From Pseudomonadota bacterium (GTDB lineage Bacteria > Pseudomonadota > Gammaproteobacteria > Burkholderiales > Burkholderiaceae_C), in the NCBI GenBank assembly GCA_022566735.1, contig JADFIG010000002.1, forward strand, positions 186,001-250,000: 64,000 nucleotides of DNA, given 5' to 3'. Positions 1-64,000 of this stretch are shown here, piece after piece. The notes beneath the pieces are model-generated. The model was not told the DNA's origin. It made no database searches and saw only the letters and a list, made by a program, of their open reading frames with translations. The stretch's first letter is position 1; each line of letters begins with the position of its first letter. The position numbers were made by a program, and so were the translations under genes.

Positions 1-119
1 GCGTGCTTGTCGTGAAAAGCGCGGTGCGCGGCACTTGCCGGTTGTCGCGTGCCCCTGAAAGGGGCGCGGGTGGCGGTGGGAGTGGCGATGGCTGGGGAAA
101 GGGATGCTGCGCAAGGTGA
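1..119. other. Left edge, no gene recognised
   Basis: No convincing coding sequence. A perfect 6-bp inverted repeat (GCCCCT GAA AGGGGC, 51-65) could form a small hairpin but has no T-run after it. The stretch lies next to a transposase remnant and may be insertion-sequence debris. Confidence 0.4.
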
Positions 120-341
120 AGCCTGGTCCAGGGATTTCTGAGCGAGCAGTACGGTGTAGACGTTTCGCCAGACTTCATCAGCTCGGTCACCGACGCGGTG
201 ATGGCCGAGGTCATCGCCTGGCAGAGTCGCCCGCTGGAGCCAATGTACCCGGTGGTGTTCTTCGACGCCCTGCGCGTGAAGATCCGAGAGGATGCGGTCG
301 TGCGCAACAAGGCGATTTACCTGGCGCTGGGCGTGCTGCCC
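120..341 (+). mobile_element. IS256-family transposase remnant
   Basis: Reading codons from 120 on the plus strand gives an internal piece of a Mutator/IS256-type transposase. Stretches such as [38 protein letters not shown] and [10 protein letters not shown] are characteristic of the central DDE-domain region of this family. A stop codon (117-119) precedes it and there is no start, no C-terminal half and no visible terminal repeat, so about 70 codons of a roughly 400-codon gene survive. Homology stops at about 340, at a 10-bp tandem duplication (CGTGCTGCCC at 332-341 and 342-351). The 3' end of the LysR gene begins there on the other strand. It is a dead fragment. Confidence 0.85.
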
Positions 342-1239
342 CGTGCTGCCCCATCACCTCAGCGATCCACTCAACCACCACACGCACCTTGGCGCTCAGG
401 TGGCGGCTGGAGGGAAAGGCCACTACCATGGGCAGTGGCTCAAGTTGCCAGTCCTCGAACAGAAGCAGCAGTTCGCCGGTGGCAAGATGGGCTTCGACCA
501 TGTAGCGTGGCACGCATATCACGCCGAGCCCGATCAGACCCGCCGCCAGGCAGGCGTTGCCGTCATCAACCGCCAGCGCGTGGCGCATCGGGGCATGGAT
601 CTGCTCTGCGTCACGCCTCATCGTCATGGGAAGCACTCTGCCGGTGTGCGCAGACAGGAAACCGACAACGCTGTGCGGCGCGCTTGCCAGCGCCAGGGGG
701 TGCTCAGGCTTGCCCACGCGCTGCAGGTAGGCGGGCGCGGCACACACCACCATCGGCAACTCGGCCACGCGGCGCGCTACCAGCGAAGAGTCCGTCAACA
801 AGCCGCCACGAAGCACGCAGTCCACGCCGTCAGCCACCAAGTCCACCCGCCTGTCGCTCACACCCATGTGAATCTGGATGTCCGGGTAGCGTGCGTGGAA
901 ACCCGGCAGAGCAGGCACCAGGATGAGCCTGGCGACCGGACTTGGCACATCCACCCGCACGCGGCCCCTTGGCGTCGCCGCTGCACCCGCGAGGCTGGTC
1001 TCCGCATCGTCCATGTCTGCCAGCAAGCGCAAGGCGCTCTCATGGTAAGCGGCGCCATCGGCTGTCACCTTCACCTGTCGCGTGGTGCGTTGCAAGAGCT
1101 TCACACGCAGGTGCGCTTCCAACTGCTGCACCAGCTGCGACACGGTGGCCTTGCTCAGCTGCAAGGCCTCGGCCGCCTTGGTGAAGCTGCCGGTTTCCAC
1201 CACCTTCACGAACGCCTGCATCGCAGCGAAACGGTCCAC
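211..1239 (-). CDS. LysR-family transcriptional regulator, C-terminus altered by IS remnant
   Basis: A LysR-type activator/repressor with an N-terminal winged helix-turn-helix (residues 1-60, with [19 protein letters not shown] as the HTH) and a periplasmic-binding-protein-like effector domain. The start is a GTG giving [10 protein letters not shown], which matches the usual MDRF start of this subfamily; an ATG six codons in is the alternative. The recognisable family sequence ends near [12 protein letters not shown]. The last 45 or so residues are low-complexity sequence read antisense through the IS256 remnant, so the native stop codon seems to have been lost. Divergently placed from the RidA-like gene, with a good LysR-type operator between them. 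Whether the tail spoils function is unknown. Confidence 0.8.
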
Positions 1240-1264
1240 ACCTGCCCCTCGATCACACGATCAC

Positions 1265-1283
1265 TGTTTGGCAATTCCAAACA
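1265..1283. promoter_or_regulatory. LysR-type operator (perfect inverted repeat)
   Basis: TGTTTGG-CAATT-CCAAACA is a perfect 7-bp inverted repeat with a 5-bp spacer and fits the T-N11-A form of LysR boxes. It starts 26 bp upstream of the LysR start codon and lies 102 bp upstream of the divergent RidA-like gene, the expected place for a site serving both promoters. Confidence 0.6.
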
Positions 1284-1384
1284 ATGATTATGGTCTGAGC
1301 TGGTTTATTTGTGCGAAGCGAATTTCTACAGTCCCGTCATTGCCAACTCCGAGGTGCTTCCAGGCACCCAATAAAGGAACCTCC

Positions 1385-1795
1385 ATGACATTGCGGGATG
1401 CGGTCTTTCCAGCCGGGCGCCAGGCGCTCTACGAGCAGAACCGGTATTCACCAGCGGTGCGGGCCAATGGCCTGCTGTTCGTCTCGGGCCAGGTCGGCAG
1501 CCGAGAGGATGGCTCGCCCGAGCCTGAGCTGGCGGCCCAGGTGCGGCTCGCGTTCACCAACCTGAACGCGGTCCTGGCGGCCGCAGGCTGCACCTTCGAT
1601 GACGTGATCGACGTCACCGTTTTTGTCGTGGATCCGCAAGCCAACCTGTCAACCATTTGGCCAGTGATGCAGGAGTTCTGGGGTCCGGCGCCACACCCGA
1701 CGTTGACGGGTGTCGGTGTCACCTGGCTCTATGGCTTTCAATTTGAAATCAAGGTCGTGGCGAGCTTGCCAACCGCACTCAGCGGAACGATTTGA
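1385..1795 (+). CDS. RidA/YjgF-family protein
   Basis: 136 aa with the RidA fold: YSPAVRANGLLFVSGQVG near the N-terminus and a final FEIKVVA strand. Canonical RidA hydrolyses reactive enamine/imine intermediates and needs an arginine in a PAR-like motif. Here the equivalent position reads HPTLTGVGVT, with no arginine, so classical deaminase activity is doubtful. It probably belongs to one of the Rid subfamilies tied to catabolic or regulatory roles. ATG at 1385 follows AAAGGAACCTCC, a good ribosome site. The divergent LysR gene is the likely regulator. Confidence 0.8.
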   Translation: MTLRDAVFPAGRQALYEQNRYSPAVRANGLLFVSGQVGSREDGSPEPELAAQVRLAFTNLNAVLAAAGCTFDDVIDVTVFVVDPQANLSTIWPVMQEFWGPAPHPTLTGVGVTWLYGFQFEIKVVASLPTALSGTI

Positions 1796-2074
1796 GTATT
1801 CGGCCTCCGGCTGCAGTCGCCAAGCGTGTGTCATTTTTGAATCACGGAAAGTCGTCAGCTACGGCACCAAGGAATCTCATCCCAAGTGCTGTGTTGGCGA
1901 CGAAAGACAGGGCGGTTGTCGCTTGAAGCTCCTGGCCGGCAGTGCCCGCTCGCCGCGGTCAGCACTGGTCATCTGAAATCGAGTCGGCCGACTCACCACA
2001 TCGATCATGGACAAGCCTTGAAAGGCAGCCAGTGACAGCAAGCGGGCTCAAGCCCCCCAAAAAACAAAGCCAAC
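1796..2074. other. Intergenic, no gene seen
   Basis: Between the RidA-like gene and the convergent ssb gene. I see no supported ORF or structured RNA until the ssb terminator. Confidence 0.5.
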
Positions 2075-2112
2075 AAAAAGGCCCCAAGCAACAAGCAATT
2101 GGGGCCTTTTCT
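2075..2112 (-). terminator. Rho-independent terminator of ssb
   Basis: The stem AAAAGGCCCCAA / TTGGGGCCTTTT has a short A-rich loop. T/A runs on both sides make it potentially bidirectional. It lies 33 bp past the ssb stop codon. Confidence 0.85.
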
Positions 2113-2144
2113 TTGCCACCTGGGCAAAGGTCCATCTCGGAAGG

Positions 2145-2669
2145 TCAGAACGGGATGTCGTCGTCCATGTCGTCGAAGCCGGTGGCCGACTTCGGGGCGG
2201 GTGCCGGGGCCGGACGCTGCGCGGCGGCCGGGCGGGCGGCCGGACGGCTGGCCGGTGCAGGGGCTTCCTGGCTGAAGTCGTCGCCACCGCCTTGGTGGCC
2301 ACCGTAGCCGCCACCGCCACCCATGCCACCGCCTTCGCGGCCGCCCAGCAGCTGCATCTGTTCGGCGACGATTTCGGTGGTGTAGTTGTCCTTGCCGTCC
2401 TTGTCCTGCCACTTGCGGGTCTTCAGGCGGCCTTCGACGTACACGGGACGGCCCTTCTTCAGGTATTCGCCGGCGATTTCGGCCAGGCGGTCATAGAAGA
2501 CCACGCGGTGCCATTCCGTTTCCTCGACCTTGTCGCCACTGTTCTTGTCCTTCCAGTTGCGCGTGGTGGCCACCGACACGTTGCAGACGGCCGCGCCGTT
2601 GGGGGTGTAACGCACTTCGGGGTCACGACCCAGGTTGCCGATGAGGATGACTTTGTTGATGGAGGCCAT
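2145..2669 (-). CDS. ssb: Single-stranded DNA-binding protein SSB
   Basis: 174 aa. Binds ssDNA as a tetramer in replication, recombination and repair. Residues 1-110 form the OB-fold ([20 protein letters not shown], then [21 protein letters not shown]). A glycine-rich linker of about 25 residues and an A/P-rich stretch follow, and the acidic tip MDDDIPF recruits partner proteins. The long upstream extension in the ORF track (398 aa) has no family similarity; the ATG at 2669 is the normal family start, with AGGA upstream. Single-gene unit ending at the hairpin at 2075-2112. Confidence 0.97.
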
Positions 2670-3003
2670 GGCCGATTCCTGAGGAGATGGTTGGTTAAAA
2701 AGGGTGCCGTTGGTTAGCCCGGCCATTATCGCCTCGGCGGTTGCGCTGGCGACCCCTCGCGCCGTCCCCCCCGTTGGGGGCCCCCGGCCGGGCGCTCCAC
2801 TTTGGGGAAAGTTCGATGTTCGTCGAACTGGTGTGAAAACTGCCGCGATTTTTTTGTTTCCAACGGTGCAACTGTCGTCGATATTGAAGGTGCATCGCAG
2901 CGGTGTCGATGCGCAGTTCCGACGGCACACAGTGCCGGTTTCCACCGCAGGGCCGGGGCGGCTGTGCAGTGCGCCCCGGAGGCTTGATAAGCACCTCAGG
3001 GGG
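2670..3003. other. Divergent ssb/MCP intergenic region with GC-rich repeat
   Basis: No gene. About 2747-2812 is a GC-rich, partly palindromic stretch (runs of C and G around GGGCCCCCGGCCGGGCGC). It resembles the interspersed repeat elements common in Comamonadaceae intergenic DNA. Next to it lies GTTCGA-N6-TCGAAC (2812-2829), a perfect 6-bp inverted repeat. Promoters for both genes must lie here but I cannot place them. Confidence 0.4.
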
Positions 3004-4164
3004 ATGGGAATGAGGGCAGTGGGATGGACGCAAGGCCGCCAGACGGTGGTCTGGGGCGTGGCAACGGTGGCCTGGCTGGGCGCCGTGTCGACGTGGTGGC
3101 TGGGGTGGTCGGCCGTGCTGGGTGCTTGCCTGGCGGTGCTGGCCCTGGCCGGCGCCACACTGGCCTGGGCACACTTTGCGCAGGGTGCAGTGACATCGCG
3201 GTCGCCTGCCGGTGAGGCGGTGGGCAACGAAGCGGCCGATTGCCTGGCCGAAGCGTCGGCGCTGTGGCTGACCCACCTGCAGACCGCGCAGAACCAGATG
3301 CGCGAGGCCACGGACGAGCTCCTGGCCGGCTTCTCCGACATCCTCCAGCAGCTCGATCACATCGTCGTGTCGGGTCCGCAGGCCCGTGAGCAGGAAGACG
3401 CGCGGGCCCAGGTGCTGACGCGCTGTGAAAGCCAGCTCAATGGCCTGATGGAGAACTTCTCGACCTTCGTGCGCTCCCGCGAGGAGATCCTGGGCTCGGT
3501 GCAGACGCTGGCGCAGCGCTCCGGGGGCCTGCAGGACATGGCCGAGGAAGTGGCCAAGCTGGCCCGCCAGACCAACCTGCTGTCCATCAACGCCGCCATC
3601 GAGGCGGCGCGTGCTGGCGACAGCGGCCGGGGCTTTGCCGTGGTGGCTGCCGAGGTGCGGCGCCTGTCGGGCGAGTCGGGCAACACCGGCCGGCGCATCG
3701 GCCAGCAGATCGACGACTTGCGCAACCAGATGGGCGAAGCCCTGGACTGCGCGCGCACCCAGGCGCAGACCGATGGCCATGTCATCGATGTGTCCGGCGA
3801 GACCATCCAGACCGTCATCCGCGAGGTCGATGACGTCGTGGCGCAGCTGCACCAGCGTGCCAGCGAGCTCGGCGCCCACGGCGAGGCCGTGCGTCAGCAG
3901 GTCGAGCAGATGATGGTGGCCTTCCAGTTCCAGGACCGCGTCCAGCAGATCATGGAGCAGGTCAACCGCTCCATCGAGCGCGCGGTGCAGCAGGTCGATG
4001 CGGCCTTGCGCCAGGGGCAGCACCTGGACCGTGCCAGCTGGCAGCAGATGCTGCAGGACGGCTACACCACGCAGGAGCAGCGCGCCGCGCACGCCCATGG
4101 CGGTCGTGCCGAGGTGCCCGCCGCCGCGCCGAGTTCGCAGGCATCCGAGCTCACTTTTTTCTGA
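3004..4164 (+). CDS. Methyl-accepting chemotaxis protein without a sensor domain
   Basis: 386 aa. Two adjacent hydrophobic segments at the N-terminus (about residues 12-30 and 34-55) have almost no periplasmic loop. A cytoplasmic coiled coil follows, with the MCP signalling hairpin ([32 protein letters not shown]) near residues 195-225. No periplasmic ligand domain is present, so it may sense a membrane or internal cue or act as a partner receptor. The C-terminus (ELTFF) lacks the aromatic-x-x-aromatic tether for CheR. ATG at 3004 lies in a purine-rich GGGGG context; another at 3010 is possible. First gene of the chemosensory operon. Confidence 0.88.
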
Positions 4165-4194
4165 TCCGACACGGACACATCCTGGGAGCCCACC

Positions 4195-4563
4195 GTGAGC
4201 AAGACCATCCTGATCGTTGACGATTCCAGCTCGCTGCGCACCGTGGTGAAACTGGCCCTGACGCGTGCGGGCTACGAAGTGCTGGAAGCCGGTGATGGCG
4301 AAGAAGCCATGACCCGGCTGGACGGCCGCAAGATCCACCTCATCGTCAGCGACGTGAACATGCCCCGCATGGACGGCATCACCTTCCTGACCAAGGTGAA
4401 GGCCCACCCCGGCTACAAGTTCACCCCCGTGGTGATGCTGACCACCGAAGGCCAGGACGCCACCAAGGAACGCGGCCGCGCGGCCGGCGCCAAGGCCTGG
4501 ATCGTCAAGCCCTTCAACCCACCGGTGCTGCTGGAGGCCGTCTCCAAGCTGGTGCTGGCCTGA
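4195..4563 (+). CDS. cheY: CheY-like single-domain response regulator
   Basis: 122 aa receiver domain with all key residues: acidic pair D9/D10, phospho-acceptor D53 (VSDVNMPRMDG), T83 (MLTTE) and K105 (IVKPFNPP). It has no output domain. Starts with GTG after GGGAG at good spacing. Lying between an MCP gene and STAS/cheA, it is the natural phosphoryl acceptor of the CheA in this operon. Whether it acts on the flagellar motor or on another target cannot be read from sequence. Confidence 0.93.
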   Translation: MSKTILIVDDSSSLRTVVKLALTRAGYEVLEAGDGEEAMTRLDGRKIHLIVSDVNMPRMDGITFLTKVKAHPGYKFTPVVMLTTEGQDATKERGRAAGAKAWIVKPFNPPVLLEAVSKLVLA

Positions 4564-4580
4564 GCAAGTCGGGGGCGCAC

Positions 4581-4895
4581 ATGACCGACATCGCCGAAGT
4601 TCCAGCCCTGGTCCTGCGGGCCCTGCCTGCGGAGCTGAGCATCTACACCGCGGCGGACACGCACGCGCTCATGCTGCGCTGGCTGGACGCCGACCGCGAC
4701 AGCGTGGTCTGGCCGGTCGAGGCGGGCGACGTGGCCCAGGCCGATGCGGCCGGCGTGCAGCTGCTGCTGGCGCTGGACCACAGCCTGCATGCGCGCGGCC
4801 AGCAGTTGCGCATGCAGGGGGCCAGCGAGCCGCTGCAGCAGGCCTGCCAACGCCTGGGCCTGGGCGCGAGCCTGGGCACCTGGCTGGCGGCATGA
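4581..4895 (+). CDS. STAS-domain protein of the chemosensory operon
   Basis: 104 aa. The C-terminal half fits a STAS/anti-sigma-antagonist-like fold around ADAAGVQLLLALDHSL. In phosphorylatable STAS proteins the residue after the conserved Asp is Ser or Thr; here it is Ala, so control by serine phosphorylation is unlikely. STAS genes of this kind recur between cheY and cheA in betaproteobacterial chemosensory operons, possibly as scaffolding partners (inference). It starts 17 bp after cheY. Confidence 0.75.
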   Translation: MTDIAEVPALVLRALPAELSIYTAADTHALMLRWLDADRDSVVWPVEAGDVAQADAAGVQLLLALDHSLHARGQQLRMQGASEPLQQACQRLGLGASLGTWLAA

Positions 4896-4936
4896 ACCGT
4901 CTTTGAGACGCCCCACCCACGCACCGGGAGCACCCC

Positions 4937-7033
4937 ATGGCCCACCCGCACGACGACATCGACCAGAGCTTCATCGCCGAGGCCCTGCCGGCGTTCATCA
5001 GCGAGGCGCAGGAGCAGATCGAGCGCGTCGAGCAGCTGCTGCTGCAACTGGAAGACGACCCGTCCGATGGCGAGCTGCTCAACGCGCTGTTCCGCTGCGC
5101 GCACACGGTCAAAGGCTCGGCCGGCGTGTTCGGCCTGGACGCGGTGGTGGCCTTCACGCACCACGTCGAGTCCCTGCTGGACCGCCTGCGCGAAGGCCGC
5201 CAGCAGCTGACGCCGGAGATGAGCACCCTGCTGCTGCAGTGCAATGACCAGATCCGCACGCTGGTGGCCGCGGCCAGCGACCTGAGCGCCGACCTGTCGG
5301 CCTCCGAGGGCCTGCGCCAGCACCTGGTGCGCGAGCTGCAACGCTGGACGGAGGGGCCAGCCGATGGCCAGGGCGCGTCCGAGTCGGCGGCGACGGCGAC
5401 GGCGACGGCAAAGGCGACATCGGGGCGGGCGGTGGCGTCGGGCGCCTGGCGCGTGGGTGTGCGCTTCGGCGCGGACACCTTCCGCAATGGCATGGACCCG
5501 CTGGCCATCCTGAACTACCTGAGCGGGCTGGGCGAGTTGCAGGACGTGCGCCTGGATGCACAGGCCGTGCCGCCGCTGGAGACGCTGGACCCCGAGTCCT
5601 GCCACCTGGGCCTGAACTTTGCGCTGCAGGGGCCGACGCAGGCCCAGGCCATCGAGGATGCCTTCAGCTTCGTGCGCGAGGACTGCGAGTTGCACATCGA
5701 GCCGCCGACCGCGGTCACTCCGGCCGCGGTCACCCCGCCGGCCAGCGAGCCTCGCAAGGCCAAGGCCCGCGAGGGCGCCGAAGACGGCCGCTTCATCCGC
5801 GTGCAGGCCGACCGGCTCGATGCCGTCATCAACCTGCTGGGCGAGCTGGTCGTGGCCAGCGCCGGCGCCTCGATGCTGGCGCGCGAAACCCGCCAGGGCA
5901 CGCTGATCGAGGCCAACGGCCACATGGAGCGCCTCATCGAGGAGATCCGCAATGGCACGCTGCAGCTGCGCATGGTGCCCATCGGCGAGACCTTCAGCCG
6001 CTTCCGCCGCGTGGTGCGCGACGTGGCCTCCGACCTGCACAAGGACGTCGTGCTGGAGATCCAGGGTGGCGAGACCGAGCTGGACAAGTCCATGGTCGAG
6101 CGCATCGCCGACCCGCTGATGCACCTGGTGCGCAACGCGCTGGACCACGGCCTGGAGACGCCCGAGGAGCGCACCGCGGCGGGCAAGCCCGCGCAAGGCC
6201 AGCTCACGCTGAGCGCCTGCCACGAGTCCGGCCATGTGCTCATCCGCATCCGCGACGATGGCCGGGGCATTGCCCGCGAGCGCGTGCTGAAAAAAGCCTG
6301 GGAGCGCGGCCTGCTGGAGCCCGGCGTGACGCCGCCCGATGCCGACATCCTCAAGCTCATCTTCGAGCCGGGCTTTTCCACCGCCGAGCAGATCACCAAC
6401 CTGTCCGGCCGTGGCGTGGGCATGGACGTGGTGCGCCAGAACATCGAGGCGCTGCGCGGTTCGGTGCAGATCGCCAGCACGCCCGGCGAGGGCACGTGCA
6501 TCGACATCCGCCTGCCGCTGACGCTGGCCATCATCGACGGCTTCCTCATCGGCGTGGGCGACTCGCGCTTCATCTTCCCGCTGGAGTCGGTGGTCGAGGT
6601 CATCCAGGGCGATGGCCTGGCCCAGACCATGCGCGCCGATGGCCGCTGCTGCATGGAGCTGCGCGGCCAGGTGCTGCCGGTGATGTCGCTCAACGAGGTC
6701 TATGGCCTGGACTGCGCCCCGGCGGCGCGGCCCAGCGTGGTCGTGATCCAGTCGGCGGGGCGCCTGTACGGCGTGCTTGTCGACGTGCTGATGGGCCACC
6801 ACCAGACCGTCATCAAACCGCTCAGCCGCATGTTCCGCTCGCTGCGGGGCATCAGCGGCTCGTCCATCCTCGGCAACGGCGAGGTGGCCCTGATTTTCGA
6901 TGTCCATGCGCTTGGCGATCTGGCTGCCACCGAGCGCAGGTCTCGACCTCCCCGGTCGGCCGGCAGCCCATCCCTTTCCACACACCTCACCCCCACCCCG
7001 GACGAAGGAGGAACCCATGGCCTACACCGCTGA
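4937..7033 (+). CDS. cheA: Chemotaxis histidine kinase CheA
   Basis: 698 aa. Order: HPt domain with phosphorylated H56 ([10 protein letters not shown]); a P2-like region about 170-255; dimerisation helices about 285-340; HATPase with N-box [10 protein letters not shown] (about 396), DDGRGI (about 439) and GRGVGMDVV (about 491); and a C-terminal CheW-like coupling domain about 530-660. It autophosphorylates under receptor control and passes phosphate to CheY and CheB. The 3' end overlaps the next MCP gene by 17 bp, which suggests translational coupling. The last 40 residues are Pro/Ser-rich. Confidence 0.96.
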
Positions 7034-9005
7034 GACCCCCAACCTGCCCGACAAGGCCTTGCTGGCCGCGGCCGCGTGCATGGCTGCGCTGGTCATCACC
7101 CCGTTCATCGACCACGGGCCGGCGGCACTGTCGATCGGCCTGGCCGTGGCCGGTCTGGCCTGCGCCGGCTGGGGCCTGACGCGTCAGCGCGTGGTGCGCG
7201 CCCTGGACCGCCGCGAGGTCGACGAGGCGCACCGCGCCCTGGCCGAGCTCGAAGCCCGCCTCGACACCATGACCCGCGAGCACGAGCAGGGCTGGATCAG
7301 CAAGACCATCGACGCATCGGCGCTGCCCGAGGCCAGTGCGGCCATCGGCGACAAGGTCAACCGCCTGGTGGCCGCCCACATCGCGGTGAAGATGAAGGTG
7401 GTGGAGACCATCAAGGCTTATGGCGAGAGTCGCTTCGACGTGAAGATGGACCGCCTGCCCGGCGAGAAGGCCGTGATCACCGAGGCCATGGACGATGTGT
7501 GCCAGCGCCTGTCCACCGTGGTGACTGAGGCCGAACGCAACGTCCGCATCCGCACCGCCCTGGAGGTGGTGACGAGCAACGTGATGATCGCCGACGCCGA
7601 CCTCAACATCGTCTTCATGAACAGGGCGGTCGAGCAGATGCTGATCAACGCCGAGACCGACCTGCGCAAGGCGCTGCCGCACTTCGATGTGCGCAAGGTC
7701 ATGGGCTCCAGCATCGACATCTTCCACAAGAACCCGCAGCACCAGCGCAGCATGCTGGGCGCGTTGCGCGACACCTACCGCACCCAGATCAAGATCGCCG
7801 GTCGCACCTTCGCGCTGGTGGCCACCCCGGTCATCGATGCCCAGGGTGTGCGCACAGGCACCGTGGTCGAGTGGGGTGACCGCACCCAGGAGGTCGCCAC
7901 CGAGGAGGAAATCGCCAACGTCGTGGCCGCGGCCGCCAGCGGTGACTTCACCTCGCGCGTGTCGCTGCAAGGCAAGGAGGGCTTCTTTGCCTCGCTGGGC
8001 AATGGCGTCAACCAGATCATGGACACCAGCGAGCAGGGCCTCAACGACGTCGCCAACCTGCTGAGCGCCTTCGCCAGCGGCGACCTCGGCCACCGCATCG
8101 AGCGCGACTACGCCGGCCTGTTCCAGAAGGTCAAGGAAGCCGGCAACGAGACTGCAGACCAGCTCACCCGCGTGCTGGGCGAGGTGCGTTCGGCCGCAGC
8201 GGCCCTGACGGGGGCGGCCAGCCAGGTCAGCGCCACGGCGCAGTCGCTGTCGCAGGCGGCCTCGGAGCAGGCGGCTTCGGTCGAGCAGACCACCGACGCG
8301 GTCGATTTGATGTCGGCCTCGATCTCGCAGAACAGCGACAACGCCAAGGTCACCGACAGCATGGCCACCAAGGCCTCGCGCGAGGCCGGCGATGGCGGCT
8401 CGGCGGTCAGCCAGACCGTGACGGCCATGAAGCAGATCGCCGCCAAGATCAGCATCGTCGACGACATCGCCTACCAGACCAACCTGCTGGCGCTGAACGC
8501 GGCCATCGAGGCGGCCCGCGCGGGCGAGCATGGCAAGGGCTTTGCCGTGGTCGCCGCCGAGGTGCGCAAGCTGGCCGAACGCAGCCAGGAGGCCGCCCAG
8601 GAGATCGGCGAGCTGGCGGCCAGCAGCGTGTCCACCGCCGAGCGTGCGGGCAAGCTGCTCGACGAGATCGTGCCCTCCATCCAGAAGACCTCCGAGCTGG
8701 TGCAGGAAATCTCTGCGGCCTCGGCCGAGCAGAGCCAGTCGGTCGGCCACATCGGCGAGGCCATGACCCAGCTCAACAAAGCCACGCAGCAGAACGCCTC
8801 GGCCTCGGAGGAGCTGGCCGCGACCTCGGAAGAGCTGTCCGGCCAGGCCGAGCAGCTGCAGCAGTCGATCGCCTTCTTCAACATCGATGGCGGGACGCGC
8901 ACCGAGTCGGCCGACACGCTGCGCCGCAGTGCCAGCACCAGCGCGCCGCGCATGGGCGGGGCCGCGGTGGCCAAGGTGGCCGGCGGCAACTTCCGTCCCT
9001 TCTGA
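7017..9005 (+). CDS. PAS-containing methyl-accepting chemotaxis protein
   Basis: 662 aa. Two TM segments (about 14-31 and 36-54) are joined by a tiny loop, so ligand sensing is cytoplasmic. A PAS-like domain lies about 180-290 ([20 protein letters not shown]), then HAMP-like helices, and the signalling tip [20 protein letters not shown] at about 485. The extreme C-terminus, NFRPF, fits the x-aromatic-x-x-aromatic tether that binds CheR/CheB. This resembles receptors of Che2/Aer2-type operons, though I cannot tell whether the PAS binds heme or flavin. Strong RBS GAAGGAGGAA inside the end of cheA. Confidence 0.93.
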
Positions 9006-9016
9006 GGGAGAGCGCC

Positions 9017-9544
9017 ATGGCCGCCATCCACCACGGCAAAGAGGCCGACGAGGCCCCCGCCGCCTCGCAGTACCTGACCTTCATGCTGGGCAGCGAGGTG
9101 TTCGGCATGGACATCCGCACCGTGCGCGAGATCATCCAGTACGGCACCATGACCACGGTGCCGCTGATGCCCAGCTTCGTGCGCGGCGTCATCAACCTGC
9201 GCGGTGCCGTGGTGCCGGTGATCGACCTGCAGGCGCGCTTCGGCCAGCCACCCGCTGCGGTGGGCCGGCGCACCTGCATCGTCGTCTTCGACGCGGTGCG
9301 CAACGGCGAGCGGCTGGAGCTGGGCCTGCTGGTCGATGCCGTCAGCGAGGTGGTCGACATCCCGGCCAGCCAGATCGAGCCGGCGCCGAGCTTCGGCACC
9401 TCGGTGCGGCGCGAGTTCATCCACGGCATGGCCAAGGCGGCCGAGGGCCGCTTCATCGTGCTGCTGGAGCCGGACAAGGCCCTGGACATCGACGAGATGG
9501 CGGCGCTGTGCGAGGTCGCGCAGGAGCCCGCCGTTGCGGCATGA
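9017..9544 (+). CDS. cheW: Chemotaxis coupling protein CheW
   Basis: 175 aa. SH3-like CheW fold: YLTFMLGSEVFGMDI, then VREIIQYGTMTTVPLMPSFV and the hallmark GVINLRGAVVPVIDL. It links receptors to CheA in the signalling array. GAGGGAG RBS, 11 bp after the MCP. The N-terminus is about 15 residues longer than the minimal domain. Confidence 0.96.
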   Translation: MAAIHHGKEADEAPAASQYLTFMLGSEVFGMDIRTVREIIQYGTMTTVPLMPSFVRGVINLRGAVVPVIDLQARFGQPPAAVGRRTCIVVFDAVRNGERLELGLLVDAVSEVVDIPASQIEPAPSFGTSVRREFIHGMAKAAEGRFIVLLEPDKALDIDEMAALCEVAQEPAVAA

Positions 9545-9560
9545 GGCCTGAGCTCCGACC

Positions 9561-10373
9561 ATGCAAGAGCTGCCCCTGTCCGAGCAGGTGTTCGCCCAGA
9601 TCCGCGGGCTGATGCACGAGAGCATCGGCCTGGACCTGGCGCCGCACAAGCGCACCCTGGTCAGCGCCCGCCTGGGGCCGCGCATCCAGCGCCTGGGCCT
9701 GCGCGACTTCGATGCCTACCTCCACCGGGTCTGCAGCGACAGCGGCGGCGGCGAGTTCCAGATGATGGTCGACCTGCTGACCACGCACGAGACCTATTTC
9801 TTCCGCGAGCCCAGGCATTTCGATGTGATGGAGGCCGAGCTGAGCGAGCGCCGGCCCGCCAGCCTGCGTGTCTGGAGCGCGGCATCGTCCTTCGGCGACG
9901 AGGCCTACAGCCTGGCGATGCTGCTGTCGGAGCTGGCCGCGCGCCGCGTCATCGGCCGGGAGTGGTCGGTGCTGGGCACGGACATCAGCGAGCGGGTGCT
10001 GCGCTCGGCCATCGAGGGCGTCTACCCGGCCGACCGGCTGCGCCATGTCAGCGAAGAGCGCCTCAAGCGCCATTGCCTGCAGGGCCATGGCGAGTCCGAG
10101 GGCCTGGTGGCGATGCGGCCCGATCTGAAGGCGCGCGTGTCCTTCGGGCAGGCCAACCTGTGCCACTCGGTGCAGGGCGTGGGCCTGTTCGACGTGGTCT
10201 TCCTGCGCAATGTGCTGATCTATTTCGATGGGCCCACCAAGACCGAGGTGGTCGAGCGCGTGCTGGCCCAGCTCAAGCCCGGTGGCCTGTTTTTCATCGG
10301 CTCGGCCGAAGGGCGCGTGCCCTGTGCGGCCAGCCTGGTGCCCATCACCCCCGGTGCCTTCCGCAAGGCCTGA
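9561..10373 (+). CDS. cheR: Chemotaxis protein methyltransferase CheR
   Basis: 270 aa. SAM-dependent methylation of receptor glutamates. An N-terminal helical domain is followed by TTHETYFFREPRHFDVM and the SAM-binding segment VWSAASSFGDEAYSLAMLL (a variant of the usual SAACSTGEEPYS), then DVVFLRNVLIYFD and GLFFIGSAEG. It starts 16 bp after cheW. Confidence 0.95.
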   Translation: MQELPLSEQVFAQIRGLMHESIGLDLAPHKRTLVSARLGPRIQRLGLRDFDAYLHRVCSDSGGGEFQMMVDLLTTHETYFFREPRHFDVMEAELSERRPASLRVWSAASSFGDEAYSLAMLLSELAARRVIGREWSVLGTDISERVLRSAIEGVYPADRLRHVSEERLKRHCLQGHGESEGLVAMRPDLKARVSFGQANLCHSVQGVGLFDVVFLRNVLIYFDGPTKTEVVERVLAQLKPGGLFFIGSAEGRVPCAASLVPITPGAFRKA

Positions 10374-10387
10374 AGGGAGCGTCTCCT

Positions 10388-10912
10388 GTGTTGATGAAAA
10401 CCGCTGCCGCGCTGGCCGATGCGCGCGACCCCGGCCTGGCGCCCACCGTCGTCATCCATCCCGGCGATGTGGTGTGCGTGGACCGGGGCACCCACCTGCA
10501 GACCCTGCTGGGCTCCTGCGTGGCCATCTGCATGACCGACCTGGCCCACACCGTGGGCGCGATGTGCCACTACGTGCACTGTGTGCCGCCCCGAGCGGGA
10601 CACCGTGGCGATGCGAGCTTCGCGGAAGCTGCGCTGATGCGCATGTTCGCCGAGCTGCGCTGCCGCGGCATCGACCCGCTGGCTTGCGAGGCCTACTTCT
10701 GCGGCGGTGGCGCCATGCGCCTGCACGGCCTGGAGGAGCCCTCCTCGGTGGGGGAGCGCAACGTGCAGTGGGCGCGGCGGTTCCTGCGCGGGCAGGGCAT
10801 CCTCACCCACGAGCTGTCCACCGGCGGGGGCGCCTGCTACCGCAAGGTGAGCTGGCTGGTGGGACGCGGGGCACCGCAGGTGCGTGTGCTGCCCATCGAG
10901 GAGGTGCGCTGA
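10388..10912 (+). CDS. cheD: Chemoreceptor glutamine deamidase CheD
   Basis: 174 aa. Deamidates receptor glutamines. The catalytic Cys sits in TLLGSCVAICM and the His in AMCHYVH; FCGGGAM follows. I chose GTG at 10388 because GGGAG lies 8 bases upstream; the in-frame ATG at 10394 is 6 bases further away. The stop overlaps the cheB start (ATGA). Confidence 0.93.
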   Translation: MLMKTAAALADARDPGLAPTVVIHPGDVVCVDRGTHLQTLLGSCVAICMTDLAHTVGAMCHYVHCVPPRAGHRGDASFAEAALMRMFAELRCRGIDPLACEAYFCGGGAMRLHGLEEPSSVGERNVQWARRFLRGQGILTHELSTGGGACYRKVSWLVGRGAPQVRVLPIEEVR

Positions 10913-11985
10913 TGGCGGTCAAGGTCTATGTCGTCGATGACTCGGCCGTGGTGCGCCAGGCCATCCAGCACCTGCTGCAGGACCAGCACGACGTGGAGCT
11001 CATCGGCAGCGCGCCCAACGCCATGCTGGCCGCCACGGCCATCCGCAAGCACCGCCCGGACGTGCTGCTGCTGGACATCGAGATGCCGGGCATGGACGGC
11101 CTGACCTTCCTGCGCCAGATCATGGACAGCGACCCCATCCCCACGGTGATCTGCTCGACGCTGTCCACCGCGGGCAGCCAGGTCGCGCTGGAGGCGCTGG
11201 CCTCGGGCGCGGTGGCGGTGATGGCCAAGCCGCGCATGGGCCTCAAGCAGTTCCTGGAGGCGTCGCGCCGCGAGGTGGTGCAGACGCTCAAGGCCGCGGC
11301 CGCCAGCCGGCCCCGATCGGCCGTGAAGGACGTGGCCAGGGACGCGGCCAGGCCCGCCGTGGCGGCGCGTCCGGCCTCGGCCGCCAGCGTGGCCGGCGTG
11401 CATGCGCTGTCGGTCAACAAGCCGGTGGTGATCGGGGCGTCCACGGGCGGCACGCAGGCGCTGGAGGCGGTGCTGCTGGGCCTGCCGGGGGACTGCCCGG
11501 GCGTGGCCATCGTCCAGCACATGCCGGAGAACTTCACGCGCATGTACGCCGAGCGCCTGGACAAGCTCTGCGCCATGACCGTGCGCGAAGCCCGCAGCGG
11601 CGACCGCCTGGAGCGCGGCACGGTGCTCATCGCCCCGGGCGGCAAGCACATGCAGCTGAGCAAGTCCATGGGCCAGTACTTCGTGAAGGTCATCGACGGG
11701 CCGTCCGTCAACCGCCACAAGCCTTCGGTGGACGTGCTGTTCAAGTCGGCCGCCGAGGTCGCGGGCAAGGACGCGCTGGGCATCATCCTGACCGGCATGG
11801 GCGACGACGGCGCGCGCGGGATGAAGGCCCTGCACGATGGCGGTGCCCGCACCGTGGCCCAGGACGAAGCCAGCTGCGTGGTCTTCGGCATGCCGATGGA
11901 GGCCATCAAGCTCGGGGCGGTGGACGATGTGCGTCCGCTGTCGGGCATGGCCGAGGCCATCCTGCGCTTCGACGCCCGCGCCTGA
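10912..11985 (+). CDS. cheB: Chemotaxis response regulator methylesterase CheB
   Basis: 357 aa. Receiver domain with D55 (LLLDIEMPGMDG), a linker rich in Ala/Arg, then the methylesterase domain with catalytic Ser about 177 (GASTGGTQ), His (VQHMPENFT) and Asp (ILTGMGDDGARG). Reverses CheR methylation. ATGA overlap with cheD. Last chemotaxis gene of the operon. Confidence 0.96.
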   Translation: MAVKVYVVDDSAVVRQAIQHLLQDQHDVELIGSAPNAMLAATAIRKHRPDVLLLDIEMPGMDGLTFLRQIMDSDPIPTVICSTLSTAGSQVALEALASGAVAVMAKPRMGLKQFLEASRREVVQTLKAAAASRPRSAVKDVARDAARPAVAARPASAASVAGVHALSVNKPVVIGASTGGTQALEAVLLGLPGDCPGVAIVQHMPENFTRMYAERLDKLCAMTVREARSGDRLERGTVLIAPGGKHMQLSKSMGQYFVKVIDGPSVNRHKPSVDVLFKSAAEVAGKDALGIILTGMGDDGARGMKALHDGGARTVAQDEASCVVFGMPMEAIKLGAVDDVRPLSGMAEAILRFDARA

Positions 11986-12027
11986 GCCCTACACTCCAGT
12001 CTCAACCTTCAGACCGCGGAGCGCGCC

Positions 12028-12786
12028 ATGTGCCAGTTGCTGGGCATGAACTGCAACATCCCCACCGACATCGTCTTCAGCTTTTCCGGCTTCGCCACGC
12101 GGGCGTCCGAGCACGCCGATGGCTTCGGCATCGCCTTCTTCGAGGGCAAGGGCCTGCGCCATTTCGTGGACCACCTCTCGGCGCAGGATTCGCCGGTCGC
12201 CGACCTGGTCAAGCGCTACCCCATCCGCAGCAAGCAGGTCATCGCCCACATCCGCAAGGCCACGCAGGGCCGCGTCGCGCTGGAGAACTGCCACCCCTTC
12301 GTGCGCGAGCTCTGGGGCCACTACTGGGTGTTCGCGCACAACGGCAACCTGGTGGACTTCCACCCCCGCCTGCACGCGGCCTTCAAGCCCGTGGGTGACA
12401 CCGACAGCGAGCGCGCCTTTTGCTGGCTGATGCAGGAGCTGGCCAAGAGCCACGCGGCCATGCCCACGGTGGAGGAGCTGAGCAAGACCCTGTCGGAGCT
12501 GATGCCGCAGATCGCGGCCCACGGCACCTTCAACTGCATGCTCAGCCAGGGCGAGGCCTTGTGGGTGCACTGCAGCACGCACCTGCACTACCTGGTGCGC
12601 CAGCACCCCTTCGGCGTGGCGCGCCTGCAGGACCAGGACGTCGAGGTGGACTTCGCCGAGGTGACCCAGGCCGGTGACCGGGTGGCCGTCGTGGCCACGC
12701 AGCCCCTCACGCTCAACGAGCCCTGGGTGGCGATGCGCCCGGGCGAGTTGATCGCCTTCGTGGGCGGTGCGCCCCTGCAGCCCTGA
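12028..12786 (+). CDS. yafJ: Class II glutamine amidotransferase, YafJ family
   Basis: 252 aa. N-terminal nucleophile Cys2 (MCQLLGMNCN), then HADGFGIAFFEGKG, HIRKATQGR and WVFAHNGNL, the glutaminase motifs of the Ntn-type amidotransferase fold. No synthase domain is attached, so the acceptor of the ammonia is unknown, as for YafJ generally. Same strand as cheB, 42 bp downstream, and convergent with the acyl-CoA ligase gene. Confidence 0.9.
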   Translation: MCQLLGMNCNIPTDIVFSFSGFATRASEHADGFGIAFFEGKGLRHFVDHLSAQDSPVADLVKRYPIRSKQVIAHIRKATQGRVALENCHPFVRELWGHYWVFAHNGNLVDFHPRLHAAFKPVGDTDSERAFCWLMQELAKSHAAMPTVEELSKTLSELMPQIAAHGTFNCMLSQGEALWVHCSTHLHYLVRQHPFGVARLQDQDVEVDFAEVTQAGDRVAVVATQPLTLNEPWVAMRPGELIAFVGGAPLQP

Positions 12787-12796
12787 TCAGGCCGGT

Positions 12797-14509
<1,713 letters not shown>

Positions 14510-14559
14510 GTGCAGGGCTCCTGGAATGGCCGGGTGGGGCGTGACCGGATGGGCGTGGC

Positions 14560-15738
14560 TCAGGCGGTTTCGTTGAACAGCTCGCGGCCGATCAGCATGC
14601 GGCGGATCTCCGAGGTGCCCGCGCCGATCTCGTAGAGCTTGGCGTCGCGCCACAGGCGGCCCAGCGGGTAGTCGTTGATGTAGCCGTTGCCGCCGAAGAT
14701 CTGGATGCCTTCGCCGGCCATCCAGGTCGCCTTCTCGGCCGTCCACAAAATGAGCGAGGCGCAGTCCTTGCGCACATGGCGGGCGTGCTGGGTGCCCAGG
14801 GCGTCGAGGTTCTTGGCCACGGTGTAGGCGAACGAGCGCGCCGCCTGCAGCACCGTGTACATGTCGGCCACCTTGCCCTGGATGAGCTGGAACTCGCCGA
14901 TGGCCTGGCCGAACTGCTTGCGCTCGTGCACGTAGGGCACCACGTTGTCCATCACCGACTGCATGATGCCCAGCGGCCCGCCCGAGAGCACGGCGCGCTC
15001 GTAGTCCAGGCCGCTCATCAGCACCTTGGTGCCGTTGCCTTCGCCGCCCAGCACGTTCTCGGCGGGCACCTCGCAGTCCTCGAAGAACAGCGGGTAGGTG
15101 TTGGAGCCACGCATGCCCAGCTTGTCGAGGTGCGCGCCCTTGCTGAAGCCCTTCATGCCCTTCTCGACGATGAAGGCCGTCATGCCTTTGGCACCGGCTT
15201 CCGGTTCGGTCTTGGCGTAGACGACCAGGGTGTCGGCATCGCCGCCGTTGGTGATCCACATCTTGCTGCCGTTGAGCACGTAGCGGTCGCCCTTTTTGTC
15301 GGCGCGCAGCTTCATGCTCACCACGTCCGAGCCGGCGTTGGGCTCGCTCATGGCCAGCGCACCCACGTGCTCGCCGCTGACCAGCTTGGGCAGGTACTTG
15401 CGCTTTTGCGCCTCGCTGCCGTTGCGGTGGATCTGGTTGATGCACAGGTTGGAGTGCGCGCCATAGCTCAGGCCCACCGAGGCGCTGCCGCGGCTGATTT
15501 CTTCCATGGCCACCATGTGGGCCACATAGCCCAGTTGGGTGCCGCCGTATTCTTCGGAGATGGTCAGGCCGTGCACGCCGAGGTCGCCCAGCTTCTTCCA
15601 CATGTCGGCGGGGAAGAGGTTGTCGCGGTCGATCTGCGCGGCGCGCGGGGCCAGCTCCTGCTGCACGAAGGTGCGCACGGCGTCGCGCAGGGCGTCGATG
15701 TCTTCACCGAGTTGGTGGTTCAGTCCTGGCAGGTTCAT
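14560..15738 (-). CDS. liuA: Isovaleryl-CoA dehydrogenase
   Basis: 392 aa FAD enzyme oxidising isovaleryl-CoA to 3-methylcrotonyl-CoA. [17 protein letters not shown] and [17 protein letters not shown] are acyl-CoA dehydrogenase signatures. The Glu in [15 protein letters not shown] sits where isovaleryl-CoA dehydrogenases carry their catalytic base, earlier than in straight-chain enzymes. RBS AGGAG in front of the ATG. Between liuE and the acyl-CoA ligase gene. Confidence 0.95.
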
Positions 15739-15777
15739 CGGGGGTCTCCTGGGAAAGGTGGTGGCGCTGGGGCTGGG

Positions 15778-16710
15778 TCAGGTGTTCTGGCGCTTGGCCA
15801 GCAAGGCATTGGCGACGCGCGAGACCGGCTTGCGGCCCAGCGCGCCCGAGATGAAGGCGGCCGCATCGACCAGCTTGTCCAGGTCGATGCCGGTGGCGAT
15901 GCCCAGGCCGTGCAGCAGGTAGACCACGTCTTCCGTGGCCACGTTGCCGGTCGCGCCCTTGGCATAGGGGCAGCCGCCCAGGCCGGCCACGCTGGCGTCG
16001 AACGTGTGGATGCCCAGCTCCAGGCAGGCGTAGATGTTGGTCAGGGCCTGGCCATAGGTGTCGTGGAAGTGGCCGCTGAGCTCGGCCAGGGGCACGCGCT
16101 TCATGGCGGCTTCCATCACGCGCTGCACGCGCTGCGCCGTGCCCACGCCGATGGTGTCGGCGATGCCGATGTGGTCGCTGCCGATGTCGAGCAGGCGCTG
16201 CACCACGTCGTCGACCGCAGCGATGGGCACCTCGCCCTGGTAGGGGCAGCCCAGCGCGCACGACACCGCCGCGCGGACCTTCATGCCATGCGCGCGGGCG
16301 GCCTCGGCCACCGGGCGGAAGCGCTCGATGGACTCGGCGATGGAGCAGTTGATGTTGCGCTGGCTGAAGGCCTCGGAGGCGGCTGCGAAGATCACGACCT
16401 CGTCGGCCCGGGCGGCCAGTGCGCCCTCGAAGCCCTTCATGTTGGGCGTGAGCACGCTGTGGCGCACGCCCGCAGGACGGCGGATGCCGGCCATCACCTC
16501 GGCCGCATCGGCCATCTGCGGCACCCACTTGGGGCTGACGTAGCTGGTGACCTCGATCTCGCGCAGGCCGGCGTCCTGCAGGCGGTGCACGAGCGCGACC
16601 TTGTCGGCGGCGGCCACGGGCTGGGCCTCGTTTTGCAGGCCGTCGCGCGGGCCGACATCGACCAGGGTGACGTGGGTGGGGAGGGGGGTGTTCAATGGCA
16701 TGGGGGACAT
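15778..16710 (-). CDS. liuE: Hydroxymethylglutaryl-CoA lyase
   Basis: 310 aa. Cleaves HMG-CoA to acetoacetate and acetyl-CoA, the last step of the leucine path. Motifs: LVDVGPRDGLQNE at the N-terminus of the TIM barrel, GHFHDTYGQA (metal-binding His) and GLGGCPYAKGATGN with the catalytic Cys. It starts 7 bp past the stop of liuD. Confidence 0.95.
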   Translation of the reverse strand: MSPMPLNTPLPTHVTLVDVGPRDGLQNEAQPVAAADKVALVHRLQDAGLREIEVTSYVSPKWVPQMADAAEVMAGIRRPAGVRHSVLTPNMKGFEGALAARADEVVIFAAASEAFSQRNINCSIAESIERFRPVAEAARAHGMKVRAAVSCALGCPYQGEVPIAAVDDVVQRLLDIGSDHIGIADTIGVGTAQRVQRVMEAAMKRVPLAELSGHFHDTYGQALTNIYACLELGIHTFDASVAGLGGCPYAKGATGNVATEDVVYLLHGLGIATGIDLDKLVDAAAFISGALGRKPVSRVANALLAKRQNT

Positions 16711-16717
16711 GGGGGCT

Positions 16718-18823
16718 TCATTCCAGTCGCAGCAGCTCGACGCCTTCGGCCACCTGGTCGCCCACGCTGCACAGCAGCTCGGCCACGGTGCCGTCGCGCG
16801 GGGCGGTCAGGCTGTGTTCCATCTTCATGGCCTCGGTGATGACGAGGGGCTCGCCCGCCTTGACGGTCTGGCCCGCGCTCACCAGCACCGCGATGACTTT
16901 GCCGGGCATGGGCGCCGTGACCTGGCCGCTGCCGCCGTGGTGCTCGTCCTGCTGGGCCAGCGGGTCCAGGCGGTGCAGGGTGGTGTGGCCGTGCGCGGTG
17001 AAGACGTCGCAGGCCGGGTCTGGGGTGGCCGCGCTCGGGCCCGTCAGGTCCACATGGGCCGACCAGGGCTGGCCATCCACCTGCGCCTGGATGTGCAGGC
17101 TCCCGGACAGGTCGTCGGGGCGGGGCTGGGCTTGCAGTGCGCTGACTTCGGCGTCCAGCACCGCGCCTTCGGTGTCGGTGCAGCGCAGGCGGATGCGGCC
17201 ATCGCGGCTTTGCAGCATCTGCACCTGGAGCGTCTGCAGGCCGCTCGGTTGTGGCCAGCCCCAGGTCAGCAGGCGCTGGCTGTGGCCATGCAGGGCCCAG
17301 CCGTCACCGCGGGCCCAGGGGTCGGTCGGCGCGCCCTCGGTGCGGCCTGCCGCTGTGCCCTGGGCGTCCAGCCACCAGCGCAGGCTGGCGCCCAGCAGGG
17401 CGTCGCGCAGGTGCAGGCGCTGGGCCTGGGTGTGCGCCGTGCCGAACAGGGCTTCCTGCTCGCGCTCGATGAGGGCGGTGTCCAGCCGGGCGTGCGAGAA
17501 GGACTCGGTGCGCACCAGGCGGCGCAGGAAGCCGACGTTGTGCTGCAGCCCGGTGATGTGCAGCTCGGCCAGGGCCTGGTCCATGCGGGCCAGCGCGGCC
17601 TCGCGGCTGTCGGCGTGGACGATGAGCTTGGCGATCATCGGGTCGTAGTGCGGCGAGATGGCATCGCCCGCTGCCACGCCCATGTCCAGGCGCACCGCGC
17701 CGTGGGTGAAGCGGCTGGCCTGGGGCGTGCGCAGCGTGCGCAGCGTGCCGGTGGCGGGCAGGAAGCCTTGGGCGGGGTTCTCGGCGCAGATGCGGGCCTC
17801 GATGGCATGGCCGCGCAGGGCGATCTGGTCTTGCACCAGCGGCAGGGGCTCGCCCGCGGCCACGCGCAACTGCCACTCGACCAGGTCCAGGCCGGTGATG
17901 GCCTCGGTGACCGGGTGCTCGACCTGCAGGCGGGTGTTCATCTCCATGAAGTAGAAGGCCTGGACACCGGTGTCGTGACCGTCCTGCTCGCAGATGAACT
18001 CCACCGTGCCGGCGCCCACATAGCCCACGCTCTTCGCAGCGGCCACGGCGGCGGCGCCCATCTGCGCGCGCAGCGCGGGCGTCATGCCCGGCGCGGGGGC
18101 TTCTTCCAGCACCTTCTGGTGGCGGCGCTGCACCGAGCAGTCGCGCTCGAACAGGTGGATGACCTGGCCCTGGGCGTCGGCGAACACCTGCACCTCGATG
18201 TGGCGCGGCTGGCGAACGTAGCGCTCCACCAGCACCTGGGCGCTGCCGAAGCTGGCCTCGGCCTCGCGCTGGCAGGAGGCCAGGGCCGCGGCGAAGTCCT
18301 CGGCGCGCTGGACGATGCGCATGCCCTTGCCGCCCCCGCCCGCGCTGGCCTTGATGAGCACCGGAAAGCCGATGGCTTCGGCCTGGGCCTGCAGGAAGTC
18401 GGGCTCCTGGCGCTCGCCGTGGTAGCCGGGCACCAGGGGCACGCCGGCGCGTTCCATCAGGGCCTTGGCGGCGGACTTGCTGCCCATGGCCGCGATGGCC
18501 GAGGGCGGCGGGCCGATGAAAGCGATGCCGGCATCGACACAGGCTTGCGCGAAGCCTTCGTTTTCCGACAGGAAGCCATAGCCGGGGTGGACGGCCTGGG
18601 CGCCCGTGGCCTGGGCCGCGGCGAGGATGCGCTCGGCGCGCAGGTAGCTTTCGCGCGGGCTGGCGCCGCCGATGTGCACGGCCTCGTCGCAGGCCTGCAC
18701 ATGGCGCGCATGGGCGTCGGCGTCGGAGTAGACGGCCACGGTGCGGACGCCCATGCGGCGCGCGGTGGCAGCGACGCGGCAGGCGATCTCGCCTCGGTTG
18801 GCAATGAGGATTTTGGTGAACAT
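16718..18823 (-). CDS. liuD: 3-methylcrotonyl-CoA carboxylase alpha (biotin) subunit
   Basis: 701 aa. An N-terminal biotin carboxylase (ILIANRGEIACRVAATARRM; ATP-grasp with SAGGGGKGMRIV; MNTRLQVEHPVTE), a middle domain, and a C-terminal biotinyl domain with the biotinylated lysine in ITEAMKMEHSL. Carboxylates biotin for transfer to 3-methylcrotonyl-CoA by the LiuB subunit. Adjacent liuB, liuC and liuE point to methylcrotonyl rather than propionyl or acetyl substrate. Confidence 0.95.
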   Translation of the reverse strand: MFTKILIANRGEIACRVAATARRMGVRTVAVYSDADAHARHVQACDEAVHIGGASPRESYLRAERILAAAQATGAQAVHPGYGFLSENEGFAQACVDAGIAFIGPPPSAIAAMGSKSAAKALMERAGVPLVPGYHGERQEPDFLQAQAEAIGFPVLIKASAGGGGKGMRIVQRAEDFAAALASCQREAEASFGSAQVLVERYVRQPRHIEVQVFADAQGQVIHLFERDCSVQRRHQKVLEEAPAPGMTPALRAQMGAAAVAAAKSVGYVGAGTVEFICEQDGHDTGVQAFYFMEMNTRLQVEHPVTEAITGLDLVEWQLRVAAGEPLPLVQDQIALRGHAIEARICAENPAQGFLPATGTLRTLRTPQASRFTHGAVRLDMGVAAGDAISPHYDPMIAKLIVHADSREAALARMDQALAELHITGLQHNVGFLRRLVRTESFSHARLDTALIEREQEALFGTAHTQAQRLHLRDALLGASLRWWLDAQGTAAGRTEGAPTDPWARGDGWALHGHSQRLLTWGWPQPSGLQTLQVQMLQSRDGRIRLRCTDTEGAVLDAEVSALQAQPRPDDLSGSLHIQAQVDGQPWSAHVDLTGPSAATPDPACDVFTAHGHTTLHRLDPLAQQDEHHGGSGQVTAPMPGKVIAVLVSAGQTVKAGEPLVITEAMKMEHSLTAPRDGTVAELLCSVGDQVAEGVELLRLE

Positions 18824-18827
18824 GGCT

Positions 18828-19631
18828 TCAACCCTGGGTCGTGATCCACGGGGGCGTGCTGCGTGACAGGAAGGCGCCGATGCCGGCCTTGCCTTCCTCG
18901 CTGGCGCGCACGTCGGCGATGCGGCGTGCCGTCACGTCGCGCAACTCGTGGGTGATGGGCGTCTGCCCGATGTCGCGCACCAGCTGCTTGCAGGCCCGCA
19001 CGGCCAGCGGCCCGTTGCGCAGCACCTGCTCGACGATGCCGTCCACCGTCGCCCGCAAGGCCTCGGGCGAGACAACCTCGTGCACCAGGCCCAGCAACTG
19101 GGCGCGCTCGGCCGAGAAGCGCTCGGCCGTCACGAAGTAGCGCCGCGCGGCGCGCTCGCCGATGGCGTCGATGACGTAGGGGCTGATGGTCGCCGGGATC
19201 AGGCCCAGGCGCGCTTCGGACAGGCAGAACTGCGCGGCCTCCACGGCCACGACCACGTCGCAGCACGACACCAGGCCCACGCCGCCGGCGTAGCAGTCGC
19301 CCTGCACCTCGGCGATCACCGGCACCGGGCAGCGCTGCAGCGTCCACAGCATGTTGGCCAGGCGCGAGGCATCGCGGTGGTTGTCCACCCAGCTGTAGTC
19401 GGCCGTCTGGCGCATCCAGTTCAGGTCGGCGCCGGCGCAAAACGCGGTGCCGCTCGACGCCAGCACCACGGCGCGCAGGCTGTCGTCCTGCGACAGCGCG
19501 GCAAACACCTCGGTCAGCTCGGTGATGGTGTCGGCGTGGAAGGCGTTGCGCACCTCGGGGCGGTTGAGCCGCACCGTGGCCACCGCGCCTTCGCGCTGCA
19601 GCTGCAATTGCTTCAGGGGCGTCGTGTCCAT
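18828..19631 (-). CDS. liuC: 3-methylglutaconyl-CoA hydratase (enoyl-CoA hydratase family)
   Basis: 267 aa crotonase-fold protein hydrating 3-methylglutaconyl-CoA to HMG-CoA. Oxyanion-hole segments FCAGADLNWMRQ and VQGDCYAGGVGLVSCCDVVVA are clear. ATG at 19631 (MDTTPLKQLQL) is preceded by GAGGAGC; the ten extra residues in the track lack support. Four bases separate its stop from the liuD start. Confidence 0.94.
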   Translation of the reverse strand: MDTTPLKQLQLQREGAVATVRLNRPEVRNAFHADTITELTEVFAALSQDDSLRAVVLASSGTAFCAGADLNWMRQTADYSWVDNHRDASRLANMLWTLQRCPVPVIAEVQGDCYAGGVGLVSCCDVVVAVEAAQFCLSEARLGLIPATISPYVIDAIGERAARRYFVTAERFSAERAQLLGLVHEVVSPEALRATVDGIVEQVLRNGPLAVRACKQLVRDIGQTPITHELRDVTARRIADVRASEEGKAGIGAFLSRSTPPWITTQG

Positions 19632-19641
19632 GCGGTGCTCC

Positions 19642-21249
<1,608 letters not shown>

Positions 21250-21254
21250 GGCGG

Positions 21255-21974
21255 TCAACGTGAGGTGGGGGATGAGGCCGAGGCCGAGGCCGCGTCGGCG
21301 TGGCGCAGCGCCTGGGCCACCTCCTCGCGCAGGCGTTGCAAGGCGCTGAGCGAGGCGTCGCGCGGGGTGATGGCGCTCCAGATCAGCTCGGTGAGCTGCT
21401 CGGCGGTGGTGTCGATGCGCGGGCGCTTGAGCGTGGTGATGGCATCCCACAGCACGTGCTCCATGGCGCCATAGACCAGGTCGCGCAGCAGGCGCAGCGG
21501 CATGTCCGGGCGCACCACACCCTGGGTCTGGCCCTCGGCCAGCGCGTGCATCAGCGGGGCGGTGTAGCGGCGCTTGCAGTCGGCGATCACCCGGGCCAGC
21601 TCGGGCTCGGCGGCGCGGCCTTCGCTGAGCACCAGCGCGCACATGCCCGAGCCATCGGCCAGCAGGGTGACGAGGTGGGCGCGCACCACGTGGGCCAGCT
21701 TGGCGTGCACGCTGGACAGGGGCGGCACGTCGCGCTCCAGTTCCTCGGAGATCTCGCTGTACCAGTCGGTGACGACCTGGATGCACAGCTCGCGCTTGCC
21801 CGCGAAATAGGTGAAGACGGTGGCTTCCGACACCCCCGCGGCCTCGGCGATCATGGCCGTGGTCGCGCCCTGGTAGCCGTGCTCGGAAAACACCCGGCGC
21901 GCCGCGGCCAGCAGGTCCTGGACTCGGTGGGCGGCGCGGGCCTGGCGGGGCGTGGTGCGTTGCAGGGCAGACAT
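21255..21974 (-). CDS. liuQ: TetR-family regulator of the liu operon
   Basis: 239 aa. N-terminal HTH with [22 protein letters not shown] about residues 37-58; the rest is a helical ligand-binding domain. A TetR-type repressor (LiuQ) is the usual controller of leucine catabolism in Betaproteobacteria, where gamma-proteobacteria use MerR-type LiuR. It is the first gene of the operon, 5 bp before liuB, and its own start overlaps a regulatory region with two TGAGT-type inverted repeats, so autoregulation is likely. The symbol rests on context, not on a search. Confidence 0.8.
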
Positions 21975-21976
21975 GT

Positions 21977-21989
21977 TGAGTGATACTCA
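21977..21989. promoter_or_regulatory. Operator-like inverted repeat 1 of liu promoter
   Basis: TGAGT-GAT-ACTCA, perfect 5-3-5 inverted repeat, ends 2 bp upstream of the TetR regulator start codon. A repressor bound here would block the operon. Confidence 0.55.
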
Positions 21990-22040
21990 GAAATTCATGG
22001 GGATGATGCCATTGAGCTTGCGGCTTGTCTTCCATGGCGC

Positions 22041-22067
22041 CTCAGGGTTTTGCCTGAGTGGTGCTCA
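22041..22067. promoter_or_regulatory. Operator-like inverted repeat 2 of liu promoter
   Basis: TGAGT-GGT-GCTCA (22055-22067) matches repeat 1 with one arm mismatch. It overlaps a second inverted repeat CTCAGG-N6-CCTGAG (22041-22058). It lies 78 bp centre to centre from repeat 1, between the regulator and the divergent thioesterase. Confidence 0.45.
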
Positions 22068-22223
22068 AATTGTTGTCCACCCAGGGTGGCCGCCCTGGCG
22101 CCGGCCCGAGATCGCCATGCGCCGGTCCGGCGGACGCGTCCATGGCATCATTCGCGGCTGGCCGACCCGGCCCGCACGTCACCTGTCTGGCCCCTGCCGG
22201 CCGCCGCTCCCCGCCTCCCCACC

Positions 22224-22673
22224 ATGACCGCCGACCTCTCCTGGGACCGTCCCTCGCCCTACACGCTGGAAGTGACCGTCTCGCCGGAGCACATCGACCT
22301 CATGCGCCACACCAACAACGTGGTCTACCTGCAGTGGCTGGAGGACGTGGCCTGGGCGCACTCCACGGCGCTGGGCCTGGGCCCCGCCCAGTACGAGGCC
22401 CTGGGCCACGGCATGGTGGTGCGCCAGCACGAGCTCAACTACCTGCAGGCCACCCGCCTGGGCGAGCGCCTCCTGCTGGCGACCTGGCTCACCGGGGCCG
22501 ACAAGCTCACCTTGCAGCGCCACTACCAGTTCATCCGCCTGGACGACGGCCAGACCGTCTTCCGCGGCCGCAGCGAGTTCGTCTGCGTCGACATCGCCCA
22601 GGGCCGCGTACGCCGCATGCCGCCCGAGTTCGTGCAGGCCTACAGCGGCGCGCTGGTGCTGGACGCGCACTGA
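22224..22673 (+). CDS. Acyl-CoA thioesterase, 4HBT hotdog family
   Basis: 149 aa hotdog-fold protein. [29 protein letters not shown] holds the catalytic-type Asp in the H-D-x-M-x-H region, close to YbgC/4-hydroxybenzoyl-CoA thioesterases. Hydrolyses acyl-CoA; substrate unknown. Divergent from the liu operon, so it may share its control region. 14 bp before recQ on the same strand. Confidence 0.85.
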
Positions 22674-22687
22674 CCCCGCCGCGACCG

Positions 22688-24604
<1,917 letters not shown>

Positions 24605-24635
24605 GGTCCGCTGACCTGCGCGGCGAGGCCCGCCG

Positions 24636-24657
24636 GCATACGTCATTTGACGTATGC
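24636..24657. promoter_or_regulatory. Perfect 10-bp palindrome upstream of porin
   Basis: GCATACGTCA-TT-TGACGTATGC, a perfect 10-bp inverted repeat with a 2-bp centre, 32 bp after recQ. No T-run follows, so an operator is more likely than a terminator. It lies 31 bp upstream of the sigma-54-like element of the porin gene. Confidence 0.55.
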
Positions 24658-24688
24658 GCCGTCCGAAAACGCTGGCCGAGCGCCAAGC

Positions 24689-24704
24689 TGTCACGCTTCT
24701 TGCT
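24689..24704 (+). promoter_or_regulatory. Degenerate sigma-54-like promoter of porin
   Basis: TGTCACG-CTTC-TTGCT fits the sigma-54 consensus TGGCACG-N4-TTGCW except for the second G of the almost invariant GG. The start site would be near 24715, giving a leader of about 49 nt. The GG change makes this uncertain. Confidence 0.35.
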
Positions 24705-24763
24705 GAGTGGGATGCAGAGGTCCGCCTCGAACCCCATCCTTCCTTCCCTGCTAGGAGAAACTG

Positions 24764-25840
24764 ATGTCTGCAAACAAGAAGCTGGTGGCGCTGGCCGCCT
24801 TGACCGTGGTCTCTGGTCTGGCCCATGCCGAATCGCAACTCAAGGTCTACGGCTACCTGGAAGCCGCCCTGGGCTCCTTCAAGCCGGTCGGCGAACAGTC
24901 GATCACCAAGGTCCAAAGCGGCGACATGATGACCAGCTTCATCGGCTTCGCCGGCACCGAAGACCTGGGCGGCGGCCTCAAGGCCGAGTTCGCGCTCGAA
25001 TCCTTCATCGGCAACGACACCGGTGCCAACATCACCAACCAGGCCGGCCAGTTCTGGAGCCGCACCTCGTGGGTGGGTCTCAGCGGTGGCTTCGGTCGCC
25101 TGGCCCTGGGCCAGTACGACACGCCGCTGTTCACCGCCGGCTACACCTACAACCCCTTCGGCAGCTCGATGACGTACTCGCCGACCATGCGCCACTTCTA
25201 CAACCTGGGCTCGACCGCATCCAGCAAGCTGACCAACCTGTCGCAGGCCGACACCGGCTGGGTCAACTCCGTCACCTACGAAACCCCGGTGGTGGCCGGC
25301 TTCTCGGGCATCGTGCAGTTTTCGCCCAAGGAAAGCGCCAACGCCCAGAACAGCAACAGCTACACCGTCGGTGGCTCCTACAACGGCGGCCCTCTGAGCC
25401 TGATGGCTGTCTACGTGGACGCCGGCACCTCGCCCAAGATCGGCTCGGCCGCGGTCTCGCCGTACCCCACCGAATTCCGTGCGGCCAACTTCAACGCCAG
25501 CTATGACTTCGGCGTGCTCAAGGCCTTCGGCCAGTACACCCGCTTCAAGTACTACGACAACGCCCCGCTGAGCGTGGGCAACCTGGCCGGCGTGACCAAG
25601 GCCAACGTCTGGCAGGTCGGCGTGAGCGTGCCCGTCACCGCGTCGGGCACGGTGCTGGCCTCTTACGGTGCGGCCAAGTACAAGGCCGTGGGCGACGACA
25701 CCAGCGACAAGATCCTGTCGCTGGGCTACGACCACGCCCTGTCCAAACGCACCAGCCTGTACGCCGCCTTCACCTCGGAAAAGCTGAGCGACTTCAAGGG
25801 CGGCCGCGCTCTGGGTCTGGGCGTCAAGCACAACTTCTGA
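24764..25840 (+). CDS. Gram-negative outer-membrane porin
   Basis: 358 aa. Signal peptide about 1-22 (LVALAALTVVSGLAHA), then ESQLKVYGYLEAALG, the entry strand of Burkholderia-type general porins. GFAGTEDLGGGLKAEFALES is a typical early segment, and the C-terminal phenylalanine (GLGVKHNF) is the outer-membrane assembly signal. Forms a trimeric 16-strand barrel for small hydrophilic solutes. RBS TAGGAGAA. Monocistronic, with a palindrome and possible sigma-54 element upstream and a strong terminator downstream. Confidence 0.95.
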   Translation: MSANKKLVALAALTVVSGLAHAESQLKVYGYLEAALGSFKPVGEQSITKVQSGDMMTSFIGFAGTEDLGGGLKAEFALESFIGNDTGANITNQAGQFWSRTSWVGLSGGFGRLALGQYDTPLFTAGYTYNPFGSSMTYSPTMRHFYNLGSTASSKLTNLSQADTGWVNSVTYETPVVAGFSGIVQFSPKESANAQNSNSYTVGGSYNGGPLSLMAVYVDAGTSPKIGSAAVSPYPTEFRAANFNASYDFGVLKAFGQYTRFKYYDNAPLSVGNLAGVTKANVWQVGVSVPVTASGTVLASYGAAKYKAVGDDTSDKILSLGYDHALSKRTSLYAAFTSEKLSDFKGGRALGLGVKHNF

Positions 25841-25862
25841 GCACCACCGCGGTGGTCCCCCA

Positions 25863-25885
25863 AGCGCCCTGCGGGGCGCTTTTTT
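25863..25885 (+). terminator. Rho-independent terminator of porin
   Basis: AGCGCCC-TGCG-GGGCGCT followed by TTTTT, 23 bp after the porin stop. A further palindrome ACCACCGCGGTGGT (25843-25856) lies just before it. Confidence 0.9.
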
Positions 25886-25930
25886 CATGCCTGCATGAGG
25901 TGGCTCAGGTCAGGGGGCGGCGCACGACAC

Positions 25931-25946
25931 TGGCACGCTTCATGCT
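25931..25946 (+). promoter_or_regulatory. Sigma-54-type promoter with no downstream ORF
   Basis: TGGCACG-CTTC-ATGCT has the invariant GG-N10-GC of sigma-54 promoters and the full TGGCACG half. Predicted start near 25957. No protein gene follows on this strand; only the candidate RNA up to the terminator at 26062-26095. Confidence 0.5.
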
Positions 25947-25956
25947 CATCACCCTG

Positions 25957-26095
25957 CGGGTCTGTGCAGATGTTGAAGCGTCACCGACGAGGTGGGGCGA
26001 CACGGTCGGCACGAGGGGGACCTGTGACTGCGAAGTCACCTTTGTTTGACCAGAGCGTTCAAGGCGCCCCCTTCGCGGGGGGCGCCTCTTTTTTT
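25957..26095 (+). ncRNA. Candidate sigma-54-dependent small RNA
   Basis: About 139 nt from the predicted sigma-54 start to a strong rho-independent terminator, in an intergenic gap closed upstream by the porin terminator. It contains a 6-bp hairpin with a GCGA loop (GTGACT/AGTCAC, 26024-26039), then a U-rich single strand (TTTGTTTGA), then the terminator stem, an Hfq-sRNA-like order. No plausible ORF. Start and function are inferred. Confidence 0.4.
26062..26095 (+). terminator. Rho-independent terminator, plus strand
   Basis: AGGCGCCCCC / GGGGGGCGCCT stem, short loop, followed by CTTTTTTT on the plus strand. The minus strand (metW direction) has no T-run after it, so it most likely serves a plus-strand transcript. 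Confidence 0.85.
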
Positions 26096-26115
26096 GGCAT
26101 GGGCCCTGGCAGGGC

Positions 26116-26712
26116 TCACTCGCGCTCGAACTTGAACACCGCCGTGCTGGCCAGCAGGTTGGGCCACAGGCGCACCTCCTGGCCCTCGTGCCAGCCGAAG
26201 GACTCGAGCACGCGCAGGCCGTTCTTGCGCGCCAGGATCTCGAAGTCGGCGAAGGTGGCCACACGGATGTTGGGCGTGTCGTACCACTGGTAGGGCAGGC
26301 TGCGGGACACCGGCATGCGCCCGCGCAGCACACTGAGTCGGTGCGGCCAGTGCGCGAAGTTGGGGAAGCTCACCAGACCGATGCGCCCGATGCGGGCTGT
26401 CTCGCGCAGCATGTCCTCGGTGTTGCGCAGGTGCTGGAGCGTGTCGAGCTGCAGCACCACGTCGAAGCTGTTGTCGTCGAACAGGCTCAGGCCCTCTTCG
26501 AGGTTGCGCTGGATGACGTTGACGCCGCGGGCCACGCAGGCCTCGACCTTGGCGTCGTCCAGCTCGATGCCGTAGCCGCTGCAGCCGCGGGTGTCGCGCA
26601 GCAGGGCCAGCAGGGCGCCGTCGCCGCAACCGAGGTCGAGCACGCGCGAGCCCGGCGGGATCAGGCTGGCGATGACGCGGTGGAAGGCATTGGGGGCGTG
26701 CGGGGTGCTCAT
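26116..26712 (-). CDS. metW: Methionine biosynthesis protein MetW
   Basis: 198 aa class I SAM-methyltransferase fold: [15 protein letters not shown] (SAM motif I), [11 protein letters not shown], then [13 protein letters not shown]. Metal-free family partner of MetX; in proteobacteria MetW with MetX activates homoserine O-acylation for methionine synthesis. The start overlaps the metX stop (ATGA), so the pair is translationally coupled. Confidence 0.94.
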
Positions 26713-27878
26713 GCCTTCACCTCCCGCGCGACGTCCTGCGCGATGCGCTCGAAGTAGGCCCGCACCACGCCGTGGTAGCGCGGGTCGTCGAGCAGGAAGG
26801 CATCGTGGCCGTGCGGCGCGTCGATCTCGGCATAGCTCACGTCGTGGCGGTTGTCGACCAGGGCCTTGACGATCTCGCGCGAGCGTGCCGGCGAGAAGCG
26901 CCAGTCGGTCGTGAAGCTGATGACGAGGAACTTCGCCAGGGCCTTCGCCATGGCCGCCGACAGGTTGCCGCCGTGCGTGCGCGCCGGGTCGAAGTAATCG
27001 AGCGCCCGCGTGATCAGCAGGTAGGTGTTGGCGTCGAAGTAGTCGCTGAACTTGTCGCCCTGATAGCGCAGGTAGCTCTCGACCTGGAACTCGATGTCCT
27101 GGGTGCTGTAGCTGGGCGCGTCGCCGAGCTCGCGTCCCACCAGTTCGCGGCCGAACTTCTCCTCCATCACGTCGTCGGACAGGTAGGTGATGTGGCCGAT
27201 CATGCGCGCCACGCGCAGGCCGCGGCGTGGCACCACGCCGTGCTCGTAGAAGTGGCCGCCGTGGAAGTCGGGGTCGGTGACGATGGCACGCCGTGCCACC
27301 TCGTTGAAGGCGATGTTCTGCGCCGACAGGTTGGGCGCCGTGGCCACGGCCACGCAGTGGCGCACGCGCTCGGGGTGCTGCAGCGTCCAGCTCAGGGCCT
27401 GCATGCCACCCAGGCTGCCGCCCAGCACCGCTGCCAGCTGCGTGATGCCCAGGGCATCGAGCACGCGGGCCTGCGCGTTGACCCAGTCCTCCACCGTGAC
27501 CACGGGGAAGTCGGCGCCGTAGGGCTTGCCGGTGTCGGGGTGGGTGTGCATCGGGCCGGTGGAGCCGAAGCACGAGCCGGGGTTGTTGATGCCGATGACG
27601 AAAAACTTGTCGGTGTCCACGGGCTTGCCCGGGCCGATCAGGTTGTCCCACCAGCCCTGGCTCTTGGGCAGGGGCTGGCCGTCGGGCCCGGCGTGCAGTC
27701 CGGCGACGTGGTGCGAGGCATTGAGCGCGTGGCAGACGAGCACGGCGTTGCTGCGCTCGGCGTTGAGCTGGCCATAGGTTTCGTAGGCCAGCGTGTAGTC
27801 GCGCAGTTGGGCCCCGCTCTGCAGCGGCAGGGGCGCGGCAAAGTGCAGGGTGGCGGGCGTGACGATCCCGAGGGACAT
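26709..27878 (-). CDS. metX: Homoserine O-acyltransferase MetX
   Basis: 389 aa alpha/beta hydrolase-fold enzyme acylating homoserine, the first committed step of methionine synthesis. [14 protein letters not shown], nucleophile serine in [13 protein letters not shown], and the C-terminal His/Asp region [16 protein letters not shown] and [12 protein letters not shown]. Whether acetyl- or succinyl-CoA is used cannot be settled by eye. A structured leader with its own terminator precedes the gene. Confidence 0.95.
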
Positions 27879-27893
27879 GGTGGAGCGATCCAG

Positions 27894-27931
27894 AAAAAAA
27901 CAAACCGGCCGCGCGCGAAGCAGGGGCCGGT
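27894..27931 (-). terminator. Intrinsic terminator in the metX leader
   Basis: On the minus strand ACCGGCC-N14-GGCCGGT is followed by TTGTTTTTTT, only about 15 nt before the metX start codon. A terminator inside a leader points to attenuation. Confidence 0.75.
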
Positions 27932-27937
27932 GGCATC

Positions 27938-27997
27938 GACCTCTTTAGCGGCATTTCTAAAGCGCCCGCAATTCGGAATGGTCAAGGGGGCGGGCCT
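27938..27997 (-). promoter_or_regulatory. Putative riboswitch/attenuator upstream of metX (SAM-II-like)
   Basis: On the minus strand GCCCGC-N20-GCGGGC forms a perfect 6-bp stem. It is followed by CTTTAGAAATGCCGCTAAAG and AGG. The order stem, A-rich segment, GCTAAA-purines matches the 3' half of SAM-II (SAM_alpha) aptamers found before metX/metA, and a loop CAUU can pair with a downstream AAUG as a pseudoknot. The loop lacks the usual GAUUU, and a rival hairpin CTTTAG/CTAAAG exists, so it may be a variant or another element. The terminator follows directly. Confidence 0.5.
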
Positions 27998-28170
27998 GTG
28001 CGGCTGACGCCTCCGATGACAAATCGGCGCTGGGGGCAAGTGTAGCCGCAATTCGCGGCGTCGCGGTCGCGCCACACACAGGCCGGTGCGGCGCGGCAAA
28101 TGCCACGAACGCCATCGCGGCGATTCGCTACATTGACCTGCAGGGCCATGGGGCCCGAGAGGAGCCGTGC

Positions 28171-29829
28171 ATGCCAAGGTGGTTGATCCGACTCAACGCG
28201 CACGTGCCCATCCGCTACGCCGCCTGGGCGGCCGCGGTGCTGGGCCTGCTGCTGGGCTTGTGGGAGTGGCTGGCCGAGGGCCAGGAGCATGGCGCGGCGC
28301 TGGCCGTGGCCTGTGCGGGCCTGGTCGGCCTGGGCCTCAACGACATGCGCCAGGTGCAGCGCTCCCTGTTGCGCAACTACCCGGTCATCGGGCACCTGCG
28401 CTACCTGCTGGAGTTCATCCGCCCCGAGATCCGCCAGTACTTCATCGAGAGCGACAACGAGGCCGCACCCTTCTCGCGCCAGCAGCGCTCCCTGGTCTAC
28501 CAGCGCGCCAAGGGCGAGCCTGACAAGCGCCCCTTCGGCACGCAAAAAGACGTGAACGCCACCGGCTACGAGTGGCTCAGCCACGCCATCGCGCCCACCG
28601 ACATCGCCTCGCACGACTTCCGCGTCACCATCGGCGCGGGCGGCACGTCGTGCACCCAGCCCTACAGCGCCAGCGTCTTCAACATCTCGGCCATGAGCTT
28701 CGGGGCGCTCAGCGCCAATGCCGTGCTGGCGCTCAACACCGGCGCGCGCCGCGGCGGCTTCGCGCACGACACCGGCGAGGGCTCCATCAGCCGCTACCAC
28801 CGCGAGCCCGGCGGCGACCTGATCTGGGAGATCGGCTCGGGCTACTTCGGCTGCCGCACCGCCGACGGCCAGTTCGATGCCGAGCAGTTCGTGGCCCACG
28901 CCCGCGAGCCCCAGGTGAAGATGATCGAGCTCAAGCTCAGCCAGGGCGCCAAGCCCGGCCACGGCGGCGTGCTGCCGGCGCCCAAGGTGACGCCGGAGAT
29001 CGCCGAGGCGCGCGGTGTGCCCGTGGGCGTGGACTGCATCTCGCCGGCCCGCCACAGCGCGTTCTCGACGCCCATCGAGATGCTGCAGTTCATCGAGCGG
29101 TTGCGCCAGCTCTCGGGCGGCAAGCCGGTGGGCTTCAAGTTCTGCGTGGGCCACGCCTGGGAGTGGTTCGCCATGGCCAAGGCCATGCGCGCCACCGGCA
29201 TCTGGCCGGATTTCATCGTGGTCGATGGCGCCGAGGGCGGCACGGGCGCCGCGCCCCTGGAGTTCACCGACCACGTGGGCGCGCCGCTGCAGGAAGGCCT
29301 GCTGCTGGTGCACAACACCCTGGTGGGCCTGGGCGAGCGTCACCGCGTCAAGATCGGCTGCGCGGGCAAGGTCATCAGCGCCTTCGACATCGCGCGGATG
29401 ATGGCGCTGGGCGCCGACTGGTGCAATTCGGGGCGCGGCTTCATGTTCGCGCTGGGCTGCATCCAGGCGCAAAGCTGCCACACCGGCCATTGCCCGACGG
29501 GCGTGACCTCGCAGGAGCCGCTGCGGGCGCGGGCGCTGGTGGTGCCGGACAAGGCCGACCGGGTCCACCGCTTCCACCACAACACCCTGCATGCCTTGAA
29601 GGAGCTGGTGCAGGCGGCGGGCCTGCAGCACCCCAACGACATCAGCGCCGACCACATCGTGCGGCGCGTCTCGGGCTTCGAGGTGCGCCGCCTGTCCAAG
29701 CTGCTGCCCTATCTGAAGACGGGCGAGCTGCTGGCGGCCGAGCGCGGCGAGGTGCCCTGGGGCCAGTTCGCCTTCGAGCAGTACTGGCGCCAGTCGCGGG
29801 CCGAATCCTTCACCCTGCACCCGGGTTGA
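28171..29829 (+). CDS. FMN-binding glutamate-synthase-domain membrane protein
   Basis: 552 aa. One or two N-terminal TM segments (about 15-30 and 37-52), then a glutamate-synthase central/FMN TIM-barrel domain: MSFGALSANAVLALNTGA, KPGHGGVLPAPKVT, VVDGAEGGTGAAPLEF. The cluster motif CIQAQSCHTGHCPTGV fits a 3Fe-4S site. No glutaminase domain, so not a full GltB; its substrate and partner are unknown. RBS AGAGGAGCC. Divergent from metX. Confidence 0.88.
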   Translation: MPRWLIRLNAHVPIRYAAWAAAVLGLLLGLWEWLAEGQEHGAALAVACAGLVGLGLNDMRQVQRSLLRNYPVIGHLRYLLEFIRPEIRQYFIESDNEAAPFSRQQRSLVYQRAKGEPDKRPFGTQKDVNATGYEWLSHAIAPTDIASHDFRVTIGAGGTSCTQPYSASVFNISAMSFGALSANAVLALNTGARRGGFAHDTGEGSISRYHREPGGDLIWEIGSGYFGCRTADGQFDAEQFVAHAREPQVKMIELKLSQGAKPGHGGVLPAPKVTPEIAEARGVPVGVDCISPARHSAFSTPIEMLQFIERLRQLSGGKPVGFKFCVGHAWEWFAMAKAMRATGIWPDFIVVDGAEGGTGAAPLEFTDHVGAPLQEGLLLVHNTLVGLGERHRVKIGCAGKVISAFDIARMMALGADWCNSGRGFMFALGCIQAQSCHTGHCPTGVTSQEPLRARALVVPDKADRVHRFHHNTLHALKELVQAAGLQHPNDISADHIVRRVSGFEVRRLSKLLPYLKTGELLAAERGEVPWGQFAFEQYWRQSRAESFTLHPG

Positions 29830-29868
29830 AGGGCCTGGAGCGGCACCCGGGCCGAGGGTCCCGGCAGG

Positions 29869-30489
29869 TCAGGCCGCCGGCGGGGCCGTGTCGGTGAAGC
29901 TCTGGCGCTGGGCCAGCTTGTCGGACAGACGGGCCAGGTTGGGGTAGGTGTCGCGCCAGTCGATGTCCGGGAAGCGGAAGTCGAGGTAGCCCAGGGCGCA
30001 GCCGGTGGCGATGTCGGCCAGGCTGTAGTGGATGCCGGCGCACCAGTTGCGGTCGCCCAGGCCCAGGCTCATGGCCTTGAGGCTGGCGTGCATCTTGCCG
30101 ATCTGGCGGTCGATCCAGGCCTGGCTGCGCTGGGCCTCCGTGCGGCCGGCCCAGGTGGCTTCCATGCGCGCCAGGATGGCGGCGTCCAGCAGGCCGTCGG
30201 CCAGGGCCTCCCAGGTGCGCACTTCCACGCGCTCGCGGCCGCTCAGGGGGATGAGCTTGCCCACGGGCGAGAGGGTGTCCACGTATTCGACGATGACGCG
30301 CGAGTCGAAGATCGCCTCGCCGCCCTCCATCACCAGGCAAGGCACCTTGCCCAGCGGGTTGGAGGTGGCGATGGTGGTGTCGGCCGACCACACGTCCTCC
30401 AGATCGAACTTGTAGTCGAGCTTTTTCTCGGCCAGCACGATGCGCACCTTGCGCACGAAGGGGCTGGTCAGGGATCCGATCAGTTTCAT
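29869..30489 (-). CDS. Glutathione S-transferase family protein
   Basis: 206 aa. Thioredoxin-like N-domain (MKLIGSLTSPFVRKVRIVLAEK, NPLGKVPCLVMEGG, then FDSRVIVEYVD for glutathione) and an all-helical C-domain (YSLADIATGCALGYLDFRF). Close to YibF-like GSTs. The start at 30489 gives the family N-terminus; the upstream track extension has no similarity. Converges with the glutamate-synthase-like gene. Confidence 0.92.
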   Translation of the reverse strand: MKLIGSLTSPFVRKVRIVLAEKKLDYKFDLEDVWSADTTIATSNPLGKVPCLVMEGGEAIFDSRVIVEYVDTLSPVGKLIPLSGRERVEVRTWEALADGLLDAAILARMEATWAGRTEAQRSQAWIDRQIGKMHASLKAMSLGLGDRNWCAGIHYSLADIATGCALGYLDFRFPDIDWRDTYPNLARLSDKLAQRQSFTDTAPPAA

Positions 30490-30627
30490 TCTGTGTCGTC
30501 GTGTGTGTCTGCGGCGGATTTTATCTGGTGAAGGAAGTCTGCGCCGATGGCCCCAGACATCGCTGCCCGATCCACCTGTTTCGGGGGCGTTCCGGGTGGT
30601 CCGGGTGATGCATCCCATTACATTTGA

Positions 30628-33177
<2,550 letters not shown>

Positions 33178-33348
33178 GCGCACGTGATGCCTGCCTGATG
33201 CGCACTTGATGCGCATCTGACGCACTGCGCCATCCGCGCGCGGTGGGTCAAGACATCCCTGAGGGTGTGATCGAAACACCGAATCCGACTTGCGCGTGCG
33301 AGGCCTCGCGCTATGGTTGGTGCACATCACACACCACAGGGAACCCCC

Positions 33349-34734
33349 ATGACTTGCTCACGCGCATGCCGCGTCGGGCTGGGTTGGGTGCTGGGCGCAC
33401 ACATGCTCCTGGCCACCGCAGCCGAGGCCTCGACCACCTTCTCCACCTACTTCAACCACCGGCCTGAAGCCAGCTTCGTCGAGCCCCATCGCGGCACGCA
33501 ACGCGAGGGCGACAACTTCGAGCAGGTGATCGTGCAGCGCATCACAGCGGCACGCACCCGCATCGACGTGGCCGTGATGGGCATCACCTTGCCCCACATC
33601 GCGCAGGCATTGGCCCAAGCCGCGCGCCGAGGGGTGCAGGTGCGCGTCGTGATCGACAACGGCTACAGCAGGAACTGGGCCGCCTTGACGCCCGACGAAG
33701 TCGCCAGCCTGAGCGATGCCGACAAGGAGGTGTGGGCCGAGGTGGACAGCCTGGTCGATGTCAATGGCGACGGCGAAGCATCCGATGCCGAACTGGCCGC
33801 CAACGATGTGGCCACCATCCTGGCGCGGGCAGGCATCCCGGTCATCGACGACACCGAAGATGGCAGCAAGGGCTCAGGCCTGATGCACCACAAGTTCGCC
33901 GTGTTCGACGGCGAGGTCGTGCTCACGGGCTCGGCCAACTGGACGCACAGCGGTTTCTTCGGCGACATCGGGCGGCCCGCCAGCCGAGGCAATGCCGAGA
34001 ACCTGGTGGAGGTGCGCCACGCCGAAGTGGCCCAAGCCTACGCGCAGGAGTTCGCCCTCATGTGGGGCGATGGGCCAGGGGACTCGCGCAACAGCCGCTT
34101 CGGCATCGCCAAAGGCGCACGTGCAGCCCTTGGCATCAGCACACCCGAAGGACTGGTTCAGCTTCAGTTCGGGCCCTTCTCCGCGAGCAAGCCCGTGGCC
34201 ACGACCACGGTCGGCTTGATCGACTCGGTGCTCCAAACGGCGGTGAGTCGCATCGACTTGGGCGCCTTCGTGCTGACCGATGCCACCTTGACCGACACCA
34301 TGGCACAGCGCGCCGCCAAGGGCGTGATGGTGCGTGGCCTGTTCGATCAGGGCTACGTTGACAACGACTTCAGCGCCACGCTGGACATGTGGGGCGTGCG
34401 CTTGCGGGATGCGGCCTGCGCGCTCAAGCCGCAGTTGCGCCCCTGGCCTGTCATGCCCATGGCCATTGGTTATCCGGTCTTGCCGGAGGGCGACAAGCTG
34501 CACCACAAGGTCGCGGTGGTGGACGACCGCGTTGTGATCGCGGGCTCGATGAACTGGTCGGCCGAAGCGCTCAGAAGCAACGATGAGAACGTGCTCATCG
34601 TTCATTCGCCCGCTGTGGCGACAGCGTTCCGCCAGGAGTTGGAGCGCCTGCATGCCGCGGCGGTGTATGGGCCTTCGCCGGCCTTGCGAGCCCGCGCCAT
34701 CCAGGACGCGCAGCGCTGCGCCAACACCCGATGA
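33349..34734 (+). CDS. Exported phospholipase-D-superfamily protein with EF-hand-like loop
   Basis: 461 aa. Signal peptide about 1-27 (VLGAHMLLATAAEA). Two HKD half-sites: HHKFAVFDGEVVLTGSANW (His about 180) and HHKVAVVDDRVVIAGSMNW (His about 385), so a complete bipartite PLD active site of the nuclease/phosphodiesterase type. Between them DVNGDGEASDAEL (137-149) matches a calcium-binding EF-hand/dockerin loop. Codon use looks less GC-biased than its neighbours. Followed 17 bp later by an exported toxin-like gene; may act with it outside the cytoplasm. Substrate (DNA or phospholipid) unknown. Confidence 0.85.
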   Translation: MTCSRACRVGLGWVLGAHMLLATAAEASTTFSTYFNHRPEASFVEPHRGTQREGDNFEQVIVQRITAARTRIDVAVMGITLPHIAQALAQAARRGVQVRVVIDNGYSRNWAALTPDEVASLSDADKEVWAEVDSLVDVNGDGEASDAELAANDVATILARAGIPVIDDTEDGSKGSGLMHHKFAVFDGEVVLTGSANWTHSGFFGDIGRPASRGNAENLVEVRHAEVAQAYAQEFALMWGDGPGDSRNSRFGIAKGARAALGISTPEGLVQLQFGPFSASKPVATTTVGLIDSVLQTAVSRIDLGAFVLTDATLTDTMAQRAAKGVMVRGLFDQGYVDNDFSATLDMWGVRLRDAACALKPQLRPWPVMPMAIGYPVLPEGDKLHHKVAVVDDRVVIAGSMNWSAEALRSNDENVLIVHSPAVATAFRQELERLHAAAVYGPSPALRARAIQDAQRCANTR

Positions 34735-34751
34735 ACCCAAGGGAGGACGCC

Positions 34752-35312
34752 ATGAATCGCTTCATTTCGAACGCGCGCCGCTGCTTGGGCGCTTTGCTCT
34801 TGCCCATCGTGCTGGCCCTGCCAGCCTTTGCGGCCGACAAACCCCTGCCGGGTGAAGTCAAGGTCATCGATGTCAAAGAGGCCATGAGCCCAGCCAATGC
34901 GGCGTTCCAGGCCTGTGCCACGGGCATGCCACCGGGCAAGGCTGTGGCTGTGGGCGTGGACCCATCCATCAGCCGCACCGGCATGGTGAAGTTCGATGGC
35001 CTGGGGCCGGACGGCAGCCTGCTGATCGAGGCCAAAGGCTTTGGGTACAAGATCGATGAAAAGCTGGGGGTGTGGAAGGTGGGCTACGTCGCAGACAGAA
35101 TGCAGACGAAGTTGATCAAGCAGGCTGAACGACAACTGGACGCAGTTCGCTCGGTTGGACGGTCTGTGCAGTGGGTGGTGCCCAACGAGGGCATCCGCAA
35201 AGCATTTGCAGAACTTCTTGACGGGCGGATTCCTGTGAAAGTTGGACCTCCCAGGCCCGACTGTCCCAAATCAAGTGGTTCAGGCGGAGGGGACGCAGGT
35301 GGCTCCTTTTGA
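34752..35312 (+). CDS. Exported Tox-REase-5-like nuclease toxin candidate
   Basis: 186 aa. Signal peptide about 1-28 (LGALLLPIVLALPAFAADK). The mature part matches the restriction-endonuclease-fold toxin 5 pattern: VKFDGLGPDGSLLIEAKGFGYK with E93-x-K95 and D82 as likely metal/catalytic residues, then QAERQLDAVRSVGRSVQW and PNEGIRKAFAELL. The Ser/Gly-rich tail SSGSGGGDAGGSF is unusual. It is a free-standing domain, not the tip of a large polymorphic toxin. RBS GGGAGGAC, ATG 34752. Two Imm52-like genes follow directly, the known partner type of this toxin fold (recalled, not searched). Confidence 0.65.
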   Translation: MNRFISNARRCLGALLLPIVLALPAFAADKPLPGEVKVIDVKEAMSPANAAFQACATGMPPGKAVAVGVDPSISRTGMVKFDGLGPDGSLLIEAKGFGYKIDEKLGVWKVGYVADRMQTKLIKQAERQLDAVRSVGRSVQWVVPNEGIRKAFAELLDGRIPVKVGPPRPDCPKSSGSGGGDAGGSF

Positions 35313-35348
35313 CGTGTTGGCATGCCCTGAATGGAAGCACCTGAGAAC

Positions 35349-36086
35349 ATGACTTATCCCGACTACCGCTTGGTATGCACTTGGGGCGCCCGCAGCCAGA
35401 CAGCCCAGGAAATCGCGCACGATGTGATGCGGTTCTCGCAGCGGCTGCTGGATGCGTGCCCGCAGTTCGGGGCCTGGCATTACCTGGGCCCACGTGACAA
35501 GCTGATGCCCTTGCCGCTCGATGCGATTCAAGTGTGTCAACAGGCGATTGAGCCAGGCAACTGCGAGCGGCGTGGCGCTGCGCCCGATCTGGTTTTGCCC
35601 GTGGGGTTCAGTGTGTTGCTGTACACGTCCAAACGAGACGGTGTTGCCTGGATGGCCCATGTGGGCAAGGGCACGGCCTGGGCCCATAACCGCGTCGCCA
35701 TCAACTGCGCCCGCAGGGGCGATCTGGCCCAGGTCATGACCGAGCCCGACATGATGGAGCGGCTGTTTCGGGTCATGGTCGAGGTGTGGCAGCCGGACTG
35801 GGCGAGGGTCTCGCACACGGACATGAGCGACCCAGAGTACGCATTCCCCGTGCACTGGATGCTGTACGGCCGCGAGCCCTTGCCGCCGGGGCTGGTGCTG
35901 CCCGATGGCGTTCGGGCGCATGGCTTGACCGGCGCGTCTGGCGAGGTGCTGGCGCCGGGCCAGTACTTCGTCACCACGCCGGGCGAGCGCTTTGTGTACA
36001 GCCACCCCGAGCACCAGGCGCGCTGCGAGGCCTTGAAACGAGTCTTGCGCGAGGCGGGGTGGTTGCCGCCTCCGCCGCAGGCGTGA
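35349..36086 (+). CDS. Imm52-like immunity protein, copy 1
   Basis: 245 aa, no signal peptide, hence cytoplasmic. MTYPDYRLVCTWGARSQTAQ start, AWHYLGPRDKLMPLPLD in the middle, and the C-terminal part YGREPLPPGLVLPDG / GQYFVTTPGERFVYSHPEHQ. This fits immunity proteins of the Imm52 type, found beside Tox-REase-5 toxins. I start at 35349 because copy 2 has the same aacATGACTTATCCC context; 35331 is an alternative. No strong RBS. Lies 36 bp after the toxin-like gene. Confidence 0.6.
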   Translation: MTYPDYRLVCTWGARSQTAQEIAHDVMRFSQRLLDACPQFGAWHYLGPRDKLMPLPLDAIQVCQQAIEPGNCERRGAAPDLVLPVGFSVLLYTSKRDGVAWMAHVGKGTAWAHNRVAINCARRGDLAQVMTEPDMMERLFRVMVEVWQPDWARVSHTDMSDPEYAFPVHWMLYGREPLPPGLVLPDGVRAHGLTGASGEVLAPGQYFVTTPGERFVYSHPEHQARCEALKRVLREAGWLPPPPQA

Positions 36087-36112
36087 CGCTTGATCCTTGC
36101 TTGACAAAGAAC

Positions 36113-36856
36113 ATGACTTATCCCGACTACCGCTTGGTATGCACTTGGGGCGCCCGCAGCCAGACGGCCCAGGAGATCGCTCACGATGTGGTGCGTTTTT
36201 CATCGGCCTTGCTGGCGGTGTGCCCCGCGTTGCAGGCATGGCATTACCTGGCGCCCAAAGACAAGCTGATGCCCTTGCCGGATGACGTCGATGAAGTCAG
36301 GCTCAAGGTCCTGAGGCCAGGCAATGGTGCCAGGCGAGGTGTTGCGCCGGACTTGACCTTGCCGGTGGGCTTCAGTGCCTTGCTGCTGACATCCAAGAAG
36401 ATTGACGCAGCATGCTGGATGGCTCACACGGGCTCGGACGGTGGTGGCTTGGGCAGCCGCGTGGCCATCAACTGTCCTCGCAGGGGCGATCTGGCCCAGA
36501 GCATGACCGAGCCCGGCATGATGGAGCGGCTGTTTCGGGTCATGGTCGAGGTGTGGCAACCGGACTGGGCGAGGGTCTCGCACACCGACATGAGTGACCC
36601 AGAGTACGCATTCCCCGTGCATTGGATGCTGTACGGCCGTGAGCCCTTGCCGCCGGGGCTGGTGCTGCCCGATGGCGTTCAGGCGCATGGCTTGACCGGT
36701 GCTGCGGGCGAGGTGCTGGCGCCGGGCCAGTACTTCGTCACCACACCGGGCGAGCGCTTTGTGTACAGCCACCCCGAGCACCAGGCGCGTTGCGAAGCCT
36801 TGAAGCGGGTGTTGCGCGAGGCGGGGTGGTTGCCGCCGGTGCCCGTCTTCGCTTGA
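36113..36856 (+). CDS. Imm52-like immunity protein, copy 2 (tandem duplicate)
   Basis: 247 aa paralogue of the gene before it. The first 60 bases and the last 380 or so are almost identical in DNA to copy 1. The central third (for example AWHYLAPKDKLMPLPDDVDE) is clearly diverged, so the pair looks like duplication plus gene conversion at the ends with selection in the middle. No recognisable RBS in front of the ATG. Ends 17 bp before pyrF. Confidence 0.6.
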   Translation: MTYPDYRLVCTWGARSQTAQEIAHDVVRFSSALLAVCPALQAWHYLAPKDKLMPLPDDVDEVRLKVLRPGNGARRGVAPDLTLPVGFSALLLTSKKIDAACWMAHTGSDGGGLGSRVAINCPRRGDLAQSMTEPGMMERLFRVMVEVWQPDWARVSHTDMSDPEYAFPVHWMLYGREPLPPGLVLPDGVQAHGLTGAAGEVLAPGQYFVTTPGERFVYSHPEHQARCEALKRVLREAGWLPPVPVFA

Positions 36857-36873
36857 GCCGGTAAAATCTGGGC

Positions 36874-37722
36874 ATGATCTTCACCGAACAGCTGCTGCGT
36901 GCGCAGCACCAGCACCAGTCGCTGCTCTGCGTGGGCCTGGATCCCGAGCCCTCGAAGTTCCCAGGCGCCTGGCAGGGCAAGCCCGAGCGCATCTACGACT
37001 TCTGCGCGGCCATCGTGGACGCCACGAAGGACCTGGTCTGCGCCTTCAAGCCGCAGATCGCCTACTTCGCGGCCCACCGCGCCGAAGACCAGCTGGAGCG
37101 CCTGATGGCGCACATGCGCCGCGTGGCGCCCAGCGTGCCCGTCATCCTGGACGCCAAGCGCGGCGACATCGGCGCCACGGCCGAGCAGTACGCCCACGAG
37201 GCCTTCACGCGCTACCAGGCCGATGCCGTCACGCTGTCGCCCTTCATGGGCTTCGACACGATGGAGCCCTTCCTGCGCTTCCCGGGCAAGGGCGTGATCC
37301 TGCTGTGCCGCACCTCCAACCCGGGTGGCTCGGACCTGCAGAACCTGCGCCTGGCCGACATCGCAGGCCAGCCGCGCGTGTACGAGCACATTGCGGCCCA
37401 GGCGCAAGGCCCGTGGAACACCAATGGCCAGATGGGCCTGGTGGTGGGCGCGACCTTCCCCGAAGAGATCGCCCGGGTGCGTGAGCTCGCGCCAACGCTG
37501 CCCTTGCTGATCCCCGGTGTGGGCGCGCAAGGCGGTGACGCCGCGGCCACGGTGAAGGCCGGTTTGAAGACGGATGCGAGCGGCGCGGTCACGGGCACCA
37601 TCGTGGTCAACAGCTCGCGCGCGGTGCTGTATGCCCACAGCGCGAGCAGCGGCGAGGACTTCGCCAGCGCGGCCCGCCGCGTGGCCCTGCAGACGCGCGA
37701 CGCGCTGAACGCGGCACGCTGA
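36874..37722 (+). CDS. pyrF: Orotidine 5'-phosphate decarboxylase (type 2)
   Basis: 282 aa. Last step of UMP synthesis. [29 protein letters not shown], the catalytic lysine in [18 protein letters not shown], and [20 protein letters not shown]. Type-2 length and motifs. Confidence 0.96.
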
Positions 37723-37782
37723 CACGGTCGGCTTGACGTTCCCGTCAAGCACAATGCGGCATCCACCCACCTTGGTGATGCC

Positions 37783-39132
37783 ATGACCGACACCGCCACG
37801 ACCGGCACCCCTGCTGCGCCCGCTGCCGCCACTTCCGCTCCCGCCTCCAGCCTGTCCCGCCTGCGCATCGACCGCGGCGGGCCGGGGCCGAAAGGCGGTG
37901 GCCAAGCGGTGCGCCGGCGCCTGCCCTGGGGCTGGATCACGGTCGGTCTGGTCGCCGTGGCCGGTGTGGCGGTCAAGCTGCTCATCCCGCAGGCCGTGCC
38001 GGTGCAGACGGCGGCCGTGGTCACCAGCACGCCGTCGCAGCAGTACGTGCAGCTCACCGCCTCGGGCTATGTGGTCGCGCAGCGCCGCGCCTCGGTGGCC
38101 TCGAAGGCCACGGGCCGGCTGATCGAGCTGAACGTGCGCGAGGGCTCGGTGGTCAAGCAGGGCGCGGTCATCGCGCGCCTGGACGCCAGCGATGTGCGCG
38201 CGGCCATCGTCGCGGCCCAGGCGGGCGTGCGCCAGGCCGAAGCCGGCGTGCGCCAGGCCGAGGTGGAGCTGGCCAATGCCGATGCCGACCTCGCACGCAG
38301 CAAGGGCCTGCAGGCGCAGGGCTTCATCTCGCCACAGGCGGTGGACGCTTCGCAGACCCGCGCGAACGCCGCCCGCGCGGCGCGGGCCTCGGCCCAGGCT
38401 GGGCTGGAGGTGGCCCAGGCCCAGGTCAAGGTGCAGCGCGTGGCCGAAGACTTCACCGAGATCCGCGCGCCCTTTGACGGCGTGGTGCTGGTCAAGAACG
38501 CCAACGTGGGCGACATCATCACGCCGCTGTCGTCGGCCGCGGGCACGACGGGCGCGGTGGTGACCATGGCCGACATGTCCACGCTGGAGGTCGAGGCCGA
38601 TGTGTCCGAAGGCAGCCTCTCCAAGGCGCGCATCGGCCAGCCCGTCGAGGTGACGCTGGACGCGCTGCCCGGCGTGCGCTTCCTGGGCCGGGTCGGCAGC
38701 CTGGTGCCCACGGTAGACCGCGCCAAGGCCACCGTGACCACCAAGATCCGTTTCGAGCAGCTCGACGCGCGCATCCTGCCCGAGATGAGCGCCAAGGTCA
38801 GCTTCCTGTCCCAGCCCATCACCGTGGCCGACCAGCAGCCGGTGCTGGCGGTGAACGCCAAGGCCTTGATGCAGGCCGAGGGTCAGACGGTGGTGTGGCG
38901 TGTGCGGTCGGATGCGGCAGCGGGTGGGCCTTCCGCGGCTGTGGCGCCTGCGGCGGGGTCCACACCCACGCTGCGCGCCGAAGCCGTGCCCGTCAAGGCG
39001 GGCCGCCAGCTGGGCGAGGTGCGCGAGGTCACGCCGGTGAAGGCCGGCGCCCTGAGCTCGGGCGACAAGGTCGTCATCCAGGCCGACGGGGTGCTGAAGG
39101 CCGGTGGGGCGGTGCGGCAGGCCGAGCAGTGA
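37783..39132 (+). CDS. MacA/HlyD-like periplasmic adaptor of an ABC efflux system
   Basis: 449 aa. One N-terminal TM anchor (ITVGLVAVAGVAVKLLI, about 51-67) after a Pro/Ala-rich cytoplasmic tail. Lipoyl-like half VASKATGRLIELNVREGSVV, a coiled coil with Ala-rich repeats (QAGVRQAEAGVRQAEVELA), then the second lipoyl half IRAPFDGVVLVKNANVGDII and beta-barrel. Joins inner-membrane permeases to an outer-membrane channel. The matching permeases lie 1.7 kb downstream; the ATPase gene normally beside it is missing here. Confidence 0.9.
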   Translation: MTDTATTGTPAAPAAATSAPASSLSRLRIDRGGPGPKGGGQAVRRRLPWGWITVGLVAVAGVAVKLLIPQAVPVQTAAVVTSTPSQQYVQLTASGYVVAQRRASVASKATGRLIELNVREGSVVKQGAVIARLDASDVRAAIVAAQAGVRQAEAGVRQAEVELANADADLARSKGLQAQGFISPQAVDASQTRANAARAARASAQAGLEVAQAQVKVQRVAEDFTEIRAPFDGVVLVKNANVGDIITPLSSAAGTTGAVVTMADMSTLEVEADVSEGSLSKARIGQPVEVTLDALPGVRFLGRVGSLVPTVDRAKATVTTKIRFEQLDARILPEMSAKVSFLSQPITVADQQPVLAVNAKALMQAEGQTVVWRVRSDAAAGGPSAAVAPAAGSTPTLRAEAVPVKAGRQLGEVREVTPVKAGALSSGDKVVIQADGVLKAGGAVRQAEQ

Positions 39133-39218
39133 GCCCAGGGCCTTGACGCCCGACGCCGGTGCCTCGGTGCCCGCCTGGGGTGCCGCGCCCGCCGAGCAAT
39201 GAGCCTCACCCCCCGAAT

Positions 39219-39449
39219 TCCGAGCTGCGACCGAGCTCCTCGGAGGTGCGGTGTTCCAGCTCAAAGCTCGGCCACCCGAGATCCGAGCTCGGCGCACACA
39301 CCTTTGAACTGCGCATGCCGAGCTCAGGGCTCCGACGTCCGAGCTTTTTGCGCCACGCATGCACCCATCAGGTGCGTGAGCCGAGCTCTGTGCTGTATGT
39401 GCCGAGCGTGTTGCTCGGTGTGCGCAGCAAATGGGTGCGAGACGACAGC
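39219..39449 (+). repeat. Degenerate 21-bp tandem repeat encoding heptapeptides
   Basis: In one frame (codons from 39219) the DNA reads as successive heptapeptides: SELRPSS, SEVRCSS, SKLGHPR, SELGAHT, FELRMPS, SGLRRPS, a shifted unit, HQVREPS, SVLYVPS, VLLGVRS, KWVRDDS. The 7-mer CCGAGCT or its complement occurs about eight times in 170 bp, including the palindrome CCGAGCTCGG (39283-39292), and CCGAGC-GTGTT-GCTCGG forms a hairpin (39402-39418). The array is decayed. A 97-codon ORF (39159-39452) spans it, but I do not call it a gene. It occupies the place where an ABC ATPase gene is expected. Confidence 0.6.
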
Positions 39450-39536
39450 TGAGGGCAGTTTGCTGAGCCGAAAGGACGGATGTGGGTGGGGGCGGCACAT
39501 GCCCACATGAAAGCTTCCTTTCATCCTTGCTCGTTA

Positions 39537-39556
39537 AATTAAAGAATGCTTTAATT
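39537..39556. promoter_or_regulatory. Inverted repeat upstream of the Fic gene
   Basis: AATTAAAG-AATG-CTTTAATT, a perfect 8-bp inverted repeat in an AT-rich island 36 bp before the Fic start codon. It stands out in this GC-rich genome and is a likely promoter/operator, perhaps bound by the winged-helix tail of the Fic protein. Confidence 0.5.
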
Positions 39557-39591
39557 GATTGCAACATCATCCAGGCAGACTTTCACCAACC

Positions 39592-40737
39592 ATGCGCAAC
39601 ACGGGCACCCACGCCATCTCCACGACCCTGGGTGAGTCTGTTCAGGCCTTCGTGCCGCATGCGCTCCCGCCCCGCGATCCGCCCTTGTCGCCTGAGGCCT
39701 TTGTCGCGCTCAACCAGGCGGCCGAGTTGGCCTTGGCCCGCCTGTCGGGGGTGTCCGGGCTGGCGCCCTCGGTGGACTGGTTGCTCTACAGCGCCATCCG
39801 CAAAGAGGCCTTGCTGACGTCTCAAATCGAAGGCACGCAGGCCACGTTGGTGGACCTGTTCGATGACGAAGCAGGGCTGGCGATCAGCAACACCGCCGAT
39901 GTCGAAGAGGTCACCAACTACCTGCGCGCCTTCCGACTGGTGCAGAGTCATCTGCGCGACCCCCAGGGCTTGCCCATCAGCGTGCGCCTGCTGTGCGACG
40001 CACACCGCCTGCTGCTCGACGGCGTGCGCGGCGCGGGCAAGCAGCCCGGTGAATTGCGCCGATCGCAGAACTGGATCGGCGGCACGCGCCCCGGCAATGC
40101 CGCATTTGTGCCGCCGCCACCGGAACATGTGGCGGGCCTGCTGGCCGACATGGAACGCTTCGTCCATGCCGAGGGCCTGGCCTTGCCGCCGCTGGTGAAG
40201 GTGGCCTTGGTGCATGCCCAATTCGAAACTATCCACCCCTTCCTGGATGGCAACGGTCGCATCGGGCGCTTGCTGATTGCCGCCTTGCTGGAGCATTGGG
40301 GGCTGCTGCCCGAGCCGTTGATGTACCTCAGCGGTTACCTCAAGCAGCACCAGGCCGAGTACTACCGCCGTTTGTCGGCCATCCGCACCGAAGGCGATTG
40401 GGAGGGCTGGCTGGCCTTCTTCCTGGAGGGCGTGGCCTGTGCGGCCGCCGAGGCGGAGCGTGGCGTGGTGGCTTTGGCAAGCTTGATCACGGCTGACCGG
40501 CGTCGGCTGCTGGCCGCGCCCAAGGCTGGACCGGCCAGCTACCGTTTGTTCGAGATGCTGCCAACGATGCCGCGCTTCACCATCGAACGGGTGCGCCAGG
40601 CGTTGGACACCACCTTCCCGACGGCCACGGCAGCGGTGAAAGTGCTGCAAGACCTGGGCATCGTGGCCGAGTTGACCGGCCAGAAGACGAACCGCAGCTA
40701 CAGCTACCCCAAGTACATCGCGCTGCTGGCGCTTTGA
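39592..40737 (+). CDS. Fic-family protein (AMP transferase) with winged-helix tail
   Basis: 381 aa. Fic core motif HPFLDGNGRIGR (His about 215) for AMP transfer to target hydroxyls. The N-terminal helix TSQIEG (T76 to G81) fits the (S/T)xxxE(G/N) inhibitory motif of self-inhibited Fic proteins. A DUF4172-like N-terminal region precedes the core, and a C-terminal winged helix (TIERVRQALDTTFPTATAAVKVLQ) follows. Flanked by a repeat array and AT-rich DNA inside an efflux operon, so probably acquired. Target unknown; no separate antitoxin gene seen. Confidence 0.9.
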   Translation: MRNTGTHAISTTLGESVQAFVPHALPPRDPPLSPEAFVALNQAAELALARLSGVSGLAPSVDWLLYSAIRKEALLTSQIEGTQATLVDLFDDEAGLAISNTADVEEVTNYLRAFRLVQSHLRDPQGLPISVRLLCDAHRLLLDGVRGAGKQPGELRRSQNWIGGTRPGNAAFVPPPPEHVAGLLADMERFVHAEGLALPPLVKVALVHAQFETIHPFLDGNGRIGRLLIAALLEHWGLLPEPLMYLSGYLKQHQAEYYRRLSAIRTEGDWEGWLAFFLEGVACAAAEAERGVVALASLITADRRRLLAAPKAGPASYRLFEMLPTMPRFTIERVRQALDTTFPTATAAVKVLQDLGIVAELTGQKTNRSYSYPKYIALLAL

Positions 40738-40831
40738 CGATGCACTGGGCGGGCTGCCAAGGATGGGCTTGCGCCTGGTGTATGGTTGCTGCCGATCCTT
40801 CTGGGCAAGGCCCCGCCCGTTCCGCCCCCTC

Positions 40832-42001
40832 ATGTTCCTCCTGCGCCTGCTGCTGAAAAACGCCTTCCGCCACCGGCTGCGCACGCTGCTGACCCTGGTG
40901 GGCCTGGTCGTGGCCATCTCGGCCTTCGGCCTGCTGCGCACCATCGTCGACGCCTGGTACGCCGGGGTGGACGCCACCTCCAGCACGCGCCTGATCACGC
41001 GCAGCTCGATCTCCCTGACCTTCCCGCTGCCGCTCAACTACGCCGAGCGCATCAAGGCGGTGGAGGGCGTCAGCGGCATCTCCTGGGCCAACTGGTTCGG
41101 CGGCATCTACGTCACCGAGCGCAACTTCTTCGCGCAGTTCGCGGTCGATGCGCCCAGCTACCTGGCGCTCTACCCCGAGTTCCAGCTCGACGAGGCCGAC
41201 AAGCAGGCCTTCTTCCGCGACCGCCAGGGTTGCGTCGTGGGCCGCAAGCTGGCGGGCAAGTTCGGCTGGAAGCTGGGCGACACCATCGCGCTGCGCGGCA
41301 CCATCTACCCGGGCACCTGGCGCTTCACCATCCGCGGCATCTACCAGGGCAAGGACGCCAAGACCGACGAGCAGCAGATGTTCATCCACTGGCAGCGCCT
41401 GGCCGATGGCATCCGCGCGCGGGTGTCGGCCGGCCCTTCAGGCAAGGCCGATTACGTGGGCGTCTACGTGGTGCGCATCCACAACCCGGACGACGCGCCC
41501 CTGGTCTCGCAGCGCATCGACGCGCTGTTCAAGAACTCCCTGGCCGAGACGCTGACCGAGACCGAAAAAGCCTTCCAGCTCGGCTTCGTGTCCATGAGCG
41601 AAACCATCTTGCTGGCCGTGCAGGCGGTGAGCTTCATCATCATCCTCATCATCATGGCGGTGATGGCCAACACGATGACGATGACGGCGCGCGAACGCCT
41701 GGCCGAGTACGCCACGCTCAAGGCCCTGGGCTTCCCGCCGGCCTTCGTGGTCAAGCTGCTGTTCGGCGAGAGCCTGCTGATCGCGCTGATCGGCGGCGGG
41801 CTGGGCATCGCGGCCACCTTCCCGATGGCCCAGGCCTTCGTCAAGGCGGCGGGCACGCTGTTCCCCATCTTCCAGGTGTCGATGCTGACGGTGGCCCTGC
41901 AGGCACTGGCCGCGCTGGTGGTGGGCACCGTGTCGGCTGCCTGGCCGGCCTGGAAGATGTCGCGCATCGACATCGTGCAGGGGCTGCGGCATGTGGCGTG
42001 A
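40832..42001 (+). CDS. ABC transporter permease, FtsX/MacB type (1)
   Basis: 389 aa. N-terminal TM helix (LLTLVGLVVAISAFGLL), a periplasmic MacB-PCD-like domain (about 40-265), then three C-terminal TM helices (about 275-295, 325-345, 350-380). TMTARERLAEYATLKALGFPP is the FtsX coupling segment. It has no ATPase domain and needs a partner. Start at MFLLRLLLKNAFRHRLRT is the family start. Confidence 0.9.
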   Translation: MFLLRLLLKNAFRHRLRTLLTLVGLVVAISAFGLLRTIVDAWYAGVDATSSTRLITRSSISLTFPLPLNYAERIKAVEGVSGISWANWFGGIYVTERNFFAQFAVDAPSYLALYPEFQLDEADKQAFFRDRQGCVVGRKLAGKFGWKLGDTIALRGTIYPGTWRFTIRGIYQGKDAKTDEQQMFIHWQRLADGIRARVSAGPSGKADYVGVYVVRIHNPDDAPLVSQRIDALFKNSLAETLTETEKAFQLGFVSMSETILLAVQAVSFIIILIIMAVMANTMTMTARERLAEYATLKALGFPPAFVVKLLFGESLLIALIGGGLGIAATFPMAQAFVKAAGTLFPIFQVSMLTVALQALAALVVGTVSAAWPAWKMSRIDIVQGLRHVA

Positions 42002-42031
42002 TGACATGACCGACGTGGTGAGGCGCCCCGC

Positions 42032-43207
42032 ATGAGCCTGCGCACCGTGCCCCTGAGCTACGTCGCCCGCAACCTCTGGGTGCGGCGCGTGACCACCGTG
42101 CTGACCGCCGGCGGCATGGCCCTGGTGGTGTACGTGTTCGCCACCGTGCTGATGATGAGCGAGGGCATCCGCGCCACGCTGGTGGCCACGGGCCAGCCCG
42201 ACAACGTCATGGTGCTGCGCAAGGGCGCGGGCGCGGAGATCAACTCCGGCATCGCGCGCAACCAGGCCGCCGTCATCGACAGCCTGGCGCAGATCGCCAC
42301 CGACGGGCAGGGCCGCAAGCTGGTCAGCCACGAGCCGGTGGTGCTCAACACCCTGCCCAAGCGCGGCAGCGGCAAGCCCAGCAACGTCACGGTGCGCGGC
42401 ACCTCCGACATCGGCCTGGCGCTGCGCCCACAGGTGCGCATCGTGCGGGGCCGCATGTTCCGTGAGGGCACCTCCGAGATCATCACCGGCCGCGCCGTGG
42501 CCCAGGGCTTTGCCGGCGCCGGCCTGGGCGAGACCATGCGCTTCGCCGGCCGCGACTGGGTGGTGGTGGGCGTGTTCGACGCCTCGCGCAGCGCCTTCGA
42601 CTCGGAAGTGTGGGGCGACAGCGAGCAGATGGTCCAGGCCTTCCGCCGCAGCGCGTTCTCCAGCGTGGTCTTCCGCCTGGCCGATGTGGACAGCTTCGAC
42701 GCCGTCAAGGCGCAGCTGGAAGACGACCCGCGCCTGACGCTGGAGGCCAAGCGCGAAGTGAAGTTCTACGCCGAGCAGTCCGAGGCCCTGGCCACCTTCA
42801 TCCGCCTGCTGGGGCTGGCGCTGTCCATCATCTTTTCCATCGGGGCGGTGGTGGGCGCCATGATCACGATGTTCGCCTCGGTGGCCTCGCGCGTGGGCGA
42901 GATCGGCACCCTGCGCGCCCTGGGTTTCCGCCGCAGCGCGGTGCTGTCGGCCTTCCTGGGCGAGGCCTTGCTGCTGGCCTGGGTGGGCGGCATCATGGGC
43001 CTGGGCGCGGCCTCGCTGATGCAGACCGTGAACATCTCCACCGTCAATTTCCAGACCTTCTCGGAGCTGGCCTTCCAGTTCCGCCTCACGCCGGCCATCG
43101 CGGCCCAGTCGCTGGGCTTTGCCCTGCTGATGGGCCTGGTGGGCGGTTTCATCCCCGCCTGGCGGGCAGCGCGGCTGAAGATCGTGGACTGCCTGCGCGC
43201 GGCCTGA
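42032..43207 (+). CDS. ABC transporter permease, FtsX/MacB type (2)
   Basis: 391 aa paralogue of the preceding gene, same layout: VTTVLTAGGMALVVYVFATVL TM1, periplasmic domain, FtsX coupling segment VASRVGEIGTLRALGFRRSA and three C-terminal TM helices. The two permeases probably form a heterodimer. 30 bp after permease 1; 17 bp before the FAH-family gene. Confidence 0.9.
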   Translation: MSLRTVPLSYVARNLWVRRVTTVLTAGGMALVVYVFATVLMMSEGIRATLVATGQPDNVMVLRKGAGAEINSGIARNQAAVIDSLAQIATDGQGRKLVSHEPVVLNTLPKRGSGKPSNVTVRGTSDIGLALRPQVRIVRGRMFREGTSEIITGRAVAQGFAGAGLGETMRFAGRDWVVVGVFDASRSAFDSEVWGDSEQMVQAFRRSAFSSVVFRLADVDSFDAVKAQLEDDPRLTLEAKREVKFYAEQSEALATFIRLLGLALSIIFSIGAVVGAMITMFASVASRVGEIGTLRALGFRRSAVLSAFLGEALLLAWVGGIMGLGAASLMQTVNISTVNFQTFSELAFQFRLTPAIAAQSLGFALLMGLVGGFIPAWRAARLKIVDCLRAA

Positions 43208-43224
43208 ACACAAGGAACCCACCC

Positions 43225-44163
43225 ATGCACCTGTGTACTTTCGAAGCCCTGGGCCCGCAGGCAGGCCGTGCCCGGATCGGTGTCCTCCGTGGCAACGAGC
43301 TCATCACCCTGTCCGACAAGCTGGTGCTCCCCCACGGCGCCCCGCTGTCCGCCCACCAGCCCATGATCGACCTGATCACCCACTGGCCGGCGGTGCGTCC
43401 GCAGGTGGCGGCGCTGGCCGCGGGCGCACCGGCCGACCTGCAGCTCGACCAGGTCCACCTGCTGGCGCCCATCCCGCGCCCGGGCAAGACCCTGGCCATC
43501 GGCCTGAACTACCTGGAGCACGTCAACGAGTCCATCGTCGGCGAGAGCCGCACCGTGCCCGAGCACCAGCTCTGGTTCCCCAAGCTGGCCAACGCCATCC
43601 ACCCGCCCTTCGACGACATCGTGCTGCCGCGCGTCTCGCAGATGACGGACTACGAGGCCGAGATGGTCGCCATCATCGGCCAGCGCTGCCGCCATGTGCC
43701 CCCTGAGGCCGCCCACGAGGTGGTGTTCGGCTACGCGGTGGGCAACGACGTGTCGGTGCGCGATTTCCAGAAACGCACCTCGCAGTGGACGCTGGGCAAG
43801 AGCTTCGACACCCACGCGCCTTACGGCCCCTGGATCACCACGGCCGACGAGGTCGGTGACCCGCACGCGCTGGAGATGCGCTGCTGGGTCAATGGCGAGC
43901 TGCGCCAGCACAGCAACACGAAGCTGATGATGCACACGGTGTGGTCGCAGATCGCCCAGCTCACCCAGGTGATGACGCTGGAGCCCGGCGACGTCATCTT
44001 CACCGGCACCTGCAGCGGCGTGGGCGCGGCCTTCAACCCGCCAAAGTTCCTGCGCGCCGGCGACACCGTGCGCGTGGAGATCGAACGCCTGGGGGCCATC
44101 GTGGCCCATTGCGTCGACGAGATGGTGGACGCCGCCGTGGGCGAAGCGGCCGGCAGGGCCTGA
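43225..44163 (+). CDS. Fumarylacetoacetate hydrolase family protein
   Basis: 312 aa. FAH-fold metal enzyme acting on C-C bonds or decarboxylating 2-oxo acids. IGLNYLEHVNES, the metal-binding YEAEMVAIIG, GYAVGNDVSVRDFQ and TLEPGDVIFTGTCSGVG. The exact substrate cannot be told. Close spacing suggests co-transcription with the permeases, a pairing I recall from other Burkholderiales. Confidence 0.9.
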   Translation: MHLCTFEALGPQAGRARIGVLRGNELITLSDKLVLPHGAPLSAHQPMIDLITHWPAVRPQVAALAAGAPADLQLDQVHLLAPIPRPGKTLAIGLNYLEHVNESIVGESRTVPEHQLWFPKLANAIHPPFDDIVLPRVSQMTDYEAEMVAIIGQRCRHVPPEAAHEVVFGYAVGNDVSVRDFQKRTSQWTLGKSFDTHAPYGPWITTADEVGDPHALEMRCWVNGELRQHSNTKLMMHTVWSQIAQLTQVMTLEPGDVIFTGTCSGVGAAFNPPKFLRAGDTVRVEIERLGAIVAHCVDEMVDAAVGEAAGRA

Positions 44164-44186
44164 GGCGCCCCCGGCTGCCGATCAGC

Positions 44187-44450
44187 TCAGCAGCACTTCC
44201 CAGTGCGGCTGCCGTAGCGGGCTTCCAGGCGTTCCTGGAAGAAGGCCTCGTAGCTCATGGGCGCCTGGTCGGGGTGGGTGCGCTCCATGTGGCTGAGGTA
44301 GGCGTCGTAGTCGGGCATGCCGACCATGAGCCGCAGGCTCTGGCCGAGGTAGCGGCCAGCCTGGCCGATCGACGCCCGCCAGCTGCGTGTGCCGGCGGTG
44401 TCGCTCGCCTCGGGCTTCTGCGCAGGAAGCGCCTGCGTGGGGGGGCCCAT
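44187..44450 (-). CDS. YbdD/YjiX family small protein
   Basis: 87 aa. GRYLGQSLRLMVGMPDYDAYLSHMERTHPDQAPMSYEAFFQERLEARYG is typical of the YbdD/YjiX (DUF466) proteins that sit beside cstA. A roughly 25-residue N-terminal extension from the first ATG is doubtful; no internal ATG offers a better start. Downstream of cstA in the same operon. Function unknown. Confidence 0.85.
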   Translation of the reverse strand: MGPPTQALPAQKPEASDTAGTRSWRASIGQAGRYLGQSLRLMVGMPDYDAYLSHMERTHPDQAPMSYEAFFQERLEARYGSRTGKCC

Positions 44451-44479
44451 GTCGTTCAACCTGGTCTTCGGTGCCGGGC

Positions 44480-46555
44480 TCAGTGCGCGGCCACGCTGCC
44501 GCCGGCCAGCTGCTGGTAGGGCGTCTCGCTGGAGTGCGCCTGGTTGCGGCGGCGGGCCTGCAGGCAGGAGCGCACGGTGTAGACCAGCACGGTCAGCACC
44601 ACGCCCAGGAAGAGCAGGCACAGGCCGGCGTCCAGGCGGTCGTTGAAGACGATCTGCTGCATCGCCTCGGGCGTCTTGGCCGGCGCCAGCAGCTTGCCTT
44701 CGGCCAGGGCGTTGGAGAACTTGTCGGCGTGGGCCAGGAAGCCCACCCGCACGTCGGACGAGAACACCTTGAGCCAGCCGGCCGTCAGCGTGCAGGCCAG
44801 CAGCCAGAGGGTGGGCAGCACGGCCACCCAGGCATAGCGCTCGCGCTTCATCTTGAACAGCACCACGGTGCCCAGCATCAGGGCCACGGCGGCCAGCATC
44901 TGGTTGGCGATGCCGAACAGCGGCCACAGGGTGTTGATGCCGCCCAGCGGGTCGACCACACCCTGGTAGAGGAAGTAGCCCCAGGTGGCCACGCACAGGC
45001 CGGTGGCCAGCAGGTTGGCCGGCAGGCTGTGGGTCTGCTTGAGGGCGGGCACGAAGGTGCCCAGCAGGTCCTGCAGCATGAAGCGGCCGGCGCGGGTGCC
45101 GGCGTCCACCGCCGTCAGGATGAACAGGGCCTCGAACAGGATGGCGAAGTGGTACCAGAAGGCCATCATGCCGTCGCCGCCGATCACCTGGTGGAGGATC
45201 TGGGCCATGCCCACGGCCAGGGTGGGCGCGCCACCGGCACGCGCCAGGATGGTGCTCTCACCCACGTCCTTGGCGGTCTGCACCAGCACGTCGGGCGTGA
45301 TCACGAAGCCCCAGGTGGACAGGGTCTGGGCCACCGCTTCCGGGGTGCTGCCGACCAGCGCCGCCGGGCTGTTCATGGCGAAGTAGATGCCGGGCTGGAT
45401 GACGCTGGCCGCGACCAGGGCCATCACCGCCACGAAGGACTCGGCCAGCATGCCGCCGTAGCCGATGAAGCGCGCGTGCGACTCGTTTTCCAGCATCTTG
45501 GGCGTGGTGCCCGAGGAGATCAGTGCGTGGAAGCCCGACACCGCACCGCAGGCGATGGTGATGAACAGGAAGGGGAAGAGGTTGCCGGCCCACACCGGGC
45601 CATTGCCCTGCGCGAACTGCGTGACGGCGGGCATCTTCAGGTCCGGCGCCACGAACACGATGCCGATGGCCAGGGCGATGATGGTGCCGATCTTCAGGAA
45701 GGTCGAGAGGTAGTCGCGCGGCGCCAGCAGCAGCCACACCGGCAGGGTGGCGGCGATGAAGCCGTAGCCGATCAGCATCCAGGTCAGGGCCTTGCCGTCG
45801 AAGGTGAACAGGGCGTTGAGCGTGGGGTGCTCGTGCACCCACTGGCCGCCCGCGATGGCCAGCATCAGCAGCACGAAGCCGATGATGGAGACCTCGCCGA
45901 TGCGGCCCGGGCGGATGTAGCGCACGTACACGCCCATGAACAGCGCGACCGGGATGGTGGCCGCCACCGTGAAGGTGCCCCAGGGCGAGTGCGCCAGGGC
46001 CTTGACCACGATGAGGGCCAGCACCGCCAGGATGATGATCATGATCATGAAGGCGCCGAACAGCGTCACCATGCCGGGGATGGTGCCCATCTCCTGCTTG
46101 ACCAGGTCGCCCAGGGAGCGGCCGTCGCGGCGGGTGGAGATGAACAGCACGATGAAGTCCTGCACCGCACCGGCGAAGACCACGCCGGCCAGCAGCCACA
46201 GCAGGCCGGGCAGGTAGCCCATCTGCGCGGCCAGCACCGGGCCGACCAGCGGGCCCGCGCCCGCGATGGCCGCGAAGTGGTGGCCGTAGAGCACGTACTT
46301 GTTGGTGGGCACGTAGTCGAGCCCGTCGTTGTGCACCCACGCGGGGGTCTTGCGTGTCGGGTCCAGCTGCATCACGCGGGTGGCGATGAACAGGGCGTAG
46401 TAGCGGTAGGCGATCAGGTAGGTGCACACGGCGGCCACCACCACCCACAGGGCGCTGACGGTTTCGCCGCGGCCCAGGGCCACGGTGGCCAGGGCAAAAG
46501 CCCCCAGGATCGAGACAAGCAGCCACAGGCCGTGGCGCTTCAGGGTCGCATTCAT
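44480..46555 (-). CDS. cstA: CstA-family pyruvate/peptide transporter
   Basis: 691 aa polytopic inner-membrane protein with about 16-18 TM helices. Hallmarks near the N-terminus: GHHFAAIAGAGPLVGPVLAAQMGYLPG, then FISTRRDGRSLGDLVKQEMG. The C-terminus is shorter and more hydrophilic. Family members (CstA, BtsT) import pyruvate by proton symport and are induced on starvation. GGAGACTCC RBS. The response regulator and kinase genes just upstream on the same strand likely control it. Confidence 0.93.
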   Translation of the reverse strand: MNATLKRHGLWLLVSILGAFALATVALGRGETVSALWVVVAAVCTYLIAYRYYALFIATRVMQLDPTRKTPAWVHNDGLDYVPTNKYVLYGHHFAAIAGAGPLVGPVLAAQMGYLPGLLWLLAGVVFAGAVQDFIVLFISTRRDGRSLGDLVKQEMGTIPGMVTLFGAFMIMIIILAVLALIVVKALAHSPWGTFTVAATIPVALFMGVYVRYIRPGRIGEVSIIGFVLLMLAIAGGQWVHEHPTLNALFTFDGKALTWMLIGYGFIAATLPVWLLLAPRDYLSTFLKIGTIIALAIGIVFVAPDLKMPAVTQFAQGNGPVWAGNLFPFLFITIACGAVSGFHALISSGTTPKMLENESHARFIGYGGMLAESFVAVMALVAASVIQPGIYFAMNSPAALVGSTPEAVAQTLSTWGFVITPDVLVQTAKDVGESTILARAGGAPTLAVGMAQILHQVIGGDGMMAFWYHFAILFEALFILTAVDAGTRAGRFMLQDLLGTFVPALKQTHSLPANLLATGLCVATWGYFLYQGVVDPLGGINTLWPLFGIANQMLAAVALMLGTVVLFKMKRERYAWVAVLPTLWLLACTLTAGWLKVFSSDVRVGFLAHADKFSNALAEGKLLAPAKTPEAMQQIVFNDRLDAGLCLLFLGVVLTVLVYTVRSCLQARRRNQAHSSETPYQQLAGGSVAAH

Positions 46556-46708
46556 GAAGGAGTCTCCTCAAGCTGCGCCGTGGGGTGCATGGCCGCACGG
46601 CAGGGTGCCTGAGAGTCTGCCCATGGGGGCGGCGTTGCGCATCCGTCGTGCTGCGCAGGCGGGCTGCGTGGCAGCGCGTACTCGTAAACCCTGGGTGGCG
46701 GCCTGGTT

Positions 46709-47374
46709 TCAGCCCTGGGGGGTGTCCTTGCCCGTGTGCTCCACCGCGTACTTGATGAGCTCGGCCTGGCCCTCGATGCCCAGCTTGCGCTTGATGCTCT
46801 GGCGGTGGGTTTCCACGGTGCGCACGCTGAGGTCGAGGTCGCGCGCGATCTGCTTGCTGCTGTGGCCGCGGCCCAGCGCCGCCAGGATCTCGGCCTCGCG
46901 CGGCGTCAGCACGGGGCGCGGCGCCTGGCCGCGGAACAACCGCCCTGCCACGGCCGGGCTGAGGTAGGTGCCGCCTTCGGCCACGGTCTGGATGGCGCTG
47001 ACGATGTCGGCGGCCGGGGCGTCCTTGAGCACGTAGCCGCGGGCGCCGGCCTGCAGGGCGCGCTGCACGTACTCGGGGTTGTCGTACATGCTGAGCATCA
47101 GCACGCGCAAATCGGGATGGCGCGCCAGCAGGGCGGCGGTGAGGTCGATGCCGCTGATGTCCTTCATGCCCACGTCCATCAGCACGAGGTTGGGCGCCTC
47201 CGCCGGGGAGGCCGGCGGGGTGGGGCTCATGCGCGCCCAGGCCTCGTCGGCGTTGCCGGCCTCGCAGACGGAGGCCACGCCGGGCAGGCTGGCCAGGCGC
47301 AGGCGCAGGCCATCGCGCACCAGGGGGTGGTCGTCGACGATGAGCAGGCGGATGGCGGACGCGGGGGCGGTCAT
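46709..47374 (-). CDS. NarL/FixJ-type response regulator
   Basis: 221 aa. Receiver domain with DD pair (LLIVDDHPLVRDG), acceptor Asp in LVLMDVGMKDISG and Lys in YVLKDAPAAD. C-terminal LuxR HTH: LTPREAEILAALGRGHSSKQ and VRTVETHRQSIKRKLGI. Pairs with the kinase 10 bp upstream; adjacent cstA is the probable target. Confidence 0.94.
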   Translation of the reverse strand: MTAPASAIRLLIVDDHPLVRDGLRLRLASLPGVASVCEAGNADEAWARMSPTPPASPAEAPNLVLMDVGMKDISGIDLTAALLARHPDLRVLMLSMYDNPEYVQRALQAGARGYVLKDAPAADIVSAIQTVAEGGTYLSPAVAGRLFRGQAPRPVLTPREAEILAALGRGHSSKQIARDLDLSVRTVETHRQSIKRKLGIEGQAELIKYAVEHTGKDTPQG

Positions 47375-47384
47375 GCGGGACAGA

Positions 47385-48845
47385 TCATACGGGCGCGGCG
47401 GCCTGCAGCCGTGCCAGCGCCCGCAGCGGCACGGTGGCCACCATCAGGGTGCCGTGCTGGGGGTCTTGCGGGTGGCGGGCCATGTCGGAGTGCACCTCGA
47501 AGCGTCCGCCGATCGAGGCCAGGCGCTCGCGCATGTTGCGCAGCCCGATGCCTTCGCGGGGCAGGGCGCGCAGGGCCTCCAGGTCGAAGCCCTGGCCGTT
47601 GTCGTTGATGCGCAGTTCGATCTGCTCGGGCTCGAAGCCCAGGCTCAGGTCCACGTGGCTGGCCTGGGCGTGCTTGACCACGTTGGTCAGGGCCTCCTGG
47701 GCCACCCGGAACAGCACCGTCTTGGCCTCGTCGGGCAGGGCGATGTCGGGGCCGTCGATGTGGGTGTCGATGCGCAGGCCGGTGTGCTCGCCGAACTCGC
47801 GTCCCAGGTGCTCCAGTGCCGCGGGCAGGCCCAGGTTGTCCAGCATGGCCGGGCGCAGGCTGTGCGAGAGGTGGCGCACTTCCAGCAAGGCGTCGTTGAG
47901 GCGGCTGAGGGCCTTGTCCAGCGCGGCCGGGTGGGGCTGGCCCTGGCGCTGCAGTTCGTCCACCGCCGACTCGATCAGCAGCTTGCCGGCCACGAGGGTC
48001 TGGCTGGTGCCGTCGTGCAGCTCGCGGGCCAGGCGGGCGCGTTCGTCTTCCTGTGACTGCACCACGCGGCGCGCCATCAGGCGCAACTGGGCGTCGGCCT
48101 CGCGGTGCTCGCTGAGGTTGAGCATCAGGCCGCTGATGCTGATGACCAGGGTGCCCCCGGCGGCCACGGCCATCAGCCAGCCGATGGTGGTGCGGATGTT
48201 GCGGTCCATGCCCTCGTCCAGCGCGGACAGGGTCTGCTGGATGTCGTCCAGGTACAGGCCGGTGCCGATCATCCAGCCCCAGGGCTGCAGCAGGGTCACG
48301 TAGCCCAGCTTGGGCACGGTCTGGCCGCTGGAGGGCTTGCGCCAGGGGAACTCGATGAAGCCGCCGCCCGCGCGCGCCTTGGCCAGCAGGAGCTGGATGG
48401 TGGGCTGGCCGCTGTTGTCGCGCAGCTCCCAGAGGTTGCGGCCCATCAGCTCGGGCTGGCGCGAGTGCATGAGCACGGTGCCGTGCTGGTCGTAGACGAA
48501 GAAGTAGCCGTCGGGGCCGTAGTTCATGCGGCCCAGCGCGTGCAGGGCGCGGCGCTGCTGGGTGGCGTCGTCGGCCCCGACGTTGTCCGGCGTGGTGTGC
48601 ACCGATTGCAGGGCGCTCAGGGCCAGGTCCATGTTGTGGCGCAACTCGGCCCGGCGCGCTTCCATGTAGGTCTCGCGCACCAGCGCGCGGGTCTGGCGGC
48701 CCAGGGCGTGCTGCTGCTCGAACATCGCCACGCCGATGAGCAGCAGGCTCAGGAGCAGCGGTACCACCGCCAGCAGCATGACCTTGGCTTTGAGTTGCAT
48801 GGTGGTGGGGCGCTTGGGGCTTCTCGGGCGGGACGGGTGGCACAT
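47385..48845 (-). CDS. Cache-domain histidine kinase (HisKA_3 type)
   Basis: 486 aa from the ATG at 48845, chosen for GGAAGAAGG 7 bases upstream; the ATG at 48800 (MQLKAKVML) is nearer the family start. TM1 ([20 protein letters not shown]), a periplasmic single Cache domain ([39 protein letters not shown]), TM2, then HisKA_3 with the phospho-His in [12 protein letters not shown] and a HATPase domain ([19 protein letters not shown]). It senses a small molecule, plausibly a carboxylate such as pyruvate given the neighbouring cstA (inference). Divergent from uvrA. Confidence 0.92.
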
Positions 48846-48963
48846 GCTAGCGCCTTCTTCCGAAGCCGACGTATCATGGCCGGTTGCCTTCGCCTCAGCC
48901 TGGGCCGCATCCGGTGCGGACGCGAGCCTCGCAGGCAGGCCTTTTTCTTGCTCCGAATCGCTC

Positions 48964-51918
<2,955 letters not shown>

Positions 51919-52045
51919 ACTGACCAAGGGATTGCCCGATGCTGGTCAGCCCCGTGGGCGAAGGGGTGAGACTGTGCCAAACTGGTGCAGTCACCTGTTC
52001 CTGAAGTGCATGTCCAACGATGTCCCCTTGCCGCAGAGGTCCGCC

Positions 52046-53974
52046 ATGGACCTGGGCCCGTCCACCGAGTGGCTGGACGGCTTCGGCATGGGCTGGCTGC
52101 TCAGCGACAGCGACGGACGGGTGTGGCGCATGGGCCCGCATGCCCGCCGCTGGCTCGGTGATGGCGTCCTGGCGCCCGGCCACGCCGGCTGGGCCTCGCT
52201 GGTGCACCCCCATGAGCAGGCCACCGCTGTCCAGGCGTGGGGCAAGCCCGGGCCGGTCGAGCAGCGCTGGCGCCAGGCCGATGGCCAGTGGCGCTGGTTC
52301 GAGCACCGCCTGCAGACCGCCGGTGAACACACCCTGCACCTGCTGACCGACATCCACGAGCGCAAGCGCCACGAAAGCTGGCTGAACGACCAGGCCGCGC
52401 TGCTCGAAAGCCTGCGCCGCCACCTGCCGGGCGTGTTCTACAAGCTGGAAGCCGACGAGCGCGGCGTGCCCCACGTCACCTTCGTCAGCGAGGCCGTGCG
52501 CGAGCTCTACGAACTGGAGCCCGAAGCCGTCGAGCAGGACATCACCCGCATCTTCGAGCGCGTCCACCCCGACGATGCCGAGCGCTTCCACGCCATCGTC
52601 GCCCACGCGATGAAGACCGAGGAAGACACCGCCTTCGAGTTCCGCGTCGTGCTGCCGCAAAGGGGCGTGCGCCACATCCTGGGCCGCGCCTGCACCGTCA
52701 AGCAAAGCGGTGGCCGGCACACGCGCTATGGCTACCAGTACGACATCACCGAGCACAAGCTGTTGCTGGATGCGCAGGTCCAGGTGCAGGCGGCCGAGCA
52801 GGCCAGCGAGGCCAAGTCCGAGTTCCTCTCGCGCATGAGCCACGAACTGCGCACCCCGCTCAACGCCGTGCTGGGTTTTTCGCAGCTGCTCAAGCTCAGC
52901 GTGGCCGAGCCCTTGGGGGCCGAGCAATGGGGGCGGGTGGACGTGATCGAGCGTGCCGGGCGCCACCTGCTGGACGTCGTCAACGACGTGCTGGACCTGT
53001 CGCGCATCGAAGGCGGCCACACCGCCATGACGCTGGAGCCGGTGCCGGTGCGCGAGGTCTTCGAGCAGGCCCTGGGCCTGGTCTCCTCGATGGCCAGCGA
53101 GCGCAGCATCGACGTCCAGATGGTGGCGAATGCCGCCCTGGGCGGCGCCTCCCGCACGCTGGCCGTCCAGGCCGACCGGCTGCGCCTGCAGCAGGTGCTC
53201 GTCAACCTGCTGACCAACGCCATCAAGTACAACCGCCCGCACGGCTGGGTGTGCCTGCGCGCCGAAGTCACGCCACAGGGCGTCAGCCTGACGGTCCAGG
53301 ACAACGGCCAGGGCATGAGCCTGGAGCAGCAGTCCCACCTGTTCGAGCCCTTCAACCGCCTGGGCGCCGAGCAGACCGAGGCCGACGGCACCGGCATCGG
53401 CCTGGTCATCGTGCGGCGCCTGGTGGAGCTCATGGGCGGACGCATCGACGTGCGCAGCCAGGCCGGGCAGGGCACCGAGGTGGTCGTGCAGCTGCCGCAA
53501 GCCGAGCTGCCCAGCGTGGCCGAGGTGCGCTCGGGCGGCCCCAACGACATGGCCCCGCCGGGGCGCGACACCATCGAGACACGCCAGACCTCGCAGGTCA
53601 GCATCCTGTGCGTCGAGGACAACGAGGCCAACATCGACCTGCTGCAAAGCATCATGGGCTTCCGGCCTGCCGTGGCCATGTCGGTGGCGCGCAGCGGGGC
53701 GCAGGCCCTGGAGATGGCCTTGCAGGAGCGCCCGGACCTCGTCCTCATCGACATGCACCTGGGCGACATGTCCGGCCTGGAGCTGGCCAGCCGCCTGGAC
53801 CGCGATGTCCGCACCGAGGGCATCCCGCGCGTGGCGCTGTCGGCCGATGCCATGTCGGCCACCATCCGCGAGGCCCAGGCCCGCGGCTTCCTGGACTACA
53901 TCACCAAGCCGGTGGACGTGCGCTTCCTGCTGGCGGCGCTGGACCGCATCGTCGAGGGCCTGCCCCCGCGCTGA
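52046..53974 (+). CDS. Hybrid PAS histidine kinase/response regulator
   Basis: 642 aa, no TM segment, so cytoplasmic. Two PAS-like domains (about 10-110 and 125-240, the second PAS_3 type around HLPGVFYKLEADERG). HisKA with phospho-His about 266 (FLSRMSHELRTPLNAVLGFS), HATPase (NLLTNAIKYN, DNGQGM, GTGIGLVIVRRL), and a C-terminal receiver with Asp about 569 (VLIDMHLGDMSG). ATG at 52046 has AGAGG 6 bases upstream; 52010 (MSNDVPLPQ) is possible. No output domain or adjacent HPt gene. Confidence 0.92.
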   Translation: MDLGPSTEWLDGFGMGWLLSDSDGRVWRMGPHARRWLGDGVLAPGHAGWASLVHPHEQATAVQAWGKPGPVEQRWRQADGQWRWFEHRLQTAGEHTLHLLTDIHERKRHESWLNDQAALLESLRRHLPGVFYKLEADERGVPHVTFVSEAVRELYELEPEAVEQDITRIFERVHPDDAERFHAIVAHAMKTEEDTAFEFRVVLPQRGVRHILGRACTVKQSGGRHTRYGYQYDITEHKLLLDAQVQVQAAEQASEAKSEFLSRMSHELRTPLNAVLGFSQLLKLSVAEPLGAEQWGRVDVIERAGRHLLDVVNDVLDLSRIEGGHTAMTLEPVPVREVFEQALGLVSSMASERSIDVQMVANAALGGASRTLAVQADRLRLQQVLVNLLTNAIKYNRPHGWVCLRAEVTPQGVSLTVQDNGQGMSLEQQSHLFEPFNRLGAEQTEADGTGIGLVIVRRLVELMGGRIDVRSQAGQGTEVVVQLPQAELPSVAEVRSGGPNDMAPPGRDTIETRQTSQVSILCVEDNEANIDLLQSIMGFRPAVAMSVARSGAQALEMALQERPDLVLIDMHLGDMSGLELASRLDRDVRTEGIPRVALSADAMSATIREAQARGFLDYITKPVDVRFLLAALDRIVEGLPPR

Positions 53975-53988
53975 GGCAGGCATCGGGC

Positions 53989-55611
53989 TCAGGCCTTCAT
54001 GAAGCCCAGGTCGTGGGTGCCGCTGCCGAACTGCCCCAGGTTGGGCAACAGGGCCAGCAGGTCGCTCTGGCCCACGCCCATCCACTTGCCCAGCGTGTAG
54101 GCGTACTGGTCCACCGAGGTGCTGGGGATGAGCACGCCGTTGTGGATCTGGTCGGGGCTGCTGAAGGCGCCCGTGCTGTCGGCCGAGCTGTACTGCGGGA
54201 AGCTGCCGTACACCTCGGTGCCGTTGACCGCCCCGCCCATGACGACGTGGTGCGAGCCCCAGCCGTGGTCGGTGCCATCGCCATTGCTGGTGAAGCTGCG
54301 CCCGAACTCCGAGGCCGTGAAGGTCGTCACCTGGCTGCGCAGGTCGCCTCCCGGCATCGCCGACAGCACGTTGTCGAAGTAGCCCAGGGCGTGGTCGAGC
54401 GAGGCCAGGCGGTCGGCCTGCTCGGCGATCTGGTTGTCGTGGGTGTCGAAGCCGCCCATGTTCACCATGAACAGCTGCCGCGTGATGCCCAGGTTGGCCG
54501 TGCGGTTGGTGTCGATCAGCCGCGCGATCATCTGCAACTGCAGCGCCACGCCGTTGAAGCGCTGGGTGCCGTCGATGGGGCTGGTGTATTTCAGCAGCGG
54601 GTCGCTGTAGATGTTGGTGACTCCGGCCGAGCTCCAGGGCGCATTGCCCAGCGGGGCCAGCTGGCTGCCCAGCAGGTCGCTGGCCGTCAGGGCGCGCTGC
54701 ACGAGCTTTTGCTGGTCCAGCACAAAGAGGCTGCTGCGTTCCGTGGGGCTGCCTCCGCTGCCGCCCAGGCCGCCCATGACCGAGGCGACCGCCGACTGCA
54801 GGCCGGCGTTGCCATAGATGCGGCCCGCGTTGCCCAGGGCCTGCACGCCGGTGGCGCCGCTCTGGTAGGGCAGCACCGCGCGGCCGGCCAGCCACACCGA
54901 GGTCTGGGCCGGGGTCATGCAGGTGAACAGGCGCTGGACGATGGCCGCGTCGCTGGCGCTGCGGCCCCCGCCGTTGCCCGACATCAGCAGGTCGCCCATC
55001 AGGCCGCCCCAGCCTTCGCCTGCGCCTTCGGGTTTGAACGATTGCCAGGTGGACTGCTGGTCGTTGTGCGAGAACAGCTTGGCCGGCTTGCTCGCCGTCG
55101 GGCTGGCGTAGTCGGCCTTGGTGGTCGGGCGGGTCAGCGGGCCCACGTTCGCCACCACGCAGGCGCGGCCGGCCTGGTGCATGGCCTGCAGCCGTGTCAG
55201 GGCGGGGTGCAGGGCAAAGGCGCGGCCCGCGTGGACGGCGCGTCCGGCGTGGCTGATGGGCAGCACGCCGCCCAGGCGCTCGGGTGCCGAGCCCGCCGCG
55301 CTCGACACCGGGGCCGTGCCGGCCTCCATCAGCGCGATCGAGGTGCTGCCGTCGGTGGGGCGGCGGTGGTAGAGGTAATGCCCCCAGGACGCGCTGTCCG
55401 TGGCCAGCACGGTGTTGAAGGCATCGTTGCCGCCATTGAAGAACAGGCACACCAGCGCGCGGTAGCCGCCGCCAGCGCTCTGCGCCGAGGCGCGCGTCAG
55501 GGCGCCCAGGTTCAGGCCGAAGGGCAGGGCGGCGCCGAGCGCGCCCATGCCGGCTGCGGAAGCCGCGTGGCGCAGGAAACGGCGGCGATCGGGGTGGGGT
55601 GTGTGGCTCAT
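53989..55611 (-). CDS. DUF1501 protein with Tat signal
   Basis: 540 aa. Twin-arginine signal PDRRRFLRHAASAAG, so exported folded. DUF1501 (sulfatase-like alkaline phosphatase fold): ALVCLFFNGGNDAFNTVL, LFMVNMGGFDTHDNQ and TASEFGRSFTSNGDGTDHGW. Forms the usual pair with the DUF1800 gene 13 bp upstream. Biochemical role unknown. Confidence 0.92.
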   Translation of the reverse strand: MSHTPHPDRRRFLRHAASAAGMGALGAALPFGLNLGALTRASAQSAGGGYRALVCLFFNGGNDAFNTVLATDSASWGHYLYHRRPTDGSTSIALMEAGTAPVSSAAGSAPERLGGVLPISHAGRAVHAGRAFALHPALTRLQAMHQAGRACVVANVGPLTRPTTKADYASPTASKPAKLFSHNDQQSTWQSFKPEGAGEGWGGLMGDLLMSGNGGGRSASDAAIVQRLFTCMTPAQTSVWLAGRAVLPYQSGATGVQALGNAGRIYGNAGLQSAVASVMGGLGGSGGSPTERSSLFVLDQQKLVQRALTASDLLGSQLAPLGNAPWSSAGVTNIYSDPLLKYTSPIDGTQRFNGVALQLQMIARLIDTNRTANLGITRQLFMVNMGGFDTHDNQIAEQADRLASLDHALGYFDNVLSAMPGGDLRSQVTTFTASEFGRSFTSNGDGTDHGWGSHHVVMGGAVNGTEVYGSFPQYSSADSTGAFSSPDQIHNGVLIPSTSVDQYAYTLGKWMGVGQSDLLALLPNLGQFGSGTHDLGFMKA

Positions 55612-55624
55612 GGGGCTCCCCGGC

Positions 55625-57424
55625 TCACTGTTGGACCATGAAGGCGGGCGACACCGCCACCAGCAGCACCGCCGCCTGCACGCGCTGGCGCTTGTGGGCC
55701 TCGGTGGTTTGCGGCATCCCGCCGATGGCGGTGACGGCCGCCGTGCGCGAAGCGCTGTCCAGCGGGTGGCCGATCAACTGGCCGGCCACGGTGTCGATCA
55801 GGTCGCTCGGTGTGGCCGCCTTGCCCAGCCACGCGCTGAAATCGAACTGCACGTCGTTGCGCTGCAAGGTGCTGTTCCAGTCGCCCCAGCCATTGGCCAG
55901 GATGTGGGCCACGAAGTTGGCATAGCCCAGCGCGGTCGTCTCGGTGGCGATCTGCGCTTCGGGGGCGACCAGGCCCTCGGCGGCGATGGCGCTTTGCGGC
56001 GGCCGGTAGCCCGGGCGGAAGAAGTTGAACACCGAGGGCGAACGCATCGGCGTCTGGCCGAGGGCGCTGGCCGCATCGCTGGTGTCGATGGCGCCGTAGA
56101 ACACCCCGCCGCTGGCCACATAGCGGTCGCTGCTGTGGGGCAGGGCGCGCAGCAGGTGGGCCAGGCGCAGCACCGGCTCACGCAGCTTGCCGTAGCTGTA
56201 GAGCGTGGCGCTGTCCGGGTGGCGGGCCTCGTCGTGCAGCAGGATGGCCTTGACCACCGCGCGCAGGTTGCCGCCGCTTTGGCGGAAGGTGCGCGTGATG
56301 TCGGCCACGTAGGCCTTGCTGGGGTTGCTCGTCACCAGGCGCTGGATGAGCTGGCGGCTGAGGAAGGGCGCGGTGTTGGGGTGGTTGGCCAGGGTGTCCA
56401 GCGCGACGCGCAGGCTGGCCTTCGGGTCGGGCGTGTCCTGGGCGGGGACGGTCACGCCGAGGAACTGCTTGATGCCGGGCTCGTGCGTCTGCGTGTAGCC
56501 CTGCATGGGGCTGATGTCCTGGACGATGGGCTCATGGCACTCGGTCGAGCGCCAGAAGCACTTCCACCACGGCGCACCCGACTTGGACGCCGGCCACAGC
56601 CAGCTGAAGCCGGTGAACACGCGCGCCAGGCCCTGGATGTCGCTGGCGGTGTAGGTTTCCACCGGCTTGCCGTTGCTCAGGCGTGGCTCGCCGCTGTCGT
56701 CCAGCGCGTACAGGCCGATGGAGAACAGCTGCATCACCTCGCGCGCGAAGTTCTCGTCGGGCACGCGGCCCTTGCCATCGGCCTTGACGTTGGCCATGTG
56801 CGAGAGGTACTGGCCCATGGCCGGGTGCATCGCCACGCCTTCGAGCAGGTCGCGGTAGCTGCTGGCGGACTTCTGCGTCAGCATGTCCAGGTAGCTGGCC
56901 GCGGTGCGCCCGGTGCCCACGGTGTTGATGGAGACCACGAAGATCTCCGACAGCGCGAAGGCCACGCGGTGGCGCAACTGCACCTGCTCGTCGCGGACGG
57001 CGTGGGTCCACCACGAGTAGATGACGTCTTCCGGGCGGCTGCTGTCGGCGCGGTTGAGGGCCGCGGCCGAGGCCTCCACGGTCTGCACGTGGCTGCGCTG
57101 GGGCTGGGCGTCGAACTGCTCGTCGATCCAGCGGCTGTAGCCCACGTCCTTGAGGTGCGCCACCTGGGCCGTGGTCGGGCCGAAGCTCGCCTGCTGGAGG
57201 AAACGGTGGGCCTCGGCGTCGTTGGACGGCTTGGCCGCGGCCTGCTCTCGGCCATCCGAGCTGTCGCCGCTGCTGCCGCCCCCGCATGCGCTCAGGGCCA
57301 GGGTGGCGCCGATGGCCGTGGCCGCGAGCAGGCGCTGCAGGACGCTGCCGTGGCCGCGCAAGCCAGGCGGGGCTGATGGCCGATGGCGCGGCGGCATCAG
57401 GGACAGGACGGGGATCGACGGCAT
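55625..57424 (-). CDS. DUF1800 lipoprotein
   Basis: 599 aa. Lipoprotein signal with lipobox LSAC (TLALSACGGGSSG). DUF1800 body: RFLQQASFGPTTAQVAHLKDVG, the FAREVMQLFSIGLY segment and SRQLIQRLVTSNPS. ATG at 57424 (MPSIPVLSL) chosen; one nine codons in is possible. Co-occurs with DUF1501 in many Gram-negatives, perhaps as an exported complex. Function unknown. Confidence 0.9.
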   Translation of the reverse strand: MPSIPVLSLMPPRHRPSAPPGLRGHGSVLQRLLAATAIGATLALSACGGGSSGDSSDGREQAAAKPSNDAEAHRFLQQASFGPTTAQVAHLKDVGYSRWIDEQFDAQPQRSHVQTVEASAAALNRADSSRPEDVIYSWWTHAVRDEQVQLRHRVAFALSEIFVVSINTVGTGRTAASYLDMLTQKSASSYRDLLEGVAMHPAMGQYLSHMANVKADGKGRVPDENFAREVMQLFSIGLYALDDSGEPRLSNGKPVETYTASDIQGLARVFTGFSWLWPASKSGAPWWKCFWRSTECHEPIVQDISPMQGYTQTHEPGIKQFLGVTVPAQDTPDPKASLRVALDTLANHPNTAPFLSRQLIQRLVTSNPSKAYVADITRTFRQSGGNLRAVVKAILLHDEARHPDSATLYSYGKLREPVLRLAHLLRALPHSSDRYVASGGVFYGAIDTSDAASALGQTPMRSPSVFNFFRPGYRPPQSAIAAEGLVAPEAQIATETTALGYANFVAHILANGWGDWNSTLQRNDVQFDFSAWLGKAATPSDLIDTVAGQLIGHPLDSASRTAAVTAIGGMPQTTEAHKRQRVQAAVLLVAVSPAFMVQQ

Positions 57425-57629
57425 GGCTGCACCACTCGGTGGGCCCGGCGAGGCGGGATGGCGCGCCGGCATGGCTGCCAATCTGCCATGCGGCCCCTGG
57501 GGCATCCTGCAGCCGAATGCCTCAGCTGTAAGGGGCCGAAACAGCTGCGTCAGAAAAGGGCGAAGCCCGCGACATCCATCACGCCGCGGCTCAGGGCCAA
57601 GCTGAAGCCGCCCCGTCAGGAAAGCCGCT
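57425..57629. other. Gap between the DUF1800 and metH genes
   Basis: Between metH (which ends at 57630) and the DUF1800 start. Must hold the DUF1800 promoter and the end of the metH transcript; I see no clear hairpin with T-run. Confidence 0.3.
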
Positions 57630-60452
57630 TCAGAGCAGCGGTGCCAGCGCGCGCTCGGCGTCGCCCAGGCTGTGGCCGGTGCGCGCAGCCCAGTCTTCCA
57701 GCTGGTCGCCCGCGATCTTGCCCACGTTGAAGTAGGCCGCCTCGGGGTGGGCCATGTAGAAGCCGCTGACGCTGGCCGCCGGCATCATCGCCAGGCTCTC
57801 GGTCAGGTGCATGTGGACCTCGTGGGCGTCCAGCACCTTGAACATGTCGCGCTTGACCGTGTGGTCCGGGCAGGCCGGGTAGCCCGGGGCCGGGCGGATG
57901 CCGCGGTACTGCTCCTTGATGAGCTGGGCCTTGTCCAGCGCCTCGGCCTCGGCGTAGCCCCAGAACTCCTTGCGCACGCGCTCGTGCATGCGCTCGGCGA
58001 AGGCCTCGGCCAGGCGGTCTGCCAGGGCCTTGAGCATGATGGCCGAGTAGTCGTCGTGGTGGGCCAGGAACTCGGCTTCCTTCTTCTCGATGTTCAGGCC
58101 CGCGGTCACGGCGAACATGCCGATGTAGTCGTCCTTGCCGCCGGCGTCGGCGCGCGGCGCGATGAAGTCGGCCAGCGAGCGGTTGGGGCGCCGGATTTTT
58201 TCACCGTTGGCGCCATCGACCACCGGGCGCTCCGTCTGCATGCGCAGCGGGTGCCAGCGCATCAGCTCGGTGCTGCGCGAGGCGTCGGCGTACAGCGCGA
58301 TGGCATCGTCATCGACCGTGTTGGCCGGGTACAGGCCGATCACGCCATTGGCGAGCAGCCAGCGGCCCTCGACGATCTTCTTGAGCATGGCCTGGGCATC
58401 GGCGTAGACGCGCTTGGCTTCCTCGCCCACCACCTCGTCGTCCAGGATGGCGGGGAAGGGCCCGGCCAGGTCCCAGGTCTGGAAGAAGGGACCCCAGTCG
58501 ATGTAGGCGGCCAGCTCGCCCAGGTCGTAGTTCTTGAACACGCGCCGGCCGATGAACTTCGGTGCCTCGGGCGTGTGCACGTCGAAGTCCACGTGCGCCT
58601 TGTTGGCGCGCGCCTCGGCCAGCGACACCATGGGCGTGGCCTTCTTGTTGGCATGCAACGCGCGCACCTTCTCGTAGTCGGCGTTCAGCTCGGCGATGTA
58701 GGCGGCCTGGCGCTCTTCGCTCAGCAGGTCGGAGCACACGCCCACCGCGCGCGAGGCATCGGGCACATAGACCACCGGGCCGCTGTAGTTCGGCGCGATC
58801 TTCACGGCGGTGTGCACGCGCGAGCAGGTCGCGCCGCCGATCAGCAGCGGCGTCTGGCGCTCGCGGAAATACGGGTCACGCTCCATTTCGGCGGCCACGT
58901 ACTGCATCTCTTCCAGGCTCGGCGTGATCAGGCCTGAGAGGCCGATGATGTCCGCGCCCACTTCCTTGGCCTTGTCGAGGATGTCCTTGCACGGGACCAT
59001 CACGCCCATGTTGACCACCTCGAAGTTGTTGCACTGCAGGACCACGGTCACGATGTTCTTGCCGATGTCGTGCACATCGCCCTTGACGGTGGCGATCACG
59101 ATCTTGCCCTTGGCCTTGGCATCGCCGCCGCCTTCGATCAGCAGCTTCTTTTCTTCTTCGATGTAGGGCAGCAGGTGGGCCACGGCCTGCTTCATCACGC
59201 GGGCCGACTTCACCACCTGGGGCAGGAACATCTTGCCCGCGCCGAACAGGTCGCCCACCGTGTTCATGCCGGCCATCAGCGGGCCTTCGATCACGTGCAG
59301 CGGGCGACCGCCACCGGCCTTGATCTTTTGGTAGCACTCTTCGGTGTCGGCCGTGATGAACTCGGTGATGCCGTGCACCAGCGCGTGGCTCAGGCGTTGT
59401 TCGACCGACACCGGCGCATCTTCCGTGCCGCGCCAGGCCAGCTTGGCCGAATCGTCCTTGGCCGCGCCCTTGACCTGCTCGGCGATCGCCAGCAGGCGCT
59501 CGGTGGGCGTCAGCGAGGTGTCTTCGCCTTCCTTGAACACGGGCTGGCGGTTGAGCACGATGTCTTCGACCAGCTCGCGCAGGTTGGCGTCCAGGTCGTC
59601 GTAGACGCCGACCATGCCGGCGTTGACGATGCCCATGTCCATGCCCGCCTGGATGGCGTGGTACAGGAACACGGTGTGGATGGCCTCGCGCACCGGCTCG
59701 TTGCCGCGGAAGCTGAACGACACGTTCGACACGCCGCCCGAGACCTTGGCGCCAGGCAGGTGCTGCTTGATCCAGCGCGTGGCTTCGATGAAGTCCACGG
59801 CGTAGTTGTCGTGCTCCTCGATGCCGGTGGCAATCGCGAAGATGTTCGGGTCGAAGACGATGTCTTCCGGCGGGAAACCGACCTCATCGACCAGAATGCG
59901 GTAGGCGCGCTCGCAGATCTCGGTCTTGCGCGCGAAGGTGTCGGCCTGGCCGACCTCGTCGAAGGCCATGACCACGGCCGCCGCGCCATAGCGCTTGACC
60001 AGCTTGGCCTGATGGACGAAGTTCTCGACGCCTTCCTTCAGCGAGATCGAGTTGACGATGCCCTTGCCCTGCACACACTTCAGGCCGGCCTCGATCACGT
60101 CCCACTTGGACGAGTCGATCATGATGGGCACCCGCGCGATTTCCGGCTCACCGGCGATCAGGTTCAGGAAGCGCACCATGGCGGCCTTGCTGTCGAGCAT
60201 GGCCTCGTCCATGTTGATGTCGATGACCTGGGCGCCGTTTTCCACCTGCTGGCGGGCCACGGACAGCGCATCCTCGAAACGCCCCTCCAGGATCATCCGC
60301 GCGAAGGCCTTGGAGCCGGTCACGTTGGTGCGCTCGCCCACGTTGACGAAAAGCGAGCCTTCGCCGATGAGCACGGGCTCCAGGCCGGACAGGCGCATCG
60401 GGGGCACGGTGGGGTGGGCGGACGGGGTGGAGGCGGGGGTGGACGAGCTCAT
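57630..60452 (-). CDS. metH: Cobalamin-dependent methionine synthase without the homocysteine domain
   Basis: 940 aa instead of about 1230. It begins directly with the folate-binding pterin domain ([16 protein letters not shown], about 35-300). The cobalamin cap and B12 domain follow ([10 protein letters not shown] with the cobalt-ligating His; [13 protein letters not shown]), then the SAM-activation domain (about 600-940; [16 protein letters not shown]). The N-terminal zinc/homocysteine methyltransferase domain must be a separate protein, as in many Betaproteobacteria, but no such gene lies upstream here. Confidence 0.95.
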
Positions 60453-60511
60453 CCCCGCATTTTAAGAGGGCCGGCCACCGCCCGGGCGGTGTCGAGGCCT
60501 CAGATGCGGAA

Positions 60512-60540
60512 AGGGCCCGGCGCTTGTGGCGCGGGGCCCT
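60512..60540 (-). terminator. GC-rich hairpin after the DUF465 gene
   Basis: AGGGCCC / GGGCCCT with an inner GCGC/GCGC pair. On the minus strand it is followed by only TTTCC, so termination is possible but weak. Lies 90 bp past the DUF465 stop and 60 bp before metH. Confidence 0.4.
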
Positions 60541-60629
60541 GAAAGCGCTGCGTCACCCACCCGTGCGGCGGGGCGCAGCCATGCCTTGCTCGTGACAGGC
60601 CGATGTCGGCCGAGGGTGCTGATCGGTGT

Positions 60630-60866
60630 TCAGGCCTTGAGTCGCGCGTACAACTCGTCCTTGAGCGACACGCGGCGCAGTTTCTTGGCCTCGAAATCGG
60701 CGGCCGAGGCGTGCTCGATGCCCGTCTCCAGGCGCACGATCTCCTTGTCCAGTTCTTCGTACTCGCGCTCCAGTCGGGCGAAGTGGGCATCACCCGTCTT
60801 GAGCGCGTGGATCTTGTCCTTCAGTTCGGGGAAATCTTTGGCCAGCGGGTGGTGGTCTTGGGTCAT
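60630..60866 (-). CDS. DUF465 (YdcH-type) small protein
   Basis: 78 aa highly charged helical protein: HPLAKDFPELKDKIHALK, then FARLEREYEELDKEIVRLE and LKDELYARLKA. Probably a two-helix coiled coil as in YdcH. ATG at 60866 (MTQDHHPLA) fits the family length and has GGAG 9 bases upstream. Function unknown. Confidence 0.85.
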   Translation of the reverse strand: MTQDHHPLAKDFPELKDKIHALKTGDAHFARLEREYEELDKEIVRLETGIEHASAADFEAKKLRRVSLKDELYARLKA

Positions 60867-60941
60867 TCGTTTCATCTCCATGTCAGCGGGTTCGTTGGAA
60901 TCCATCTTGGCGTGCCACCGCTGCCACGGCCTTGCGGCAGA

Positions 60942-62069
60942 TCAAGAATGCGGAGGCTGCCCCAGGAAGAACTCCTCGATCTGGAAGGTGCTGTGCTCGC
61001 CCACCTGGTCGCGGTGCGCCTTCAGCCAGCGGGAGGCCGCGCGGTGGCCCAGCTTGTGCAGTGTCTGCAGGAAGGCCCAGTCGGTGTTGAACTTGCTGGA
61101 TGCGTTGAACTCGGCCATGCCCTCGTCGTCGGCCACCATGTGCATGTGCAGGTTCTTGTAGCGTCCACGGTCCAGCTTGTCTTCCTTGAGCAGGCGCTTG
61201 ACGAAGGCGATGGCGCGCATCTCCCCGATCAGGCTGGCGTTGAAGGTGATCTCGCTGAGCCGGTCGATGATGTCGATGCTGCGCGTGGGGTGCTCGGTGC
61301 GCTGCAGCGGGTTGATGCGCACCAGCAGCAGGTCGCTGAGCTCGGTGTGGTAGATCAGCGGGTAGAGCGCCGGGTTGCCGGTGTAGCCGCCGTCCCAGTA
61401 GTGCTCGCCCTCGATCTCCACCGCCTGGAAGATGAAGGGCAGGCAGGCCGAGGCCATCAGCGCATCCAGGCTGAGCTCTTCGGCGGCGAACACGCGCGCC
61501 TGCCCGGTGCGCACCGACGTCGCGGTCACGAACAGGGGGATGCCGCAGTGCGCGCAGCCCGTGTGCAGCGCTTCCACCGCCACGTGGCGCTCCAGCACGG
61601 TGCGCAGCGGGTTGAGGTTGAGCGGGTTGAATTCGTAGGGGCTGAAGGCCCGCATGAACAGGTTCAGCCACTGGTAGGCCGGGAACTGGTCGAAGTTGAA
61701 CTGGCTCTTGAGCTGGCCGTCGGCCTGCAGCGTCAAAGGCGAGAACAGCGGGCCGTGCTGGCTGACGTCCTGCCAGAAGGCGCGCAGGGCCTGCTGTGCG
61801 TGTCGGCGGCCGTCGCTGCGGGCCTGGTGGGCATCGCCGTGCTCGGCTTCGCTGGCCTGGTAGCCCGTCACATAGCCGGACAGCGCCACCGCCCCGTTGA
61901 GGGCACCGGCGCTGGTGCCGGAGATCGCGCCGATGGACAGCCCGTCGTCGTCGAGCAGGCGGTCCAGCACGCCCCAGGTGAAGGCCCCGTGGGAGCCGCC
62001 GCCTTGCAGGGCCAGGCTGACGCGGGGGCGGTCGGCCTCGGGGGCCGGGGGGCGTTTGGCAGAACTCAT
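60942..62069 (-). CDS. Patatin-like phospholipase
   Basis: 375 aa. Oxyanion-hole LALQGGGSHGAFTWGVLD, nucleophile Ser53 in ISGTSAGALNG, and the catalytic Asp in HYWDGGYTGNP, the Ser-Asp dyad of patatins. Acts on phospholipid acyl chains; no signal peptide or TM segment seen. Last chromosomal gene before the conjugative element. Confidence 0.93.
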   Translation of the reverse strand: MSSAKRPPAPEADRPRVSLALQGGGSHGAFTWGVLDRLLDDDGLSIGAISGTSAGALNGAVALSGYVTGYQASEAEHGDAHQARSDGRRHAQQALRAFWQDVSQHGPLFSPLTLQADGQLKSQFNFDQFPAYQWLNLFMRAFSPYEFNPLNLNPLRTVLERHVAVEALHTGCAHCGIPLFVTATSVRTGQARVFAAEELSLDALMASACLPFIFQAVEIEGEHYWDGGYTGNPALYPLIYHTELSDLLLVRINPLQRTEHPTRSIDIIDRLSEITFNASLIGEMRAIAFVKRLLKEDKLDRGRYKNLHMHMVADDEGMAEFNASSKFNTDWAFLQTLHKLGHRAASRWLKAHRDQVGEHSTFQIEEFFLGQPPHS

Positions 62070-62353
62070 CGGGCCAGTCTAAAACAGGGCTGCCGCCGCC
62101 CCATGACAACACACACCCTCTCAGGAGGGATAAAAAATGTTCGGTGTCAAGTATTTTCAAGGCATCCCATTTGGCCTGAAACCTTATACGAGACAGCAAG
62201 TTAGCTCTGTATCGTGCCACCCGATGGCACCTCGGCGGTGTGGGCTAGGTGCCACATGAGAGCGTTGGGAGAGAAAGCCGGATCGCGCTACATCGGACAC
62301 GGAGTGCAGCGTCGGCAACCGACCTGAACTCCCATATTACCGGCTTCCCAAAC
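62070..62353. other. Probable junction of conjugative element and chromosome
   Basis: No convincing gene. Contains GTGCCA-N5-TGGCAC (inverted repeat, with a further GGTGCCAC copy about 30 bp on) and a local fall in GC. The right end of the Tn4371-like element should lie here or up to 62400. Tn4371 elements recombine at an 8-bp TTTTTCAT site (recalled); the nearest sequence is TTCTTCAT at 62381-62388, one mismatch. Confidence 0.4.
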
Positions 62354-62386
62354 GAAGAACGCACGGCCTGGAGCCGCGCGTTCTTC
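62354..62386 (-). terminator. Hairpin after the trb operon
   Basis: GAAGAACGC / GCGTTCTTC, a perfect 9-bp stem with an inner GGC/GCC, 24 bp past the DUF2274 stop. On the minus strand it is followed by GTTTGGG, with few Ts. It could end the trb transcript or belong to the element end. Confidence 0.45.
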
Positions 62387-62409
62387 ATTAAATCTATGTC
62401 GGAGCATCG

Positions 62410-62658
62410 TCATCCTGACTTCGGGGTGGCGACGGCCTTGGCCTTGCCACCCCGCTTGAATCCCCGATCCCCCGCCATGAAGGCTTCGAGCATGTGCGGG
62501 ATCAGCGTGGCCGCATCGACCGCTTCGCCATAGGTCTGCGCATGAAGAGCGGCGTACCGGTCTAGATCCATTTTCAGGCTGGCTGGACAAGCGAATGTCA
62601 GCTTGGTGCTGCTGGTCGATGGCAGCGGCCCAAGCCGGAGTTTTCTGGCCATGTTCAT
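62410..62658 (-). CDS. DUF2274 protein of Tn4371-type element
   Basis: 82 aa. LRLGPLPSTSSTKLTFACPA, then LDRYAALHAQTYGEAVDAAT and LIPHMLEAFMAGDRGF fit DUF2274, the small protein that regularly follows trbI in Tn4371-family elements. ATG at 62658 overlaps the trbI stop (ATGA) and has GGAGG upstream. Function unknown. Confidence 0.82.
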   Translation of the reverse strand: MNMARKLRLGPLPSTSSTKLTFACPASLKMDLDRYAALHAQTYGEAVDAATLIPHMLEAFMAGDRGFKRGGKAKAVATPKSG

Positions 62659-63917
62659 CGGGCACCTCCACGCTGAAGAAAGAGCGGCTGGTAAGCTCGA
62701 ACCTGTAAATCCCTTGCCACGATGATCCGCACCGGCAACCCCGGCCGCGCTGTCAGCGTCGGCTGGATGTTCATGTTGCGCCGGGTCATCTCCTGCCCCA
62801 CTTGGTTCACACTGTCCTGCAGACCATCGCGCCCGGCAATGACGATGCGGTTGCCGTTCTGCCGATTCTCCGGCGCGGCCAACTCGGCGCCGATACCCAG
62901 CAGCGTGGTCAGCGCCGCCCCGGCAAAGATGCGGCCCCAATGCTGATCCACTTCATCCTCCAACCCTGCGTAGCCCGCAGGATCGGTGCCGACAAGGTTG
63001 TCGAGCGTCAGCGAGGATGTGTCTGGCAAGATGATCCGGTTCCACACCATCTGCACCCGGCTCTGCCCGAAGCTCACCTGGCTGTTGTATTTGCCCAAAA
63101 TGCGCGAGCCCTGCGGAATCAGCAGGAACCTGCCCGTAGCCGTGTCATAGACCGGCTCCGTCACCGTGGCGATCACATCGCCCGGCAGGTCGGACTTGAT
63201 GCCTGTGACCAGCGCCGCTGCGATCACCGTCCCGGCCATCACCTGGTACGGCGAGGCTGGCATTTGGAGATTGCCGGAATTGCGAGTCTCCTTGGAGCCG
63301 CCTTTCAGGAACGCCTCTTTCTGGTCTTGCCGGTTCTGCACGGTGGTGGGATCACTGGGCTGGGCCGCCGTCGAGGCCGGACCGGCCGCCAGCGGATCGA
63401 ACCCTGCCAAGGCGTTGGCCATGCCGGGTGCTCCGGGCGCCGCCTGCGCGACAGCGCCAGCGGCTTGGCCCGGCTTTCCCGAGCGGAAGAACACCGCCGA
63501 AGCCGCCGCCGCTTCGGCCTCCTTGCGCAAGGCGTCGTTGGGATCATGTCCCGGCGGCATGTAGGTGGGCTGCTGCGCCGCCACGATGGCCGGCCCCAGG
63601 TCGCCCGGCAGCGGCGGCCCCAGCTCGGGCACCTTCGGCAGTTTCGAGTAATCGGACGGCAACCCATCCAGCCCTTCGGACTTTGAGACCCGATCCACGT
63701 TGTACAGCTCGTTCTGCCAGCCTGCGCCGCGCCGGTGCGGCTGCAGGGCCCAGATCGTGGCCCCGAGCACGGCGACCGACAGGCCGCCGGTGAGCATGGC
63801 CAGCGTGCGCCGGTTCAGGCGCGTGACCGGGCGCGGCTGGGCGCGCAACGCCATCGCTTCGGGCGCCGCCTTGCCCCCCTGAGAAGTGGCATGGTCGGGG
63901 GTGTTGTCTTGGCTCAT
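62655..63917 (-). CDS. trbI: Conjugal transfer protein TrbI
   Basis: 420 aa VirB10-like scaffold of the mating-pair type IV secretion system, spanning both membranes. One TM helix about 42-60 (LAMLTGGLSVAVLGATIWAL), a Pro/Ala-rich periplasmic linker, and the conserved C-terminal domain about 215-400 (SPYQVMAGTVIAAALVTGI, FLLIPQGSRILGKYNS, GTDPAGYAGLEDEVDQHW). ATG at 63917 has GGAGG 8 bases upstream; a TTG at 63923 is too near that RBS. Confidence 0.93.
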   Translation of the reverse strand: MSQDNTPDHATSQGGKAAPEAMALRAQPRPVTRLNRRTLAMLTGGLSVAVLGATIWALQPHRRGAGWQNELYNVDRVSKSEGLDGLPSDYSKLPKVPELGPPLPGDLGPAIVAAQQPTYMPPGHDPNDALRKEAEAAAASAVFFRSGKPGQAAGAVAQAAPGAPGMANALAGFDPLAAGPASTAAQPSDPTTVQNRQDQKEAFLKGGSKETRNSGNLQMPASPYQVMAGTVIAAALVTGIKSDLPGDVIATVTEPVYDTATGRFLLIPQGSRILGKYNSQVSFGQSRVQMVWNRIILPDTSSLTLDNLVGTDPAGYAGLEDEVDQHWGRIFAGAALTTLLGIGAELAAPENRQNGNRIVIAGRDGLQDSVNQVGQEMTRRNMNIQPTLTARPGLPVRIIVARDLQVRAYQPLFLQRGGAR

Positions 63918-63919
63918 GC

Positions 63920-64000
63920 TCAATTCCTCCGTGCCACGCCATCGGTGCGCTCAATTCGCACCACGGCGCCCTTATCGCCACCCAGGCGCAGCTCGGCCGC
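63920..64000 (-). CDS. trbG: Conjugal transfer protein TrbG, 3' end only
   Basis: Only the last 26 codons are in the window, ending GDKGAVVRIERTDGVARRN and stop. TrbG is the VirB9-like outer-membrane-complex protein and always precedes trbI in trb operons. Two bases separate its stop from the trbI start. Confidence 0.8.
   Translation of the reverse strand, partial: AAELRLGGDKGAVVRIERTDGVARRN

Follow-up and report, generated by a model that had tools for sequence, protein, structure and literature searches.

The 275-bp gap between a porin gene and metW in an Aquabacterium genome probably contains the gene for a trans-acting small RNA (sRNA) of about 139 nt, which would be transcribed with RpoN (sigma-54) and would combine a variable 5′ targeting module with a presumed Hfq-binding 3′ domain. 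In a sub-clade of three species, the RNA is predicted to pair with the coding starts of porin mRNAs, most likely lowering porin synthesis. The genome stretch analysed here, a 64-kb window (G000:C21:186001-250000), belongs to one of these species. The promoter, the structure, the conservation and the complementarity were shown at the level of sequence, and on this basis the sRNA probably shuts down porins in response to a signal.

Promoter and predicted transcript in the porin-metW gap

The locus is present in relatives including A. parvum B6 and A. commune DSM 11901, and the features assigned to it are listed in Table 1. The first-pass annotation had proposed that the gap is isolated by the terminator of the upstream porin. 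This terminator is real, and it isolates the sRNA gene from porin read-through.

Table 1. Features of the porin-metW region, with positions numbered from the first nucleotide of the window
Feature	Position	Strand	Basis or remark
Upstream neighbour, porin, Porin_4 (PF13609)	24764..25840	+	same gene in relatives
Porin terminator	25862..25885	+	predicted at 25862-25881; kept in relatives
Sigma-54 -24/-12 promoter, TGGCACG-CTTC-ATGCT (TGGCACGCTTCATGCT)	25931..25946	+	motif match; boxes invariant in 8/8 species
Predicted sRNA, about 139 nt	25957..26095	+	start inferred from the -12 position; covariance model strong only in 8 species of the genus
Anti-porin module, AGCGTCACCGACGAGGTGGGGC	25977..25998	+	22/22 complement of +70..+91 (codons 24-31, SSVTLYG motif) of the distant porin C18
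Hairpin 2, GTGACTGCGAAGTCAC	26024..26039	+	compensatory changes in 4/5 consensus pairs
Invariant core, TTGTTTGACCAGAGCGTT, 18 nt, U-rich	26042..26059	+	identical in 8/8 species
Rho-independent terminator with T7	26062..26095	+	stem 26062-26087, 11 bp, loop of 4; T7 26089-26095; compensatory changes in two pairs
Downstream neighbour, metW, convergent, then metX	26116..26712	-	

The sigma-54 promoter with the GG-N10-GC arrangement was found as the earlier annotation had described it. The site TGGCACGCTTCATGCT is a near-consensus element of the TGGCAC-N5-TTGC type, differing from TGGCACGNNNNTTGCW by a single mismatch that leaves GG-N10-GC intact; nowhere else in the window does a site with at most one mismatch keep both GG and GC. 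Across about 2 Mb of this genome, 23 sites of equal quality were counted, as against 44 in a Markov-1 simulation. Because such sites recur about once per 86 kb, the promoter match alone is only suggestive. This frequency would also fit a chance sigma-54 look-alike that happens to precede an orphan terminator. However, TGGCACG and ATGC are invariant in all eight species that carry the sRNA, whereas the spacer between them is CTTC, CCAA or AGAA and the flanks on both sides have diverged. Conservation of the boxes amid such variation places the observation beyond chance, and we regard a fortuitous match as hardly credible. The genome encodes a 518-aa RpoN with the ARRTVAKYR box, as well as several enhancer-binding proteins of the GAFTGA type. 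In the 350 bp upstream, neither a shared palindrome nor an NtrC-like site was recognised for such a protein. The sRNA gene is apparently transcribed from an RpoN-dependent promoter.

The neighbouring porin gene has features of its own. A sigma-54-like box, TGTCACGCTTCTTGCT, in which GG is changed to GT (window 24689-24704), and a near-perfect palindrome, GCATACGTCATTTGACGTATGC (window 24636-24662), lie 5′ of it. The two closest relatives retain both, although the centre of the palindrome has changed, and the two elements possibly constitute this porin's own regulated promoter. In A. commune, the metW-adjacent porin (L064, G011:C10:116479-117471) contains an in-frame TAG.

The run of T residues ends about 139 nt past the predicted start, which agrees with the strong terminator with seven Ts that had been placed about 140 nt downstream of the promoter. 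This terminator is stronger than that of the porin. The RNA (25957-26096) folded with -65.1 kcal/mol (z = -3.06 relative to shuffles). Indels of 1-4 nt between relatives rule out a conserved reading frame, in line with the claim that the segment holds no ORF. The variable targeting module would stand at the 5′ end of the RNA, followed by a hairpin, the invariant U-rich core and a rho-independent terminator with U7; these three elements would make up the presumed Hfq-binding 3′ domain. A U-rich stretch, UUUGUUUGA, lies 3′ of hairpin 2 and ahead of the terminator. The Hfq-sRNA-like layout suggested in the first-pass annotation fits this arrangement, and hfq is encoded in the genome (PF17209, 98.9 bits); the sRNA probably binds Hfq, and the core may be an Hfq contact, a second seed or both.

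Conservation and distribution

When the gap was compared by BLAST with 61 genomes, the same place was found in six congeners, and extraction of the region downstream of metW brought the total to eight carrier species, that of the window included; named, cultured species (A. commune, A. parvum) are among the carriers. Most other congeners have metW immediately after the porin terminator or carry other sequence in the gap; in some, metW lies at a contig end, where presence of the sRNA cannot be judged. In the metW tree, all carriers fell within a single clade (99/95), whose sole non-carrier, G009, has its metW at a contig end. A congener lacking the sRNA (G020) has a different, apparently terminator-ended segment in the gap, CCAAGCGCTCCCTCGGGAGCGCTTTTTTTT (L039, about 1330-1480), which is possibly an unrelated transcript.

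Within the genus, the covariance model gave 121-156 bits in carriers and 24.2 bits for the best other match. A scan of 401 genomes of the family yielded one further match, in another genus (G136), which we rejected as a copy of the sRNA since it rests on the terminator and has neither core nor promoter. Matches to the DNA pattern outside Aquabacterium were not many above chance expectation, no viral copies were found, and no convincing copy was seen elsewhere than at the porin-metW locus. As far as the collections examined show, the sRNA is restricted to one Aquabacterium clade.

Across hairpin 2 and the terminator, six pairs changed on both sides. Cells changed on both sides numbered 20, compared with 8.0 in shuffles, a control that does not amount to a probability for eight related sequences. 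Slid controls agreed with this result, the paired cells making up 99.2% in the actual alignment and 41-59% in the controls. The original proposal had been made dependent on conservation of the promoter and the hairpins in relatives; these, together with the terminator, were conserved in the eight species. A short transcript that has no function in trans and, for instance, insulates the convergent porin and metW genes from each other would suit the position between them and the presence of only a porin terminator in the gap of most congeners. Such a transcript needs no invariant core, no compensatory hairpin changes and no conserved promoter, and we consider this role very improbable.

Predicted pairing with porins and exchange of the 5′ module

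Evidence for a trans-acting sRNA directed at porins comes from the 5′ module, whose 22-base identity to the antisense strand of the C18 porin locus (L009) was already apparent in BLAST. We scanned gene starts in about 2 Mb, which contain about half of those in the genome. Among 1,616 unique gene starts, the longest complementarity was 22 nt, in the C18 porin, and it did not exceed 13 nt in the other 1,615. Control RNAs (sense, reversed, shuffled or from a foreign clade) reached 12-14 nt. When about 1,620 gene starts were cofolded with the sRNA, the C18 porin ranked first and a second porin, C40 (MKKTVLALAAIAASS), to which the module has 11 complementary nt, ranked fifth; ranks 6 and 7 were duplicate copies of the C40 porin gene. 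The neighbouring porin came only at rank 165, had no long pairing and was rejected as a target. The porin control that had been suggested from the position of the gene thus holds, by predicted pairing, for the distant porins C18 and C40 and not for the adjacent one. The pairing site sits inside a stem-loop of the sRNA, which must open for pairing. The genome is GC-rich and contains the word GTCACCGACGAGG frequently; words of the pairing segment are in general common in GC-rich coding sequence.

In the C18 porin orthologue of nzgw550, 18 nt are complementary to the sRNA, and in that of A. commune the stretch is broken by one mismatch. In these two species, a sense-strand match in some unrelated gene has an equal or higher score. 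For the MKKTVL porin, binding to the sRNA is predicted in all three species of the sub-clade (-27.6, -29.1 and -34.3, compared with about -17.5 for a foreign sRNA). Between nzgw550 and the species of the window, the sRNA differs as GGTGAAGC to GGTGGGGC and the porin as GCAGCCACC to AGCCCCACC, and the pairing extends from 18 to 22 nt; with few positions involved, this is suggestive of co-change between the sRNA and its target porin. In A. commune, the orthologue of the C18 porin (L094, G011:C2:493500-494600) is split between two frames and may be a pseudogene or reflect a sequencing error. At L009 2129-3022, the C18 porin gene itself is divergent from the gene of an ABC-transporter periplasmic binding protein, judged by eye to be of the LivK/amide type, a hint of amino-acid or amide uptake.

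A real sigma-54-dependent sRNA could instead act through its core, TTGTTTGACCAGAGCGTT, on other conserved targets, so that the anti-porin match would be incidental or secondary. The core is the only invariant segment of the transcript besides the terminator, the anti-porin module is missing in five of the eight species, and the core partly complements the NALVKQ codons of clpX in several genomes. However, the 22-nt porin match exceeds every control by at least 8 nt, and a second porin is also among the top five in cofolding. As a conserved target of the core, clpX was rejected: the site lies in the middle of the gene and is imperfect here, and its counts barely exceeded those of the reversed-pattern control. 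In two other genera, the matches to the core fall on clpX codons; those elsewhere in the family are chance or clpX-codon matches, and plain duplex energies of the core gave no meaningful target ranking. We therefore judge it unlikely that the core carries the main activity. A possible anti-SD pairing in clade B (GGUUCUC with porin GAGAACC), seen by eye, was also discarded, as it is missing in one species of that clade.

Returning to the anti-porin sRNA, the module occurs only in the three-species sub-clade of the window. The other five species retain the promoter, core and terminator, but their 5′ module is unrelated; in the four of them in which porins were compared, complementarity to porins did not exceed chance, and the fifth shares their module. 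Identity between the species of the window and G361 is 96% in the core and terminator and 42% in the 5′ module; between G361 and G001, the corresponding values are 87% and 97%. The simplest reading is that the three-species sub-clade descends from an ancestor in which the targeting module was replaced; the tree resolves the order too poorly to prove the direction. More tentatively, and with considerable doubt on our part, the sRNA may be modular in a broader sense, its RpoN promoter and 3′ core and terminator kept while the targeting module is swapped wholesale between sister lineages, in one of which it is antisense to the signature codons of porins (SSVTLYG), reaches several porin paralogues and changes with the target porin (from 18 to 22 complementary nt). 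One RNA could reach several paralogues because the module is antisense to codons that are a signature of the porin family.

Relation to known sRNAs and significance

In the mechanism we propose, RpoN-RNA polymerase would transcribe the predicted RNA, and its 5′ module would pair with the SSVTLYG codons at the start of the porin coding sequence in the species of the window and its two closest carrier relatives. Porin synthesis would then be lowered via mRNA decay, by analogy with MicC and ompD. In Salmonella, MicC pairs at ompD codons 23-26, which does not block initiation but brings about cleavage by RNase E (PMC3469820). Both RNAs pair within a porin coding sequence, at codons 23-26 in ompD and 24-31 in Aquabacterium, but their sequences are unrelated and MicC uses a 12-nt seed at its 5′ end.

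No Rfam family reached its threshold for the sRNA. The scores of NcS25 (RF02869; 20.5 bits, gathering score 46), ncS54 (RF02871; 24.7 bits, gathering score 43) and suhB/MmgR (RF00519; 20.7 bits, gathering score 41) came largely from the terminator in the first case and mainly from the GC-rich terminator in the other two. NcS25 of Burkholderia cenocepacia represses a distant member of a large porin family (PMC10117139). Like the Aquabacterium sRNA, it comes from Burkholderiales, lies beside a porin and has the layout of hairpin, single strand and terminator. It differs in being 84 nt long and pairing with the SD and start codon (PMC10117139), as well as in having no sigma-54 motif upstream and another gene context. 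NrsZ and GlnZ are RpoN-dependent sRNAs (PMC9731577), and the Aquabacterium sRNA is predicted to share this mode of transcription. In contrast to it, NrsZ lies downstream of ntrBC and affects rhamnolipid and motility, whereas GlnZ is a glnA 3′UTR product that targets sucA (PMC9731577); no NtrC-like site was seen at the Aquabacterium sRNA.

The best reading of these comparisons is a new, lineage-specific sRNA with predicted RpoN dependence and porin targets. To our knowledge, few RpoN-dependent sRNAs are known, and our search of the literature found none for Aquabacterium or its family. The sRNA would link a signal sensed through RpoN to the permeability of the outer membrane. Within one clade of eight species, its targeting part has apparently been replaced with the promoter and 3′ domain kept, a small case in which the evolution of target choice by an sRNA becomes directly testable.
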